NCBI RefSeq assembly: GCF_943736985.1
Contig: NZ_CALSFS010000001.1
Coordinates: 186,001-250,000, forward strand
DNA: 64,000 bases
Direction of reading: 5' to 3'
DNA from: Clostridium sp. Marseille-Q2269
Lineage (GTDB): Bacteria > Bacillota > Clostridia > Clostridiales > Clostridiaceae
The translations under genes were made by a program, and so were the position numbers. This document shows positions 1 through 64,000 of this stretch, one piece after another. How positions within the stretch are numbered: position 1 is the stretch's first letter; every line of letters begins with the position of its first letter. A model generated the notes under the pieces. The model made no database searches. It saw only the letters and a program-made list of their open reading frames with translations, and was not told the DNA's origin.

Positions 1-1
1 C

Positions 2-616
2 TTTTCTATATTCTTTTGGACAGCTTATAATCAAGCATCCACATCTATAGCTCTATACACTAGAGATTTTATAGATATGAGTATAGGAAGCTTTACTATG
101 CCAGTACCTTGGTTAGATTCATTCAATGGGTTTATGTGTGTTATATTAGGACCTATAATGTCTGCTCTTTGGATTAAACTTGAAAATTCCAAGAGAGGTG
201 ACTTAAACATAACTCAAAAAATGGCTCTTGGTTTTGTACTATTGGCCGTTGGTTTCGCATTTATGATATTCGCAGTATTGCAAAGAGGTGGTTCTTCTGA
301 CACTGCAATAAAAGCTAGTGTAATTTGGGTATTATTATTTTATGTATTACAAACCACTGGAGAAATGTGTTTCTCACCAATTGGAAACTCAATGCTTAAT
401 AGACTTGCACCACCTAAATACGCTTCAGTATTAATGGGAGTTTGGTTTTTAAGTACTTTTGCAGCTAATAAATTAGCTGGATACGGTCAAGCATTCATAG
501 ACAAATTAGGACCACTACAAGTTTTTATAGCCATTCCCGTAGCTCTTATAGCAAATGCTGTAATAATATTTGCACTTAATAAAAAATTAACTAATATGGC
601 AGAACAATTTGATTAA
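2..616 (+). CDS. dtpT: POT/PTR-family di-/tripeptide transporter, C-terminal part
   Basis: Proton-coupled peptide symporter of the major facilitator superfamily, in the cytoplasmic membrane. The open frame runs in from the left edge, so the N-terminal half lies outside the window and the first internal ATG (77) is not the start. The visible part starts with FWTAYNQASTSIALYTRD, matching the FW-x-x-xQ segment of POT proteins. It then has several hydrophobic helices and the family's conserved GEMCFSPIGNSMLNRLAP segment near residue 100 after that ATG. It ends at a strong hairpin terminator. The product fits an organism that lives on peptides. The family assignment is sure; substrate range is inferred. 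Confidence 0.9.
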   Translation, partial: FSIFFWTAYNQASTSIALYTRDFIDMSIGSFTMPVPWLDSFNGFMCVILGPIMSALWIKLENSKRGDLNITQKMALGFVLLAVGFAFMIFAVLQRGGSSDTAIKASVIWVLLFYVLQTTGEMCFSPIGNSMLNRLAPPKYASVLMGVWFLSTFAANKLAGYGQAFIDKLGPLQVFIAIPVALIANAVIIFALNKKLTNMAEQFD

Positions 617-654
617 AACAAAAATCCCACAGTAAAATGTGGGATTTTTGTTTT
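615..654. terminator. bidirectional Rho-independent terminator
   Basis: A perfect 17-bp stem (arms 615-631 and 638-654) with a 6-base loop. It has A-tracts on the left and T-tracts on the right, so it can work in both directions between the convergent dtpT and PfkB-kinase genes. Confidence 0.9.
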
Positions 655-700
655 AATTATCTTTTAATTAATATTACAATTTAATATTAATATATTAAAC

Positions 701-1606
701 CTACAATATTTGTTTTAATATCTCTTCTATATGTTTTTTAGTAGCTAATTCTTCTGAAAATGCACTAGCACTACCAGAAGCTAATGCCATTTTAAATGCT
801 TCTTCTAATTTATTATTTTTTAAATATCCTGCTATAAAACCTGCTACCATGGAATCACCAGCACCTACAGAGTTTATTAAAACGCCTCTAGGCGCACTCT
901 TTTTTATTATTTCACCTTTAGATGGAATATATATAGCTCCGTGTTCTGCCATAGAAATTATAACATTTTCTGCACCCATCTTTTGTAGCTCTTTTCCGTA
1001 ATAGATTATATCCTCTTCATTTTTAATGTTATTATTAAATAAATCTAACAACTCATAATAATTTGGTTTAATCAAAAATGGTTTATATTTTAAAACCTTT
1101 AACAAAAGTGGGCCAGTTGCATCTACTACAAATTTTATATTTTTTTCTCTTAGCCTTTCCATTATATTTTCATATATGTTTTCTGAAATAGTATTAGGAA
1201 TACTCCCTGCAAGGACCAAAAAGTCTCCCTCTTTTAATGTATCTAACTTATTAAATAATTGATTTAATGACTCATTATCTATAATGGGCCCCATTCCATT
1301 TATTTCTGTTTCTTTCCTTGATTTAAGCTTTATATTGACTCTAGACATTCCAGATTTTAATTTGATAAAATCTGTTTTAATTCCCAAGGATCTAACCTTC
1401 TTTTCTATTTCATCTCCTGTAAATCCAGCTATGTATCCCAATGCTATATTTTCTAAACCTAAACTATTTAAAACTATTGAAACATTAATCCCTTTGCCTC
1501 CTGCATAAAATCTCTCATAGTTTGTTCTATTTAAAATACCTATTCTGAAATCCTCTACTTTAACTACATAATCCAAAGCTGGATTAAAAGTAATAGTATA
1601 AATCAT
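701..1606 (-). CDS. fruK: PfkB-family hexose-phosphate kinase, 1-phosphofructokinase type
   Basis: Cytoplasmic sugar-phosphate kinase, probably phosphorylating fructose 1-phosphate or tagatose 6-phosphate. The 301-residue length is normal for the family. It opens with MIYTITFNPALDY, typical of FruK/LacC. It has the GGKGINV substrate-binding motif near residue 36 and the signature NSVGAGDSM near 248, with the catalytic Asp in GAGD. An ATG 38 codons upstream extends the frame, but a GAGG ribosome site lies 11 bases before 1606, so I chose that start. No fruR or fruA neighbours are present. The gene stands alone, so the exact substrate (FruK or LacC) is uncertain. Confidence 0.85.
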   Translation of the reverse strand: MIYTITFNPALDYVVKVEDFRIGILNRTNYERFYAGGKGINVSIVLNSLGLENIALGYIAGFTGDEIEKKVRSLGIKTDFIKLKSGMSRVNIKLKSRKETEINGMGPIIDNESLNQLFNKLDTLKEGDFLVLAGSIPNTISENIYENIMERLREKNIKFVVDATGPLLLKVLKYKPFLIKPNYYELLDLFNNNIKNEEDIIYYGKELQKMGAENVIISMAEHGAIYIPSKGEIIKKSAPRGVLINSVGAGDSMVAGFIAGYLKNNKLEEAFKMALASGSASAFSEELATKKHIEEILKQIL

Positions 1607-1919
1607 TATAGTATCATCCTCACTATTTTTTATTAAACTTCTATATTTGCAATGTGGATCTTTTATTGTAATCATAGTATTGTTATTAATAATTACAATA
1701 GCTATGGAACCTATATTCAATCCTTAATTCAAATAATTAACATATACTTTTTTTCTTAGTTAATATTCTTATGGCTTTTCTATGAATATACTACATCTAT
1801 TTTAAATAAGAATCAATCATTCATATCCAAAATACTGTAGATTAGTTCTAATATACTAAAAATATAGATTTATAGCTAAAAAAAATGATTTTTATAAATT
1901 ATATTATTTTTTCTTTAAT

Positions 1920-2006
1920 TTAATATTTATATACTGGTGCAATTTTTACTACATCACCTGTCTTTGGAGAATGAATAATCTGTCCCCCACCTACATATAT
2001 TTCATT
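1920..2006 (-). pseudogene. remnant of an NlpC/P60 cell-wall peptidase
   Basis: In the minus strand a 27-codon stretch reads EIYVGGGQIIHSPKTGDVVK and then IAPVYKY before a TAA. This matches the C-terminal end of NlpC/P60 endopeptidase domains (HxGIYVGGGxxIHxPxTGDVV). A stop codon lies immediately upstream and no catalytic Cys region is left, so this is a decayed tail and not a gene. Confidence 0.6.
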
Positions 2007-2024
2007 TTAAAAAATACTAATAAA

Positions 2025-2033
2025 TGTTATAAT
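2025..2033 (+). promoter_or_regulatory. extended -10 promoter of the small-protein locus
   Basis: TGT-TATAAT (TG at 2025-2026, TATAAT at 2028-2033) forms an extended -10 box. It predicts a start of transcription near 2040, exactly where the left arm of the long-range inverted repeat begins. Confidence 0.5.
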
Positions 2034-2071
2034 TTAATTATGTTGGAAGTAACTGAGGGGAGGTTTTAACA

Positions 2072-2107
2072 ATGATAGTTTCTTTAAGAGTTCATAAATA
2101 CGCCTAA
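2072..2107 (+). CDS. 11-codon leader peptide
   Basis: A very short reading frame MIVSLRVHKYA is preceded by a strong GGGGAGG site at good spacing. It ends 22 bases before the start of the 78-residue protein, which has its own AAAGGAGG site. The arrangement suggests a translated leader or a coupling device. No homolog is recognised. It may be a chance frame, but the ribosome site is as good as that of any real gene nearby. Confidence 0.4.
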   Translation: MIVSLRVHKYA

Positions 2108-2129
2108 CTATTTAAAGGAGGTTAGTTTT

Positions 2130-2366
2130 ATGGAAAAGTCTAAAAAAAGAAACTACATTAAGGATATTAGCAAAATAGTAATAAATAAAGTTAGAACTAA
2201 TGTAAGGGGATATATTAGCTCTATTATCATTGGTCTGATAAATACTTGGATAAATAAATTAGCATCTTCAAAAAATACTATTTTTGATAGACATACTAAT
2301 GATATATGTTTTTTAATCTTATCAGCGATGATTCTCTTTACTTATTATCATTTGCACAAACATTAA
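2130..2366 (+). CDS. small basic membrane-associated protein, unknown
   Basis: I do not recognise this 78-residue protein. The first 27 residues are strongly basic (KSKKRNYIKD..., KVRTNVRG). Next come an amphipathic or hydrophobic stretch (YISSIIIGLINTWINKLA) and a C-terminal hydrophobic segment (ICFLILSAMILFTYYHLHKH) ending in basic residues. Start support is strong: AAAGGAGG seven bases upstream. It lies in a self-contained unit with its own extended -10 promoter, short leader, pairing transcript ends and terminator. That architecture resembles type I toxin mRNAs; this is inference, and no antitoxin RNA has been located. Confidence 0.55.
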   Translation: MEKSKKRNYIKDISKIVINKVRTNVRGYISSIIIGLINTWINKLASSKNTIFDRHTNDICFLILSAMILFTYYHLHKH

Positions 2367-2436
2367 GACAATTAAAATCTGTTACTTCCAGCATATAAAC
2401 CCCAATCATACTACTTTCTATATGTAGTTTTCAGAG

Positions 2437-2469
2437 TAAGGGCTTGATAAAAAATTTATCAAGCCCTTA
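2437..2469 (+). terminator. Rho-independent terminator
   Basis: A perfect 15-bp stem (2437-2451 / 2455-2469) with a 3-base loop ends the small-protein unit. The T-tract is modest. Confidence 0.75.
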
Positions 2470-2660
2470 TCAATTTTCATCAATGCCCAATGTTAATTAT
2501 ATTCTTATGGTATTATTTTAGTACCTATTATTTTCTATATATATTTTTCTCTATACTCACATTATATACATGTAAAAAGCACCTAAGGCTTATTTCTTAA
2601 GTGTTCTCTAAAATTTAATTATTTATTATTTTTCTCATATTCTCTTACTTTTAAAATTTA

Positions 2661-2689
2661 TAAAAAGCATCTGGAATTAACCAAATGCT
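2661..2689 (-). terminator. terminator of the methyltransferase gene
   Basis: Minus-strand stem 2689-2681 / 2674-2666 (9 bp, one G-U) is followed by TTTTTAT. A second weaker hairpin lies at about 2579-2608. Confidence 0.6.
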
Positions 2690-2781
2690 CTTCTAGTATA
2701 TAAACATTATTGTTATAGCCGTATTTCACAATCTTATATCTTAAATTAGTTTTTAAAAATAATTATTTTAACATAATAATA

Positions 2782-3417
2782 TTATTTCTCTGCAATTACG
2801 CATAGCCAATTATTTTCTTCCAATGTGTTTATATATATTTTTTTATATCCAGCTTTTTTTAATAGATCTTTTATATAATCAGAACTATATATTTTCATGC
2901 CTGGTACTTTTCTTAAATATTCTTCATTTTTTTCTTTGAACTTTTCATTAGTATAACTAGCATTAACTATAACAAACTTTCCTAAAGGACTTAATACTCT
3001 TCTTGTTTCTTTAAAACTATCTAATAAACTTGGCCAAAAATATGTAGTTTCTATTGCAGATATAATATTAAATTTATCATCTTCAAAAGGCATCTTATTC
3101 ACACTTCCATGAATTATTTCTACTTTTCCCATTTCTATTAAATCTTTATTGTATTTTTTAGAAAAGTTTACACAATCTAATGAATAATCCATACCAAAAA
3201 CTGTCCCTTTACAAGCTTTGTTTGAAAGCCTTTTTACAGTCCTTCCACCTCCACAGCCTATATCTAATATTATATCATCCTCTTTTATTTTAAATTGATT
3301 AACTCCCCAACTAGTTAATTCAAAATGTTCTTCATTCATGCTTTTTGCAATAAATTTTCCTATTAGTCCCGTAGGCCTTCTGTATTGGCCGTAAATTTTA
3401 TTAGTTATAATTTTCAT
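2782..3417 (-). CDS. class I SAM-dependent methyltransferase
   Basis: A 211-residue Rossmann-fold methyltransferase. Motif I is IILDIGCGGGRTVKRL (residues about 49-64), binding S-adenosylmethionine. An acidic residue ends the next strand (VFGMDYS), and the post-motif segment MPFEDDKFNIISAIET is typical of the UbiE/Methyltransf_11 group. The start has an AGGAAGGAG site upstream. It is cytosolic. The gene is single, flanked by terminators on both sides. The substrate cannot be told from sequence; small molecules or lipids are typical for this subgroup. Confidence 0.85.
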   Translation of the reverse strand: MKIITNKIYGQYRRPTGLIGKFIAKSMNEEHFELTSWGVNQFKIKEDDIILDIGCGGGRTVKRLSNKACKGTVFGMDYSLDCVNFSKKYNKDLIEMGKVEIIHGSVNKMPFEDDKFNIISAIETTYFWPSLLDSFKETRRVLSPLGKFVIVNASYTNEKFKEKNEEYLRKVPGMKIYSSDYIKDLLKKAGYKKIYINTLEENNWLCVIAEK

Positions 3418-3449
3418 ACTTACTCCTTCCTATAGACAGTCAAAATATT

Positions 3450-3478
3450 AACAGCCTCTATTTAGTTCAGAGGCTGTT
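3450..3478 (-). terminator. terminator of the DUF1002 gene
   Basis: A perfect 10-bp stem (3450-3459 / 3469-3478) with a 9-base loop lies downstream of the DUF1002 gene on the minus strand. It separates that gene from the methyltransferase. Confidence 0.8.
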
Positions 3479-3517
3479 TTATTTTAATTATATGTTTTTT
3501 ATAATTTAATATTTAGG

Positions 3518-4468
3518 TTATAATTTTAAATTATTATAATCTATATTTTTAATCTTTATTATATTATAAGATGTTGTTTTTGTATCTTTATCACTATCAA
3601 AAATGCCATCAAAGAAGTTTCTAACAGCCCTCCATATTTTAGCAAAAAATCCCTTTGCTTCTTCACTGGTAACAACATCTTTTAATTTATTACTAACCTG
3701 ATTCAGTTGATCTTTTATTTGTTTAAAATCTAAATCCAATCCATTTATCTTATCCATTAGAGCTGTTATCTTTTTCATATCTTCATCATTTATCTTATAG
3801 CCATAATTGTCAGTTGTATCTTTTACAATATTTTTAATTTCATTTTCTGTTTTAGGTTTTTCTTTAACAACCTGCTTTTTAACTTCATTTATTAAGTTGG
3901 CAGCTTGATCTTGTCCTATTTTCTCTCCAAGATTACCAGTAACAACCATTTCCTCGTTAGCAACCTTCTTTTTATTCTCATCTATTTTTTTACCACCTTC
4001 ACTACTTTCAAATCCTTTTAAAATTCCTGTAAGAGCTGCTGTTCCAGATACGTTAAAAGGTGATCCTACTTTAACATTAGCATTTTCTATTCCTGCAGTT
4101 ATTAACGCATTTCTAATCATATTCTCAGTAACCCAATATATATTATTAGTAGATATGTTTAACCCGCCTTTATCCGTAGGTTCTACATAAGCACAAGATA
4201 TAGATTTTGTCCCTATTTGTTTTCTTGTGGCCACTCCTGCTAAATATTTATCTTCTTCTTGCTTGTTAACTTCCATTACATTAGCTTCTTTTCTTGTTAC
4301 TCCAAAATATTTAAGCATTTGCTCTTTTTGTGCATCAGTTAAATCTGCTCCTAATGTAACTACTTTAAAAGCATCTGCATGAACTTTGTTAGCGAAAGAA
4401 GCAGATATTATTAAAGAAAATGTAAACACTAAAACCAATAATTTACTAATTGCTCTTTTGCATTTCAT
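3518..4468 (-). CDS. secreted DUF1002 protein (YpuA-like)
   Basis: A 316-residue exported protein. Residues 1-32 form a Sec signal peptide (basic KCKR, hydrophobic LLVLVFTFSLIISASFA, cleavage near HADA). The mature part starts with VTLGADLTDAQKEQMLKYFG, the hallmark of DUF1002, related to B. subtilis YpuA. It then has a GS/T-rich region (about 80-160) and a charged, probably helical C-terminal half with hydrophobic heptads (about 210-280). Its function is unknown in the family. It is monocistronic with its own terminator. The ribosome site GGAG precedes the ATG. Confidence 0.85.
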   Translation of the reverse strand: MKCKRAISKLLVLVFTFSLIISASFANKVHADAFKVVTLGADLTDAQKEQMLKYFGVTRKEANVMEVNKQEEDKYLAGVATRKQIGTKSISCAYVEPTDKGGLNISTNNIYWVTENMIRNALITAGIENANVKVGSPFNVSGTAALTGILKGFESSEGGKKIDENKKKVANEEMVVTGNLGEKIGQDQAANLINEVKKQVVKEKPKTENEIKNIVKDTTDNYGYKINDEDMKKITALMDKINGLDLDFKQIKDQLNQVSNKLKDVVTSEEAKGFFAKIWRAVRNFFDGIFDSDKDTKTTSYNIIKIKNIDYNNLKL

Positions 4469-4779
4469 ATTTTCAGTCTCCTTTATACTTTATATATAAT
4501 AATATATCCATACTTTGAATCCAATAAATGGTATGGACTTATATTATCATCATTTATTATACTACATATATAAGTATAATAAAGTATAAATATAGTTACA
4601 AATTACTTATAAATTTATTAATTTTTCTATAATAATTTATATTTAAACTACTTTTATATTATTTTTATTTTTAAATTAAGCTTAATTTAGCCTTTATTTG
4701 AAAAATCATATATAATATAATTATATTATACTAATGGCTCTTTAAGTTATAGACCTTACATACAAAGGAGATTTATTTT

Positions 4780-5367
4780 ATGAAAAAAATTTTTATAGAT
4801 ACAGAAACTACAGGATTAGAACCTGGTGAAATTATACAGCTTACTTATTGTGTTTGTGATATTAATTCAAATGGAGAAGAAAAAGTTAAATTTGCTAAAA
4901 ACTTCTTCTTTGATGTAGATTATATTGAAGAATCGGCTGAAGCTATTCATGGATTTAGTACAGAAAAATTAAAAATCTTATCTAATGGTAAAAAATTTAA
5001 AGATTTAGCCTCTGAAATTAGCTCAGATTTAAAAGATGGAATTTTTATAGCTCACAACGTAAATTTTGATAAAAAATTTGTAGCAGCTGAATTTAATAGA
5101 TTAAATAATACGGATTGGATTCCTAAAAAATTTTTTTGTACTATGGAACACTTTAAGCCTATAGTAAAAGCTACAACTAGAACAGGTAAATTAAAGAAAC
5201 CTAGATTAGAAGAAACTATTGATTTTCTAAATATAGATAAAAAAATAGTGTTAAAAGGAGCTAAACGACTTTTCAACTGTGATGATGTTGGATTTCATGA
5301 TGCTAGATATGATGTAGCAGCGCTGGTATCTTGTTACTATAAAGCAAAAAAATTAGGATATTCTTAA
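4780..5367 (+). CDS. DEDDh 3'-5' exonuclease domain protein
   Basis: A 195-residue stand-alone exonuclease related to the DnaQ/RNase T fold. The two-metal catalytic residues are all visible: Asp and Glu in IFIDTETTG (about residues 4-12), Asp in AHNVNFDKKF (near 92), and His/Asp in FHDARYDVAAL (near 174). It should therefore remove nucleotides from 3' ends of DNA or RNA. There is no polymerase or helicase fusion. AAAGGAG lies nine bases before the ATG. A hairpin terminator follows. It is probably a repair or RNA-processing nuclease; the substrate is not determined. Confidence 0.85.
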   Translation: MKKIFIDTETTGLEPGEIIQLTYCVCDINSNGEEKVKFAKNFFFDVDYIEESAEAIHGFSTEKLKILSNGKKFKDLASEISSDLKDGIFIAHNVNFDKKFVAAEFNRLNNTDWIPKKFFCTMEHFKPIVKATTRTGKLKKPRLEETIDFLNIDKKIVLKGAKRLFNCDDVGFHDARYDVAALVSCYYKAKKLGYS

Positions 5368-5394
5368 AATAATTGTATTATATTTTTATAAAAA

Positions 5395-5431
5395 ACAAAT
5401 GTATTCTTAAATTGTATAAGAGTACATTTGT
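5395..5431. terminator. Rho-independent terminator
   Basis: A 15-bp stem (5395-5409 / 5417-5431, one G-U) with A- and T-tracts on either side lies between the convergent exonuclease and SNF2 genes. Confidence 0.8.
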
Positions 5432-5507
5432 TTCTTATTTACTGTTATTTATTATATCATATAAAATCATATGAATATAATATGCTATATTAGTATACTT
5501 TTATATT

Positions 5508-8500
5508 TTAAAATTTAAAAAGTTCTTCTATTTCATCCTGTGTCATAGAAGATAAAAGCAATTCTTCTCCTATGTTTTTATCTATTACTCTATCTATTAT
5601 TTCCTTCTTTTTTTGTTGTACTTTATATATTTTTTCTTCTATAGTTCCTTTAGCAATAAGTCTTATAATCTCCACTGTTTTCTTTTGTCCTATTCTGTGA
5701 GCTCTATCTGAAGCTTGATCTTCCACTGCAGGATTCCACCAAGGATCGAAATGAATTACTATATCTGCAGAAGTCAAATTTAATCCTGTTCCTCCTGCTT
5801 TTAATGAAATAAGAAATATATCTCCTTCTCCCCTATTAAAATTTTTAACTAATTCTCCTCTTGTACTAGTTTTCGTATTACCATCCAAATATAGATATTT
5901 TATATTATTCACTTTTAATGCTTCTGCTATATTTTTTAATACAGAAGTAAATTGAGAAAACAATAATATTTTATGTCCTTCATTTATACTACTACCTACA
6001 ATATTTAAAAGCGTTTCTATCTTTCCATTAGACCCATGGTAATTTTCTATAAAAGTAGATGGATCACAGCATATCTGCCTAAGTCTGGTAATTATGGATA
6101 ATATCTTTAATTTATTTTTATTAAAACCATTGTCTTTAATTTGTTTATAAAATTCTTGTTTGGCACTTTCTACAAATGATGCATATACTTTTTTTTGATT
6201 ATCTGTCATATTAACAATTATATTATGTTCAATCTTAGGAGGTAATTCTTTTATTACATGCTTTTTTAATCTTCTAAGAATAAATGGTTTTATGTGATTA
6301 TTTAATTCTTTTAAAGCCTCTTCATTCTTATCTTTGACAATAGGAGATTCATATTTAGAATAGAACCTTTTATAGTTTAAAAGATATCCCGGCATTATAA
6401 AATCAAATATGGACCACAGCTCCGTTAAAGAGTTTTCTATGGGCGTGCCAGTTAATGCAAAATAATTTTTAGCTTTTATACTCTTTACACTCTGTGCTGT
6501 TAAAGATTGAGGATTTTTTATGTTTTGAGCCTCATCTAAAAAACAATATCTAAATTCAATTTTTTTATACTTATCAATATCTCTTCTTATAAGAGCATAG
6601 GAAGTTATAACAACATGATATTCATTTATATTATTTATATATTCTTCTCTAGAATCTTTATCCCCTGATATTATAATACAACTTAAATCTGGTTGAAATT
6701 TATTTATTTCATCTTCCCAATTATAAAGCAAAGATGTTGGACAAACTACTAAAGAAGGCATATGTTCATTCTTATTTTTATCCACTTCTGACTTAATAAA
6801 AGCTATAGTTTGAAGAGTCTTACCCAATCCCATTTCATCTGCTAATATGCCTCCAAAACCACAACTTGCTAATGTTTTATACCATTTAAACCCAAAGATT
6901 TGATAAGGTCTCATTATAGATTTTAGATTTTTAGGCAATTCATAATCTATATCCTTTATATCTGTCATAACATTTATTAAATCTTCAAAGTTCCTATTTT
7001 TATTCATAAAATTTATCTGTTTTTCCCTAATGGAATTATCAATATAAATTGCATTAAAATTAGGAAGACATATAAAATCTTTTTTTAAATCTGAAGATTT
7101 TATATCTAAATAATTTATCATATTTCCTATATCTACAAGATTATTATTATTTAAGGGTATAAAACCTCCATTTTTTAATCTGTAATATTTCTTTTTTTGT
7201 TTTAGTGCCTTAAATACGTGAGCAAGTTCCTTTTTATCCACTCCATCTATATTAAAATTAAATTCTAAAAGATTTTGGCTATTAAGCTTAACGTTAGCTC
7301 TATAACTAGAAGAATTATAGACTTTTATATTTTTAAAGTCTTCTGAATAATAAACTTCTGCATACTGTTGAATTTTATTTATACCATTTACTAAAAAATT
7401 AAGAATATTATCTTCATCTTGAAGTTCATAACAATCTGCTGATTTTTCAAAATAAAATTTTTCTAATAGATCAGTAACAAACCTTTCTCTTTTTATATTT
7501 CTCACTAAAATTTTATAATCTAGCCTATTATTATATTGAAATGGATTAATTTTAACATTTCCATATGTAAATATTATATTAGCTGTTATCTTATTATCTT
7601 TTTTATCAAAATACACTGTACTTATCAAATCTTCTTCATAAAATCTTTCTTTAAAAGATTTATCAATGTATAATTTTTTACTGATTTTTTTTAAAGATGG
7701 AATCACATAAGAAACTATATCTTGACTAAAGCTTTCCTGAAAACTTATCTCTCTTTTTTTCTCTCTAATAAAACCGCTAAAAAATCCTTCATATAAATTT
7801 ATTTGTTCTAAAGAAGGTCCATAAATTTTATTATTATAAAAAAAATGTTCCTTAGTAATAATACTAGGCAAACAATTCTCTTGCTTTAACACTAATCTAT
7901 CATCTTTTTTTTCTAACTTAAATTCTAAAGGTAAATTTTCTTTTACTAAAGATATATTCTTAAAAATTTTATTATTTAGACTTAATTCTATAGTATTCTC
8001 ATCTATTATATAAAAAATTTTTTTAAGTATATTCTCAGAAATATACACTTTTTTACCATTCAAAAATGAGCTTATATTAGAAAAATTTATATTGTTTGCA
8101 ATTTCATCATATTGATATATTTCTGATATCATATTAATTATTTTGTTATCTTTTTCCTTAAATTTATGTATCAATGGGTTAAATATAAAATTTTTTCCAA
8201 ATGGAATTTTCTCTTTTTTTATAATAGCCTTTAGAAAATTTTTAATGTTTTTTACTACATAAAGCTTATCTTCTCCTATTTTAAGCTCTAAGGATATATA
8301 CTTTTTATTTAATTTGTTATCTATACATATCTTGTATCCTACATCTAATTCTTTAAAATTTGTATCTAAAACTACTTCTTTAAAAAAACTTTCTTTTATA
8401 TTTTCTATAAATTCTCTTTTTTTTCTTTTTTCACTTTCTTTTAAAATCTTATCTTTTTCATTTATATATTTAATAATACTAGCTACAGAATGTTTGCATA

Positions 8501-8741
8501 TTATTCCCCAGTATTTACACTGACAATTACTCCTTATATATTTACTTCCTTTTAAAATATTTATAACTACATCATAAGAATCATCGCTCACTGATGATTT
8601 CACCTTAGATATAATATTTAAATTATTATCTTCTTCATAAGCTTCTATATATTCTACTTGATTATTAATATAACATTTAAATCCTCTTTCATATATCTTT
8701 TCTCCTGCAGCTATTTTTAGATCTTTATTTGTAATATTCAA
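5508..8741 (-). CDS. SWIM zinc-finger SNF2-family helicase
   Basis: A 1077-residue SNF2/Rad54-type ATPase that probably remodels protein-DNA or RNA-polymerase complexes (RapA-like roles are inferred). A SWIM zinc finger lies near residues 72-84 (CQCKYWGIICKH). A long linker follows, then helicase motif I DEMGLGKT (about 634), motif II DEAQ (about 734), and the C-terminal lobe with SLKAGGTGLNLT and DRAHRIGQ (about 1012). The start is TTG: GGAG sits nine bases upstream and no ATG is better placed. Similar SWIM-SNF2 proteins are common in clostridia. It is monocistronic. Confidence 0.92.
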   Translation of the reverse strand: MNITNKDLKIAAGEKIYERGFKCYINNQVEYIEAYEEDNNLNIISKVKSSVSDDSYDVVINILKGSKYIRSNCQCKYWGIICKHSVASIIKYINEKDKILKESEKRKKREFIENIKESFFKEVVLDTNFKELDVGYKICIDNKLNKKYISLELKIGEDKLYVVKNIKNFLKAIIKKEKIPFGKNFIFNPLIHKFKEKDNKIINMISEIYQYDEIANNINFSNISSFLNGKKVYISENILKKIFYIIDENTIELSLNNKIFKNISLVKENLPLEFKLEKKDDRLVLKQENCLPSIITKEHFFYNNKIYGPSLEQINLYEGFFSGFIREKKREISFQESFSQDIVSYVIPSLKKISKKLYIDKSFKERFYEEDLISTVYFDKKDNKITANIIFTYGNVKINPFQYNNRLDYKILVRNIKRERFVTDLLEKFYFEKSADCYELQDEDNILNFLVNGINKIQQYAEVYYSEDFKNIKVYNSSSYRANVKLNSQNLLEFNFNIDGVDKKELAHVFKALKQKKKYYRLKNGGFIPLNNNNLVDIGNMINYLDIKSSDLKKDFICLPNFNAIYIDNSIREKQINFMNKNRNFEDLINVMTDIKDIDYELPKNLKSIMRPYQIFGFKWYKTLASCGFGGILADEMGLGKTLQTIAFIKSEVDKNKNEHMPSLVVCPTSLLYNWEDEINKFQPDLSCIIISGDKDSREEYINNINEYHVVITSYALIRRDIDKYKKIEFRYCFLDEAQNIKNPQSLTAQSVKSIKAKNYFALTGTPIENSLTELWSIFDFIMPGYLLNYKRFYSKYESPIVKDKNEEALKELNNHIKPFILRRLKKHVIKELPPKIEHNIIVNMTDNQKKVYASFVESAKQEFYKQIKDNGFNKNKLKILSIITRLRQICCDPSTFIENYHGSNGKIETLLNIVGSSINEGHKILLFSQFTSVLKNIAEALKVNNIKYLYLDGNTKTSTRGELVKNFNRGEGDIFLISLKAGGTGLNLTSADIVIHFDPWWNPAVEDQASDRAHRIGQKKTVEIIRLIAKGTIEEKIYKVQQKKKEIIDRVIDKNIGEELLLSSMTQDEIEELFKF

Positions 8742-9092
8742 AAAAATCTTCTCCTTAAATACATTTAAAGTGTTTAAAATTTTTTATTTATTATAATATT
8801 ATAGCATCTATAAAGTATATATGAAATTAAGACTTTTATAAATTTCAATTTTAAAACTTACTTAAATTAAAAATAAATATATAAAGGTTGTAAATAATTT
8901 TAACTTTTTTAGAAATTATGTTTAATCTTCTACTTTATTAATATTTTTACAATAAATTTCTTAATTTTGTTTATATATTTTCTAGACACATAAAAAAAGA
9001 CATATTAAAATAATAATTGAAATAATAATACTAACATTGATAATAATTTATGATACATTCAATTTCACTCATTGTTTTAAAGGAGATTAGCT
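8742..9092. other. AT-rich intergenic region
   Basis: A divergent region between the SNF2 gene and the next plus-strand gene. I see only ribosome sites at both ends and no hairpin, remnant or RNA. Confidence 0.5.
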
Positions 9093-9644
9093 ATGAAAAA
9101 GTATAAGCAGATATACATTGTTCTATCATTAACAGGTTCAAACTTTGGTCACCTTATAAAGTTTTATACAAAAGAGCCTTATTCACATGTATCCTTAGCT
9201 TTTGATAAGGAATTAAAAGAAATGTACAGTTTTGGTAGAAAGAACCCCAACAACCCATTCATAGCAGGGTTTGTTAAAGAATCTTTGGACAACGGTACTT
9301 TTTTTAAATTTAAAAATACTGAATGTACCATATACGCCTTAGATATTACAGAACATAACTATTATAAACTAAAAAAAATTATTGAAGATTTTAAAGAAGA
9401 AAGCCATAGATATAGTTATAATCTTTTAGGCATATTAGGTGTAATGATTGGTCATCCATTAGAAACAAGATATAAATATTTTTGCTCTCAATTTGTTTCT
9501 CATGTACTTATGGAATCCGGTGTGCAATTATTTAATAAACCCCCTGGCCTTACAACTCCTCAGGATTTTAGAATATATGAAAATAAAAAGATTATATACA
9601 GAGGAAAACTTAAAGAATATAGTACCTATAATTTTACTTATTAA
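9093..9644 (+). CDS. permuted NlpC/P60 (YiiX/YaeF)-like cysteine amidase candidate
   Basis: A 183-residue protein without a signal peptide. It has a His early in EPYSHVSLAFD (near residue 36) and a Cys late in YFCSQFVSHVL (near 133). This His-before-Cys order and the SQFV context match the circularly permuted papain-like fold of YiiX/YaeF/LRAT-type hydrolases. Members cleave amide or ester bonds in lipids or peptidoglycan; the substrate is unknown here. AAGGAG precedes the ATG. The gene is alone. The assignment rests on motif order and is tentative. Confidence 0.6.
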   Translation: MKKYKQIYIVLSLTGSNFGHLIKFYTKEPYSHVSLAFDKELKEMYSFGRKNPNNPFIAGFVKESLDNGTFFKFKNTECTIYALDITEHNYYKLKKIIEDFKEESHRYSYNLLGILGVMIGHPLETRYKYFCSQFVSHVLMESGVQLFNKPPGLTTPQDFRIYENKKIIYRGKLKEYSTYNFTY

Positions 9645-9730
9645 AATAAACTATATTTTTTTAAAAGTGTATACCAAAAAATTTAAAAGTTTTTATATTA
9701 AATATTGTTAATCCAAAATTTTCATAAAAT

Positions 9731-9775
9731 AGAGTCCTTATTTAGTAAGATTTTAACTTACCTAGCTAGGACTCT
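9731..9775 (-). terminator. terminator of the WG-repeat gene
   Basis: Arms starting at 9731 and ending at 9775 pair over 8 bp, with a further inner TAAG/CTTA helix. On the minus strand ATTTTAT follows. Confidence 0.6.
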
Positions 9776-9798
9776 AAACAACTATAAATATACTTATA

Positions 9799-10812
9799 TT
9801 AAATACTCTTTTCCCCTAAATAATTTCCAATATTATTTACGTATTTAACCCTGTTTTCAAATATAACTTTTCCAACTCCATTTATAAATCTTTCTGCATT
9901 ATCGTAAACAGGTTTAATAATAAATTCTCCTTCTTTATCTATATATCCCCATTTTCCATCTATTTGTACCGGTATTAATCCTTCACTAATAATACCAACT
10001 TTATCAAATTTTAATGGTATTATCTCTACACCTTCTTTATTTATGAATCCGTATTTTTGTTCAACCATCACAGCTGCAATATTTTCATAAAAATTGCTTA
10101 CCCAATCATATTTAGTTTGTACAACCATATCTCCGTGCTTATTTATAAAACCATATTTATCTATAACTTTTACTGCTGCTAAACCTTCACTAAAAATATC
10201 AGCCTCATAATATTTAGGCGTTATGACCACCTTTCCTAACCTATCTATATAACCATATTTACATTTTAATTTAACAGGAGCTAGTCCTTCCTTAAAATCT
10301 TTACCGTAATCATAATTGAATTCTACAACTATATTCCCTAATTTATCTACATAGCCTATTTTACCTCCTGATTGAACCATAGCTAACCCTTCACTAAAGT
10401 CACCAGCGTCAAAAAATTCAGGCTTAATTGTAAATTTTCCTTCTTTATCTATGTATCCCCATTTATATCCCAGTTGAACTGCTGCCAAACCTTCACTAAA
10501 ATCATTAGCTTCTTTAAACTGAGGAGCTATTATCTCTTTTCCATTAATATCTACATATCCTAATTTACCATTCTTATCAACTGTTGCTAAGTCTTCAGCA
10601 AAGTCATAGACATCATCATATTCAATAGTAACTATTTCATTTCCTTTTTTATCTATAAATCCAAATAAATCATCTATGGCAACAACAGCTAGCTCACCTA
10701 TGAATTTTTCAGCATAACTATACTTATTTTCTATACAAGTCTCACCACTCTCATTAACATATCCGTATTTACCATTTAATTTTATAGGAAAAAGTTTTTT
10801 ATTTGCTTTCAT
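9799..10812 (-). CDS. WG-repeat protein
   Basis: A 337-residue protein built of about nine or ten WG (KWG) repeats of 31-37 residues. Each carries a core like GY(I/V)DKEGK...I.P.Y..A..FSEGLA.V. The repeats are expected to form a beta-rich solenoid or propeller-like scaffold. No signal peptide or membrane segment is seen, so it is probably cytosolic. An upstream GTG/ATG could add nine residues, but AAAAGGAG lies seven bases before 10812 and inside that extension, so the shorter start is used. Function is unknown in the family; protein binding is presumed. Confidence 0.85.
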   Translation of the reverse strand: MKANKKLFPIKLNGKYGYVNESGETCIENKYSYAEKFIGELAVVAIDDLFGFIDKKGNEIVTIEYDDVYDFAEDLATVDKNGKLGYVDINGKEIIAPQFKEANDFSEGLAAVQLGYKWGYIDKEGKFTIKPEFFDAGDFSEGLAMVQSGGKIGYVDKLGNIVVEFNYDYGKDFKEGLAPVKLKCKYGYIDRLGKVVITPKYYEADIFSEGLAAVKVIDKYGFINKHGDMVVQTKYDWVSNFYENIAAVMVEQKYGFINKEGVEIIPLKFDKVGIISEGLIPVQIDGKWGYIDKEGEFIIKPVYDNAERFINGVGKVIFENRVKYVNNIGNYLGEKSI

Positions 10813-10969
10813 ATTAAAATCTCCTTTTATATAATACAAAATTGCTAGTACTAAAAATTATATCATATAAAATTAATTTAAAAAAACTAAAAAATTACAT
10901 AATAATTTATGTTAATATAAATCATTTTAATTAATATAATGCATTTAAATTGATAAAAAAATGAATTTA

Positions 10970-11029
10970 TTGAATATTCTTTTTAATTTTTTAATATTCA
11001 ACTAAAAAAAATATTAATTTATTAATATT
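10970..11029 (+). promoter_or_regulatory. two palindromes upstream of the amidohydrolase promoter
   Basis: Inverted repeats lie at 10970-10978/10993-11001 (9-bp arms) and at 11010-11029 (AATATTAAT-TT-ATTAATATT). The second ends three bases before the -35 box. They may bind a regulator or act as an AT-rich upstream element. Confidence 0.4.
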
Positions 11030-11032
11030 TCC

Positions 11033-11061
11033 TTGACAGTTACACATATGCATATTAAAAT
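11033..11061 (+). promoter_or_regulatory. sigma-A promoter of the amidohydrolase operon
   Basis: A perfect TTGACA (11033-11038), a 17-base spacer and TAAAAT (11056-11061) predict transcription starting near 11068, leaving a 100-base leader. Confidence 0.7.
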
Positions 11062-11073
11062 AGGATAAATACG

Positions 11074-11107
11074 TTATATAAATACAGATGTATTTTATAT
11101 AAATACA
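11074..11107 (+). repeat. 13-bp tandem direct repeat in the operon leader
   Basis: TTATATAAATACA occurs at 11074-11086 and again at 11095-11107, exactly 21 bases (two helical turns) apart and just downstream of the predicted start of transcription. It is a likely operator. Confidence 0.5.
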
Positions 11108-11166
11108 TTTTTCTGAAATTTATTATAAAAAACTGAACATTATATGATATTTAGGAGGAGAGTAAA

Positions 11167-12489
11167 ATGACAGTAGAAGAATTAAAAAGTCTAGTTTGCA
11201 AAACTATAGACACCAATGCTGAAAATATTATAGCCCTTGCTAAAGACATTGAGTCTACACCTGAATTAGGATTTAAAGAAAAAGAAACGTCTAAAAAGGT
11301 ATGCAATTTCTTTGATAAACTCAATTTATCCTATGAGGATAAATTAGCTATAACAGGTGTAAAAGCTAAACTAAAAAAAGATAAAATTGGACCTAATATA
11401 GCAGTACTTGGAGAATTGGATGGTGTTATATGTTTCGATAGTCCCAATGCCAATAAAGAAACTGGTGCATCTCATGCCTGTGGTCACAATCTGCAAATAG
11501 CTACCATGCTAGGAGCTGCATTAGGTATTAAATTATCCAAAATAGAGGATGAATTACATGGTAATGTAAGCTTTATGGCAGTACCTGCAGAAGAATTTAT
11601 AGAAATTCAATATAGAGAAAATTTAAGAAAAGAAGGTAAAATTCACTTTCTAGCAGGAAAACAAGAACTTATATACAAAGGAGCCTTTGATGATGTTGAT
11701 ATAGCTATGATGATGCATTCCTTGAAGGATTGCCCTACTCCAACTGTTGGAATTGGTAATAGTAGCAATGGTTTTTTAGGCAAAACCATTCAATATATAG
11801 GTAAGCCTGCTCATGCTGCAGAATCTCCTGAAGAAGGTATTAATTCATTAAATGCTGCTATGCTTGGTATTATGGGCATAAATGCTTTAAGAGAAACTTT
11901 CAAAGATGAAGATTGCATAAGGGTTCACCCTATAATTACAAAAGGTGGAGATACAGTAAATAGTGTTCCTTCAGATGTAAAAATGGAAAGCTATGTTCGT
12001 GCAAAAAATGTGGATGCACTAAAAAATACTAATCAAAAAGTGGATAGAGCATTGTTAGCTGGAGGGTTTGCTGTTGGAGCCAAAACTATAATCAATACCA
12101 TACCTGGACACCTTCCTTTAAAATCTTCTAATTTATTGAATAATTTATTTAAAAATAATAGCGAAACACTTCTTTCAAAAGATAATGTAACAAATACCGG
12201 ACATTTTAAAGCTTCTACTGATATGGGAGATGTATCTAACTTAATTCCTTCAATTCATCCATTTATAGGGGGGGTTGAAGGAGCTCTTCATACAAAGGAT
12301 TTTAAAGTAAAAAATTATAATGCAGCATGCATATTACCTGCTAAATTAATAGCTATGACAGTAATTGATCTTTTATATGAAAAAGCCGAAAAAGCTCAAG
12401 AAGTTATTGAAAATTATACACCCACTTTTGAAAGCAAAGAAAAATATATTGAATTTCTAGAAAATTGTTTTGATAGAAAGGAAGAGTAA
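11167..12489 (+). CDS. M20-family amidohydrolase/peptidase
   Basis: A 440-residue metal-dependent hydrolase of the M20D/AbgB-like group, cytosolic, cleaving an N-acyl or aminoacyl amide bond. Metal ligands are visible in ETGASHACGHNLQ (near 100), the PAEEF catalytic Glu (about 140), MMHS (about 178) and GALHTKDF near residue 375. The dimerisation (lid) segment includes GKPAHAAESPEEGINSLNA. AGGAGGAG lies just before the ATG. It is the first gene of a three-gene operon with two membrane proteins, three bases before the next. A role in hydrolysing a substrate imported by those proteins is inferred. Confidence 0.85.
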   Translation: MTVEELKSLVCKTIDTNAENIIALAKDIESTPELGFKEKETSKKVCNFFDKLNLSYEDKLAITGVKAKLKKDKIGPNIAVLGELDGVICFDSPNANKETGASHACGHNLQIATMLGAALGIKLSKIEDELHGNVSFMAVPAEEFIEIQYRENLRKEGKIHFLAGKQELIYKGAFDDVDIAMMMHSLKDCPTPTVGIGNSSNGFLGKTIQYIGKPAHAAESPEEGINSLNAAMLGIMGINALRETFKDEDCIRVHPIITKGGDTVNSVPSDVKMESYVRAKNVDALKNTNQKVDRALLAGGFAVGAKTIINTIPGHLPLKSSNLLNNLFKNNSETLLSKDNVTNTGHFKASTDMGDVSNLIPSIHPFIGGVEGALHTKDFKVKNYNAACILPAKLIAMTVIDLLYEKAEKAQEVIENYTPTFESKEKYIEFLENCFDRKEE

Positions 12490-12492
12490 CTA

Positions 12493-13281
12493 ATGAAAAA
12501 CTGGAAAAACCATATAATTGTACTTATACTTGTTATAATTTCAGAAAGTGTTGGAGTAATAAAATATAAATTTGGCCCTGGTACAGTTGTACTTTTGCCT
12601 ATGCTTTATGCTCTTATATTGGGATTACTTTTAACTCCTAAATTTTTAAAGGTAGCCAATGAAAAAGATATGAAAGATGCAGGAACTCTTATAACTATTT
12701 CTTTAATGCTCTTAATGGCTCGATATGGAACAATGATAGGCCCAACTTTACCTAAAATTATTAAATCTAGTCCTGCTTTAATACTACAAGAGTTTGGTAA
12801 TATAGGTACTGTATTTTTAGGTGTTCCTCTTGCAATTATGCTTGGTCTTAAAAGAGAAACCATTGGCGCCGCTCATTCTATAGCTCGGGAACCTAACGTA
12901 GCATTAATAAGTGATGTATATGGTCTTGAAGGTCATGAAGGTCAAGGTGTTATGGGTGTATATATATGTGGAACTGTTTTTGGAACTGTATTCTTCGGAA
13001 TACTTGCAAGCTTTTGTTCAGCATATCTTCCATTACATCCCTATGCATTAGCCATGGCCTCTGGAGTTGGTAGTGCTAGCATGATGACGGCCGCTGTAGG
13101 TTCTTTAAGCGCTATGTATCCTAATATGAGTGATACATTAGCAGCCTTTGGCGCAGCTAGTAATATGTTATCTGGGTTGGATGGTCTTTACATGTCATTG
13201 TGGATATCGTTGCCATTAACAGAATGGTTATATAGAAAATGTTATAAATTTAAATATAGAGAAGAACCTAAAAAAATATAA
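12493..13281 (+). CDS. DUF3100 integral membrane protein
   Basis: A 262-residue polytopic membrane protein with about eight hydrophobic segments, beginning WKNHIIVLILVIISESVGV. It carries conserved Gly/Ser/Ala-rich stretches such as MASGVGSASMMTAAVGSLSAMYP that suggest a transport path. I recognise it as DUF3100, a family often found next to amidohydrolases. The start codon lies three bases after the amidohydrolase stop, with AAGGAAGAG spanning the junction, so the two are translationally linked. Probably half of a two-protein transporter with the next gene (inference). Confidence 0.75.
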   Translation: MKNWKNHIIVLILVIISESVGVIKYKFGPGTVVLLPMLYALILGLLLTPKFLKVANEKDMKDAGTLITISLMLLMARYGTMIGPTLPKIIKSSPALILQEFGNIGTVFLGVPLAIMLGLKRETIGAAHSIAREPNVALISDVYGLEGHEGQGVMGVYICGTVFGTVFFGILASFCSAYLPLHPYALAMASGVGSASMMTAAVGSLSAMYPNMSDTLAAFGAASNMLSGLDGLYMSLWISLPLTEWLYRKCYKFKYREEPKKI

Positions 13282-13309
13282 ATATAAATTTTCTAAGGAG
13301 GCTTAAATT

Positions 13310-13756
13310 ATGAAAATCAAGGATTCATTTTTTATATTAATTTTAATAGCAGTCCTTTCATTAGTTGGTAACATGATTGGGGCTAAACATAATATAATTG
13401 AAGCTATACCTGGTATGCTAATACTTGTAGCTATATCAATTGGTGGAATAGCATTATCTAAAATTATACCTGGTAAAGTCCCTGCTGTGGCTTATATAGT
13501 TACATTAGGATGTTTAATAACTTATCCTTCAATTCCTGGAGCTGAAATAATATCAAAATACATAGCCAAAGTTGATTTTTTAGCACTTACTACTCCAATA
13601 TTAGGATATGTAGGGATATCTATTGGAAAAGACATGGATAGTTTTAAAAAATCTGGTTGGAGAATAATAATACTTTCAATTTTTGTTTTTATTGGAACTT
13701 ACTTAGGATCTGCTTTAATAGCTCAGCTAATATTAAAATCCATGGGTCAAATATAA
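13310..13756 (+). CDS. small integral membrane protein, partner of DUF3100
   Basis: A 148-residue protein with four or five transmembrane helices (starting FFILILIAVLSLVGNMIGA). It contains the short motif ALTTPILGYVGISIGKDMDS near residue 95. No family name comes to mind. AAGGAGG precedes the ATG by seven bases. It is the third gene of the operon, 28 bases after DUF3100, and a strong terminator follows. Small/large membrane pairs of this kind often act together as carriers; here that is inferred from linkage alone. Confidence 0.7.
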   Translation: MKIKDSFFILILIAVLSLVGNMIGAKHNIIEAIPGMLILVAISIGGIALSKIIPGKVPAVAYIVTLGCLITYPSIPGAEIISKYIAKVDFLALTTPILGYVGISIGKDMDSFKKSGWRIIILSIFVFIGTYLGSALIAQLILKSMGQI

Positions 13757-13800
13757 TATTAGAATTTAAAATATAATATACAGATTATATATAACAAAAT

Positions 13801-13851
13801 AATAATACTTAAAGCTCTATATTCTATATCATAGGAGCTTTAAGTATTATT
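13801..13851. terminator. bidirectional terminator
   Basis: A 17-bp perfect stem (13801-13817 / 13835-13851) lies between the convergent transporter operon and chemoreceptor gene. Confidence 0.85.
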
Positions 13852-13855
13852 TATC

Positions 13856-15862
13856 TTAAATTTTGAATCTATTTACTACATTATCCAATGTGCTTGTTAT
13901 TTCTTTTAAACTTTCAGCCGTCCCAGATATATTGTCTATTGAAGCCGCTTGTTCTTCAATATTAGCTGATACTTCTTCTGTAGACGCTGAAGCTTCTTCA
14001 GCTATAGCAGTTATATCTTCTATTGATGACAAGACTTGATCTTTATCTGAATTTACAGTTTTAATATTCTTTACCAATAATTCTACTTGTTCCACTATGC
14101 TCTCTATAGAATTTGTGATATTATCAAAAGATTTTTTTGATGTATCCATAGCACTATTTACTTCTTCTATAACCTTTTGAGATACGTCCATATTATCCTT
14201 TGTTTTGTTAATCTCAAATTGTATATCCTTAACTATCTTTTCTATTTCCTTAGTTGAAGTTGCTGTTTGTTCTGACAATTTTCTTATTTCTTCAGCTACT
14301 ACTGCAAATCCTTTTCCTGCTTCTCCTGCTCTTGCCGCTTCTATAGCTGCATTTAGAGCTAATAAGTTTGTCTGCTCAGCAATAGATTGTATGGAATCTA
14401 CTATTTCTCCTATTGAACTAGATTTATTAGCTAACATATTTACATTATTAGCAAGTTCTTTATTAACTTCATTGTTTTTTATAAATTTTTCTATAGTCTT
14501 TTCCACAGTTCCCATACCAGTTCGACTATTTTTCCTTGTTTCAATGGAATATGTTTTAACTAAATCTGAACTTTGATCTGTTATTTTAATCTTTTCTGCT
14601 AAAGCAAATAATATTTCAGAACCATTCTGTGCATTTTTAGCTTGATCTACAGACCCTTGAGCCATTTCATCTACTGTTTTTGATATGGCATCTATAGACT
14701 GTACAGTTTCTCCTGTGGCTTCGTTTATTGATTCTGAATACCTTAACACATCATGAGATGATTTTTTTAACTCTTCTATAATATTTCTAAGCTCTTCCCT
14801 TAAGTGAATAACTGCTTTTCCTATAGTGCCTATTTCATCTTTATATAAGTTTATGTACTCATAATTATCATTATATTTTAAATCTAAATTTTTTGTTTCA
14901 TTTACTAGATCTGTTATTTTAAGAATAGGATCAGATATTTTCTTGCCAAAATACACTGCAAATAGTATATCTCCAACTAAACATAATATAGTAATTACTA
15001 TGAAGCTAATAATTATACTATTTAATGGTTTTTTAAATTCTGACAATGGAACTGCAAACCCTATAGACCATTTAGCTGATGGTACAATTGTTCTTGTGAA
15101 TACCTTTTTATTGTTATCATAATCCTTTAATGTTATAACTTTATTATTTTTTGAATCTAATGAAGATATAGCTTTTAAGGAACCATTCATAACCTGAGTT
15201 ATATTGAAAGTCTTTTCTGCATTTGGCTTAAAATCTTTATTTGGGTGAATTACAAAATTATTATCTTCATCCAATAAAAATCCATAGCTATTTTCTACAG
15301 GAGTGGCTTTTTCAACTAAGGTTTTAAGATTTTCCAAACTTATATCTATAGCTAAAACTCCTATTATTTTCCCAGCACTTTTAATAGGTCTTCCTATTGT
15401 TACTATCATTTTTTTTGTACTTGCATCTATGTAAGGCTTAGAATAATATATACCATTCTTATGTATAGTGTCTTTATACCAATCTTGTTGTAAACAGTTA
15501 TAATTTGATGGTGGAATCCATTCGTCGCTTCCTATATATCTTTTATCGCTAAGTCCTGCATATATGCATATAAGATCTTTATTTTCCTTAACTTGTTCTC
15601 TAAAATAATTTTTCAAATATTTATTATTGTATTTATTATTGTATTCAACATCTACTACCATAGAATCTACAAATTTAGTTTTTGTTAATAACCAGCCTTC
15701 TATTATTTCTGAATATTTTTCAGATGCCATACTTACTTTATTTGTACTTTCTTTCATTATGGCCTTATAAGAAAAATAATAACTTACAGTGGAGCATAGA
15801 CCAATTGTTAGTATACAAACAATTGATATAATAGCTATTAGTTTTGATTTTATACTTTTCAC
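13856..15862 (-). CDS. methyl-accepting chemotaxis protein, dCache sensor
   Basis: A 668-residue transmembrane chemoreceptor. Transmembrane helix 1 spans about residues 8-28. An extracellular double-Cache sensor follows to about 275, with the [11 protein letters not shown] and [19 protein letters not shown] signature. After a second helix near 280-300 and a HAMP linker comes the cytoplasmic signalling hairpin with [18 protein letters not shown] and [16 protein letters not shown], which binds CheA/CheW. An ATG five codons upstream exists, but the GGGAG ribosome site lies after it and eight bases before the GTG at 15862, which I chose. Cache receptors usually sense amino acids or organic acids; the ligand is unknown. 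Confidence 0.9.
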
Positions 15863-16089
15863 GTCACTCACTCCCATCTTTATTAGTATGTTTCCTTATT
15901 ATCTACATTAAATTATATCGTGAATATTTTCTAAAACCCAATACCTTGTTTCTATTTTTTTCTATAAAATCTAGTGAAAACCTTATCAATCTGATAATAC
16001 AAGAATTTTTTTATATATAAATTGTAATACTAAATAATATAAGTGTATATCGTATAGAAAAATCATTTTAAAGAAAGGAACATATTATA

Positions 16090-16974
16090 ATGAATGAAGA
16101 TTTAAACTTTATTAACAGTTTTCCAAAATCTATACCTAGCCAAAAACAAGCAAAACATCCAGGTATAGAATCTGTTATGAATCCCATTCCTATTTTTGAC
16201 AATCCCAATTACAAAGCTTCTTCAAAACTTTTAAATAAAGTTGCATTAATTACTGGAGGTGATAGCGGCATTGGAAGAGCTGTAGCTGTAACCTTTGCTA
16301 AAGAAGGAGCTGATATTTCTATTGTTTATTTTGATGAACATGAAGATGCAAAGGAAACTAAAAAAATAATAGAAAATTTAGGTAGAAAATGCTTACTAAT
16401 ACCAGGAGATATTACAGATGATAATTTTTGTATAGATTGTATAAGTCAAACTATAAATCATTTCAATAAATTGGATATTTTAGTAAATAATGCAGCTGTT
16501 CAATATGTTCAAAATAGCATAGAAAATATAACTAAAGAACAATTAGAAAAAACTTTTAAAACCAATATATTTAGCATGTTTTATTTAGTAAAGGCGGCTC
16601 TTTCTCATCTAAACAGAGGAGCTTCCATTATAAACACTGCTTCTATAACTGCCTATAAGGGTAATGAAACTTTGATTGATTATTCTTCTACAAAAGGCGC
16701 TATTATAAGTTTTACACGTTCTTTAGCATTATCTTTGTGGAATAAAGGTATACGAGTCAATGCTATAGCTCCTGGTCCTGTTTGGACTCCACTTATACCT
16801 TCTTCTTTTGATGCTAATTCTATAAAAACATTTGGAACAGATACAACCATGAAAAGACCAGGCCAACCGGTGGAATTAACACCAGCCTATGTATACTTAG
16901 CCTCTAATGATTGTTCCTCATTTGTTTCTGGTGAAGTAATACATATAAATGGAGGAGAAATTATAAACAGTTAA
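16090..16974 (+). CDS. SDR-family oxidoreductase
   Basis: A 294-residue classical short-chain dehydrogenase with an N-terminal extension of about 48 residues, like the B. subtilis YdaD/YhxC general-stress group. NAD(P) binding uses ITGGDSGIGRAVA (near 55-67), and NNAAVQY marks the fold. The catalytic Ser/Tyr/Lys triad is TASIT plus YSSTK (about 183-202). Substrate unknown. AAAGAAAGGAA lies upstream of the ATG. It is monocistronic, with a large fold-back sequence downstream. Confidence 0.88.
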   Translation: MNEDLNFINSFPKSIPSQKQAKHPGIESVMNPIPIFDNPNYKASSKLLNKVALITGGDSGIGRAVAVTFAKEGADISIVYFDEHEDAKETKKIIENLGRKCLLIPGDITDDNFCIDCISQTINHFNKLDILVNNAAVQYVQNSIENITKEQLEKTFKTNIFSMFYLVKAALSHLNRGASIINTASITAYKGNETLIDYSSTKGAIISFTRSLALSLWNKGIRVNAIAPGPVWTPLIPSSFDANSIKTFGTDTTMKRPGQPVELTPAYVYLASNDCSSFVSGEVIHINGGEIINS

Positions 16975-17049
16975 TTATTCTATAGTTATTTTTGAGAAAT
17001 ATATAATCACAAATTAAATTATATACAATTCTATACAATTTAAGATATA

Positions 17050-17153
17050 AAAAGGGCTGTGTCACTAAGAATAAACTCCAGAATATATTGTGTTAACTTT
17101 AAACTTGTAAAACAATATATTATGCTTAAATTCTTTAATGCCACAGTCCCTTT
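17050..17153. repeat. 104-base imperfect fold-back element
   Basis: The outer arms (17050-17063 and 17139-17153) and inner arms (around 17082-17096 and 17104-17122, an AATATATTGT-type core) pair into one long imperfect hairpin. It lies between two convergent genes. It may act as a terminator, but its length and terminal inverted ends suggest a MITE-like dispersed sequence. Confidence 0.5.
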
Positions 17154-17189
17154 ATTTCAATAACTTGAAATAAAAAACAACTAAATTAA

Positions 17190-18023
17190 TTATAATGTAT
17201 TTACTTCTTCAATATCGTCCTGTTTATTAGTTTTTAGATCATAATAAAAAACAGCTTCACAAGATTTTATATAAGGTATTATCCATAAGAAAGCAATCCC
17301 TATAGTCACAACTCCTAGTATATACCATAATATAAAACTTAAATATAACAAAAGAAATCTTGTCTTATTTCCTTTCATCATAATAGTACTTTCTTTAATA
17401 GCTTTCATAGCTCCCATATTAGGATCATCAATGTAAATATAATATGTCATAGAATATCTAAATAGAATCATTAATATAGCTATAGTTAAAACTATTGTTA
17501 AAACAATCAATATTGCTACCATATATCCATTTAAATCACTACTACCATTATAAGATCCTATAGATATTGTTGACAATTGTTTAATTATTATAATAAAAAG
17601 TATTATAATATAAGGTATTACAAATAATAGAGACCATAAAAAACTGAATATACTTAAGACTATATTAACAATAAAAGTGCCAGTGAAATGTTTAAACCCT
17701 TCAAACATGATTTCTATCTTATGTTCTTTATTTCTAACCAAATTAATAAAAAATTTAGTTATTCCATAAGTCATAGGACCTGCTAAAATTAAATTTATAA
17801 TAAGTGGTATGCAGCTTGCTCCAAAATTTATATTTTCTTTATTAAATGAATGTAAATTACTAATAGAATTTATTAATTCATTTGCATTAAATACGTAAGT
17901 AATGCCATGCATTATTATATTAAATATAATAATTACAATAATTGCTGTTCCCCAGTTTCCTTTTAAAGCTGCTTTGGCTTTAGATTTTATTTGGCCAATT
18001 GATAATACTATATTGTCTTCCAT
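17190..18023 (-). CDS. DUF975 membrane protein
   Basis: A 277-residue polytopic membrane protein. It starts with the DUF975 hallmark IGQIKSKAKAALKGNWGTAI followed by about six hydrophobic helices. A loop (FMLK-like KESTIMMKGNKTRFLLLYLSF, near 210-230) precedes the last pair of helices, as usual in the family. Function is unknown; DUF975 proteins are common in Firmicutes. A paralog lies at 54981-55730. A GGAGAG ribosome site supports the start. Confidence 0.82.
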   Translation of the reverse strand: MEDNIVLSIGQIKSKAKAALKGNWGTAIIVIIIFNIIMHGITYVFNANELINSISNLHSFNKENINFGASCIPLIINLILAGPMTYGITKFFINLVRNKEHKIEIMFEGFKHFTGTFIVNIVLSIFSFLWSLLFVIPYIIILFIIIIKQLSTISIGSYNGSSDLNGYMVAILIVLTIVLTIAILMILFRYSMTYYIYIDDPNMGAMKAIKESTIMMKGNKTRFLLLYLSFILWYILGVVTIGIAFLWIIPYIKSCEAVFYYDLKTNKQDDIEEVNTL

Positions 18024-18216
18024 ATTTCTCTCCTTTTATAGATATTTTTTGTTATTATACTATATATTTATTATATATTCAATAAATATAAAAAGTTGCA
18101 ATTTTTATATTTATTAATTAAATTATTTTTAGCAAAAAATTAAACTCTGCATAGTAAATTTTAAAAATAACTACACAGAATTTGTTATCCATGTTTAAAA
18201 ATAAATAATTATTTTA

Positions 18217-19518
18217 TTAATTTATTGCATGTAATATAAAATTTAATAAAAACATAATAGAAATTATATACATAGCAATAGAAATTTCCTTTGATTTTTT
18301 TTCTGCTATTTTTACAATTGGATAAGCAATAAATCCAAAAGCCATTCCATCTACAATACTAAAAGTTAAAGGAATCATAACTATAATTAAAAATGCTGGA
18401 AATCCTTCTGAAAAATCGTTAAAATTAATATTTAACGCATTCTTTATCATCAATCCACCAATTACAATAAGTATGGGAGAAATAGCACTATTGGGTATAA
18501 TTTTTATTATTGGAAGTAAAAATAAAGATACTAAGAATAATATTCCTGTGATAATAGACGTTAATCCAGTTTTACCTCCTGCTGCTATACCCGCTGCAGT
18601 TTCTATAGTAGCAACTGTAGGGCTTGTCCCAAAAATTCCGCAAGTAATAGCAGATAGTGAACAAGATTTAAAAGAAGCTTTAAACTTTTTTGGTTCATTT
18701 AACATAATATTCACATGTGCATGGATAAGTCCTAAATTTTCAAATACAAGAACTAATGTTAATGAAAATATAGCTACCCAAAAGGTTATAGATGTTACTG
18801 CACTAAAATCCATTTTTAAAAAAACATCTCTATATGGAGCCATAGAAAAACTTAAAAAATTAAGCTTTGATATATCTACTATACCAAAAAAATATGATAT
18901 AACAGTTCCAATTATCATACTTATCAAAAAATTTCCTGGCACATTTCTTATAAATAATACCACAGTAATTATTAAATTAATAAAAGTTACATAAACCAAT
19001 GGATTATTAAAGTGTCCTAATGTAACAAAGGTTGTCTCACTGCCCATTACAATACCACTTTTTTGTAATCCTATAAAAGTAATCAAAATTCCAATTCCAA
19101 CAGTTATAGCTTCCTTTAGGCATATGGGAATTGATTCTGTAAGAGTTTTTGAAAACTTTGTAAAAGCTATCATAGAGAATATAATGCCTGATATAAATAC
19201 AGCTGCAAGGGCTTGTTTCCAAGAAAGTCCCATGGAACCTACAATAGTATATGAAAAAAGGGCATTAACTCCCATGCCTGGCACTAATATTAGAGGAGCA
19301 TTACTTATAAATCCAACTAATATACATCCTACAAAGGATGATAGTACTGTAGCTATTATTGCTCCTTCTAAAGGTAATCCTGCATCAGATAAGATAGATG
19401 CATTTACAGCAATTATATATACTATTGCAAAAAATGAGGTGAATCCTGCCAATATTTCTCCTTTCACTGTAGTATTATACTGGTTGAGATTAAATAAATT
19501 ATTAAATTTTTGTTTCAA
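18217..19518 (-). CDS. NCS2-family purine permease (AzgA/PbuG-like)
   Basis: A 433-residue nucleobase:proton symporter with 12-14 membrane segments, importing hypoxanthine, guanine or adenine. It begins with the AzgA-type signature GFTSFFAIVYIIAVNASIL (about residues 26-44). It has GMGVNALFSYTIV (about 80-93) and the family motif GTSPTVATIETAAGIAAGGKTGLTS (about 297-320). No purine riboswitch is visible upstream, unlike many pbuG genes. Substrate choice among purines is not settled by sequence. Confidence 0.88.
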   Translation of the reverse strand: MKQKFNNLFNLNQYNTTVKGEILAGFTSFFAIVYIIAVNASILSDAGLPLEGAIIATVLSSFVGCILVGFISNAPLILVPGMGVNALFSYTIVGSMGLSWKQALAAVFISGIIFSMIAFTKFSKTLTESIPICLKEAITVGIGILITFIGLQKSGIVMGSETTFVTLGHFNNPLVYVTFINLIITVVLFIRNVPGNFLISMIIGTVISYFFGIVDISKLNFLSFSMAPYRDVFLKMDFSAVTSITFWVAIFSLTLVLVFENLGLIHAHVNIMLNEPKKFKASFKSCSLSAITCGIFGTSPTVATIETAAGIAAGGKTGLTSIITGILFLVSLFLLPIIKIIPNSAISPILIVIGGLMIKNALNINFNDFSEGFPAFLIIVMIPLTFSIVDGMAFGFIAYPIVKIAEKKSKEISIAMYIISIMFLLNFILHAIN

Positions 19519-19740
19519 TTTTTTCCGTCCTTTTCTTTTTTCCCTCTCCCACCCGCATTATAATTTTATAATGCATTAATATTATAATAAAATTTATTAA
19601 CATAATCAAATATATTTTGTAAATAATTTCAATAATGTCACCCCTATTTTCCATATTTATTAATTACTTTTTATTATACAATAATAATTATTCACTTTCA
19701 ACTGGGATTAGATATCAATTGTAATTATGTATTTATCTTT

Positions 19741-19780
19741 TTATATAAAAAGATCCCCTAACAATAGTACATTGTAGGGG
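19741..19780 (-). terminator. terminator of the hemerythrin operon
   Basis: On the minus strand a CCCCTACAAT stem (19780-19771) pairs with 19765-19755 with one bulged base, followed by a T-rich run. Confidence 0.8.
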
Positions 19781-19809
19781 CTTGAAAAACTAACAATATT
19801 CACTATGAA

Positions 19810-20364
19810 CTATTTAACTTTTTCCTCAAGTTCATAAATAAGATTTATATATTTATCTTGTATACCCTTTTTCTGTGCTTCCTCTTCAAGGATGTCACAA
19901 TCTTCATCTAATTTTTTTAAAGTTTCTTTAGATAAATTTCTATTTGCAAATTCATAAACTACGTCATCCTCTTTTTCTATATGTCTATACAATAAATCTG
20001 TATATGAAACAGCATTAGCTATTATATCTATTTTTGCTTCTTCTTCTCCATCTTCTAGAGATTTAAGAGCTTTTTCTAAATTTTGCATATAAAGTCTTCC
20101 AAGATCATGTTCTACTAGCATACCATGCTTTACTAGTTTTTCAGTAGGGCCTTGAATTTCTTCTAACATTCTATTAAATAGATAATTTTCTTCTTTTCCA
20201 TGATGATGTTTATCTGCATAGTTCCTTACAAAATCAATAATTTTATAAAAGTCATCGTAGTCCACTTCTTCATTTTTTAATACTTTAAAGCAATATTTTC
20301 TTATAATAACCAACATACGTTTTATATTCTTATGCTCATTTACCATGAGTTCAATTGAATTCAT
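19810..20364 (-). CDS. hemerythrin domain protein
   Basis: A 184-residue four-helix cytosolic protein of the HHE hemerythrin-like family, expected to bind a di-iron centre and sense or handle O2, NO or iron. Candidate ligands are His13 (MVNEHKNIKRM), HHHGKEENYLF (near 54-62), HGMLVEHDLGRL (near 80-88) and RHIEKEDDVVYEF (about 130-142). AGGAGGAAT precedes the ATG, and the start is only 21 bases after the stop of the unknown upstream gene, so the two form an operon. A terminator follows. Confidence 0.85.
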   Translation of the reverse strand: MNSIELMVNEHKNIKRMLVIIRKYCFKVLKNEEVDYDDFYKIIDFVRNYADKHHHGKEENYLFNRMLEEIQGPTEKLVKHGMLVEHDLGRLYMQNLEKALKSLEDGEEEAKIDIIANAVSYTDLLYRHIEKEDDVVYEFANRNLSKETLKKLDEDCDILEEEAQKKGIQDKYINLIYELEEKVK

Positions 20365-20385
20365 TTCTATTCCTCCTAAGTTATT

Positions 20386-21018
20386 TTATCTTTTTATAGA
20401 ATAAGTATAATCTCCTAATGCTTCAAAATGAAAATCTTTATTTAAGGAAGATATAAAAGATTCAATCCATTGTTCTCTTAAACTATAAAAATTTTTAACA
20501 TCTCCACCAACAGATTCCCAATGAGAACTATGAAGACATTTAGTAGCTCTCCAAAGTATTTCATTTTCATTACAATTTAAAATAACATTTACTCTATCAC
20601 AAGGCATTCCTTCTAATATATAATCATTTAAAGCATTATACATATCTTCTGCTGAAATTGGAGAATTCTCTTTTTTATATTCTATTGCACAACTTTCTCC
20701 TTGCTTTTTAAAAAGTCTCATCAAGTCTTCTTTATATTTCTTATTTTCTTGTAATATAAATGTAACCCAAGCTGCTTGCCTTAATTCAGCTGAATGAATT
20801 TTATTTTGAAGCCATCCATGAATATTAGAAGTATCTATTATATCTTCCAATGGCTTATTTTCTGTAGGAACACCATATTTTGAATTTATGTTTTTTTCCC
20901 AAAGTTCTATAGGTAATCCTTTATCTTCTCCAAATTTTATTATTTCTTTTTCTAATGCTTCAAACCAAGTTATTTTATTATATAACCAATAATGAATTTT
21001 CCCTAAATACAAACTCAT
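20386..21018 (-). CDS. conserved clostridial protein of unknown function, hemerythrin partner
   Basis: A 210-residue soluble protein I cannot place in a family. The N-terminus shows a degenerate internal repeat: KIHYWLYNKITWFEALEKEI (about 7-26) and NIHGWLQNKIHSAELRQAAW (about 65-84). A further conserved-looking patch, CLHSSHWESVGGDVKNFY, lies near 160-177, rich in Cys and His. There is no signal peptide or membrane helix. It has GGAGG upstream and is followed after 21 bases by the hemerythrin gene. A joint role in oxygen, nitrosative or metal stress is suggested by linkage only. Confidence 0.7.
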   Translation of the reverse strand: MSLYLGKIHYWLYNKITWFEALEKEIIKFGEDKGLPIELWEKNINSKYGVPTENKPLEDIIDTSNIHGWLQNKIHSAELRQAAWVTFILQENKKYKEDLMRLFKKQGESCAIEYKKENSPISAEDMYNALNDYILEGMPCDRVNVILNCNENEILWRATKCLHSSHWESVGGDVKNFYSLREQWIESFISSLNKDFHFEALGDYTYSIKR

Positions 21019-21095
21019 AACAATACCTCCATATATAAAGTTTATTTATATTTTATCCTTAAGTTCACATTTATATTTTATATATATTAACAGTT

Positions 21096-21123
21096 AAATT
21101 CCGTAACATAAGTTACGGAATTT
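21096..21123 (-). terminator. terminator of the amidase gene
   Basis: A perfect 12-bp stem (21096-21107 / 21112-21123) with a 4-base loop just after the amidase stop codon. Confidence 0.75.
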
Positions 21124-21129
21124 TCATAT

Positions 21130-22764
21130 TTATTTTAATACTGGATCCTTTCTATGATGTGTATTATTTTCATAGTAATTAGCTATCCAAAATAATTTAT
21201 CTTCTTGAAACTTAGATGCAATAAGTGTAATTCCTATAGGCTCCCCTGTACTCTTATAACCAACTGGTATGGTAATTGCAGGATAACCTGCTGCAGCATA
21301 TATATCAGAAATATCATTACTTATAGATAAAATAACATCAGAATCTTTTAAAACTGAATCTATTGCATTTCCAGCTACTTCTCTATTGTCTTTGACGATT
21401 TTTTCCCATTGTTTAGTAGTAGTCTTATTATTTAAAGCTTCTTCTAACAAATTTTGACCATAAGGTGCACGATTTTTCAGATCCTTCTTATTAAAATTCA
21501 CAATATCCTGTAAATTTCTAATTCCTTTAATATTGTTTTTATTAAGATATTTATTCACATCAATTTTAAAGCCACAACTTAGAGCCGTTTCTGTATTCAT
21601 CTTTTTCCTTACATCCTTGTAGAAAGACGTATGAGTAACTTTAACTCCCATATTAGATAATTCTTTTTCTACTTTTTTTAATATTTCATTTTCTTCCTTC
21701 CTAAGGGAAGATTTAACTACCGCAATTTTTATCCCTTTAATGGAATCATTCTTAGCATAATTAGTAGGAGATATATTAATCTTTCTTGACTCCGCTGTTA
21801 CAGGATCTTCCTTATCATAACTAGTAATAACTTTTAAGACTAGCATTGCATCTTCTACATTTTTTGTAATTATTCCAGCAGTATCCTGTGCTGTAGTTAA
21901 TGGAATAATTCCATTTCTGCTAACAAGTCCTAGACTTGGTTTTATACCTACAACTGAGTTTTGACTTGAAGGATAAATTATAGATCCAGCTGTTTCTGTT
22001 CCAATAGATACTGTGGCCAAATTAGCAGAAATAGCTACAGCTGCTCCAGAACTAGAACCACCTACATCAAATTTTCCATATGCATTATGAGTTTGCCCAC
22101 CTAAAGCAGAATATCCACTAGGAGCATTAGAGGACATATAGTAAGCCCATTCACTAAGATTAGTTTTACCTAAAATTATTGCTCCTTCTTTTCTAAGCTT
22201 TGTGGCAATAAATGCATCTTGTTTTACTACTAAATTTGAAATGGCAACCGCTCCAGCAGTTGTATTCATTCTATCATTAGTTCCTATGTTCCCTTTTAAC
22301 ATTACTGGTATACCTTGTAATTTTCCTTTATTTAATCCTCTATCAAATTGTCTTGCTAATACAATTGCATCTGAATTAAGTTCTATAATAGAATTAAGCT
22401 TATTAACATCATACTGTGCTATTCTCTTCAAATAAAATGTTACTAACTCTTCACAAGTAAATTTCTTTTCATTATATAATTTATGAATATCTTCTATTGT
22501 TGCATTATTAACCAATTTCAATATTTGTTTATATCTTTCTTCACTCATGTTCTCAATAACTTTTTTAAATTGATCAATATTTAATTTTTGTCTTGTATTA
22601 GTATATTTTGTTTTATCATATTGCATCTGAACTTGATTTTCTATTTGACCTTCCTTTAATTCTGATATAATATACTGGGGGGCTATTTTTATACCCATAA
22701 GTATAATTACAATAACAATAATACATATAGAAATAATTATCTTGTTTCTTTTCTTCTTTGTCAT
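21130..22764 (-). CDS. membrane-anchored amidase-signature hydrolase
   Basis: A 544-residue amidase-signature enzyme. One N-terminal hydrophobic helix (about residues 8-24, IIISICIIVIVIILMGI) follows basic residues and has no clear cleavage site, so it is probably anchored with the enzyme outside the cell. The Ser-cisSer-Lys catalytic set is present: Lys in VMLKGNIGT (near 156), and the two Ser in GGSSSGAAVAISANLA and IGTETAGSI (about 235-262). It hydrolyses linear amides; the substrate is unknown. GGAG precedes the ATG. It is not the GatA subunit, since gatB/gatC are absent and it carries a membrane anchor. Confidence 0.85.
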   Translation of the reverse strand: MTKKKRNKIIISICIIVIVIILMGIKIAPQYIISELKEGQIENQVQMQYDKTKYTNTRQKLNIDQFKKVIENMSEERYKQILKLVNNATIEDIHKLYNEKKFTCEELVTFYLKRIAQYDVNKLNSIIELNSDAIVLARQFDRGLNKGKLQGIPVMLKGNIGTNDRMNTTAGAVAISNLVVKQDAFIATKLRKEGAIILGKTNLSEWAYYMSSNAPSGYSALGGQTHNAYGKFDVGGSSSGAAVAISANLATVSIGTETAGSIIYPSSQNSVVGIKPSLGLVSRNGIIPLTTAQDTAGIITKNVEDAMLVLKVITSYDKEDPVTAESRKINISPTNYAKNDSIKGIKIAVVKSSLRKEENEILKKVEKELSNMGVKVTHTSFYKDVRKKMNTETALSCGFKIDVNKYLNKNNIKGIRNLQDIVNFNKKDLKNRAPYGQNLLEEALNNKTTTKQWEKIVKDNREVAGNAIDSVLKDSDVILSISNDISDIYAAAGYPAITIPVGYKSTGEPIGITLIASKFQEDKLFWIANYYENNTHHRKDPVLK

Positions 22765-22907
22765 AATATTCTCCTCTAATCTTTATTATAAAATATTTTA
22801 CATTATATCATGATTATTATTCTATTTATCTTAAATTAATCTTATATTTATTATTTGTCTACATGTATTCATCTATGTATATGAATATTCTTTTTATCCA
22901 TTAATAA

Positions 22908-22985
22908 TCGAGTAGGAGGGAAAATTAATTAAATTTTCCCGACCTCTCACACCACCGTGCGTACCGGTCTGGTACACAGCGGTTC
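22908..22985 (-). ncRNA. group II intron domains V and VI
   Basis: Minus strand: domain V (about 22985-22950) begins AACCGC, containing the CGC catalytic triad typical of class C, and closes with GCACGGTGGT. Domain VI (about 22949-22908) is a long GGGAAAATT-type hairpin carrying the branch-point side, ending at the 3' splice site. Confidence 0.7.
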
Positions 22986-22986
22986 T

Positions 22987-24396
22987 TTAAGAATTATCTG
23001 ACTTCATGTATTTTGCCCACAGGCTGTCTAAACCTACGGTTTTAAAAAATTCATTATTTAGAGTAGTTTGTAAAATAGGACTATTAGCTGTACGCCAGTA
23101 TCCTTTTCGGGTATTGGCATATTTTATTGCTTGAGTATGTGTATATACCAGCTTTTTAAGATTTTTATATCTTGTTTTAACCTTTTTCCATTGTTCCCAT
23201 ATACACATTCTTATTCTTTGCTTAATCCATATTTCAAAATTTTTGATTATTCCTTTACAGTTTGATATTGCAAAATAGTTTATCCATCCCCTATTCAAAA
23301 GATTAAGTTTTATTATTCTTTCTTCTATCGTAAATGGTTTTGACCTACTGGTTATTTTTCTAACTTTATCTTTGTATCTATTAACAGCTTCAGTAGATAC
23401 TCTTAGTTTAGAAGTATACCTAGCCCAATAGAATGAAAATCCTAAAAATTTTCTTCTCCATGGTCTATCCACTTCACTTTTGTCTTTATTTACTTTTAAT
23501 TTAAGTTTATTTTCAATAAATAAACTTATACTTTCCATGACTCTATTTCCTGCCCTTTGGCTTTTGACATAGATATTACAATCATCAGCATATCTGCAAA
23601 ATTTATGACCTCTTCTTTCTAGTTCTTTATCAAGGTCATCAAGAATTATATTAGATAATATAGGACTCAGTGGACCACCTTGTGGTGTACCTTGTTTTGT
23701 TCTATCAATTACACCATTTATCATAACTCCAGATGCTAAATAAGCTCTTATTAATTTTAGTACTCTTTTATCTTTAATTTTCTTAGATAATTTGAATATT
23801 AAAATATCATGGTTAACTTTATCAAAGAATTTTTCTAAATCAATGTCTACTATCCATATATTTCCTTCATTAATATATTTTTCTGCTTGTTTAATTGCAT
23901 CATGGGCACTTTTCTTAGGTCTAAATCCATAACTTGAAATTGAAAAATCTTCATCATAAATAATGTTTAATTCTTGAGCAATAGCTTGTTGAATTAATCT
24001 ATCCAATACTGTTGGAATTCCTAATAATCTAACTCCTCCATTTGGTTTTGGTATTTCAATCCTTCTTACAGCCTGTGGCTTATACTTTCCTTTAAGAATA
24101 TTTTCTTTTATGGTAATCCAGTTATCAATTAGAAATTGTTTAAGTTCATAAACTGTCATTCTATCAATACCTGATTTGCCTTTGTTGGCAACAACCTTTT
24201 TATAGGCTAGTTGCATATTTTCTCTTGACAATATTCTTTCTAAGGAACCATATTCAAGCCCATCGGTTTCTCCTCTTGTAGTTGCCGTGATTACTCTATG
24301 CACTCCGTGCTTATCCTTAGGTTCCACCTTACTTTTAGCCTTAGAGCCTAAATATTTAGTTTTCTGCAATTGTTGAGTATTCTTCGAAACTTTCAA
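22987..24396 (-). CDS. ltrA: group II intron reverse transcriptase/maturase
   Basis: A 469-residue intron-encoded protein that assists splicing and copies the intron during retrohoming. Reverse transcriptase motifs are intact: RRIEIPKPNGGVRLLGIPTV (about 118-137), QGTPQGGPLSPILSN (about 250) and the catalytic FCRYADDCNIYV (near 287). The maturase (GIIM/X) domain with LNRGWINYFAISNCKG follows near 380. No HNH endonuclease is fused, as in class C introns. The start is TTG with AGG upstream; it lies within intron domain IV. The uninterrupted frame and intact YADD suggest the intron is active or recently so. Confidence 0.93.
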   Translation of the reverse strand: MKVSKNTQQLQKTKYLGSKAKSKVEPKDKHGVHRVITATTRGETDGLEYGSLERILSRENMQLAYKKVVANKGKSGIDRMTVYELKQFLIDNWITIKENILKGKYKPQAVRRIEIPKPNGGVRLLGIPTVLDRLIQQAIAQELNIIYDEDFSISSYGFRPKKSAHDAIKQAEKYINEGNIWIVDIDLEKFFDKVNHDILIFKLSKKIKDKRVLKLIRAYLASGVMINGVIDRTKQGTPQGGPLSPILSNIILDDLDKELERRGHKFCRYADDCNIYVKSQRAGNRVMESISLFIENKLKLKVNKDKSEVDRPWRRKFLGFSFYWARYTSKLRVSTEAVNRYKDKVRKITSRSKPFTIEERIIKLNLLNRGWINYFAISNCKGIIKNFEIWIKQRIRMCIWEQWKKVKTRYKNLKKLVYTHTQAIKYANTRKGYWRTANSPILQTTLNNEFFKTVGLDSLWAKYMKSDNS

Positions 24397-24815
24397 GTTT
24401 TAAAACCTACCAAAGTTCAGTCCTTCCTACGCTACCGCGTATTTACGTGGTACTATGACCTCTGCTGATTTCTGATAGTTCAGCTATATATCACTATATA
24501 GGTTATCATTTATGAATTACATCATCTGATGATATATCTATCAGACCTCCCCAGGTAAGAACAACAACCTTCATCTCATATATCTGTTACATTTACTCCT
24601 AAGAATTTGAGTAGTGTTGGACTTTGTTTTGTTTAGCAAACTCGTCCGTCCTTAGTAAGCCTTGTATGTAGTTCGTATCCCTCAGACCGAGACTTTGCCT
24701 CTGACTTCCTTCAGATTCCATCTCACAATGGACACCCTTGTCATTAGCTAGTGGTTCCCACTACTAAGCCCACAACGGACTTTCACCGTCAAGTTGTTGC
24801 CCATGCTGGGCACAC

Positions 24816-24852
24816 TAAAATAAAATCCAGCATAATTAAGATACTGGATTTT
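24816..24852 (-). terminator. terminator of the sigma-54 activator gene (intron target)
   Basis: Minus-strand 12-bp stem 24852-24841 / 24833-24822 (one G-U), loop of 7, then ATTTTA before the intron junction at 24815. The 5' arm overlaps the last codons of the regulator gene. Confidence 0.85.
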
Positions 24853-26791
24853 GTTTTATATTGTATTTTTTTATTTTTCTATATAATGTAGATCTACCAA
24901 TATTTAAGAGTTTTGCAGCTTTGGTGAGATTTTTATCGCATTGATCTATAGCCTTTTTTATATTTTCTTTTTCTAGTTTTTCCATAGGCATAATACTTAT
25001 ATCTTCATACTTATTATTTATATTTACATTGTCGTATTTTATAATCAAATCGTCTTCAGTATAATAGTCAGTAAAAACTATATCTTTATCACTTAAATAA
25101 TAATCACGCTCTACTGCATTTCTAAGCTCTCTTATATTACCTGGCCAATTATAATTTTTTAATTTATCTATATAAGACCTTTTTACTTCTTTATTAGAAT
25201 AATTATTCTTCAAATTAAGATTTTTTATAAAATGCTTAACTAAAGGTTCTATATCCTCTTTTCTATATCTTAATGGTAGCATTTTTATATTTATCACACC
25301 TAATCTATAAAAAAGGTCCTCTCTAAAATTTTTCTTGTCCATTTCTTCTTTTATATTTCTATTAGTGGCTCCTATAACTCTAACATTTAATTGTTTTTCA
25401 TAAGTGCCACCTACTCTTATTATCTTATTATTATCTAATACTCTTAATAATTTTGATTGTATATCCAAAGGTAGTTCTCCAAGCTCATCTAAAAATATTG
25501 TACCACCATCTGCTAATTCAAATTTTCCAGGATGACCTTCTTTTAATGCTCCAGTAAAAGCTCCTTTTTCATATCCAAAAAGTTCGCTTTCCACTAATTC
25601 TCTAGGTATGGATGCACAATTTACAGCCAAAAAAGGTCCTTCTCTTCTCTCACTATAGTTATGTATTGATTGAGCTATTACTTCTTTTCCTGTACCACTT
25701 TCACCCTCAATAAGTATATTGCATTGACTTCTAGCTGCTCTTTTAGCTAATTTAATAATCTCCATCATCTTATAGTTTTCTGTTATGATATCATCAAAAT
25801 TATAAGACGCCTTATACCCAACTACTTTATTTACTAATTTATGAACTAGTTTATCTTCTCTAAAAGTTATAACTATACCTGTAACTTTGCCACTAACTTT
25901 TATTTTTACTGCATTTAAAATGCATTTAATCCTATTTCCTTTTATATAAAAATCCCCTTCTTCATTATTATAACTTCTATTATCTTTTCTTATTAATTCT
26001 TCAAAATTAACATTTTTTAATATACTGTTAATACTCATACCCAAGGCATATTCACTTTTTATAGATAGTATTTCTTCTACTCTACGATTTAATCTTTTTA
26101 TACTTAGATCTTCATCTAAAATAATTATACCTTCAGAAATAGAATCGAACGCTACTTTTATAAGATTATAAGATATAGTTAAAGCCAGTTGCTTCTCTAT
26201 AGCATTAGCAGATGCGGTTACAATAGCAAGTGTGTGTGAATGAGCATTATAATAGTTTCCAGACATATTTAAGCATCCTATTATATTTCCATAATTATCA
26301 TGAATAGGACAAGCGGAACAAGTCCATGAATGTTGATTCACGCAAAAATGTTCTGCTCCAATAGTTTGTATAGGTTTATCTAAATAAAGAGCTGTACCTA
26401 TGGCATTAGTTCCTACTGCTTTTTCAGTCCAAAGTGCTCCTTTTACAAAATTCAATTCATCTACTCTTTTCATTATGTCTCTATCACCGATTACTTCAAT
26501 TATATATCCATGTTTATCTGACAATATTATAGCAAAATCTGATCCTTCTACAATATTGTATATTCCTTTCATTATAGGTTTTGATACTGAAATCAATTCC
26601 TGATTTTCTTGTATTTTAAGTTCCACTGGAATTTTGTTTCTATTATTTCCTCTTCCATTCATATGGTCTACACCGTATTTTTTACATCTTTTCCAAGAGT
26701 GAGCTATTTCACTTCTTATTCTATTATCTATATAATCAGTTTTAATAAATTCTTCCCAGGCATTATGTATAAATTTTAAGTAATTATCCAA
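24836..26791 (-). CDS. sigma-54-dependent activator, AcoR type
   Basis: A 651-residue enhancer-binding protein. The N-terminal AcoR-like region (SEIAHSWKRCKKYGVDH) is followed by a GAF sensor (about 55-195) and a PAS domain (about 205-310). The AAA+ domain has Walker A GESGTGKE (about 365), the sigma-54 contact loop GAFTGA (about 411) and FLDELGELP. A Fis-type helix-turn-helix follows (NLTKAAKLLNIGRSTLYRKI, about 620-640). The start is TTG, preceded by GAGGTGA. It probably activates the neighbouring dehydrogenase gene, whose -24/-12 promoter and palindromic upstream site lie 1.4 kb away. Ligand unknown; acetoin or a diol is a guess from the family. Confidence 0.92.
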   Translation of the reverse strand: MDNYLKFIHNAWEEFIKTDYIDNRIRSEIAHSWKRCKKYGVDHMNGRGNNRNKIPVELKIQENQELISVSKPIMKGIYNIVEGSDFAIILSDKHGYIIEVIGDRDIMKRVDELNFVKGALWTEKAVGTNAIGTALYLDKPIQTIGAEHFCVNQHSWTCSACPIHDNYGNIIGCLNMSGNYYNAHSHTLAIVTASANAIEKQLALTISYNLIKVAFDSISEGIIILDEDLSIKRLNRRVEEILSIKSEYALGMSINSILKNVNFEELIRKDNRSYNNEEGDFYIKGNRIKCILNAVKIKVSGKVTGIVITFREDKLVHKLVNKVVGYKASYNFDDIITENYKMMEIIKLAKRAARSQCNILIEGESGTGKEVIAQSIHNYSERREGPFLAVNCASIPRELVESELFGYEKGAFTGALKEGHPGKFELADGGTIFLDELGELPLDIQSKLLRVLDNNKIIRVGGTYEKQLNVRVIGATNRNIKEEMDKKNFREDLFYRLGVINIKMLPLRYRKEDIEPLVKHFIKNLNLKNNYSNKEVKRSYIDKLKNYNWPGNIRELRNAVERDYYLSDKDIVFTDYYTEDDLIIKYDNVNINNKYEDISIMPMEKLEKENIKKAIDQCDKNLTKAAKLLNIGRSTLYRKIKKYNIKQNPVS

Positions 26792-26971
26792 AAACTCACC
26801 TCTAAAAAATATATTAATATTTAGTAATGTCCAGCTATTTACTAAATATAATATTTATTTCATTATATTCTAATTAAACATAATATGTAAATAATATTTT
26901 AATATTCATATATATACTATATTATACTTAATAATTCCTATAAAACAAAATTTAATAAATACAATTATAAA

Positions 26972-27001
26972 AAAACTTCAACTAAATTTAGTTGAAGTTT
27001 T
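26972..27001 (-). terminator. terminator of the dehydrogenase gene
   Basis: A perfect 15-bp inverted repeat without spacer (26972-26986 / 26987-27001), followed on the minus strand by TTTTTTATA. Confidence 0.85.
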
Positions 27002-27052
27002 CTATAATTATTTTATATGTTTAAATTTATAAAGATTAAGTGTAATTAATCT

Positions 27053-28126
27053 TTATAAAAGTGACTTATCTGGAGTTACAAGAATTTTCACATGTTTTTT
27101 CTTTTCTGAACCAGTTAAAGCACCAAAACCTTCTTCTACTATATCATCTAAAGCTATCTTTTTTGTAATATATCCATCTGTTTTTATTCTTCCATCTTTC
27201 ATTAACGCCATAGTAGCTGGGAATTCATGTCTATATGCTAAAGTACCTAAAATTTTCTTTTCAGTAAATACCAATATATTTGGATTAAAGTTTATATCTT
27301 TTTCCCATATACTAGTTATAACCATTGTACCTTCAAATTTTAAACTTTCAATTCCAGTATCAAATCCTATCTTAGCTCCTGTAGTCTCAAAAGCTTTATC
27401 TATGCCTAATCCACCTGTAAGCTTTTTAACTTCTTCTGGTATATTAACCTCATTAGGATCTAAAACTACATCTGCTCCTGCTCTTTTTGCATATTTTTGT
27501 CTTATAGATTTTCTTTGTAAAACTACTATAAGTCTTGCTCCAGCTGCTTTTAAACATTCTATTGTTGCAAGTCCTATTGGTCCTGCTCCTAAAACTAATG
27601 CTGTATCTCCTGCATTAAAATTAGATATTCTTACGGAATGAAGCCCTACTGCCATTGGCTCTACCAATGCTGCATCCTCATAAGACATTTCATCTGGAAT
27701 TTTATGAACAAATTCTTCTGGAAATACGGTATACTCTGCAAGTCCACCACCACTTCCACAAAGACCATGGAATCCTAATGATGAACATAGATTATATTTT
27801 CCTTCCATGCAAGCTGGACATTTACCACAAGCCACTATAGGCTCAACAATTACTCTATCTCCAATTTTAAATTTTGTAACTCTTTCTCCTACTTCTACTA
27901 TTTCCCCTGAAAATTCATGGCCTAATACTACTGGAGCTGTTGTTCCACTTAATGGATGTGGTTCTCCTACTGGTATAAATATAGGTCCACCTAAATATTC
28001 ATGTAGATCAGAGCCACATATTCCACACCATTTAACCTTAATTTTTACTGATCCCTTTATTATCTTTGGTTCTTCAATTTCTTCAACTCTTACATCTTTT
28101 TTTTCATACCATAATGCTGCTTTCAT
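27053..28126 (-). CDS. zinc-dependent alcohol dehydrogenase, butanediol dehydrogenase-like
   Basis: A 357-residue medium-chain NAD(P)-dependent dehydrogenase resembling (R,R)-2,3-butanediol dehydrogenase, interconverting acetoin and butanediol or a similar diol. Catalytic zinc site: WCGICGSDLHEY (Cys about 37) and GHEFSGEIVEVG (about 70). Structural zinc site: CGKCPACMEGKYNLC (about 99-113). Rossmann site: VLGAGPIGLATI (near 180). A GTG seven codons upstream is possible, but AGGAGGG lies six bases before the ATG at 28126. It has a -24/-12 promoter, so it is under sigma-54 control, most likely by the adjacent AcoR-type activator. Confidence 0.88.
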   Translation of the reverse strand: MKAALWYEKKDVRVEEIEEPKIIKGSVKIKVKWCGICGSDLHEYLGGPIFIPVGEPHPLSGTTAPVVLGHEFSGEIVEVGERVTKFKIGDRVIVEPIVACGKCPACMEGKYNLCSSLGFHGLCGSGGGLAEYTVFPEEFVHKIPDEMSYEDAALVEPMAVGLHSVRISNFNAGDTALVLGAGPIGLATIECLKAAGARLIVVLQRKSIRQKYAKRAGADVVLDPNEVNIPEEVKKLTGGLGIDKAFETTGAKIGFDTGIESLKFEGTMVITSIWEKDINFNPNILVFTEKKILGTLAYRHEFPATMALMKDGRIKTDGYITKKIALDDIVEEGFGALTGSEKKKHVKILVTPDKSLL

Positions 28127-28183
28127 ATTAACCCTCCTAGAGTTCACTTTTAAAATATTTGTTAATTAATTAACATTATTTAA

Positions 28184-28201
28184 AGCAACTATTATGCCAA
28201 C
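28184..28201 (-). promoter_or_regulatory. sigma-54 (-24/-12) promoter
   Basis: Reading the minus strand from 28200: TTGGCAT-AATAG-TTGCT. The GG and GC are separated by exactly ten bases, the strict spacing of sigma-54 promoters, and TTGGCAT-N5-TTGCT matches the consensus with one change. It predicts a start about 45 bases before the dehydrogenase ATG. Confidence 0.8.
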
Positions 28202-28228
28202 TTTTGAATACATGTAAATTTACAATTC

Positions 28229-28292
28229 TTTAGTATATATGTGTCGATATGATACAATTTTTATTGTATCATATCGACACATATATACTAAA
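28229..28292. promoter_or_regulatory. 30-bp perfect inverted repeat, putative activator binding site
   Basis: Arms 28229-28258 and 28263-28292 are perfectly complementary around TTTT. Each arm contains TGTCGATATGATACA, a partial dyad of the form TGT-N9-ACA. It lies 30-90 bases upstream of the -24 element, the usual place for enhancer-binding protein sites. A further TGATACA occurs at 28313-28319. Confidence 0.6.
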
Positions 28293-28446
28293 ATTCCTAT
28301 TTTGATACACTTAGTACTAAAATTCAATGATTTTCTTATTTGTTAATATTTTTTATCATTACTTAAAAAAGTATATTTCATATAAAATAAATGTATATAT
28401 TTTTGTCATTAAATTTTTTCTTTTGAAATAATAATTTTATAAAGTA

Positions 28447-28480
28447 AAAATAGCTACAAAATCACATTTGTAGCTATTTT
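28447..28480 (-). terminator. terminator of the CO dehydrogenase gene
   Basis: A perfect 14-bp stem (28447-28460 / 28467-28480) with a 6-base loop, 20 bases after the stop codon. Confidence 0.85.
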
Positions 28481-28499
28481 AAAACTTAATAAATATCTT

Positions 28500-30416
28500 T
28501 TAACTTAATCCTAATTTTTTTCTTTTACCTACAATATGAGCTTCTATATTATTGGCTACTTCTATTGGATCATCTCCCAGAGCAACCTTTCCTCCAGTTA
28601 TATTTTCTACTTCCTCTGTTAGTAATTTTACAAGTTCAGGTGCACCAGTCATAAATGGCACCGGTGACAAGTGAGTATACGCACCATATGCTACTGCAAA
28701 TATTCCATCAATAGTTGCTTTTTGTTCCATCCATTCTGGAGCAGTAACAGCTATTGGAAGATCAGATACATCTAAATCCATATGATCTGCAAGAGCAGTT
28801 ACAAGCATTGATATTCTTCCTGTATCTGTACAAGTTCCAAAACTTAATACTGGTGGAATCTTTAAAAGATTACAAACTTCTTTTAAACCTTCTCCCGCTA
28901 TTTTATTAGCTGCATCTAAAGTACAAAGACCTGCTACTTCTAAAGCGTGATTTCCGCAACCTCCAGATACAACTAATATATCTTTCTTAATTAATTCGTT
29001 TGTAATATTAACTGTATTCCAATCCTGTGGTCCATTTCTTAAAGTTGAGCAGTTTGCCAATGCAACTATACCCTTAATTTTCCCTGCAGAAATTACATCC
29101 ACTAAAGGATCAAGCTTATTTCCAAGTGCACCTAAAACTGCCTCTGTAGAAAATCCTGCAATAGCTTTTTGAGTAATTTTAGGCACTTTAGGTTCAACTT
29201 TTCCTTTACGCTTTTTGAAATTTTCTATTGCTAATTCTATCAATTTGTCAGCCATATCATCTACTTTTTCAGGATCATAAGGAATCTTATGTTGTAATCC
29301 TGGTATATCTATAATAGTACTTATACTTACTAGAGTTGCTCTATATTTTTCTGCATAATGATCTATAGCTGGTGGTGAGCAATTTTCTTCCATAGCCATA
29401 ACATCCACTGTACCTGTTGCTAAAAGAGGTTCTATTGCTAACCAGTTACCCATTAGGCCCACAAATACATCATCTACTTCAAATCTTTGTAACAATTCCT
29501 GACCAGTTTCTATAGATCCTACTACTCTAAGCCCCTTTGCTCCTGCTGCTTTAGCCTTCTCTTGAATTTCAAACATTTTTGCCTTTTGTATTGTAGCTAC
29601 TCCTCCCCAAGGTTGATGTCCATTGAATACTATATTTACATAGTTAGGATCCATAATTCCCAAATCTACATTTACTTCATGAGGCATAGGTGTTCCAAAT
29701 AGAATGTCTTGAACCATTTCAAGTCCAATCTGTGAATTATATATAGTAGCTATACCTAGACGTAAAGCTTTTGCTGCTAAAGATTTATAATTACCATCTA
29801 CATTTGTTAAACAACTGGCTACACAATTTTGTTCTTCATGAACAGTTCCAGCAGGATAAATATTTAATTTTTTCCATAGTTCTTTTCTCTTTTTTGGTGC
29901 AAATGCTTCCACCATAACATTTTTATCCTCTGCATCAATTTTTTGTTGTTGTTCTAATAAATCTGCCAACTTTATTGCCATCTTGTTAATATCATCACTT
30001 GTGTTTATACCTAATTTTTCACACATCCATTTTAACTTATTTACATCTTTAATAGTAAAAGGAGTTTTTCCCTCTGCTGTAGCTTTTAGTGTGCGAAATG
30101 CTTCGTAAGCATGGTGGCTATATGTACCTGCTCCCATTATATTTTTCAATAAGAAATTTCTCATAGCCATAGCATCTGGTCCAATACCACATACACCTTT
30201 TTTTTGTGGCCCTTTTTCATTTATTCTACAAGGTCCTTGAGAACATAATTGACAACTTAAACCTTGAAGACAAAACTTACAACGAATCTTTTCTTGCTCT
30301 ATCCACCTGTCAAATACATTAGACATTCCATCTTCTCTTATTCGCTTTAGCATTTCCTCTACTGAATCATGATAACTTACACGTCCTTCTGCTTTTTCTA
30401 ATATACTTTCACTCAT
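28500..30416 (-). CDS. cooS: anaerobic carbon monoxide dehydrogenase, catalytic subunit
   Basis: A 638-residue Ni-Fe-S enzyme oxidising CO to CO2 (or the reverse), cytosolic. The N-terminal cluster region is RCKFCLQGLSCQLC followed by SQGPCRI and CGIGPDAMAMRNFL (residues about 46-85), binding the B- and D-clusters. The proton-relay His is in FNGHQPWGG (about 268). C-cluster ligands are in ANCSTLRNG, GGCGNHALE and FGTCTDTGR (about 450-545). Length is normal. No cooC maturation gene, ferredoxin or acetyl-CoA synthase gene lies near, so it is a stand-alone CODH. The ribosome site is weak. About 880 bases without a gene lie upstream. Confidence 0.93.
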   Translation of the reverse strand: MSESILEKAEGRVSYHDSVEEMLKRIREDGMSNVFDRWIEQEKIRCKFCLQGLSCQLCSQGPCRINEKGPQKKGVCGIGPDAMAMRNFLLKNIMGAGTYSHHAYEAFRTLKATAEGKTPFTIKDVNKLKWMCEKLGINTSDDINKMAIKLADLLEQQQKIDAEDKNVMVEAFAPKKRKELWKKLNIYPAGTVHEEQNCVASCLTNVDGNYKSLAAKALRLGIATIYNSQIGLEMVQDILFGTPMPHEVNVDLGIMDPNYVNIVFNGHQPWGGVATIQKAKMFEIQEKAKAAGAKGLRVVGSIETGQELLQRFEVDDVFVGLMGNWLAIEPLLATGTVDVMAMEENCSPPAIDHYAEKYRATLVSISTIIDIPGLQHKIPYDPEKVDDMADKLIELAIENFKKRKGKVEPKVPKITQKAIAGFSTEAVLGALGNKLDPLVDVISAGKIKGIVALANCSTLRNGPQDWNTVNITNELIKKDILVVSGGCGNHALEVAGLCTLDAANKIAGEGLKEVCNLLKIPPVLSFGTCTDTGRISMLVTALADHMDLDVSDLPIAVTAPEWMEQKATIDGIFAVAYGAYTHLSPVPFMTGAPELVKLLTEEVENITGGKVALGDDPIEVANNIEAHIVGKRKKLGLS

Positions 30417-31240
30417 AATGTTTAGCTTTATAAAATCTATTACAAATTTTATTCATACACATCTAGTTAAACTTAATATTACAATACTAGTTAGTGTACA
30501 TAATAGCATACCTCTACAATGCTATACCATTAAGCCAATGGTGTTTTGTCACTTCCTTTCTAAAAATAAAACAACTAATTCATTCTTTAAATGTAGAGTA
30601 GTTATTTTATTTGCATTTTTTATATTCTATCCACTTTATTATTACTTTGTATATAAATAACTAGCAATTCTATTTTGTGCTTTCAAAAATTTTTTATACA
30701 ATAATTTACCTCTAAAATATAATTGTACTAATTGAGTTAATTACATTTAATGTATTTTAAGTTTTGTTAATTATATTACTAAAAATCAATTATATTATCC
30801 TTATATTAAATAAAATTATATAAGTTAAGCTTATTTATTTTTATGTATTAATTATTGTTTTTATAATATTTTTTATTGTAGTTTACTTTTAAATTAATTT
30901 ACATAATTATTTTTAAGTTAATTAATACTATATTTTTATCTATATACATTTATGAATTAATCTATTGTCTCAGTTAAATTAATTCTAATCATATTTTGCT
31001 AAGTCAAACTTTGAACCAATCTTACTGACAAGAAGTCAGATTAGGCATGTTACAAAATTTAAAATAAGCTAATATTACTATCAGTTAATTTAGCGTTGGT
31101 TTAATGTGCAAAAATATAATTATGTAAGCTGAATTTAACTAGCATAATCAGTTAAATTAGTATTATTTTAAGGATTTAATCAATATGTTTTATATAATTA
31201 CTACTTAGTATTATTAATTTTCATTTTTTGATTCTAAACA
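30417..31240. other. 820-base gene-free region upstream of cooS
   Basis: Very AT-rich, with no credible coding frame. It holds an imperfect hairpin at about 30565-30613, several degenerate CAGTTAAATTA-type motifs (near 30970, 31081 and 31149) and a dispersed repeat copy at 31054-31114. The cooS promoter must lie here; I cannot choose a clear one. Confidence 0.6.
31054..31114 (+). repeat. dispersed intergenic repeat, copy A
   Basis: About 61 bases nearly identical (roughly 90%) to the reverse complement of 36663-36723. The most conserved end is TTAATGTGCAAAA. Confidence 0.65.
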
Positions 31241-31280
31241 TAGTAAAACACTTACCAATTAATTAGTAAGTGTTTTACTA
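31241..31280 (-). terminator. terminator-like hairpin after pqqD
   Basis: A perfect 15-bp stem (31241-31255 / 31266-31280) with a 10-base loop, 16 bases after the stop of the PqqD-like gene. The T-tract on the minus strand is poor. Confidence 0.6.
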
Positions 31281-31295
31281 TAAAAAATGTCCATA

Positions 31296-31637
31296 TTAAT
31301 TTTTAAAAGATACCCATCCTCTTTTGGATACATATCTTATATAAGTTAGGAGCCTATATATGGCATCTTCTAACTTATCTTCATGATTATTTGCCATTAG
31401 TTTTGCAATATCCAGTATGGATTTTTCACCATCTATTAAAAGCCAAACCTCTGAAGACATCTTATCAAACTTAACATCACATTTTGGTTCTCTTTTCACA
31501 AACCAACCTAAAAATCTTTTAACAGGATCATTAACTTTAAAAGTTAATATTACTTGCCCTTCTTTTTCTGCCCAATTATTATTAACTTTATATGGTATCT
31601 GCTTCAAGAAATTATATTTATCACATTTTAAATTCAT
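31296..31637 (-). CDS. PqqD-family protein (RiPP recognition element-like)
   Basis: A 113-residue protein with the PqqD fold. SSEVWLLIDGEKSILDIAKLM (about 61-81) is the conserved winged-helix core, and WVSF ends it. PqqD-like domains bind leader peptides for radical SAM or other modifying enzymes. Here there is neither a precursor peptide nor a modifying enzyme nearby. The gene starts five bases after the OPT transporter stop, so it is the last gene of pepD-OPT-pqqD. Its role with a peptide transporter is unknown; an accessory or peptide-binding function is possible. Confidence 0.75.
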   Translation of the reverse strand: MNLKCDKYNFLKQIPYKVNNNWAEKEGQVILTFKVNDPVKRFLGWFVKREPKCDVKFDKMSSEVWLLIDGEKSILDIAKLMANNHEDKLEDAIYRLLTYIRYVSKRGWVSFKN

Positions 31638-31642
31638 AATTT

Positions 31643-33577
31643 TTATACCTTAGAACCTTTAGTTTTACTACAAGCAAATTTGTATATCCAAAATCCTAAT
31701 AAAATGAACAATATAAAGGATACCATATTACTACTAGAAATACCTGGAATCACACTTTCACCAAAAGCTATATTTATATTTAAAGTTGCAAAAACAGCAA
31801 TAACTATTCCTATAAGCGCATCTCCTGCAACAAGTCCTGATGCCAAAAGCACACCCTTTTCAACAGATTCTGACTTTCTGTCTTCATTATTTTTGAATTT
31901 TCTCTCAACTAAAACTCTTAGTATTCCTCCCATTAATATTGCACTATTCAAAGAAATAGGTAAATATATACCCAGTGCTACAGGCAAAATTGATATACTT
32001 GCAAGTTCACAAAATATTGCTATTGCAGCACCTACTAAGACTAATGTCCAAGGAAGTTTAGCTGACATTATACCTTCAACCAACATTTTCATTAAACTAG
32101 CTTGTGGAGCTGAAACGTCTGCACTGCCTATTCCATAGGCACCGTGTAGCATTTTAACAACAATTGCTGCAAAGGCTGAAGAACATGCTATTGCTACAAA
32201 CATTCCAATCTGAACATTTTTAGGTGTACCTCCTATTATAAATGTTGTTTTTAAACTTTGAGCAACTCCTCCTGCTACAGCTATAGCAACACAGACTACC
32301 CCACCTATAAGTATAGATCTTCTCAACCCTTCATTTCCTACAACACCTGTTAATTTTAATATTGTTGTTACAAAAAGTAACGTAGCTATAGTCATACCAG
32401 ATACTGGATTATTAGATGCTCCTATAATACCAACCATTCTAGCAGATACTACTGCAAAGAAAAAACTAAATAAAACTGATAATAATCCACCTATAAATCC
32501 ACCCTTTATTGCTGGAATAAGCCAAGTTAACGCAAAACCAAATACTGCTGATGCTATAACCCAAGTTATTGGTGCTTCAATATTCATTCTACTAGTATCA
32601 CTTTTCTCACCATGTCCTATTCCTGACATTGCCTGTTTAAAACTTTTTATTATAGTAGGCATTGATTTTCCAAGAGAAATAAAACCTCCCATTGCAACTG
32701 CCCCAGCACCTATATATTTAATATAGCTAGACCATATCTCTGGGGCTGTCATATTAACTATGAGTTTTGTAGATGGAAATAATGGTGCTGCAAGCCCTGC
32801 ACCTAAATATTTAATCAAAGGTATTAATCCAAACCATGCAATAACAGAACCACCGAACATTAATAAAGATGCTCTTGTACCAACTATAAATCCAACTCCA
32901 AGTAAAGAAGCCAATGTATCTACACTTATCATAGTTCCCTGATAAGCTTTAAATACATAAGAAGCTTGTTCACTCCAAAGTTTAAATCCTCCAGATAAAA
33001 ATTTATAAGTTCCTCCTACACCAAGACCTGCTACCACAGTTTTGAATCCTTCTCCACCTTGGCTACCTATAACTAAAACCTCAGCTGCCGCCATGCTTTC
33101 TGGATATATTAATTCCCCATGTTCTTCTACTATTAAGAATCTTCTAAGTGGAGTAATAAAGAATGTTCCCATTAATCCACCAACTATTGTAACTATTATT
33201 ATAGTTGCAATACTTAAATCAAAATTCCATAAAATTAATGCTGGCAAAGCAAAGATAATTCCTCCTGCAATGGATTCTCCCATTGCTGCAAGTGATGCTA
33301 CCATATTGGCTTCCAAGATATTATTTCTTCTAAATAATCCCTTTAATATACCTGTAGCAAGTATGGCTCCAGGTATACCTGCAGAAATTGTTAGCCCAAC
33401 TTTTAGTCCCAAGTATGTATTTGCTGCTGCAAATAAGCAAGCAAGTATTATACCTAAGATAATAGAATACCCTGTTGTCTCCGGCATAGCCTCTGTAATA
33501 GGTATAAATGGCTCATATTGTTCACCTTTACATCCACCATAAGCTTCCTTTGATAATTTATATTTTTGTGTATCCAT
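31643..33577 (-). CDS. OPT-family oligopeptide transporter
   Basis: A 644-residue polytopic membrane carrier of the bacterial OPT group, importing oligopeptides with protons (some relatives carry metal-ligand complexes). It begins with a cytosolic tail containing EQYEPFIPITEAMPETTGYS and then ILACLFAAANTYLGLKVGLTISAGIPGA (about 40-67 after 33577), typical of OPT. About 14-16 helices follow. An ATG seven codons upstream (33598) lacks a ribosome site, whereas AGGATGGG lies before 33577. It lies between pepD and pqqD on the same strand. Confidence 0.87.
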   Translation of the reverse strand: MDTQKYKLSKEAYGGCKGEQYEPFIPITEAMPETTGYSIILGIILACLFAAANTYLGLKVGLTISAGIPGAILATGILKGLFRRNNILEANMVASLAAMGESIAGGIIFALPALILWNFDLSIATIIIVTIVGGLMGTFFITPLRRFLIVEEHGELIYPESMAAAEVLVIGSQGGEGFKTVVAGLGVGGTYKFLSGGFKLWSEQASYVFKAYQGTMISVDTLASLLGVGFIVGTRASLLMFGGSVIAWFGLIPLIKYLGAGLAAPLFPSTKLIVNMTAPEIWSSYIKYIGAGAVAMGGFISLGKSMPTIIKSFKQAMSGIGHGEKSDTSRMNIEAPITWVIASAVFGFALTWLIPAIKGGFIGGLLSVLFSFFFAVVSARMVGIIGASNNPVSGMTIATLLFVTTILKLTGVVGNEGLRRSILIGGVVCVAIAVAGGVAQSLKTTFIIGGTPKNVQIGMFVAIACSSAFAAIVVKMLHGAYGIGSADVSAPQASLMKMLVEGIMSAKLPWTLVLVGAAIAIFCELASISILPVALGIYLPISLNSAILMGGILRVLVERKFKNNEDRKSESVEKGVLLASGLVAGDALIGIVIAVFATLNINIAFGESVIPGISSSNMVSFILFILLGFWIYKFACSKTKGSKV

Positions 33578-33699
33578 ATTGGCACCCATCCTATTCATTA
33601 TAAAATTCTAAATTAAAGGAAATTAATTTATTGTAATTAAATTTAATATTATAATTAACTGTAAAAATCAATTTCCAAATAGATTATATTAAAAAATAT

Positions 33700-35145
33700 T
33701 TATTTGGTATTTTTTAATATCTCTTTTAAAAGTCTCCAATATTTTTCAACTGAAGATATTTTTAAATGTTCATTAGCTGTATGAACATCTATTATATCTG
33801 GTCCAAAGCTAATCATATCTGTATCTTTCATAGTTTCTTTAAACAAACCACATTCAAGACCTGCATGAATAGCTGTTATAGTTGGATCTATATCAAATAA
33901 TTTTTTATAAGCTTGTACACATATTTCTCTTATGTTGGAATTTTCATTATACTCCCATTGTGGATATTCTGAATCTTTTTTAATTGTAACTCCTACCGCT
34001 TTAGATAAAGCTTCAAGTCTATCTAATATTTCAAACTTTCTACTATACACTGAGCTTCTTATAGAACATATGATTTCAATCTCATGTTCCTTGGTATTTA
34101 TTATTGCAACATTTAAACTACTCTCCACAAGGCCCTTAATATCTTGGCTCATAGATTGAACTCCATCTGGAACTAATGTTAAAAAAGTAATTATTGCATT
34201 TGTATTTTCTTTGCTTAGTTCTTTGTCCACTTTATTTAAATCTTTAATACTTATTTCCAATGAAGGGTCTTGAACCCTATATTCAATCTTTAAGTCTTGT
34301 TGAATTTTATTCAAAATTTGTTTAACTTCTTCTATTTTATTCTTATCTAAAGTTATTACAACACTGCACTCTCTGGGTATAGCATTTTGCTTTGTACCTC
34401 CTTCTATATGTGCAATATTAAAATCAATGTTTTTACTTAAAGTATATAGAATCCTACCTATTAATTTATTTGCATTTCCTCTTTGTTTAATTACTTCCAT
34501 TCCAGAATGTCCACCATTCAAACCTGTTACCTTAATTTCAATGGCTTCTTTTGCACATTTTTCTGATTCAATTTTTATTTTAGTGGTACCTGTAATCCCA
34601 CCTGCGCAACTTACTATGAATACCCCTTCTTCTTCTCCATCTATATTTATAAGCATTTTTCCTTTTAAATTGTTAGTATCTAGTGCAAATGCTCCATCCA
34701 TACCATCTTCTTCATTACTTGTAGCAACAAATTCTATTGGAGGGTGTTCTATATCTTTTGAATCTAATATTGCTAATCCATAAGCTATAGCAATACCATC
34801 ATCCCCACCTAATGTTGTTCCAGTTGCATAAATATAATCATCTTCTATCCTCAATTTTAATGGATCCTTTTTAAAATCATGTTCCACATTTTTTAGTTTT
34901 TCACAAACCATATCCATATGTCCTTGTATTATTACAGTTGGAGCACTTTCATAACCTTTTGTACCAGGCTTTTTAATTATTACATTTAATGCTTTATCTT
35001 GATACACATATAAATTTCTTTCCTTTGCAAAACTAACTAAAAAATCACTTATTTTCTTTTCATTTCTTGATCCATGAGGAATTTTAGTTAATTGTTCAAA
35101 AAAATGAAATACTAGTTTAGGCTGTAAATTATTTAATACGTCCAT
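33700..35145 (-). CDS. pepD: aminoacyl-histidine dipeptidase (M20C)
   Basis: A 481-residue cytosolic zinc dipeptidase (carnosinase-like) that splits short peptides. It starts LQPKLVFHFFEQLTKIPHGSRNE, characteristic of PepD. Metal and catalytic residues: IQGHMDMVCE (about 87), GGDDGIAIAYG (about 118), TSNEEDGMDGAF (about 150) and DVHTANEHLKISS near the C-terminus. AGGAGGATT lies just upstream of the ATG. It is the first gene of a set with an OPT peptide transporter and fits uptake and breakdown of peptides. Confidence 0.92.
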   Translation of the reverse strand: MDVLNNLQPKLVFHFFEQLTKIPHGSRNEKKISDFLVSFAKERNLYVYQDKALNVIIKKPGTKGYESAPTVIIQGHMDMVCEKLKNVEHDFKKDPLKLRIEDDYIYATGTTLGGDDGIAIAYGLAILDSKDIEHPPIEFVATSNEEDGMDGAFALDTNNLKGKMLINIDGEEEGVFIVSCAGGITGTTKIKIESEKCAKEAIEIKVTGLNGGHSGMEVIKQRGNANKLIGRILYTLSKNIDFNIAHIEGGTKQNAIPRECSVVITLDKNKIEEVKQILNKIQQDLKIEYRVQDPSLEISIKDLNKVDKELSKENTNAIITFLTLVPDGVQSMSQDIKGLVESSLNVAIINTKEHEIEIICSIRSSVYSRKFEILDRLEALSKAVGVTIKKDSEYPQWEYNENSNIREICVQAYKKLFDIDPTITAIHAGLECGLFKETMKDTDMISFGPDIIDVHTANEHLKISSVEKYWRLLKEILKNTK

Positions 35146-35607
35146 AATGTAATCCTCCTACTTTTTATTACAATTTTTAATCTAATAATAAATTTATAAA
35201 TATGATTCGAACCACAAATTTACAATTTAAATATAAATTTCAATTTAAATTGTTTGTATCAAATATATTACAATTTAACCATTTATTCAATGTTATTTTT
35301 TTATCATTCTACAAAATTTACAATGGCCCTACAATCTATTTGATAACGTTTACTGAGAAAATTATTTAATTAATTACTTTTTTCAATAAAGTAATGGTAT
35401 TTTCATAATTATTTAAGTGGATTAAATTTTATAATCTTTTAATACTTACCTAATTCTTGTTTTTTCTTTTGATTATACTTTTACTTAAATATAATTTAAC
35501 TATTTATAAAAATAAAAATTATTTTTATACTATATAATTTTTAATTAATTGTAGATATCTTAATATGTGAGTACTTAGATTTGTAATTATTCAATAATAA
35601 TAATGTT
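35146..35607. other. AT-rich intergenic region
   Basis: No credible gene, hairpin or repeat is visible. It presumably contains the pepD promoter. Confidence 0.4.
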
Positions 35608-35783
35608 TTATACTACCTTAATTAAATTCAATATTATAAGATTAGGTTTAAAACTTTCCGTAATTTTTATGCCCTCTTCTCCATTATCTATTGCTTGTAC
35701 TATATATCCTTCCTTCTTTAATGAATAACTCATTAAATCTGCTATAGCATTTTCATCTTCTATTATGAGAATTTTTTTATCAT
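35608..35783 (-). pseudogene. truncated, frameshifted response regulator
   Basis: In the minus strand KKILIIEDENAIADLMSYSL and KKEGYIVQAIDNGEEGIKIT followed by ESFKPNLII is an OmpR-type receiver domain start, with the acidic pair in IIEDE. The phosphorylated Asp (LDL) has become LNL, and a stop follows ten residues later with no output domain. The ATG at 35783 has a good GAGAGG site but is out of frame by one base: the A-run after it is seven long, where eight would restore the frame. A dead remnant. Confidence 0.75.
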
Positions 35784-35816
35784 ACTTATTTCCTCTCTTT
35801 TCTATTTTTAATGAAA

Positions 35817-35847
35817 AATAAAGAGACGTTATATTAGTCCCTTTATT
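35817..35847 (-). terminator. terminator of the DUF1836 gene
   Basis: An 11-bp stem (35847-35837 / 35827-35817, one G-U on the minus strand) overlapping the last codons of the gene, followed by TTTTTCATT. Confidence 0.7.
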
Positions 35848-36463
35848 TTTTATCTTTTAAAGACAATGAATTATTATCTTTCAAAAAATTATCTATTAAT
35901 TTTTCTACCATTCTTTTTTCTATATTAGCTCTACTAATTAAAGTAAGTATTAATAAAATCAACTCTTTTAATCTTACATCCTGCTGTTTTTCTTCTTTAA
36001 ATTGCTTGTTTATTATATCTTTTAAATCCTTAAATTGTTCACCAAATCTTTCTAACTGAATTTTCTTAATATTTAAAAAAGTATCATATAGATCTTCTAA
36101 TTCAAGAAATCCATTTTCTTTGTTATGTACACTTTCCATAGTTGGTGTAAGTACAGTTTCAATATCTGAAAGAGATAAGCTCTGTTTTAAATTATAAATT
36201 ATTTCTAATAAAATTATTTGCTCTTTATTATATTTTTTCCCTTTCACAGTTGGAAAAAATTCTCCTTTAGCATAATTATTTACCATAGTTTTAGTCATAA
36301 TCTTATCATTTTCTTCTCTTTTTAATGACTTTAATTTCATATCAAATAATGTAGTTACTTGATCCATATATAAATCTATATCCGGAATATCGGAAAGCTT
36401 AATATCGTTAAATTCTGTAATATTTGAAAGTATTATATTTAGATTGTCTTCATTATATTCCAT
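35843..36463 (-). CDS. DUF1836 protein, MerR-like DNA-binding candidate
   Basis: A 206-residue cytosolic protein of the DUF1836 family. The recognisable core is DIPDIDLYMDQVTTLFDMKL (about 25-44), then ILTKTMVNNYAKGEFFP-like KIMTKTMVNNYAKG (about 54-67). This is predicted to be a winged-helix/MerR-type region, followed by a long helical C-terminus. Its target is unknown. GAGGTG sits upstream of the ATG. It is monocistronic; the decayed response regulator follows on the same strand. Confidence 0.78.
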   Translation of the reverse strand: MEYNEDNLNIILSNITEFNDIKLSDIPDIDLYMDQVTTLFDMKLKSLKREENDKIMTKTMVNNYAKGEFFPTVKGKKYNKEQIILLEIIYNLKQSLSLSDIETVLTPTMESVHNKENGFLELEDLYDTFLNIKKIQLERFGEQFKDLKDIINKQFKEEKQQDVRLKELILLILTLISRANIEKRMVEKLIDNFLKDNNSLSLKDKK

Positions 36464-36662
36464 AAAATCACCTCATTACAATTATATAGTATTAACTACC
36501 ACAAATCTACATATTCTACTATAATATATAGTTTTTAAAACCCATATCATAAATTTATATAATTATTTTTATATTGCAATCATTAATATAATTCTTACAT
36601 AAAAATTATGTGTTTATTAAATTAACTTGTTGTGATATTTAATTTAAGTTTATAGACCCATG

Positions 36663-36723
36663 TTTTGCACATTAAGCCAATACTAAATCAACTAATAGTA
36701 ATATTAACTTATTTTTAAATTTT
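36663..36723 (-). repeat. dispersed intergenic repeat, copy B
   Basis: Reverse complement nearly identical to 31054-31114, in the divergent region between the DUF1836 and PAQR genes. Confidence 0.65.
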
Positions 36724-36833
36724 AATAAACCCTTGAAAATTTTCATGTTTAGTATTAAAATAGTAATAAGATATGATGTAGTTTTCATTACTACTTATAC
36801 TCATATTAATATTATAATGAAAGGGTGACTCCT

Positions 36834-37484
36834 ATGTTTAAAAAATTTAGAGATCCAGTAAGTGGTTTAACACACTTGTTTGGAGTTATTATGTCTATAA
36901 TAGGGCTTATAGTACTAATACACTATTCTGTGTTTAAAAATAGTTCTTTACATATTATAGTCTTTTCAATATTCGGTGGAAGCTTGATATTATTATATAG
37001 CGCTAGCTCCATATATCATTTAGTAACAACTTCAAAAAAATCCATTGAAATATTAAGAAGAATAGATCATTCAATGATTTATGTTCTCATCGCTGGCAGC
37101 TACACTCCTATCTGTTTACTTGCTTTAAAAGGTGGTTTTGGAGTAGCTATGTTATCTATTATTTGGGTTCTAGCCATAATCGGCATATTAGTTAAAAATT
37201 TTTGGTTTTCTGCTCCAAGATGGATATCCACTGGGTTCTATTTAATTATGGGATGGCTCATAATCATTGCAATATTTCCATTATCTAAAACACTTTCCTA
37301 CGGTGGTTTATTTTGGCTTGTGGCTGGTGGTATTGCTTATTCCATAGGAGCAATAATTTATGGCACCAAAAAACCTAATATTGCTAACAAATATTTTAGT
37401 TTTCATGATATTTTTCATATATTCGTACTTTTAGGTAGTTTATGCCACTTTATACTTATGTCAAATTACGTGATTTATATGTAA
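36834..37484 (+). CDS. PAQR/hemolysin III-family membrane protein
   Basis: A 216-residue seven-helix membrane protein. The family motifs are present: RDPVSGLTHLFGVIMSIIG (about 5-23) with the first conserved His, YSASSIYHLV (about 62-71), LRRIDHSMIYVLIAGSYTPI (about 80-99) and SFHDIFHIFVLLGSLCHF near the end. The conserved Asp/His set may bind zinc, as in adiponectin receptors. The name hemolysin III is historical; the bacterial function is uncertain, possibly lipid-related. AAAGGGTG lies eight bases before the ATG at 36834, which is preferred to the GTG at 36825. Confidence 0.88.
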   Translation: MFKKFRDPVSGLTHLFGVIMSIIGLIVLIHYSVFKNSSLHIIVFSIFGGSLILLYSASSIYHLVTTSKKSIEILRRIDHSMIYVLIAGSYTPICLLALKGGFGVAMLSIIWVLAIIGILVKNFWFSAPRWISTGFYLIMGWLIIIAIFPLSKTLSYGGLFWLVAGGIAYSIGAIIYGTKKPNIANKYFSFHDIFHIFVLLGSLCHFILMSNYVIYM

Positions 37485-37527
37485 TAAAAATTTTAAATAA
37501 TATACTTTATTTCTTACTTATTGTAAA

Positions 37528-37588
37528 ATATACCCCTTTAAGCAAATTTCAACGAAATAATTCATGACATTTACTTAAAGGGGTATAT
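37528..37588. terminator. bidirectional hairpin between convergent genes
   Basis: About 20-bp stem (37528-37547 / 37569-37588, one mismatch) with a 21-base loop. The arms contain ATACCCCTTTAAG and its complement. Confidence 0.75.
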
Positions 37589-37679
37589 AAGTTATAGGTT
37601 GTTACATGTTTAGTTTAATAAATAACTTTAATTATTTTATCTTAAATCAATATGAAAAATTAATATCTTTATACAAAAA

Positions 37680-39098
37680 CTATAATGATATTTTTCCTGT
37701 TGCAAGTAGAACTATCATAGTTATTCCTATTACCACAACTATTGTTGTACCAATCTTTTCTAGTGATGTATATTTTTCTTCCTTTTCTTTCTTAGCTTTA
37801 TTAAAGACTATTGATCCAAAAGAATACATTACAAAGGCAAGGGCAAAATATTTAATTCCTCCTGCACATATACCATATATAGTATATATGGAAGATAAAA
37901 TTGCTATTATCTTATTTTTTCCACCTATCTTTTCCTTAGTACATATCTTTACAGCATAAAATGATGATAAGGTATATGGTATTAACATACATGTAGTTGC
38001 TATTGAAAATACTAAACCATAAGCTGTTTGCAATTTATCTGAAAGTAATGCACATAAAAATACTTGGCTTATAATATTAGTAAATATTAATGAATTTATT
38101 GGAACTCCTGCTGAATTTTCTTTAGCAAACCATTTTGGCATAACTCCATCCTTAGCTGCTACATATGGTATTTCAGCTGCAAGCATTACCCAACTTATCA
38201 AAGCTCCAAATAATGATATTATAAGACCTAACTTAACTATTACTGCACCGGCTCCTCCAAAAACTGTTTTTGATAAAACATCTGCAAGAGGAGTACCTGA
38301 TGCTGCAAGATCTTTAGCTGGTATAATTCCCATAGCAAGTAATGATATTGAAACATAAATGAGTAATGTAATTAAAAGACTTATTACTGTTGCCTTTCCT
38401 ACTATAGCTTGAGATTCTGCTTTTTCTGAAAGAACTACAGATGCTTCTACACCTATAAAGCACCAAATAATAGTTCCTATAGCACTATTAACTTGTTTAA
38501 ATATAGATGTTGATTCTCCAGAACTTGCAAGTACTGAATTCCAATTTGTAACTGTAAATAAATCTGGCTTAAAAATAAATATGCCTAGTATAATAACCAA
38601 TGCCAATGGCAGTAATTTACCTACAGTTACAACTGCATTTATTATTCCTGCATTCTTAGCTCCCTTAGTCTGAATATAATGCACAGACCATAATAATACA
38701 GATGCTAATATAAATGATGTCATTGGTCTTAATTCATGTCCCGGTCCTAACAAGCTGTTTATAGTTTTAAACATTAAAACTATAAAAGCGATATTTCCAA
38801 GCCATGCAGAAAGCCAGTATCCCCAGGCCGAATTAAATCCTGTGAATTCTCCAAATCCATCCTGTGCATATGAATAAATTCCACCTTTTAAATCAGGTTT
38901 CTTATTAGCAAGAAATTGAAATACTAAGGCTAAACATATAATTCCAATCCCACCTACAATCCAAGCAATTAAGGCTGCCTGTGGATTAGCTTTTGTTATT
39001 AAATCCGTAGGACTATTAAAAATACCTCCACCTATCATAGAGCCAATACCAAGAGTAATTAAAAGTCCAAGACCTAATTTCTTATTTTGTTTTTCCAT
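37680..39098 (-). CDS. arcD: arginine:ornithine antiporter (APC family)
   Basis: A 472-residue amino acid antiporter with 12 or more helices. It begins GLGLLITLGIGSMIGGGIFNSP (about 7-28), the APC substrate-binding motif, and has GVEASVVLSEKAESQ (near 218-232), typical of ArcD/basic amino acid antiporters. It exchanges external arginine for ornithine, feeding the deiminase pathway. It lies 76 bases after arcA on the same strand, so they probably form one operon. The end converges on the PAQR gene. Confidence 0.9.
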   Translation of the reverse strand: MEKQNKKLGLGLLITLGIGSMIGGGIFNSPTDLITKANPQAALIAWIVGGIGIICLALVFQFLANKKPDLKGGIYSYAQDGFGEFTGFNSAWGYWLSAWLGNIAFIVLMFKTINSLLGPGHELRPMTSFILASVLLWSVHYIQTKGAKNAGIINAVVTVGKLLPLALVIILGIFIFKPDLFTVTNWNSVLASSGESTSIFKQVNSAIGTIIWCFIGVEASVVLSEKAESQAIVGKATVISLLITLLIYVSISLLAMGIIPAKDLAASGTPLADVLSKTVFGGAGAVIVKLGLIISLFGALISWVMLAAEIPYVAAKDGVMPKWFAKENSAGVPINSLIFTNIISQVFLCALLSDKLQTAYGLVFSIATTCMLIPYTLSSFYAVKICTKEKIGGKNKIIAILSSIYTIYGICAGGIKYFALAFVMYSFGSIVFNKAKKEKEEKYTSLEKIGTTIVVVIGITMIVLLATGKISL

Positions 39099-39174
39099 TT
39101 TGGGGCTCCTTTTCCTAATACATCTAGCTTGTCATACAAAATTGCATACTATTAATATATTTATTATAGAAGAA

Positions 39175-40401
39175 CTATTTTAAATTTTCTCTATAAAGAG
39201 GCATACTCATGCATCTTGGGCCGCCTCTTCCCCTTGAAAGCTCAGCACTTGGCATAGTAAGAACGCTAATACCTTTCTTAGTTAAAAGTTCATTTGATAC
39301 ATAGTTTCTTTCATAAGTTACAACAGTTCCTGGAGCTATTGCAAGTGTATTTGAACCATCATTCCATTGTTCTCTTCCAGCTATTATAAAATCTCCACCA
39401 CCGCATTGAATTAATTCAACAGATGGAAGTCCAAGAGCTGAAGCTAATATTTTTTCTAATGGATCTGTATGGTGTTTAAATTTTAATGTTCCATTTTGTC
39501 CCTTAGTAACTTCATACACACTGAGTGGTCCTTGGATTTGTGGATGAATTGTAAATTTATCATAATCAACCATTGTAAATACTGTATCAAGATGCATGAA
39601 TGCTCTACAGTTTGGTATATCAAACACAAGAACCTTTTCAAAGCTTTCATTTTTAGCAAATAAGCTTTTAGCCACTATTTCAATAGCTTCTGCTGATGTT
39701 CTTGAACTGCATCCTATAGCTACAACTTTATCTGAAAGAATAAGCTCATCTCCACCTTCTATATCATAAGGTAGATTTCTGTTGTACCATAATTCAGTTT
39801 CACCATTTGCAAAATTTTTGTGATATTTGTGGATATATGTTAAGAATAGTGTTTCTCTTCTTCTTGCTTCTGTTCTCATAGTATTAATTGTCATACCAGA
39901 TCCAATTGAAGCGGCAGGGTCTCTTGTAAAATAAAGATTTGGCATAGGATCAAGATAGAATGGATAATGATCTTGCATTAAGTCTACTAATGATGTAGCT
40001 TCTTTAATTTCAATAGCTTCTTTTCTAACACCAGCCATTAATGTGTCAACCATTTCTCTAGTTGGCATTTTAAGAAGATATTCTATTAATGCTTCTCTTA
40101 GCACTATTGATGTAATTTTACTTGCTGTTAAAAATTCTTCTAGGAATTCTTTCTTTATTTTATCATCTTCTAATGTTTCTGCTGCCAGTTCTTCTAAATA
40201 AAGAACTTCAGTACCATTTTGTCTTAAAATTTCAGCAAATCTATCATGTTCTTGTCTTGCAACCTTTAAAAAAGGAATATCATCAAATAGTAACCTTTCA
40301 AGGTATTCTGGAACTAAATTTTCTATTTCTGCCCCCGGTCTATGAAGCATAACTTTTTTAAGTTTTCCTATTTCGGAAGTTACGTTAATAAAAGAACTCA
40401 T
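39175..40401 (-). CDS. arcA: arginine deiminase
   Basis: A 408-residue cytosolic enzyme hydrolysing arginine to citrulline and ammonia, first step of the ATP-yielding deiminase pathway. Active-site elements: [10 protein letters not shown] (about 155), [14 protein letters not shown] with the catalytic His (about 270), [13 protein letters not shown], and the nucleophile Cys in [17 protein letters not shown] (Cys397). The frame extends 29 codons upstream, but AGAGGAGGAG precedes the ATG at 40401. arcD follows; arcB and arcC are not in this window. A long leader with ARG-box-like sites lies upstream. Confidence 0.95.
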
Positions 40402-40481
40402 TTTGTCTCCTCCTCTTGCGTACTTTATGTACAACTTGTTTTTGTTGTTATTTGTCTTGTATTTGTATACATTATACGTTT

Positions 40482-40674
40482 TATGCATAATTATTTCAAA
40501 TTCATATTTCTAGCCAAAAATATGAAAAATTAACTGCATTTTTACATTTTTCTTCATTTTTTATATGATTTTCTTAGATTTCAATGGATTTTTACGCTAT
40601 TTTAAAAATGTTCTGTATATTATTCACATCACCCATATGCTTGCAAAAGTATATTCAATGTATATTTATACATT
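40482..40674 (-). promoter_or_regulatory. ARG-box-like sites upstream of arcA
   Basis: A near-perfect dyad AATGTATATTTATACATT (40657-40674) fits the ArgR box TNTGNATWWWWATNCANA at 16 of 18 positions. A second, weaker match is at 40482-40499 (TATGCATAATTATTTCAA). Both lie in the 550-base region between arcA and hisE, which is otherwise featureless and very AT-rich. Confidence 0.5.
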
Positions 40675-40866
40675 CATTTGTAAAGCTTATGCCTTATTTT
40701 GTATTTTTTTGTTATATATTATTTATATTTTTTTATTTATGCATTTTTATATCGTTTACTTAATTTTAATTAGTCATTTAATTATTCATAATTTATGAAT
40801 AATTAAACTTTTTATTTTTTTAATATTTTATTTAAATATTAAGAATTTTACTATTTTACAAATTAA

Positions 40867-40900
40867 AATCACTAAAAATTCTCATCAATTTTTAGCGATT
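40867..40900 (-). terminator. terminator of the histidine operon
   Basis: A 14-bp stem (40900-40887 / 40880-40867, one G-U) with a 6-base loop, 50 bases after the hisE stop. Confidence 0.7.
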
Positions 40901-40952
40901 CAGTTTATATTATATTTAAATTCAAATCCTAAAATCATGTTTTATAATTTTT

Positions 40953-41273
40953 CTATTTCTTTTCTATCATTTTTTTATTGCATATTTTTTCTCTTCTCTT
41001 TTCTAATTGTTTTTCTATACTATCTAATTTTATTTGTTTTTCTGCCATCAAAACCATTATATGATAGGTTAAATCACATATTTCTTTTATCAGTTCTTCT
41101 TTATCCTCATTTTTAGCGGCTATAATCACCTCTGAGCTTTCTTCTCCAACTTTTTTTAGTATTTTATCTAATCCCTTTTCAAATAAGTATCCAGTATAAG
41201 ACCCTTCTATAGGATTTTCTTTTCTTTCCTCTACTATATCAAATAAGCTATTTAACACATTATTTTCATTCAT
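40953..41273 (-). CDS. hisE: phosphoribosyl-ATP diphosphatase
   Basis: A 106-residue enzyme of the MazG-like fold, second step of histidine synthesis (PR-ATP to PR-AMP). Metal-binding Glu residues lie in [22 protein letters not shown] (about 36-57), then [13 protein letters not shown]. Separate from HisI here, whereas many bacteria fuse them. Last gene of the his operon. No convincing ribosome site is seen before the ATG, so expression may be low or the start differs slightly. Confidence 0.92.
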
Positions 41274-41393
41274 AATTATTATTAGTGCTTAGATGTTTTA
41301 TAATTCACACCAACCCACTAAATCCTCACATCCTTTCTGTTATCAATTTTATAACACAAATTTATACACGTATCTTTTCTATTTATAATGAAT

Positions 41394-41726
41394 TTATATT
41401 AATGTTGTATAAAAGCAGCTCTTATGACCAGTATGACATGCCACTCCAACTTGCTGTACTTTAATTAGTATAGTATCTCTATCACAATCCATATAAATAC
41501 TTTTGACATGTTGTAAATTACCTGAAGTTGCTCCTTTATTCCACAGTTCTTCTCTAGACCTACTCCAAAACCAGGTAGTATTAGTCTTAATAGTTTTTTC
41601 TAGTGACTCTTTGTTCATGTATGCTAGCATCAAAACTTCCCCTGAGTAAAAATCCTGAACTATAGTAGGTATAAGTCCTGTAACTTTTTGGAAATCTATT
41701 TCCTTTAACATTTTCTCTAAATTCAT
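41394..41726 (-). CDS. hisI: phosphoribosyl-AMP cyclohydrolase
   Basis: A 110-residue zinc enzyme for the third step of histidine synthesis. Motifs: [20 protein letters not shown] (about 20-39), [19 protein letters not shown] (about 49-67), [12 protein letters not shown] and [11 protein letters not shown] with zinc-binding Cys/His. An ATG four codons upstream overlaps the GGAGG ribosome site, so the start at 41726 is used. Sits between hisF and hisE. Confidence 0.93.
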
Positions 41727-41879
41727 TTTGTCCTCCATTTAAATTTATAAACATCTGCTCTAACATCCTTTATTTAAAAATATGAAGATAAGAGTTACAA
41801 CATCTATTTGTAATTATCTATAATCTTTATATATAGTGGAACTGAACTATAAAATCTTAATAATTCAAATATAAAAAAA

Positions 41880-42641
41880 CTAAAGTCTTACACTAAAGCC
41901 TTCTTTTTTTAAATAGTCTTTAACTTCCTTTATGCTCAATTCTTTAAAATGAAATAATGAAGCTGCTAATGCTGCATCTGCTGAACTTTTTTTAAAAATT
42001 TCCCCGAAGTGCTCCAATTTTCCACATCCTCCTGAAGCAATTACAGGAATATTTACTGCCTTTGAAATTTCATTTGTGAACTCTAAATCGTAACCTTCTT
42101 TTGTACCATCTGCATCCATACTTGTTAGTAGTAACTCACCAGCTCCTAATTTTTCTACCTTTTTTGCCCATTCTACAGCATCAATTCCTGTATCTATCCT
42201 TCCTCCATTTATAAATACATTCCATCCCTCTTGATCTTTTCGTTTTTTACCATCTACAGCAACTACAACACATTGTGATCCAAAACACTCTGTTGCCTTT
42301 TTTATAAGATTAGGGTCCCTTATAGCTGCCGAATTAACTGATATTTTATCTGCTCCAGCTCTCAATATATCTCTAAAATCATTTATATTTTTTATTCCTC
42401 CACCTACAGTAAGAGGAATAAATAGTTTCTCTGCTGTTTTTCTAACCACATCTATCATTGTATTTCTTCCTTCATGAGTAGCTGTTATATCTAAAAATAC
42501 TATTTCATCTGCCCCTTCTTTATTATAAAACTCTGCTATTTCTACAGGATTACCTACATCCTTTAGATTAATAAAATTAACTCCTTTTACAACCCTACCC
42601 ATATTTACATCTAAGCAGGGTATTATCCTCTTTGTAATCAC
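41880..42641 (-). CDS. hisF: imidazole glycerol phosphate synthase, cyclase subunit
   Basis: A 253-residue TIM barrel that closes the imidazole ring using ammonia from HisH, giving IGP and AICAR. It begins [20 protein letters not shown], with catalytic Asp11 in CLDV and the second catalytic Asp in [12 protein letters not shown] (about 130). GTG start at 42641, chosen because the family starts here and AGAAGGGGG lies upstream; the 21-residue extension is unsupported. It follows hisC after a 226-base gap. Confidence 0.94.
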
Positions 42642-42867
42642 ATATAATCCCCCTTCTAAGCATACTTTAACCCTTCTATTTTTTAAATTAACTAAGCATA
42701 ACATATTAATCTATATATTCTTTCTCAATAATTTTATACTTAAACTTCACTAATACTTTTCACTCCATTTTTATTTATTATATTTTAAAATCCATTATTT
42801 TCATCTATATATTCCAAAGTATACGTTCTAATATACAGTTTATATATGTTTTTTATTTAAATAATAC

Positions 42868-43932
42868 TTATACTTTATTTATAATGTTTTTTATTTTATC
42901 TATAAAAATTTCCATTTCTTCTTTAGAACCTATACTAACCCTTAAATAATTGCTTGTTCTATGTTTATTGAAGTATCTAACAAATACATTTTCATCCTTT
43001 AGCTTTATAAAAATGTCTTTAGCTTCATGTTTATCATGAGTAATAAATATAAAATTAGCTTTAGATGGTATGATTTTGAATCCTATTTTCCTCAATTCAT
43101 TTATAATCCAATTTCTTGTTTTTATTATTTTTGATGTGCATTCCTTAAAATATCTTTCATCCTTTATTGCTTCTATAGCTGCTAAAGATGAAATTGTATC
43201 TATTGTATATGAATTAAAAGAATTTTTTATCATATTTAATCCCTCTATAAGCTCTTTTTGCCCTAAAGCAAATCCTACTCTCATTCCAGCTAAAGATCGA
43301 GATTTAGATAATGTCTGTATTACTAAAAGATTAGGATAATCATTTAGTAGCTTCACTGAAGACTCTCCTCCAAAATCAATATAAGCTTCATCAACTATTA
43401 TTACTTTATTTGCATTATTATCCAAAATTTCTTTTATTAAATGTAAAGAAATATACAATCCTGTTGGTGCATTAGGATTGGTTATAATAGCTCCTCCCTC
43501 TGTATTTTTAAAATCATCAATATCTATAGAAAAATCTTCTCTAAGTTTTGATAACCTATAATTTAATTTATATAAATTTGCATAAACAGGATAAAAACTA
43601 TAACCAATATCAGAAAAAACTATAGTCTCTTGTGGATTGAAAAAAGTTAAGAAGGAAAAAGCTAAAACTTCATCAGAACCATTCCCTATGAAAACCTGAT
43701 CTTTATGTAGATTATAATAATTAGCTATAGTTTTTCTTAATGCATCACAATTGGGATCTGGATACAATCTTAAGTCACCATTAACAGTATTTTTAATGGC
43801 TTCCAATACCCTGGGTGATGGTGGATATGGATTTTCATTAGTATTTAACTTTATAATCTTTTTATTTATAGGTTGTTCTCCACATACATAGGGTTCTATA
43901 TTATTAGTTATATGACTCCAATATTTGCTCAT
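42868..43932 (-). CDS. hisC: histidinol-phosphate aminotransferase
   Basis: A 354-residue PLP-dependent class I/II aminotransferase converting imidazole acetol phosphate to histidinol phosphate. Features: [16 protein letters not shown] (about 26-41), [10 protein letters not shown] (about 151), [11 protein letters not shown] (about 180) and the PLP lysine in [15 protein letters not shown] (about 206-220). The start overlaps the hisA stop by four bases (ATGA), so they are translationally coupled. It is placed between hisA and hisF. Confidence 0.94.
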
Positions 43933-44657
43933 TTAGAACTCTTCTTATTTATAATTTTAATAGCTTCCTTTAAATCAATATTTCCTGAATATATAGCTTT
44001 ACCTACAATAGTTCCATAAATATTCATTTTTTTTATAGCCTTTAAATCCTCTATATCTTTAACGCCTCCGGAAGCTATAATATTACAATTTACACAATCA
44101 TTTAAATTTTTAAGCTGATTTAAATTAGGTCCATTTAAAGTCCCATCTTTACCGATATCCGTAAAAATAATATTTTGAACCCCTATATTTTCCATTTTCT
44201 TAGCTAAATCTATATAATTTGTACTACTTACATTTAGCCATCCATTCACAGCTACCTTTCCATTTTTAGCATCTATGCCTATGGTAATTTTTCTATTATA
44301 TTTTTTAACAGCCTTTTCAATAAGCTCTTTATTATTTAATGCAGCTGTACCTAATATTACCCTTTCAATTCCTGCACCTATAAGCATATCTATTGTATCT
44401 AAACTTCTTATTCCTCCTCCAAACTCTATAGGCACATTGACTGCCTTTATTATAGAAGAAATTATGGTTAAATTTTTTATTTCTCCAGTAAGAGCTCCAT
44501 CTAAATCAACTATATGTATACATTGGGCTCCATTTTCTTTAAATCTTAGGGCTAAATCTATAGGATCTCCAGATACCACCTTTGAAGCTTTAAAATCTCC
44601 TTGATATAATCTAACACATTTACCGTCTTTTAAATCTATGGCAGGTAAAATTATCAT
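43929..44657 (-). CDS. hisA: ProFAR isomerase
   Basis: A 242-residue TIM barrel, fourth step of histidine synthesis. [20 protein letters not shown] begins it, with catalytic Asp8. [14 protein letters not shown] (about 170) carries the second catalytic Asp, and [11 protein letters not shown] the phosphate site. It overlaps hisH upstream (ATGA) and hisC downstream (ATGA). Confidence 0.94.
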
Positions 44658-45259
44658 TTTATCATCTCCCCAAAATTGCTTAATATTCTAAGTCCTATAT
44701 CCCCACTTTTTTCAGGATGAAACTGTATTCCATAAATATTTTTTTTACTGACTATTCCAGGTATCTCCATTCCATATTGAGAATAGGCATTTAGTATTTC
44801 TTCCTCTTCAATTTTTGCGTAATAAGAGTGAACATAATACACAAAACTATTTTCTTTTATATTTTTAAGTATTGGAGATTGTTTATAAAAACTTAGATTA
44901 TTCCATCCCATGTGAGGTATTTTTAAATCCCCTTTAATTTTTTCTATTTTTCCTTTAAAAAATCCTAATCCTTCACAATTCTTAATTTCTTTACTTTCTT
45001 GAAATAAAAGCTGCATTCCAAGACATATTCCCAATAGGGGCTTGTCCTTTTTTACTACTTCTTTTAAAATTTTATCAATACCATTTTCCCTAATATTATT
45101 GATTGCATCTGGAAAAGCTCCCACTCCTGGTAATATTACCCCATCACTATTTAAAATTACTTCTTTCTTGGATGTGATTACAGACTTTATACCTAAAAAA
45201 TTAAGGGCATTTTCTACACTTTTTAAATTCCCCATACCATAATCTACAATTGAAATCAC
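44654..45259 (-). CDS. hisH: imidazole glycerol phosphate synthase, glutamine amidotransferase subunit
   Basis: A 201-residue class I amidotransferase delivering ammonia to HisF. Nucleophile Cys in [13 protein letters not shown] (about 80), and the His/Glu of the triad in [10 protein letters not shown] (about 182-190). [14 protein letters not shown] begins it. GTG start with AAGGGGG seven bases upstream. Overlaps hisA. Confidence 0.94.
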
Positions 45260-45362
45260 TATTTATCCCCCTTATATTTCTTTTAAAATTTATCAACTTT
45301 ATAATGTTCACTATTATTCCTTGTAAAGTTTATAATATTTAATAGTAAAATAATTATTATTT

Positions 45363-45953
45363 CTATAGTGTACCTTTAGTAGACATAACCCCATTTATTC
45401 TATCATCTTTATCCACAGCTTCTCTAAGTGCTCTACCTAATGCTTTAAAAACTGCTTCTATCATATGATGATTATTTTTTCCATATAGTACCCTAGCATG
45501 TAGCGTTATTCCAGCATTAAAAGCTAATGCTCTTAAAAATTCTTCTACCAATTCCGTATCCATTTCCCCTAATTTATCTATAGTAAAGTTAAAATCACAA
45601 ACTACATATGGTCTTCCACTTATATCTATATATACACTAGCTAAAGCTTCATCCATAGGAACAGTACTACTTCCATATCTTTTAATACCTTTTTTATCTC
45701 CTAAAGCTTCTTTAAAACTCTTTCCTAAAACTATACCTACATCTTCCACTGTATGATGAGGATCTACCTGTAAATCACCTTTTGCCTCTATTTTCACATC
45801 AATAAGTCCATGTCTTGCCATAAGATTTAGCATATGGTCAAAAAAACCTATACCTGTTTTTATATGGTATTTTCCTTCTCCATATAAATTAAATTCTGAC
45901 TTCACTTCTGTTTCTAAAGTTTTTCTATAAATCTTAGCTATGTTTTCTTTCAT
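45363..45953 (-). CDS. hisB: imidazoleglycerol-phosphate dehydratase
   Basis: A 196-residue manganese enzyme, monofunctional (no phosphatase fused). Metal ligands in [16 protein letters not shown] (about 35-50), [11 protein letters not shown] (about 69-79) and [14 protein letters not shown] (about 158-171). A strong AAAGGAGGG site precedes the ATG. A 135-base gap separates it from hisD. Confidence 0.94.
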
Positions 45954-46088
45954 AGCATTCCCTCCTTTTTTAAAGGTTACTGAATTTTATTTAGCAGTTG
46001 TAGCCTTTAATATTTTATATGTAAAATATTAAACTACTATTTATATAACAACCTCTATTTTGTTAATCTTTTAGTATTAAATATTAAC

Positions 46089-47393
46089 TTAGAAATTTTT
46101 ATTATGAAATCTTACTCTTATGGAATTTGCATGAGCTGTTAATCCTTCTGTTTCAGCTATGGTTATAGTAGCATTCTTTACTTTTTCCAATGCTTTTTTA
46201 GTGTAATATGTAAAGCTTGATTTTTTAATATAATCATCTACCGAAAGAGGTGAAAAAAATCTTGCACTGCCATTAGTAGGTAATACATGATTTGGTCCTG
46301 CCATATAATCACCTAATGGTTCTGGAGCATATTTACCTAAGAATACAGAACCTGCATTTTTGATTTGTCCTAAAACAGTAAAGGGTTCATCTGTCATAAT
46401 CTCTAAATGTTCTGGTGATATATCATTAGAAAGTTCTATGGCCTCCTCTAAATTATCTACTACAAAAATAGCCCCATAATCTTTAATGGATGTATATATT
46501 ATTTCTTTCCTCGAAAGATTTTTTATTTGTATATTTAATTCCCTTATTACCTTTTGTGCTAATTTTTCAGATGTAGTAACTAAAATTGAGGATGCTAATA
46601 CATCATGCTCAGCCTGAGACATAAAATCAGCTGCTATAAATTTAGGATCAGAACTTTCATCTGCTATAATTAAAATTTCACTAGGTCCTGCTATCATATC
46701 TATATCTACAAGACCATAAACATTTCTTTTTGCCATAGCCACATATATATTCCCTGGACCTACTATTTTATCTACCTTTGGTATAGTTTCTGTGCCATAA
46801 GCTAAAGCTCCTATTCCTTGTGCTCCTCCAACTTTGTATATTTCATCAATCCCTGCAATATTAGCAGCTACTAAAATATTAGGATTAATACTTCCATCCT
46901 TACATGGAGGAGTTATCATAACTATTTTTTCTACTCCTGCTACTTTAGCTGGAATGGTATTCATTAATACTGATGAAGGATAAGCAGCTGTCCCTCCTGG
47001 AACGTATATACCTACATTCTCTAGAGCTCTAATTTGCTGACCCAAGATTATTCCATCTTCCTTTGTTACCATCCAAGATCGTTGTTTTTGCTTTTCATGA
47101 TAAAACCATATATTTTCTTTAGCTATTTTTATAGCCTCTATGAATTTTTCATTAACTAATACATAAGCTTTTTCTATCTCCTCTTGGGTAACTTTAATAT
47201 TTTTTAAATTTATTTTTTCACTATCAAATCTATTAGTATATTTTATTACTGCTTCATCTCTATTTTCATTTATATCCTCTAGTATTTTTTTTACACAAAC
47301 AGTTACATCCCTTTGGACCTCCTTTGACCTACTTTTCAAATTATTCATACATTGTTTTTTATTATTCTCACTTATATTAACTATATTTATCAT
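46089..47393 (-). CDS. hisD: histidinol dehydrogenase
   Basis: A 434-residue zinc enzyme for the last two oxidations to histidine. Signature VDMIAGPSEILIIADESSDPKFIAA-type region (about 237-262) with SQAEHD ligands, GGAQGIGALAYGTE (about 190), and catalytic EH in NDISPEHLEI (about 330). The ribosome site is weak. It follows hisG closely (68 bases). Confidence 0.94.
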   Translation of the reverse strand: MINIVNISENNKKQCMNNLKSRSKEVQRDVTVCVKKILEDINENRDEAVIKYTNRFDSEKINLKNIKVTQEEIEKAYVLVNEKFIEAIKIAKENIWFYHEKQKQRSWMVTKEDGIILGQQIRALENVGIYVPGGTAAYPSSVLMNTIPAKVAGVEKIVMITPPCKDGSINPNILVAANIAGIDEIYKVGGAQGIGALAYGTETIPKVDKIVGPGNIYVAMAKRNVYGLVDIDMIAGPSEILIIADESSDPKFIAADFMSQAEHDVLASSILVTTSEKLAQKVIRELNIQIKNLSRKEIIYTSIKDYGAIFVVDNLEEAIELSNDISPEHLEIMTDEPFTVLGQIKNAGSVFLGKYAPEPLGDYMAGPNHVLPTNGSARFFSPLSVDDYIKKSSFTYYTKKALEKVKNATITIAETEGLTAHANSIRVRFHNKNF

Positions 47394-47461
47394 TTTTAAC
47401 TTTAGTGATAAAGCATATAAAAATTATACCCTGTCACTAAATACACCCCCCTTTCTATTTT

Positions 47462-48100
47462 CTATTGTTTTATTACTTCACTTATATTCTCAATTATTTT
47501 TGTAATAGCATTCTTTTTCATTTTCATACTAGCTTTATTTACTATCATTCTTGCACTTATTTCACATATATACTCCAGAACTACTAACCCATTTTCTCTT
47601 AAGGTGTTTCCTGTTTCTACAATATCCACTATTGCATCTGCAAGTCCCACAATAGGTGCTAATTCTACAGAACCTTCTATTTTAATTAATTCTACATCTA
47701 GTCCTTTTTTTCTAAAATATTCTCTTGTTACATTCGGATATTTAGTTGCTATTTTTTTCTTATTACATCCTTTGTATAAATTAAAATTAGGTAATGTAGC
47801 TAAAGCAAATTTACACTTTCCAATATTCAGATCTAAAACTTCATAAAACTCCTTATTTGTTTCCATTAAAGTGTCTTTTCCTACAATGCCTATATCTGCA
47901 GTACCATATTCTACATAGGTTTCTACATCTTTAGCTTTAACTAAAAAAAACTCTATACTATATTTTTCATTTTCACAATTAAAAATAAGTTTTCTTCCTT
48001 TATCCTCTAATTCTCTAGTATTAATATTAATAGCCTTGAATATTTCAATAGCTTTCTTTTCAAGTCTGCCTTTGGTTAACGCTATTTTTACTTTTTTCAA
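47462..48100 (-). CDS. hisG: ATP phosphoribosyltransferase, short form
   Basis: A 212-residue catalytic subunit for the first, committed step: ATP plus PRPP. KKVKIALTKGRLEKKAIEIF starts it, and EGSVELAPIVGLADAIVDIVETGNTLR (about 140-166) is the PRPP-binding region. It lacks the C-terminal regulatory domain of long HisG, so it needs HisZ to be active and feedback-sensitive. That partner gene, just upstream, is broken here. TTG at 48100 is preferred to GTG at 48109: AGGTG is six bases before it and homologs begin KKVKIA. Confidence 0.92.
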   Translation of the reverse strand: MKKVKIALTKGRLEKKAIEIFKAININTRELEDKGRKLIFNCENEKYSIEFFLVKAKDVETYVEYGTADIGIVGKDTLMETNKEFYEVLDLNIGKCKFALATLPNFNLYKGCNKKKIATKYPNVTREYFRKKGLDVELIKIEGSVELAPIVGLADAIVDIVETGNTLRENGLVVLEYICEISARMIVNKASMKMKKNAITKIIENISEVIKQ

Positions 48101-48124
48101 TGTAATCACCTATCCCCTTACTAA

Positions 48125-49390
48125 TTACAAAATTAATAAATCCTCTACTTCATCTTTATGTAGAAAAACTATTTTATCTGATTTTAAATCCTTAACAAAT
48201 AGTTTTTCTTCTCCTGTAAACCCTATAATAAAATCAAGACCTTTATTCTGTGAATATGTAAAAATCTTTTTATCATCATCTAAGAGACTTAATTCACATA
48301 TAATTTTTTTCTTTTTTAACTTTTCCATAAAATCATATGCCTTTCTTAAAAACGCCTCTTTGTAAAATATTAAAACCTTCTTATATTCATCTATAGGTAT
48401 TACATTTTGTTTCTTTAAAGCAACTATTACATCATCTACATTAATAGCAAATCCTGTAGCAGGTAGTTCTACTCCAAAATGTTAAATTAAATTATCATAT
48501 CTTCCTCCACTTAATACAGAGTCTCCTAATTCTTCTACATAGGCTTTAAATATAATTCCTGTATAATAATCCATGTTTTGTACCATTCCAAGATCAATGG
48601 ATATATATGATTCAAACCCTATATTTTCTATGAGTTTATATATTTTATATATATTGTCTAAAGATTCTAAAGCTTTTTTATTTTTTGTTAAGGTTTTAGC
48701 CTTTTCTATTATCTCAATATCACCAAATAATTTAGGAAGATTTTCTATAAGTTTAAAATCATTATTCGAATGCTTTGAACTTATTTCATATAAAAACTTT
48801 TTAAGAGCTATATAATTTTTGTTTTTATTATTTCTTTAATTTTTTAAATTATCCTCTTGTATTTTCATATTTTCTACTAAAGCATCAAACAATCCAGCAT
48901 CACCTAAATCTATTTTAAAATTTTTAAGTCCTAAGCTTAAAAGAGAATTTATAGCCGTAACTATACTATCCACATCAGATTTTATTCCTTTAGTTCCTAT
49001 TATCTCAATTCCTGATTGAGTTATTTCTCCTAACTTTCCATTGAATTTTTCATTAACTCTAAATATATTTGCTGTATAAGAAAGTTTAAGTGGATATGTA
49101 TAATTTTTTATTTTAGTTCCTGCAATTCTTCCTATTGGAGTAGTCATATCTGGTCTCAAAACAAGAATTCTTCCTAAACTATCAAAAAGTTTATACATTT
49201 CTTCTTGAGGTATACTTTGAATGTTATAATCAAATACATCATAAAATTCTAGTGTAGGAGATATTATTTGAGAAAATCCGCTATATTTATAAGCTTTTCT
49301 TAATTCATGTTCTATATATAATTTCACATTGCTCTCTTCAAATAAAATATCTTTCATACCCTCTGGTATAAATTCATTCCACTTCTCCAT
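48125..49390 (-). pseudogene. hisZ: ATP phosphoribosyltransferase regulatory subunit, two nonsense codons
   Basis: A 422-codon frame similar to class II histidyl-tRNA synthetases. It starts [19 protein letters not shown] with AAAGGAG upstream, has [14 protein letters not shown] (about 80), and contains [18 protein letters not shown] and [10 protein letters not shown] later. All of it is in one frame, but TAA occurs at 48838-48836 (after EDNLKN) and at 48484-48482 (between DNLI and [16 protein letters not shown]). The first lies in a poly-A stretch where two compensating one-base indels could have made it. HisZ stimulates short HisG and is needed for its activity in known systems, so the operon may be inactive unless the stops are read through or are sequence errors. 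Confidence 0.85.
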
Positions 49391-49451
49391 TTTACGCTCC
49401 TTTACTTTAATAATTTATAAGTTTAATGCGATAAAGTAATAAATTAAAAAT

Positions 49452-49480
49452 ATATTATCATTTTCTTTTATTAATGTCAA
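49452..49480 (-). promoter_or_regulatory. sigma-A promoter of the his operon
   Basis: Minus strand: perfect TTGACA (49480-49475), 17-base spacer, TAATAT (49457-49452), about 60 bases before hisZ. No T-box or attenuator hairpin is seen in the leader. Confidence 0.75.
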
Positions 49481-49626
49481 TATAGTTTTTTATTTTTTTA
49501 AAACTAACTGCTTTACAATTACACATACATATGCAATCTTATACTTTTATTTCGATTAATTAGCAATTCATATTTTACTGTTATATCTATATAAATGATT
49601 ATTTTCTTCATTTATAAAAAATGACA

Positions 49627-49663
49627 AAAAACAGCTAACCTTATACTAAGGCTAACTGTTTTT
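49627..49663 (-). terminator. terminator after the rhodanese gene
   Basis: A 17-bp stem (49663-49647 / 49643-49627, two G-U) then TTTTTGTC. It lies 15 bases after the TAA at 49678, supporting that codon, not the internal TGA, as the true end of the gene. Confidence 0.8.
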
Positions 49664-49677
49664 ATTGAATTTATAAA

Positions 49678-50637
49678 TTATTTTACCATAGGCATTTTTG
49701 AATCTCCGCCCCATTCATAAATTGAACCTTCATAATTTTTTACTTTTTCAAAACCAACTGCTTTGAGAATCATAGATGCATATCCAGATCTTATACCCAT
49801 AGTTCAGTAAACTACAAATTCATCTTCTGGCTTTACACCTACAGAAGCCATTATTTTCTTTATGTCCTCTGGAGATTTTGGAGTACCATCTTTATTCAGT
49901 ATATCTGTCCATACTAAATTTTTTGCTCCCTTTATATGCCCTCCTCTTGGTTCTCCAGCCTTCTGTGACCCTTTATATTCTCCTTCAGTTCTTACATCCA
50001 AAATAACTTCTTTACTTAAGTTATTATAGACATACTCCTTATTTGTAGAATTGGTTAAATCATAATCTTTTAATACAACACCTGAAGTAGGTGTTGGTTT
50101 TACTGGCTTATTATTAACTTCATAACCAAGCTTTTTCCAATATGTAAGTCCACCAACCATAAGCTTAACATTTTTTAATCCAGCCATTCTTAATTGCCAA
50201 ACTGCTCTACCGTCAGCTCCAGGTCCTTTAAATACATTTGAATAAAACACTACAGTTTTTTTATTGTCAATTCCCAAACTTTCTAAAGCTTTCTTTAAAT
50301 CTTCTTTTTTCTTGATAGTTCCCCAATCTGGATCTCCAGGTTTTCCAACCTTATCTGAAAAAGAATGTAAACCTACACTTATAGCTCCATCAATATGTTC
50401 TTTAGCATATAGATCTGGTTTATTACAATCTAAAATTACTAAATCTTTACTACCTTGAAGCTTATGTACTTGTTGAGCTGTTATTAAAAAATCATTATTT
50501 TTATAAGCTTTTAAATCTATTTCTTTTGCATTTTTATCTACTTTAACTTCTTCTTTACTTGAACAAGCTGTTAAAGTAAATATAAAGGTTAAAACCAACA
50601 ATATAACAGAAAATCTTTTTATAAATTTTCTTTTCAA
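49678..50637 (-). CDS. probable selenocysteine-containing rhodanese lipoprotein
   Basis: A 319-residue double-rhodanese sulfurtransferase. Residues 1-25 are a lipoprotein signal (basic start, VILLVLTFIFTLTAC lipobox), so it is anchored outside the membrane. Domain 1 (about 45-165) carries DLVILDCNKPDLYAKEHIDG; its active-site loop (FYSNVFKGPGADG) has no Cys, like the inactive halves of other rhodaneses. Domain 2 (about 190-319) ends its central strand with EDEFVVY, then TGA (codon 278, 49806-49804), then TMGIRSGYASMIL. The TGA lies where the catalytic Cys of C-x-x-G-x-R-S is expected. The same frame continues through YEGSIYEWGGD to TAA. Selenocysteine is therefore the simplest reading. Overlaps the upstream VTT gene by four bases. 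Confidence 0.8.
49774..49806 (-). promoter_or_regulatory. UGA codon with candidate bacterial SECIS hairpin
   Basis: After the UGA (49806-49804) a small stem AGAT/ATCT (49791-49788 / 49777-49774), extended by a C-G pair with one bulge, presents a loop with GGAU. The loop GG is 18 bases after the UGA, inside the usual 16-37 range. The stem is weak and needs folding analysis. Confidence 0.45.
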
Positions 50638-51293
50638 ATTTTTTCCTCCTTTGTTTTTGCTATGTTTTTATCATTCCATATTTGTTTAAATAACCCTATT
50701 AGTGCTGTTAATGCAAATAATATCAATAATCCCATAACAAATGTTTTTGCTGTACCTGTTAACATACTGCCTATATAAGAATAAATAATAGTTGCAGGAA
50801 GTTGTCCAATTCCTGTAGCTATAAAAAATTCTAAGAACCCCATAGATGTTAATCCTGCCGCATAGCTTACTATATCAAAAGATATAAACGGTAATAGCCT
50901 AGCTATTAAAACTGCATATTTTCCGTATTTATCAAAAAAACCATCTATCTTTTTTAGTGCTGTTTTAGATGTAAGCTTTTCCACCACATCTCTTCCTAAA
51001 AATTTAGCAATATAAAAGCATAATGCTGCTCCTACCATTGCACTTGCCCAAGATAATATTGCTCCTTTTACCCATCCAAATATTCCTGCATTAGCAAAAG
51101 TAATTATAAATGCTGGAAGTGGAGCCACTATGGATTGAAGTACCATTAATAAAAACGATACTATTGGAGCCCATATGCCATAGCCTAGTATGTATCCTCT
51201 AACTAAATCAACATCTACATTTTTTAATATAAATACAGCTTGGTTTACATTAACTCTAATTGGTGTAATAAAAAAGTAAAGACAAACTATCAT
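50634..51293 (-). CDS. TVP38/TMEM64 (VTT, DedA-like) membrane protein
   Basis: A 219-residue (or longer) membrane protein with five or six helices. VTT-domain features are VAPLPAFIITFANAGIFGWVKGA (about 57-79) and the conserved RLLPFISFDIVSYAAGLTSM (about 136-155). Members are thought to move lipids or handle envelope stress. The ATG at 51293 has no ribosome site; a perfect AGGAGG lies seven bases before an in-frame ATA at 51341, which would add KSIFKSATGKIALII-type residues completing the first helix. The stop overlaps the rhodanese start (ATGA), so the two are co-translated. Confidence 0.8.
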   Translation of the reverse strand: MIVCLYFFITPIRVNVNQAVFILKNVDVDLVRGYILGYGIWAPIVSFLLMVLQSIVAPLPAFIITFANAGIFGWVKGAILSWASAMVGAALCFYIAKFLGRDVVEKLTSKTALKKIDGFFDKYGKYAVLIARLLPFISFDIVSYAAGLTSMGFLEFFIATGIGQLPATIIYSYIGSMLTGTAKTFVMGLLILFALTALIGLFKQIWNDKNIAKTKEEKI

Positions 51294-51577
51294 AATAATT
51301 AGTGCAATCTTTCCAGTAGCACTTTTAAATATACTTTTTATAACTTTTCCTCCTCTCTTTCTACCATATAACTTTATTTTATTTTCTTATAGCATATATG
51401 TCCAATTATAAAATTTTATAATAGATAGTTTAACTATAAGTTTTTTTTATATGTTATGCATGTTCTATAATTTTTTCTTATGCAAAATATTGAATTTTTT
51501 CTAACAAAATAGACATTTATATATTCCAAGCCATTTTTTATTTTAATTAAGGAAAAGTATTATATTTAAAATACAAA

Positions 51578-51620
51578 AAAAGATTACTTCAAAATAATTC
51601 CTATTTCAAAGTAATCTTTT
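51578..51620 (-). terminator. terminator of the deo operon
   Basis: A 12-bp stem (51620-51609 / 51589-51578) with a 19-base loop, then T-rich sequence on the minus strand, 40 bases after the kinase stop. Confidence 0.75.
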
Positions 51621-51659
51621 ATATTATAAATTCAATAATATATGTTTAAAATGTAAATA

Positions 51660-52571
51660 CTATTTTAAAAACTTTTCAAACTGTTCCTTAGTTGGATAAG
51701 AACTTTGAGTACCATATTTTGTAACACTAAGAGCAGCATAGACAGTTGCTTTTTCAAGAGCTAATAATATATTCTTTGTAGCTACGTAGTAATGTGCAAA
51801 GCATCCAATAAATGCATCTCCAGCACCAGTAGTATCTACAGCATTAACCTGTTTAGAATTTATAAACTGTTCTTCATGTTTGTTTATCCAGAATAAGCCC
51901 TTGCTTCCCATTGTAACAATTACATTCTTAACTCCTTTATTTGCTATAAAGTATGCCGCTTCTTTTATTTCATCTAATGTAGTTACATGTTTATTAGTTA
52001 AAATCTCTAATTCTGTTTCATTTGGCACAAAAAAATCACATTTACAAACATAACTGAAATCAAGCTCTTTTGTAGCAGGTGCTGGATTTAACAAAATAGG
52101 AATATTATTTTTATTTGCAAAATCTATAGCATAATAAACAGTTTCTAATTCAATCTCCAATTGCAAAATAATTAATGAGCACTTTTTTAGTTTTTCACTT
52201 GCATTATCTATATCTTTGGGGCATAAGCTTTTATTTGCACCTTTAATAATTAAAATACTATTTTTAGATTCTTTATCTACAAAAATGGGAGCAACTCCAC
52301 TAGGTTTGTTTTTTTCAATAGTAACAAACTCTGTATTTATACCATTATTTTTAAAATTTTTAATAGTATTTTCCCCAAACAAATCATCCCCAACTTTGCT
52401 TACCATCATAACATTTGATTCTAATCTTGCAGCTGCAACAGCTTGATTTGAGCCTTTTCCTCCACATCCCATTTTAAAATCTAGTGCTTCTAAAGTTTCA
52501 CCTTCTTTAGGCATTCTATCTATATAACTTATTAAGTCTACCATGTTTGAACCAATAACTGCAATATCCAT
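51660..52571 (-). CDS. rbsK: ribokinase-family sugar kinase (ribokinase or deoxyribokinase)
   Basis: A 303-residue PfkB-family kinase. Signatures: IGSNMVDLISYIDRMPKEGET (about 6-26), GGKGSNQAVAAARL (about 36-49) and AVDTTGAGDAFIGCF (about 245) with the catalytic Asp. It phosphorylates ribose or 2-deoxyribose at C5. Because it lies after deoR and deoC and no ribose transporter is present, deoxyribokinase activity (making the DeoC substrate) is a reasonable alternative. Its ribosome site is GGAAG before the ATG. Confidence 0.85.
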   Translation of the reverse strand: MDIAVIGSNMVDLISYIDRMPKEGETLEALDFKMGCGGKGSNQAVAAARLESNVMMVSKVGDDLFGENTIKNFKNNGINTEFVTIEKNKPSGVAPIFVDKESKNSILIIKGANKSLCPKDIDNASEKLKKCSLIILQLEIELETVYYAIDFANKNNIPILLNPAPATKELDFSYVCKCDFFVPNETELEILTNKHVTTLDEIKEAAYFIANKGVKNVIVTMGSKGLFWINKHEEQFINSKQVNAVDTTGAGDAFIGCFAHYYVATKNILLALEKATVYAALSVTKYGTQSSYPTKEQFEKFLK

Positions 52572-52704
52572 TTTAAGTACTTCCTTTCAATATATAATTT
52601 AGACTAACAGCCGTTATCTATAGATTAAATAGTAAAGACAATAAAATATATTGAAACATTGACGTTTTATTTATATTACCATAGGATATTTTTTAATATA
52701 ATAA

Positions 52705-53343
52705 TTATTTTACAAGTTGAACTCCACAACTTGCACCAATTCTTGTAGCTCCATTTTCTATCATAGCATTCATTTCTTCTTTAGTATGGATTCCACCAGA
52801 AGCTTTAACTCCCATGTCTTTACCTACTGTTTCTCTCATTAATTTAATATCCTCTGGTGTTGCTCCTCCAGTTGAGAATCCAGTTGAAGTTTTTACATAA
52901 TCTGCACCTGCTTCTTTAGCCAAAGTACAAGCTTTTATCTTTTCCTCATCTGTTAATAAGCATGTTTCAATTATTACTTTAACTAATTTATTTTTAGATG
53001 CTTCTACAACTTTTTTAATTTCTTCTTTTGCATATGTATCATTTCCCGACTTAAGTTGCCCAACTGAAATAACCATATCTATTTCATCTGCTCCATGTTC
53101 AATGGCAACTTTTGTTTCATACACCTTTGATTCCATTGAAGTAGCTCCAAGTGGGAAACCTACAACAGTACAAACCTTAACATCTGTATCAGCTAATTTT
53201 TCATGTGCAATTTTAACCCATGAAGGATTTACACAAACTGATGCGAAATCATAAGTTTTAGCTTCCTCAATAAGTTTCAATATATCTTTTTCTGTTGCTT
53301 GTGGTTTTAATAATGTATGATCGATATACTTAGATAATTTCAT
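52705..53343 (-). CDS. deoC: deoxyribose-phosphate aldolase
   Basis: A 212-residue class I aldolase splitting deoxyribose 5-phosphate to glyceraldehyde 3-phosphate and acetaldehyde. Motifs: [12 protein letters not shown] (about 6-17), [14 protein letters not shown] (about 86-99) with the catalytic Asp, and the Schiff-base Lys in [17 protein letters not shown] (about 146-162). [12 protein letters not shown] is the phosphate site. GAGAGGGG is upstream of the ATG. It is repressed probably by the neighbouring SorC/DeoR regulator. Confidence 0.94.
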
Positions 53344-53434
53344 AATTTATAACCCCTCTCATTTTATGAATAATTTTTATTCCTATATTAATTATTTATT
53401 GAATTTGTTTACATTTTCATAATAACACTTATGA

Positions 53435-53468
53435 GAACAAAAGTAAATACAATTATTTACTTTTGTTC
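53435..53468. promoter_or_regulatory. 15-bp perfect palindrome, putative DeoR operator
   Basis: GAACAAAAGTAAATA (53435-53449) and its exact complement (53454-53468) around CAAT lie about 100 bases before deoC. On the minus strand the arm holds TTTACT, a possible -35, with TATTAT 17 bases on, so binding would block the promoter. Confidence 0.55.
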
Positions 53469-53577
53469 TGATCACTTATGTTATCTTATCCTTTACATTT
53501 ACGTTAATATGTTTTAATATATCTTATACATATTTAATACTTAATACATTTTTATAATAATTATCTTTCTAAGCATA

Positions 53578-53613
53578 AAACTCCTTCATAAATCATTTAT
53601 TATGAAGGAGTTT
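53578..53613 (-). terminator. terminator of the deoR gene
   Basis: A 14-bp stem (53613-53600 / 53591-53578) with an 8-base loop, 22 bases after the stop codon, so deoC is transcribed from its own promoter. Confidence 0.75.
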
Positions 53614-53634
53614 ATTATTATAAAATCATATGTT

Positions 53635-54573
53635 TTATTTTTCAAGTAATAATTTAGCTGTAAATTGATCTGTTATTAAAATATTGGCTATTTTGAACCT
53701 CAATGCTACATGTAATGAATTAAGCTTTCTTTCTCCACCAGCAGCTAGAATACTTCTTTCTTTTTTCTTTAATTCCTCTAAATTTATTCCTACTGTTCTA
53801 CTATTTATTTTATCATCACATATATTACCATTCTTATCAATAAATCGTGAACATATATCCCCTACAGCATGATCTTGAATACGCTTTTTTTCTTCTTCAT
53901 TAAAATAACCTAATTTAAATAATAAAGAATCATCTTCAATGGTACCTGTAGAAAAAACAGCAATATTAGCTTCTTTTCCCATTCGTATTATCTTATTTAT
54001 ATGACTATCTTTTTCTGTAATTTCTTTTAGTTGTGGTGTATCAAATATAACAGGTAATGGTAAAGCTCTCCCCTCAGCATGAAATGCCTTTGTAAATAAT
54101 TCATTTATCTCTGAAGCATATGTATTACTACGAGTATGACTTAATCCTCCTTTAAGTTGTACGATTTGAACACCCTTTGATTTTTTTTCTATTAGCTGGG
54201 TAGCTACAGCATACATGGTTGTTCCCCAACTTATTCCAATAATATCCCCATCCTTAACAATATTATACAAGTACTCAGCTGCTATACGACCTATATGATT
54301 TTTTATTTCATCACTATTATTTAATGGGCAATAAGCAATCATAACATCCTCTAAATTATACTTATTTTTTAAAGCTATTGCTAAATCATCGGATGCATCC
54401 ATTGGATCATTAATTTCAATAGTAACATAACCTTTTTCCTTAGCATATTTTAAAAGTTTTGATACTGTGGGTCTAGAAATATTAAGTAGCTTTGCAATTT
54501 CATGTTGACTATATTCCGATTGATAATATAATCTTGCAATATCTATACTATGTCTGTCTTTTTCTGTTAACAT
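53635..54573 (-). CDS. deoR: SorC-family (DeoR) sugar-binding transcriptional regulator
   Basis: A 312-residue repressor like B. subtilis DeoR. The N-terminal helix-turn-helix is YSQHEIAKLLNISRPTVSKLLKYAKEKG (about 20-47). The rest is the SorC phosphosugar-binding domain with DIIGISWGTTMYAVATQL (about 110-127), VVQLKGGL-like VQIVQLKGGLSHTRS and the GDICSRFID/RTVGI segments. It likely responds to deoxyribose 5-phosphate and controls deoC. It is monocistronic with its own terminator. GGAG precedes the ATG. Confidence 0.88.
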   Translation of the reverse strand: MLTEKDRHSIDIARLYYQSEYSQHEIAKLLNISRPTVSKLLKYAKEKGYVTIEINDPMDASDDLAIALKNKYNLEDVMIAYCPLNNSDEIKNHIGRIAAEYLYNIVKDGDIIGISWGTTMYAVATQLIEKKSKGVQIVQLKGGLSHTRSNTYASEINELFTKAFHAEGRALPLPVIFDTPQLKEITEKDSHINKIIRMGKEANIAVFSTGTIEDDSLLFKLGYFNEEEKKRIQDHAVGDICSRFIDKNGNICDDKINSRTVGINLEELKKKERSILAAGGERKLNSLHVALRFKIANILITDQFTAKLLLEK

Positions 54574-54650
54574 TATTTAAATCTCCTTTTATTACAACTG
54601 TTCTCCTAAATTCCTTTTTAAATCTAGTATATATGCGCTTTGCATTTTTT

Positions 54651-54779
54651 TTAAATCCATAAAAAAATAAGATAAATCTCAATAATGGGATTTTTTATAA
54701 ATATATTTTCTATAAAAACTATCTTTGTTCCACCATTTTGAGTTTCTGAAAAATAACCAGTCCAAAAAACAGTAAACAT
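54651..54779 (-). pseudogene. possible fragment of an SRPBCC (polyketide cyclase-like) protein
   Basis: A 42-codon minus-strand frame reads MFTVFWTGYFSETQNGGTKI then VFIENIFIKNPIIEIYLI. The strand order with GGTKIVFIE and IKNPI recalls the C-terminal half of SRPBCC proteins. No ribosome site is present and the frame ends early. The likeness is weak and may be chance. Confidence 0.25.
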
Positions 54780-54944
54780 TTTATTTTATGTTAAGTAAAA
54801 TTAAAATCTAACAAATATTTCTTCACTAAAAGTTTCTAAATTTTAATATTATTATATCATATTATTGTAAATTTAATGGTTTTATTTATTATTAACTTTT
54901 TATACATTAAATATAGTTTTATTATTATTCATAAGTTAATATAA

Positions 54945-54974
54945 AAAAACTAAGCCACATTTGACTTAGTTTTT
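54945..54974 (-). terminator. terminator of the second DUF975 gene
   Basis: A 10-bp stem (54974-54965 / 54954-54945) with a 10-base loop and flanking A/T runs, seven bases after the stop codon. Confidence 0.75.
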
Positions 54975-54980
54975 AAATTC

Positions 54981-55730
54981 TTATATATTAGTATACTTTA
55001 TGTTATTGTCTAAAAGATTTAATTCTTCATAAGATGTTTTTCCACTTTCTATAGCTTTTTTTCTAAGAATTAAATATAATTCTGCGTGTGTAGCATAAGC
55101 ATATGGATTAACAAATAATACACCTATACCTAAAGCTAAGGCTCCTAATACATACCATCCTAAGAATGAAAGATCTAGCACAAATATATTCCATTTTTCT
55201 CCTCTTGTCATTTCATTGCTTAATTGTATAGCCCTTTCCGCTCCAATAGATGGGTTATCTGCTAATATATATGGTACCATACTATATGCATAAGTTTTTA
55301 TTATTCCTGGTATTATTAGCAATAAAGTCCATAAAGTAATAAAAATAGTTCTTAGTAACATTGTTAGCAATACACCAAAATACCTATCTTTTTTAAAACA
55401 ATATCCAAGATACCCCTTATTGTTTTTACCTTCTGCTGCCTTTATAAAAAACTTTCTTCCTCCTACTTCAAGCATATACCCCACTAAGACTCTTAAAATC
55501 ATAATTATTATTGCTATAGATCCTAAAAATATTAAAAGTTTATTAGTCCAGCTTATAACTTCTACAGGCATTCTATCATAAATAATAGACATGTGATTTC
55601 CATCTATTTTTTTATTAATATAATTATTTGATGTTACGATAGCTATAACCAAACTTACTAAAAAAGCATTCCAATAATTAATCTTTAATACTTTTTTAGC
55701 CTTATTCTTAATCAATTCTCGTGTCCACAT
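54981..55730 (-). CDS. DUF975 membrane protein
   Basis: A 249-residue polytopic membrane protein, paralog of the one at 17190-18023. It starts MWTRELIKNKAKKVLKINYW, the DUF975 opening, and has about six helices with the loop AIQLSNEMTRGEKWNIFVLD (about 178-197) before the last pair. The frame extends 12 codons upstream, but AAAGGAGAG lies just before the ATG at 55730. Function unknown; monocistronic with a terminator. Confidence 0.83.
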   Translation of the reverse strand: MWTRELIKNKAKKVLKINYWNAFLVSLVIAIVTSNNYINKKIDGNHMSIIYDRMPVEVISWTNKLLIFLGSIAIIIMILRVLVGYMLEVGGRKFFIKAAEGKNNKGYLGYCFKKDRYFGVLLTMLLRTIFITLWTLLLIIPGIIKTYAYSMVPYILADNPSIGAERAIQLSNEMTRGEKWNIFVLDLSFLGWYVLGALALGIGVLFVNPYAYATHAELYLILRKKAIESGKTSYEELNLLDNNIKYTNI

Positions 55731-55862
55731 TTTACTCTCTCCTTTATAAATATTTTTATTACCCACTTATTAAATTTTATACTATATTTATAAAATTTAA
55801 TACAATATTACATTATATTATATTATATTAAGTTTTATTTGCGAACTATATATTTTTTAATT

Positions 55863-56807
55863 CTATTTCATATATTGGGCTATATTATATACACTTTTTT
55901 CTAGTTTTTTATCTACTTTGTGAGCCTCATCTATATGTTTTACAATTTGAATATTTGTTTCAGTAAGAATGTTATCTACTTCGTTTATTCCATTAAAAAT
56001 ATTAACTATATCCTTCTTTTGAGTATTAATTATTTTAATTAACTTATCAGTATCATCTTCAACTATATTAAATGAATTTAAAACTTGTTCTATTTTTTCA
56101 AGAGCTCCTTTAGAAGATTCTACTCCATCTGTAACTACCACTGTGCTTTTTTCTACACTTTTCAAAACATTTTTAGTCTGCGAATCTATTCCATTAATTA
56201 AGTTAGTTATATTACTACTACTTTCACCGGTCATCTCTGCCAATTTTCTAACTTCATCAGCAACTACGGCAAATCCTTTACCTTTCTCTCCTGCACGAGC
56301 GGCTTCTATAGCAGCATTAAGAGCGAGAAGATTCGTTTTTGAGGCTATACCGCTTATTAATTGAGCTATTTCTCCAATTTCTTTTAACTTTTTACCCAAA
56401 GCATTAATATTTTCATATGTATTTTTGGTTTCTATATCAAGATTTTCAATTACTTTAACCATTCCTTCTATTGATTTTCTACCCTCTAAAGACTTATTAA
56501 CAGTATCCTTTGTAACTTCCAATAAACTTTCACCTTGATTAAAAAGTTTGTCCGTTGATTTATTAGCCCTGTCGGTTAAATCTGATACTGTTACCATGTG
56601 TTCTTCAATCTGCTTTGCTAATTTTTCTAGCACCTCATGTTCACTATTAACCTTATTATGCTGCTGTATTATACCTTCTATTTGTGTAGTCATTTCTTTT
56701 AGAAATTCTATAGTATTGCTAGTTTCAACTTCACGCTTGTCCTTAACAAAAACATCTTGTTCAATAGTTTCATTTTTACTATCTTTTTTACTAAAAATAT
56801 TTATCAT
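55863..56807 (-). CDS. soluble methyl-accepting chemotaxis protein
   Basis: A 314-residue chemoreceptor with no membrane helix and no recognised sensor domain. Residues 1-35 are polar, then coiled-coil (about 40-145), the signalling tip with [20 protein letters not shown] and [13 protein letters not shown] (about 160-200), and a return coiled-coil. It should sit in a cytoplasmic CheA/CheW array and sense an internal signal or work with a partner. AGGAGGAC lies just before the ATG. No che genes are nearby. Confidence 0.88.
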
Positions 56808-56906
56808 AATATAGTCCTCCTAATATCTATCTCATTAATAATAGATTATCGGAAAAGCTTTTGAAAACTAAACATGTACTATAAAAGGCATTGTTCTATA
56901 TTAAAT

Positions 56907-57566
56907 CTAATTCATGAATTTTTTTTCAAAGTCTTCATATCCTTTTCTTCTTAATTTGCAAGATGGGCATTCCCCACAACCATCTGCTTTTATTCCATTA
57001 TAACATGTTAAAGTTTCATTTTTAACAATATCAAGCACTCCTAGATCATAGGCCATTTTCCAAGTTTCTGCTTTATCGATCCACATAAGTGGTGTAAGTA
57101 TTTCAAATTCATAATCCATAGCTAAGTTTAGAGTAACATTTAAAGATTTTATAAAAATATCTCTACAATCTGGATATCCACTAAAGTCACTTTGTGATAC
57201 TCCTGTTATAATAGTATTTATTCCTTTTTGTTTTGCAAACACTGCAACAAAGCTTAAAAATAATAGATTTCTTCCATCTACAAAGGAATTAGGAACTCCT
57301 TTATCAGGTGCACTTTTATCCACATTTATATCCTGCCTAGTTAAAGAATTAGATGCTAATTGATTTAATAAATTAAGATCTAAAATATGATGTTCTATAT
57401 GATATCTTTTGCATATATCCTTTGCACAGCTAAGTTCTAACTTATGCTTTTGATTATAATCAAATGATACTGCTATAACTTCTTTATATTTTTCCTTTGC
57501 CCAAAATAAACAAGTTGTACTATCTTGTCCACCGCTAAATACTACTATTGCTTTTTCTTTATTCAT
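56907..57566 (-). CDS. queC: 7-cyano-7-deazaguanine synthase
   Basis: A 219-residue ATP-dependent enzyme making preQ0 from CDG and ammonia. PP-loop [17 protein letters not shown] (about 11-27). The zinc site is CGECPSC near 200-206 plus the Cys of [25 protein letters not shown] is characteristic. Last gene of the preQ1-riboswitch operon, 159 bases after folE; AAGGATG is the ribosome site. Confidence 0.95.
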
Positions 57567-57725
57567 TCATTTACACATCCTTTTGTTTTATAATTTAAGG
57601 GTACTTTCCTTATCACAACCATTTTTTTAATATTAATTAATATATTAAAGTTTATGATTTAGGTATAAAATATTCTTTTTCAAATATTCATGTTAATAAT
57701 TTTATATTTTAAACTAATAATATCT

Positions 57726-58316
57726 TTATTTAGTATATAGCATCATTAGTTTATTGCTTATAATTGGATCCGTATTAAATCTACCTCTCAACGTAGTTGA
57801 TATAGTTTTAGTTCCTGGTTTTTTTATTCCTCTAGTGGTCATACATCCATGTTCCCCTTCTATAATAACAGCTACATCTTCTGAATTAGTTATTTTTTGT
57901 AATACTTCTGCTATATCGCTCCCAATTCTCTCTTGAAGTTGTAATCTACGTCCTATCATATCAGCTACTCTTGCAATCTTACTTAACCCTATAATCTTTC
58001 CATTAGGTATATATGCTATAGCTACTTTCATGTTGTACATAAGAGCTAAATGATGTTCACAGTGGCTAAATATTTCTATATCCTTCATAAAAACCATATC
58101 ATCTTGACTTTTATCTATAGATAAGTCATCTTCAAAAGTCACATTAAACATCTCTGCAATTTCATAATTGGTATAACACATACCCTTAAATATTTCTTCA
58201 TACATTTTAGCCACACGTTTTGGTGTATCTTTTAATCCTTGTCTATCAGGGTTATCTCCTAAGGCTTTTAATATTCCTGTTATATGCGCTTCAATTGCTT
58301 TAACATCAATTTCCAT
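57726..58316 (-). CDS. folE: GTP cyclohydrolase I
   Basis: A 196-residue zinc enzyme converting GTP to dihydroneopterin triphosphate, the entry to queuosine (and folate). Motifs: [14 protein letters not shown] (about 30-43), [13 protein letters not shown] (about 83-95) with zinc-binding Cys and His, and [15 protein letters not shown] (about 154-168). Starts three bases after queE, inside the queuosine operon, so it probably serves this pathway. Confidence 0.95.
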
Positions 58317-58319
58317 ATG

Positions 58320-58985
58320 CTACACTCCTCTCTTATTAGGATCCCATATAATCTTATGAAGCTGTACTTGTAAGTTCACTCCATTCATTTTGTTATTTAT
58401 CATAAATTCCACCATATCATCTAAATTAATTTTTCCAAACACGGGACTTATATATACATTAGTTCTATTTGCTAGATTATATGTATTTATTATTTCTTTA
58501 GCTCTTTCTAGATCTTCCACACTACCTGATACAAATTTTACTGTATCTTTATTAGTTAGATATTTAAAATTATCTAATACCATTTTATTTTCCATATTAC
58601 TTGAAGGCAATTTATAATCCATAGTAAAGCTTGGTGCACTTTTTATATTTGAAAATTTATTTAATAATATACTTCCATTAGTTTCTATCTCTACCTGGAG
58701 TTCTTTATCTTTAGAAAGTACTTCTAACAATTCTATTATTCCTTCCTGCAAAAGAGGTTCTCCACCTGTTAAAGTTATATTTTTTATCTCTTTTAATTCA
58801 ATATAATCATATATATCCTCAACACTCATTAATTCATAGACTACATTTTTCTCATTTGCCCAAAGTGTATCGCAATAGCTACAGTTTAAATTACATCCTG
58901 CAAATCTTATAAATATAGCTAATTGTCCACATTTTCTTCCTTCTCCATTTATACTTAAAAATTTTTCCACAACTTTGAAATTCAT
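58320..58985 (-). CDS. queE: 7-carboxy-7-deazaguanine synthase (radical SAM)
   Basis: A 221-residue radical SAM enzyme forming CDG from carboxytetrahydropterin. INGEGRKCGQLAIFIRFAG then CNLNCSYCDTLW (about 30-40) is the CX3CX2C cluster motif, and LTGGEPLLQ (about 73-81) binds SAM. The frame extends 17 codons upstream into queD; the family start MNFKVVEKFLSINGEG at 58985 lies one base after the queD stop with GGGG upstream, so it is preferred. Confidence 0.93.
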   Translation of the reverse strand: MNFKVVEKFLSINGEGRKCGQLAIFIRFAGCNLNCSYCDTLWANEKNVVYELMSVEDIYDYIELKEIKNITLTGGEPLLQEGIIELLEVLSKDKELQVEIETNGSILLNKFSNIKSAPSFTMDYKLPSSNMENKMVLDNFKYLTNKDTVKFVSGSVEDLERAKEIINTYNLANRTNVYISPVFGKINLDDMVEFMINNKMNGVNLQVQLHKIIWDPNKRGV

Positions 58986-58986
58986 C

Positions 58987-59418
58987 TTACTTAACCCCGC
59001 TTTTCTCATAAGTAGCACTATTATTAGGAGTTTCATATACAGTGACTTTTTTTACATCATATCCCATATCTTTTATAGTTTTATAAAAAAATACTGCAAA
59101 ATTTTCTGCTGTTGGTCTAAAATCAACTTCTATTATTCGAAATCCATCTTCTTTTAATGAATTTAATGATTTCTCCCTCATAGTATTATTTTCTATTATT
59201 AATGCATGGTCATAATAATCTACCATGGATATAATATCTTTTTTTAGGTCCCCAAAATCTATTACCATTCCATCCAATTGCCCACCTTCTACTAGGGATT
59301 CTGATTGAACCTGAATTTCAACTTTCCATCTATGTCCATGAATATTACCACATTTACCTTTATAATTAGCTAAAAAATGAGCACTATCAAAACTATGCTC
59401 TACCTTCAAAATATACAT
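58987..59418 (-). CDS. queD: 6-carboxytetrahydropterin synthase
   Basis: A 143-residue zinc enzyme acting after FolE. HSFDSAHFLANYKGKCGNIHGH (about 8-29) contains the zinc His residues and catalytic Cys, and MVIDFGDLKK (about 51-60), DYYDHALI and ETPNNSATY mark the family. AGGAGGAC lies upstream. It is the first canonical queuosine gene in the operon, right after the activase-like gene (14-base gap). Confidence 0.94.
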   Translation of the reverse strand: MYILKVEHSFDSAHFLANYKGKCGNIHGHRWKVEIQVQSESLVEGGQLDGMVIDFGDLKKDIISMVDYYDHALIIENNTMREKSLNSLKEDGFRIIEVDFRPTAENFAVFFYKTIKDMGYDVKKVTVYETPNNSATYEKSGVK

Positions 59419-59432
59419 ATTAGTCCTCCTAT

Positions 59433-60194
59433 TTACTTTAAAAATTTATTACCATAATAACAGCATCCAATGGCTCCATTAAATTGAGGATCTTCTATAG
59501 ACACTATCTCTTCATAATCCTTGTTTAAATATTTCTTTATAGATTGATTATTAGCAACACCACCAGTTAAAATCAATTTTTCTGCTCTAAATTTACTTAA
59601 AAGAGGCTGTAATCTTTTATATAAAGAATAATTAACTCCAGCACATAATCTTTCTATATGTATTCCCTCTGCTATTTTTCCAATTAATTCTGACTCTGAA
59701 AACACTGCACAGGTTGAGTTCAAATCTACAGGATTTTCTGAATACTTGCTCATTTCATCTAAAGATATTTCAAGTACATTTGCCATATTTTCTAAATATC
59801 TACCACAGGAAGCAGCGCATTTTTCGTTAAGTTCCAAATCTGTAGCAAGTCCTTTTTCTACCTTAACAACTTTAACATCCTGACCACCTACATCTAAAAG
59901 TATAAAATCTTTTAAGGCACTTTGATAAATTGCCCCATAAACATGAGCTTTTATCTCATTTATGGGTGTGAAAAGTTTTAAGTCCGTATTATTTTTCCCA
60001 TAACCTGTTGATATAGCTTTATCTATTTTTTCTATGTTAAGCTTTGCTAAATCTACTACTACCTTTCCATGAAAACTACAATAATCTCTATAGAATTTCA
60101 TAGTACTTACTTTTTTCTTTTTAACTATTATGTTATCTTCCATTAAGACAATCTTAACTTCTCTACTTCCAAGATCTATGCCTAAAAGTCTCAT
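59433..60194 (-). CDS. BadF/HgdC-type activase ATPase in the queuosine operon
   Basis: A 253-residue ATPase of the ASKHA fold, like activators of 2-hydroxyacyl-CoA dehydratases. MRLLGIDLGSREVKIVLMED begins it with the phosphate-binding loop. ILLDVGGQDVKVVKVE (about 94-109), LNEKCAASCGRYLE (Cys near 123 and 127), STCAVFSESELIGKIAEG (Cys about 162) and LTGGVANN follow. The Cys residues hold a [4Fe-4S] cluster between two subunits, for ATP-driven low-potential electron transfer. Starts 86 bases after the dehydratase-like gene and 14 bases before queD. Its substrate system is unknown. Confidence 0.85.
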   Translation of the reverse strand: MRLLGIDLGSREVKIVLMEDNIIVKKKKVSTMKFYRDYCSFHGKVVVDLAKLNIEKIDKAISTGYGKNNTDLKLFTPINEIKAHVYGAIYQSALKDFILLDVGGQDVKVVKVEKGLATDLELNEKCAASCGRYLENMANVLEISLDEMSKYSENPVDLNSTCAVFSESELIGKIAEGIHIERLCAGVNYSLYKRLQPLLSKFRAEKLILTGGVANNQSIKKYLNKDYEEIVSIEDPQFNGAIGCCYYGNKFLK

Positions 60195-60279
60195 TATTTC
60201 CTCTCCTTTTAATTTAACTAGTGGTTAAATAGACTTGTATCCTATGAATATACTACTATAAATATATACCTTTAACTAA

Positions 60280-61272
60280 TTACTTTTTTAAATCCAATAA
60301 CATGTCTAAAAAAGCCTCTAATCTAAGCTTAGTTCTTGCATCTAGCTTATTTAGCTTATCTCCTTCAATATTCAATATAGGAATATCTATATATTTTTTT
60401 AGTACTATATCTTCAACAGATCTATGACAAAAGGCTTGAGTGTAATGTATTATAGCATCTATATTTCTATTTTCCATTTGTTTTTTCAATTCTTTTATTC
60501 TAAATTCAATATTGTATGGATAAGTATAATCATAATATTGTTCAAATATATTTGTAGCATCATTTCCCCTTGGAAATGCAAATTCTCTTTGCACTTCATT
60601 GTATACAAAATGGGCATTAAAATTATAAACAAAGTCATATATATCTGCAGTCATTGGAGGAACTCCTATATATGCTAATCTTAATTTTTTATTTATAGGC
60701 TCTCTTTTAGAGGCATATACAATAAAATCCTTAAGTTCATGTTCAAATTTATCTATATTTCCATTAAAATCACTTAAACTAACTTGATATAAATGATTTT
60801 CAAAGCCACTAACTTTATTATCTATGTATGTCATTTCATCTATTTTTTTTAATAGTTTTCTAACTTTATTTAATCTTTTTCTAACCCCTTCAACCTGCTC
60901 TTTATTAACGTTAAATATATTCATAAATTTTTTAATTTCAATTTCTATATCATTTAAATTATGACTATTAGGGAAAGAAAATGGATAAACTTTTATGCCC
61001 TTCAATTTTAAAACATCAATGAGCACCCTAGTATTAGAACAATCACCTTCCATAACTCCAACTATTTCTTTGATATTGTTTTCTAGGCATGCTCCATAGA
61101 TTCCCTTTATCCAGGCACATAGGCTTTTAGGAAATCCGTCCCTTTCAGCTATATCTATATATTTTAAATAATTATCTGAAATTATAAATATATTATTTAA
61201 ATCTACAGGTAAATATCCAGCTGCAATAAGTACCTCAATTGGTACTGTAGTTGTTAATCCTATTTTTTTCAT
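60280..61272 (-). CDS. 2-hydroxyacyl-CoA dehydratase-like protein in the queuosine operon
   Basis: A 330-residue protein resembling HgdB/D-component and benzoyl-CoA-reductase subunits. KKIGLTTTVPIEVLIAAGYL matches their start. Cys52 (SLCAWIKG), Cys62, Cys78 (EGDCSNTR) and Cys282 (AFCHRS) can bind a [4Fe-4S] cluster. RLAYIGVPPMTADIYDF (about 198-214) is typical. There is only one such subunit, instead of the usual pair. It is the first gene behind the preQ1 riboswitch and is followed by its activase-like partner and queDE-folE-queC. This placement suggests a reductive step in deazapurine metabolism instead of amino-acid fermentation; that is inference. Confidence 0.82.
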   Translation of the reverse strand: MKKIGLTTTVPIEVLIAAGYLPVDLNNIFIISDNYLKYIDIAERDGFPKSLCAWIKGIYGACLENNIKEIVGVMEGDCSNTRVLIDVLKLKGIKVYPFSFPNSHNLNDIEIEIKKFMNIFNVNKEQVEGVRKRLNKVRKLLKKIDEMTYIDNKVSGFENHLYQVSLSDFNGNIDKFEHELKDFIVYASKREPINKKLRLAYIGVPPMTADIYDFVYNFNAHFVYNEVQREFAFPRGNDATNIFEQYYDYTYPYNIEFRIKELKKQMENRNIDAIIHYTQAFCHRSVEDIVLKKYIDIPILNIEGDKLNKLDARTKLRLEAFLDMLLDLKK

Positions 61273-61435
61273 TTTTCTTTCTCCTCATATTTATATGTAT
61301 CAATATTTTTAAATTACAAACATGCACATCTGCTTATACGTATCACAAACTTATTATATTAGACTTATTGAAAATTAAATAATACCCTCTATCCTTTATA
61401 TAAAACAAATAATATAGCATACAAATTTTCCAAAT

Positions 61436-61486
61436 AAAAAAAGGGCATAAAATGCCCATCAATAAAAAACTACCTAAGGCGGTAGT
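61436..61486 (-). terminator. riboswitch terminator and a second tandem hairpin
   Basis: Minus strand: ACTACC-GCCTTA-GGTAGT followed by TTTTTT (61486-61464) directly after the aptamer, then GGGCAT-TTT-ATGCCC followed by seven T (61457-61436). The first is the expression platform. The second may tighten shut-off. Confidence 0.85.
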
Positions 61487-61491
61487 CACGT

Positions 61492-61529
61492 CCTAGTTTT
61501 ATTTATAGACAGGATGGTTACGAACTGTC
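61492..61529 (-). promoter_or_regulatory. preQ1-I riboswitch aptamer
   Basis: Minus strand: stem GACAG (61529-61525) / CTGTC (61512-61508), loop TTCGTAACCATC, then the A-rich tail TATAAATAAAACTAGG (61507-61492). It matches the known preQ1-I layout (short hairpin with UUC loop, A-rich tail ending in ACUA-GG) and is followed at once by a terminator. High preQ1 should stop transcription of the downstream operon. Confidence 0.88.
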
Positions 61530-61551
61530 TTTATTCTCTTTTTATAAAAAT

Positions 61552-61580
61552 ATATTACTATATTTTACTTATTAAGTCAA
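61552..61580 (-). promoter_or_regulatory. sigma-A promoter of the preQ1-controlled operon
   Basis: TTGACT (61580-61575), 17-base spacer, TAATAT (61557-61552) on the minus strand. Transcription would start about 15 bases before the aptamer. Confidence 0.75.
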
Positions 61581-61646
61581 ATTAATAGATATTTATATCC
61601 ATAGAAATATTTATATTACAAAGTTTCTGCAATACTTTTTTGAATA

Positions 61647-61662
61647 TGACATAATGTTGTCA
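61647..61662 (+). promoter_or_regulatory. TGACA/TGTCA operator-like dyad
   Basis: TGACATAATGTTGTCA is a dyad with TGACA/TGTCA ends. TTGTCA in it can serve as a -35, with a weak -10 17 bases on. It lies about 155 bases upstream of the truncated GyrI-like gene and probably was its regulator site. Confidence 0.4.
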
Positions 61663-61816
61663 AAACCTTCCTATATAATGTAAATAGTCCTATATGAAAG
61701 GAGAATAAACATATATAGATATCTTCAATAAAAGAAAAGAGAATAAAATCATATTAAATAAAAACATTAATGAAAAATTCACTACAAATTTTTTTAAAAT
61801 AAGGAGAAACGAATAT

Positions 61817-61980
61817 ATGATTACTAAAATAATAGAAAGAAATGAAATGATCGTAGTTGGAAAAGAAGTAAGGACAACAAACAAAGATGGTGCCTTTATG
61901 GCTGTAATTCCAAATCTTTGGAAAGAATTTAAAGATAAAAACTTGAGTGAGAAAATATTAATTTTTATTAATGTATTACA
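61817..61980 (+). pseudogene. truncated GyrI-like effector-binding domain gene
   Basis: From an ATG with AAGGAG ten bases upstream the frame reads MITKIIERNEMIVVGKEVRT and later AVIPNLWKEFKDKNL. This is the start of the GyrI/AraC effector-binding fold (IVE..E..VVG, IP.LW.EF). Homology stops near codon 47. The frame then runs into the antisense of the MOSC gene until 62104. The C-terminal two thirds are missing, so a deletion joined this fragment to the moa region. Confidence 0.65.
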
Positions 61981-62430
61981 TTATTTTATTATCTCAATAG
62001 CATCACCAGCTTTTACTTTTCCTCCTTTTATTATCTTTGTAAATATTCCTTCTTTAGGCATTACACATTTCCCTACTGATTTTTTAATGGCACATCCTGA
62101 ATGACACTCTTTGCCTATTTGAGTAATCTCTTGTACAGTTTTTCCAATTTTTAATACAGTTCCTACAGGAAGATTATATAATACCATTCCCTGTGTGGTT
62201 ATATTTTCCGCAAATTTTCCTGGGACTAGTCCCTCCACACCTAATTTAGTCATTTTGTCTATACTTTCTTGAGCTAATAAACTTACTTGCCTATGCCATT
62301 TCCCAGCATGAGCATCTCCTTTTAATCCAAAATCCTCCTGAAAAATTCCTTCTTCCATAGGTTCTTTTATTACTCCTTTTTTATGACTTATGTTTATTGA
62401 TACTACTTTTCCAGCTATGTTATCTTTCAT
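61981..62430 (-). CDS. MOSC-domain protein
   Basis: A 149-residue MOSC domain (molybdenum cofactor sulfurase C-terminal type), cytosolic, thought to bind or carry sulfurated or modified Moco. Motifs: KVVSINISHKKGVIKEP (about 6-22), GLKGDAHAGKWHRQVSLLAQES (about 34-55), NITTQG and GKECHSGCAI with the conserved Cys (about 110). Start at 62430 chosen for AGGAGG; seven further codons upstream lack support. Third gene of moaA-moaC-MOSC. Confidence 0.87.
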   Translation of the reverse strand: MKDNIAGKVVSINISHKKGVIKEPMEEGIFQEDFGLKGDAHAGKWHRQVSLLAQESIDKMTKLGVEGLVPGKFAENITTQGMVLYNLPVGTVLKIGKTVQEITQIGKECHSGCAIKKSVGKCVMPKEGIFTKIIKGGKVKAGDAIEIIK

Positions 62431-62493
62431 ATTTATCCTCCTATAATACAATTAATATAGTTAAAATGCATCTAATATTTATTCTTATGCCTA

Positions 62494-62961
62494 TTATTTT
62501 CTTTTATACTCTCCACTTTTACCACCTGTTTTTTTCATAAGCTTTATATCACCTATGACCATATCTTTATCTACAGCTTTACACATATCATATATGGTAA
62601 GTGCTGTAACAGATACTGCAGTTAAAGCTTCCATCTCTACTCCTGTTTTTCCATAAGTAGATACTGTAGCTTCTATTTCTATTTCCTCATCTAATATATT
62701 AAACTTTATATCTGCACCAGTTAAAAATATGTTATGGCACATAGGAATAATATCTGATGTCTTTTTTGCTCCCATTATCCCGCCTATTTGGGCAACAGAT
62801 AGAACATCCCCTTTTTTTATTAAACCATTTTTTATTATATCTATAGTTTCTTTTTTTAGCTTTATAGTTCCTACAGCTACAGCTATTCTTTTTGTATCAT
62901 TTTTTTGTCCTACATTTACCATATGCGCTCTTCCATTTTCATTAAAATGTGTAAAGTCCAT
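62494..62961 (-). CDS. moaC: cyclic pyranopterin monophosphate synthase
   Basis: A 155-residue enzyme completing cPMP with Moa[19 protein letters not shown] (about 14-31), [15 protein letters not shown] (about 74-88) and [28 protein letters not shown] (about 108-135) are diagnostic; the catalytic Lys and Asp are in KAVDKDM. It starts four bases after the moaA stop, so it is translationally coupled. Confidence 0.94.
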
Positions 62962-62964
62962 TTT

Positions 62965-63921
62965 TTATCCTCCTATAGCTACCATATTTCTATCTATGTA
63001 TTCACCATTTTCTAAATGATGTTTTTCTGGTTTTTTGTTTATAGCATTGATTATTATTTCTTTTATAGACTCACCATTCCTTAAATGAGTTTTTAGATCT
63101 ATTTCATCATTTGAATGAAGACAAAGTTTCAATTTGCCATCGCATGTAAGTCTAACTCTATTACAATTTTCACAAAACATACATGATATAGGACTTATAA
63201 GACCTATTTTCCCTTTAGCATTTCTTAACTTATAATATTTAGCTGGTGATGATATATCCTCTTTTTCTATTTCTATTAAATTTTTCACTGTTCTAAGGAC
63301 TATTTCATTTGATACGTATTTCCCTAAAGACCAGTTTTTACATTGACCTATTGGCATAAGTTCAATAAATCTAACATCTACCTTTTCATGAACAGTCAAG
63401 TTTACAAAATCTTCAATCTCATCATCATTAAATCCTTTTACTAATACCACATTAAATTTTATAGGCGAAATTCCTATTTGCTTTGCTTTTTCTATACCTT
63501 TTAAAAGATTTTTAAAACTTCCACCTCTGGTTATGTATTCATATTTATCTTTTTTTAAAGTATCTAAACTTATATTCAGTCTATTAATCCCAAAACTTCT
63601 TAACTGTTTTGAATAATCTTTTAATAGTGTCCCATTTGTTGTCATAGAAAAATCTTCTATTCCCTTAATTTGCCCTATATTTTTTATGATATTTAAAATA
63701 TTATTTCTTATGAGAGGCTCTCCTCCAGTTATTCTTACTTTTGTTACTCCAAGTTCAACGAATGTATTTGTTATTTCTTCTATTTCTTCCAACTTCAATA
63801 TTTGTCTATTATCTATTTTATTTATTCCTTGCTCTGGCATACAATATTTGCACCGTAGATTGCACAAATCCGTTACAGATATTCTAAGATAGTTTATATT
63901 ACGACCAAATGAATCAACCAT
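62965..63921 (-). CDS. moaA: GTP 3',8-cyclase (radical SAM)
   Basis: A 318-residue enzyme turning GTP into the cyclic intermediate for molybdopterin. The N-terminal cluster motif is TDLCNLRCKYCMPE (about 17-30), with GGEPLIR (about 64-70). The C-terminal cluster is CMFCENCNRVRLTCDG with a later Cys in LCLHS (about 250-275). The C-terminal GG required for activity is present (MVAIGG). AGAAAGGAAG precedes the ATG. Confidence 0.95.
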   Translation of the reverse strand: MVDSFGRNINYLRISVTDLCNLRCKYCMPEQGINKIDNRQILKLEEIEEITNTFVELGVTKVRITGGEPLIRNNILNIIKNIGQIKGIEDFSMTTNGTLLKDYSKQLRSFGINRLNISLDTLKKDKYEYITRGGSFKNLLKGIEKAKQIGISPIKFNVVLVKGFNDDEIEDFVNLTVHEKVDVRFIELMPIGQCKNWSLGKYVSNEIVLRTVKNLIEIEKEDISSPAKYYKLRNAKGKIGLISPISCMFCENCNRVRLTCDGKLKLCLHSNDEIDLKTHLRNGESIKEIIINAINKKPEKHHLENGEYIDRNMVAIGG

Positions 63922-64000
63922 AAAATTCTTCCTTTCTAATTACAGCATATAAAAATTTATGTTACTAATAATTATCTAGCACATTCATTAGCCTTACCTA
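63922..64000. other. right edge, upstream of moaA
   Basis: The 79 bases at the edge carry the moaA ribosome site. A minus-strand frame ending ANECAR-stop (about 63974-64000) could be the 3' end of another gene, but too little is visible to name it. Confidence 0.3.

Follow-up and report, generated by a model that had tools for sequence, protein, structure and literature searches.

The operon and its upstream region

On the minus strand of the window, the 64,000-nucleotide stretch of Clostridium sp. Marseille-Q2269 DNA that we analysed, a riboswitch core and two terminators are followed in order by genes for an HGD-D (PF06050) protein, an activase (together, the pair), queD, queE, folE and queC (Table 1). 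Profile matches confirm the gene order given by the sequence-only reading of this DNA, in which a dehydratase-like Fe-S protein and a BadF/HgdC-type ATPase precede the preQ0 genes; with folE and queC the unit extends beyond the lower bound of 58320 set there. For queE the TIGR03963 match begins at residue 20 of the open reading frame, which makes the internal start the likely one.

Table 1. Features of the pair-containing operon, in order of transcription
Feature	Position	Strand	Evidence
Sigma-70-like promoter	61552..61580	-	TTGACT-17-TAATAT; plausible
preQ1-I-like aptamer core	61492..61529	-	RF00522, 19.3 bits; P1 GACAG/CUGUC, A-rich tail, end CUAGG
Terminator-like hairpin 1	61468..61487	-	Hairpin search and folding; would form on aptamer occupancy
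Terminator-like hairpin 2	61443..61457	-	Hairpin search and folding
PF06050 (HGD-D) iron-sulfur protein	60280..61272	-	PF06050, E 1.4e-36
BadF/HgdC-type ATPase (activase)	59433..60194	-	PF01869 and TIGR00241 above cut-offs
queD	58987..59418	-	TIGR03367 above cut-off
queE	58320..58985	-	TIGR03963, E 1.4e-109; reading frame extends to 59036, with 58985 the preferred start
folE (GTP cyclohydrolase I)	57726..58316	-	PF01227, TIGR00063
queC (preQ0 synthase)	56907..57566	-	PF06508, TIGR00364

The RF00522 model aligned over its full length (model positions 1-45 of 45) at 61487-61533 but fell far short of the gathering threshold of 39 bits, and RF00522 was absent from a gathering-score Rfam scan of the full window. 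To call the aptamer clear, as had been done, was thus too strong from the window alone; it becomes convincing through its relatives. In 45 of 46 pair loci a search pattern for the core, composed after the sequences had been inspected, has a match on the upstream side of the pair, no more than 700 nt away; in total, both strands of the 46 loci (831 kb) contain 47 matches. From seven pair loci the core was at first absent, and a looser pattern found it in six of them; it was not found in the sequence examined of the seventh, L024, or of a divergent pair clade (L080, L081 and L083-L085, L083 having little upstream sequence). Gathering-score Rfam scans of those seven loci returned no preQ1 family, nor did a second scan of 11 loci that included the core-bearing QueF loci L072 and L074, which means that RF00522 missed the core in all eight core-bearing loci scanned whole. 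The layout of P1, loop and A-rich tail upstream of preQ1 genes is that of a preQ1-I riboswitch, and preQ1 would be its probable ligand.

The claimed terminator is borne out by two terminator-like hairpins, the segment 56700-61900 holding three such hairpins against 1.0 expected from shuffles. The claimed promoter exists as a sequence match that we regard as plausible, since promoter-type matches (45 observed against 38.2 in shuffles, sd 6.5) are in no clear excess.

A single-subunit PF06050 protein with its own activase

The window PF06050 protein (330 aa) scores 127.2 bits against a PF06050 cut-off of 28.4, and its predicted model, which folds like DCCP and 2-hydroxyisocaproyl-CoA dehydratase, matched 19 PDB entries with E up to 0.001, all from the BCR/HAD/DCCP radical enzyme family. 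Ranked by E-value, the top fold match is DCCP with its reductase (6eno, 7yyl; TM 0.81, E 2.2e-15), which is also the best sequence-profile match and, like the pair, comprises one catalytic gene plus an activase; DCCP is described in an excerpt of PMC11971306 as a homodimer that reduces acetylene, hydrazine and azide. However, the PF06050 protein reaches 45.8 bits where the DCCP profile NF040772 has a cut-off of 350, and it has three invariant cysteines where six cluster cysteines would be expected of a DCCP, the number that holds the related [8Fe-9S] cluster of BzdN (PMC11971306, in part). The 2-hydroxyacyl-CoA dehydratases (HadBC, HgdAB) and class I benzoyl-CoA reductases share the fold (TM up to 0.83) and the activase family (1hux, 4eht, 9gai), but they have two catalytic genes whereas the pair has one, in a queuosine context, and the PF06050 protein is shorter than the 373-438 aa of the fold matches.

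The protein has four cysteines, as had been claimed, at positions 52, 62, 78 and 282. Cys-52, Cys-78 and Cys-282 are present in 43/43 aligned sequences and align with cysteines of DCCP, and Cys-62 is present in 37/43. From this conservation the three invariant cysteines are likely ligands of a [4Fe-4S] cluster, in a three-cysteine site like that of BzdO and HadB as given in part of PMC11971306. Every one of 53 loci holds one PF06050 homologue (blastp E up to 1e-8) and none holds more, and the absence of a second adjacent subunit agrees with the view that this is a single-subunit protein and not an ordinary HgdAB system. We rejected its classing as DCCP on profile score and cysteine number, and as HgdAB on subunit number.

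In the window the activase gene adjoins the PF06050 gene, as it does in 47 of 53 related loci. Its product has 1hux as closest solved relative (E 1.6e-35), and Cys-126 and Cys-162, invariant in 32 sequences, align with cysteines of that structure; judged by its sequence, it is the partner ATPase, with these two residues as candidate ligands of a bridging cluster.

Linkage of the pair to queuosine and transporter genes

That the pair might never be linked to queuosine genes elsewhere, an outcome the sequence-only reading had raised against itself, is not what we found: 38 of the 47 loci with both pair genes also hold queC, queD or queE homologues. The linkage to queuosine or transporter genes recurs in Clostridia, Fusobacteriota and what we take, from genus names, to be Halanaerobiia, with two different queC/D/E sets. 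Near six distant relatives (L046-L049, L051 and L052) neither an activase nor a que gene was found.

QueC was missing from six (G018, G022, G026, G028, G031 and G036) of 14 pair genomes tested, which had been picked mostly for want of a linked queC. These six could be taken to mean that the pair acts at another step, reducing an amide or acid intermediate and so by-passing preQ0, or acting on a different salvaged deazapurine. We consider this very unlikely, because 35 of the 38 pair genomes in our Clostridia and Fusobacteriota surveys still have QueC and because in five of the six QueC-less genomes a transporter gene adjoins the pair: QueT in L026 (by Pfam) and in L028 and L031 (by likeness), and Vut_1/YhhQ in L022 and L036. 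The riboswitch core accompanies both arrangements, lying in pair genomes upstream of pair-queD-queE-folE-queC and of pair-queT. It was also found in four of the eight QueF genomes examined, upstream of queD-queE-folE-queC-queF in L072, L073 and L090 and of queT-queF in L074, and was not found in the other four. Behind this core, pair and queF exchange places.

The pair and QueF exclude each other in the surveyed genomes

None of the eight window proteins scanned matched PF14489, the profile of QueF. The same profile was above cut-off in 0/50 pair-bearing genomes (L048, L049 and L050 being left out of the 50-genome tests), whereas the same search was positive in 7/14 control genomes; QueA was present in 48 of the 50. 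Across 343 genomes of Clostridia, the class of G001, 26 have the pair, 40 have QueF at more than 100 bits and none has both; among the 52 that are QueC-positive, 24 have the pair only, 28 QueF only and none neither. In 91 Fusobacteriota genomes, of which 23 are QueC-positive, 11 have the pair only, 11 QueF only, none both and one neither. Pooled, the 75 QueC-bearing genomes of the two surveys divide into 35 with the pair but without QueF, 39 with QueF but without the pair, none with both and one with neither; the exception, G429 of the Fusobacteriota, has a queC-queD-queE operon. The survey genomes carried no completeness figure, so that an absence in a single genome may be an assembly gap.

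Matches to QueF of 20-32 bits (54-62 of 81 positions, in open frames of 176-253 aa) were rejected as QueF and judged, from length and score, to be FolE-like T-fold proteins. In six Clostridia genomes (G290, G212, G285, G351, G330 and G226) such weak matches were the only ones over the cut-off, and since the pair is absent from all six, counting them as QueF would still give no overlap. On a QueC tree of 73 sequences, from which G266 and G040 (QueC in two pieces) were excluded, the pair/QueF states need only three changes, and an independent-pairs sign test had no power; the exclusivity is phylogenetically clumped, resting on few independent switches.

The pair shares its superfamily with 2-hydroxyacyl-CoA dehydratases and double-cubane proteins, and it might be an ordinary member of either kind that lies beside queuosine genes through chance or for the sake of pooled expression. 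We hold this to be highly improbable in view of the linkage across three groups with two gene sets, the exclusion of QueF, and the clean gap in the 343 genomes between the pair family, at 266 bits or more, and all other matches, at 53 bits or less; linkage together with QueF exclusivity led us to reject a chance neighborhood.

Most pair genomes retain QueG or QueH

The sequence-only reading had offered, as one example, a role for the pair in deoxygenating epoxyqueuosine instead of QueG/QueH. A reductive pair within a queuosine operon would suit such a role, but QueH is present in 22/50 pair genomes and QueG is above cut-off in 24 others (the G013 match being interrupted by a stop codon), giving 46/50. 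The remaining four have a QueG-like match of 170 bits (G027), one of 94 bits (G043), a fragment near a contig start (G014) and, in G042, no match found to either protein. Since this reading also leaves the absence of QueF unexplained, we consider it extremely improbable and rejected it on gene content, the two enzymes not being jointly absent. Of the co-occurrence expected earlier, the association with a preQ1 riboswitch and the lack of QueF held, and the lack of QueG and QueH did not. The wider suggestion of a widespread, preQ1-riboswitch-associated reductive step in queuosine metabolism is supported, and no description of this step was found in the open-licence literature searched. The second example, preQ0/queuine salvage, came close and is better stated as preQ0 reduction in both de novo synthesis and salvage, replacing QueF.

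Discussion

We think it very probable that the pair replaces QueF, converting preQ0 to preQ1 in an ATP-dependent reduction. With the NADPH-dependent enzyme it shares the place in the pathway, the operon and the riboswitch, but the PF06050 fold is unrelated to the tunnelling fold of QueF (PMC5372742, in part), and ATP and ferredoxin are proposed to take the place of NADPH. Only the three likely cluster cysteines are conserved in all 43 sequences, and thus the PF06050 protein has no obvious thioimide cysteine. The predicted fold and the activase match those of reductases that work at low potential and are driven by ATP, which by analogy would suit a demanding reduction. Against this reading count the clumped exclusivity, the exception G429, the pair loci and QueF genomes in which the core was not found, and the six distant relatives with neither activase nor que gene nearby; to our knowledge, nitrile reduction is also unreported for the PF06050 enzyme family. 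Non-orthologous replacement has a precedent in this pathway in QueH (PMC5372724, in part); QueH and QueG, which work once the base is in tRNA, occur alongside the pair, for which the preQ0 step is proposed.

In the mechanism that we propose, preQ0 (7-cyano-7-deazaguanine), made by FolE, QueD, QueE and QueC or imported through a QueT- or YhhQ-type transporter, would undergo a four-electron nitrile-to-amine reduction to preQ1 (7-aminomethyl-7-deazaguanine). An activase dimer bridged by a [4Fe-4S] cluster would receive electrons from ferredoxin or flavodoxin and, by ATP hydrolysis, drive them singly into the PF06050 protein, probably a homodimer with a [4Fe-4S] cluster held by three cysteines and one iron left open. 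There preQ0 may occupy the site where relatives bind the acyl end of a CoA thioester, its nitrile being reduced via an imine. The preQ1 would enter tRNA through Tgt and shut the operon via the riboswitch.

Some Tgt enzymes can accept preQ0, so that the pair might replace QueF by acting on preQ0 already in tRNA and not on the free base. The same genomic evidence would fit, but the preQ1-I-like riboswitch, whose core also occurs in QueF genomes, suggests free preQ1 in the cell, and the structural relatives work on small molecules (PMC11971306, in part), which makes this route very unlikely.

We further consider it likely, with somewhat less assurance than for the replacement of QueF, that preQ0 reduction by the pair represents a second, unrelated biological nitrile reductase, found in anaerobes of several phyla and using ATP-driven, low-potential single-electron steps at the open iron of a [4Fe-4S] cluster, with a chemistry nearer to nitrogenase and enzymatic Birch reduction than to the NADPH-dependent QueF. 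Such an enzyme would extend the reactions of the ATP-driven radical reductases, among which the physiological role of DCCP is called unclear in an excerpt of PMC11971306, and would represent a new kind of nitrile-reducing catalyst.

Reconstructions of the queuosine pathway treat QueF as indispensable (PMC6593275 and PMC11130926, each in part), and organisms with YhhQ but without queF are described as unable to use preQ0 (PMC5372724, in part); such reconstructions would rate pair-bearing species as likewise incapable of using it. The QueF-replacement reading is open to a sharp and cheap genetic test. If true, it would close a gap in the pathway of many anaerobes and, if confirmed, give a second natural route for nitrile reduction, many oxygen-avoiding queuosine makers without QueF carrying an ATP-driven iron-sulfur pair instead.

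An Operon behind a preQ1-I-like Riboswitch

The sequence-only reading had described a preQ1 riboswitch that heads one unit of a dehydratase-like protein, its activase and queuosine genes, and this observation is confirmed (see the table). From the window alone the putative aptamer would be a suggestion, because its full-length match to the Rfam preQ1-I family (RF00522) reaches 19.3 bits, below the gathering score of 39; the leader fold exceeds that of most shuffled sequences in stability (z -2.1), with 8 of 200 shuffles equally stable. The predicted assignment becomes firm once relatives are considered, because in 45 of 46 loci a pattern search places the core no more than 700 nt ahead of the pair (HGD-D iron-sulfur protein and BadF/HgdC-type activase), the pattern having been composed after inspection of these same sequences. 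Both strands of these 46 loci (831 kb) contain 47 copies; the two surplus ones belong to L010 and L011, whose operons are split, with queD preceded by a second copy. At its gathering score RF00522 matched none of the eight core-bearing loci scanned. The aptamer variant is near-invariant (window 61487-61533, L072, L074 and other loci) and, in both Clostridia and Fusobacteriota, occurs in QueF operons as well as in pair operons.

Coordinates of features in the window and in loci of other genomes
Feature	Location	Coordinates	Strand	Context
preQ1-I-like aptamer core	window	61529-61492	minus	first element of unit
Two terminator-like hairpins	window	61487-61468, 61457-61443	minus	after aptamer core
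HGD-D protein, 330 aa	window	61272-60280	minus	after hairpins
BadF/HgdC-type activase, 253 aa	window	60194-59433	minus	after HGD-D gene
queD, queE, folE, queC, in order	window	to 56907	minus	after activase
Group II intron domains	window	24420-24732		RF02001 141 bits, RF01998 69 bits
469 aa ORF	window	22987-24396	minus	adjoins intron domains; may be the intron's reverse transcriptase
Core copies, split operon	L010	2787 and 7217
Core copies, split operon	L011	5109 and 8956
Second, solitary HGD-D copy	L082 (G428)	4936-5901		66% identity to window's; no activase adjoining
Best activase match and adjoining ORFs	L091 (G046, Sumerlaeota)	3436-6341
queC-queD-queE operon	L165 (G429, Fusobacteriota)	5199-6961		genome without pair and without QueF

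Relatives of the Pair

With the HGD-D protein as query, a scan of species genomes recovered 53 loci, from Clostridium and other Clostridia, Fusobacteriota and a class that, from genus names, we take to be Halanaerobiia, besides six distant loci (37-43% identity) from Riflebacteria, Sumerlaeota and one unnamed bacterium. An activase gene adjoins the HGD-D gene in 47 of the 53, and 38 of these 47 also contain homologues of queC, queD or queE. At L014, L015, L024 and L029 the queC-queD-queE set is divergent (33-39% identity to that of the window), with a Pfam folE2 at L014 and L024, so the pair has joined no fewer than two operon types. There is also a divergent pair clade (L080, L081, L083, L084 and L085; HGD-D identity 48-51%) with no core found upstream, and a core is present in its relative L079. 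Neither activase nor que genes were seen near the HGD-D gene in the six distant loci (L046-L049, L051 and L052). Activase searches of four distant genomes gave a good match (272 bits) elsewhere in G046 and matches of only 78-100 bits in the other three; the G046 match adjoins ORFs that by eye resemble 2-oxoacid:ferredoxin oxidoreductase, an enzyme that might supply electrons of low potential.

The Step That Lacks Its Known Enzyme

Gene tests covered 50 of the 53 genomes (all except those of L048, L049 and L050). QueF, the preQ0-to-preQ1 nitrile reductase, exceeded the cut-off in none of the 50 and in 7 of 14 control genomes; three matches below the cut-off (G009, G046 and G050) were read as FolE-like. 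QueA was present in 48 of the 50 and QueG or QueH in 46, such that nearly all of these organisms have late queuosine genes and lack the known preQ0 reductase. The lead example of the sequence-only reading, in which the pair deoxygenates epoxyqueuosine in place of QueG/QueH, is therefore rejected: 22 genomes have QueH and 24 have QueG above cut-off, with no overlap. The QueG match of G013 contains an internal stop, those of G014, G027 and G043 are partial or weaker only, and G042 gave no QueG match.

QueC, the preQ0 synthase, was sought in fourteen pair genomes picked mostly for having no linked queC, and was not found in six (G018, G022, G026, G028, G031 and G036), all of which have QueA, none QueF, and five a QueT- or YhhQ-type gene adjoining the pair. 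Among the nine of the 47 activase-bearing loci without queC, queD or queE, the neighboring gene is QueT (PF06177) in L019 and L026, QueT-like as judged by likeness in L028 and L031, and Vut_1/YhhQ (PF02592) in L022 and L036; no gene of either type was seen in L018 as read, and L032 and L050 are short contigs. E. coli takes up preQ0 through YhhQ (PMC5372724, partial text). The QueC-less genomes fit import of preQ0 followed by its reduction, and they do not fit a role for the pair upstream of preQ0.

Mutual Exclusion and Positional Swap with QueF

In 343 genomes from the class Clostridia, the pair protein scored at least 266 bits in 26 (in two pieces in G038), with all remaining matches at or below 53 bits; QueF exceeded 100 bits in 40 and QueC its cut-off in 52. 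These 52 genomes divide into 24 with the pair and 28 with QueF, with none having both or neither; two pair genomes (G026 and G099) and 12 QueF genomes lack QueC. Among 91 Fusobacteriota (pair in 12, QueF above cut-off in 11, QueC in 23), the QueC genomes comprise 11 with the pair only, 11 with QueF only, none with both and one with neither; G039 has the pair without QueC. Together, 75 QueC genomes give 35 pair only, 39 QueF only, none with both and one with neither, and the nominal p of 1e-20, like that for the Clostridia (2e-15 if genomes are independent), makes the case look stronger than it is, because the pair/QueF state needs only three changes on a tree of QueC from 73 of these genomes. 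Well-supported branches force at least three changes of the pair; an independent-pairs test had three contrasts, too few for significance, with QueF the same on both sides in one. For G429, the genome with neither, the explanation may be a gap in the assembly, a different use of preQ0 or a third reductase.

We compared regions of eight QueF genomes (for G123, the QueF region only). The core stands ahead of queuosine genes in four (G192, G260, G304 and G405) and is absent from the regions read in G340, G310, G123 and G439. The order is core-queD-queE-folE-queC-queF at L072, L073 and L090 (the last from Fusobacteriota), core-queT-queF at L074 and core-queC at L075; in pair genomes the core is followed by pair-queD-queE-folE-queC or by pair-queT. 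Two enzymes that can replace each other at a single step would be expected to show such a swap behind the same core.

Predicted Cluster and Proposed Reaction

The AlphaFold2 model of the HGD-D protein is confident (mean pLDDT 90.8, pTM 0.87), and all 19 PDB chains at E <=0.001 (TM-scores 0.68-0.83, normalised by query) are DCCP, (R)-2-hydroxyisocaproyl-CoA dehydratase or benzoyl-CoA reductase subunits. Cys-52, Cys-78 and Cys-282 are kept in 43 of 43 sequences, Cys-62 is missing from the six distant ones, and both cluster cysteines of the activase are kept in 32 of 32. DCCP is a homodimer with one [8Fe-9S] cluster per monomer, and the catalytic [4Fe-4S] cluster of BzdO, also a relative, is ligated by three cysteines and water, as is that of HadB (PMC11971306, partial text). 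With its three conserved cysteines the HGD-D protein resembles BzdO and HadB, and by this analogy we infer that the subunit holds one three-cysteine [4Fe-4S] cluster with one iron open.

The step, the pathway, the riboswitch class and the protein superfamily are already known; no link of the superfamily to queuosine or nitrile reduction was found among the titles and opening abstract lines listed from the open-licence literature searched, preprints not covered, and an earlier description outside that literature is possible. The sequence-only reading was right in kind in proposing a reductive step in queuosine metabolism, and the gene distributions indicate that the pair is likely a preQ0 reductase that replaces QueF. 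By ATP-driven electron transfer, a potential of about -1 V may be attained in class I benzoyl-CoA reductases (PMC11971306, partial text). In the proposed reaction the activase cluster would take electrons from ferredoxin or flavodoxin, ATP hydrolysis would lower its potential, and the catalytic cluster would receive the electrons singly, taking the preQ0 nitrile to the amine in two two-electron stages.
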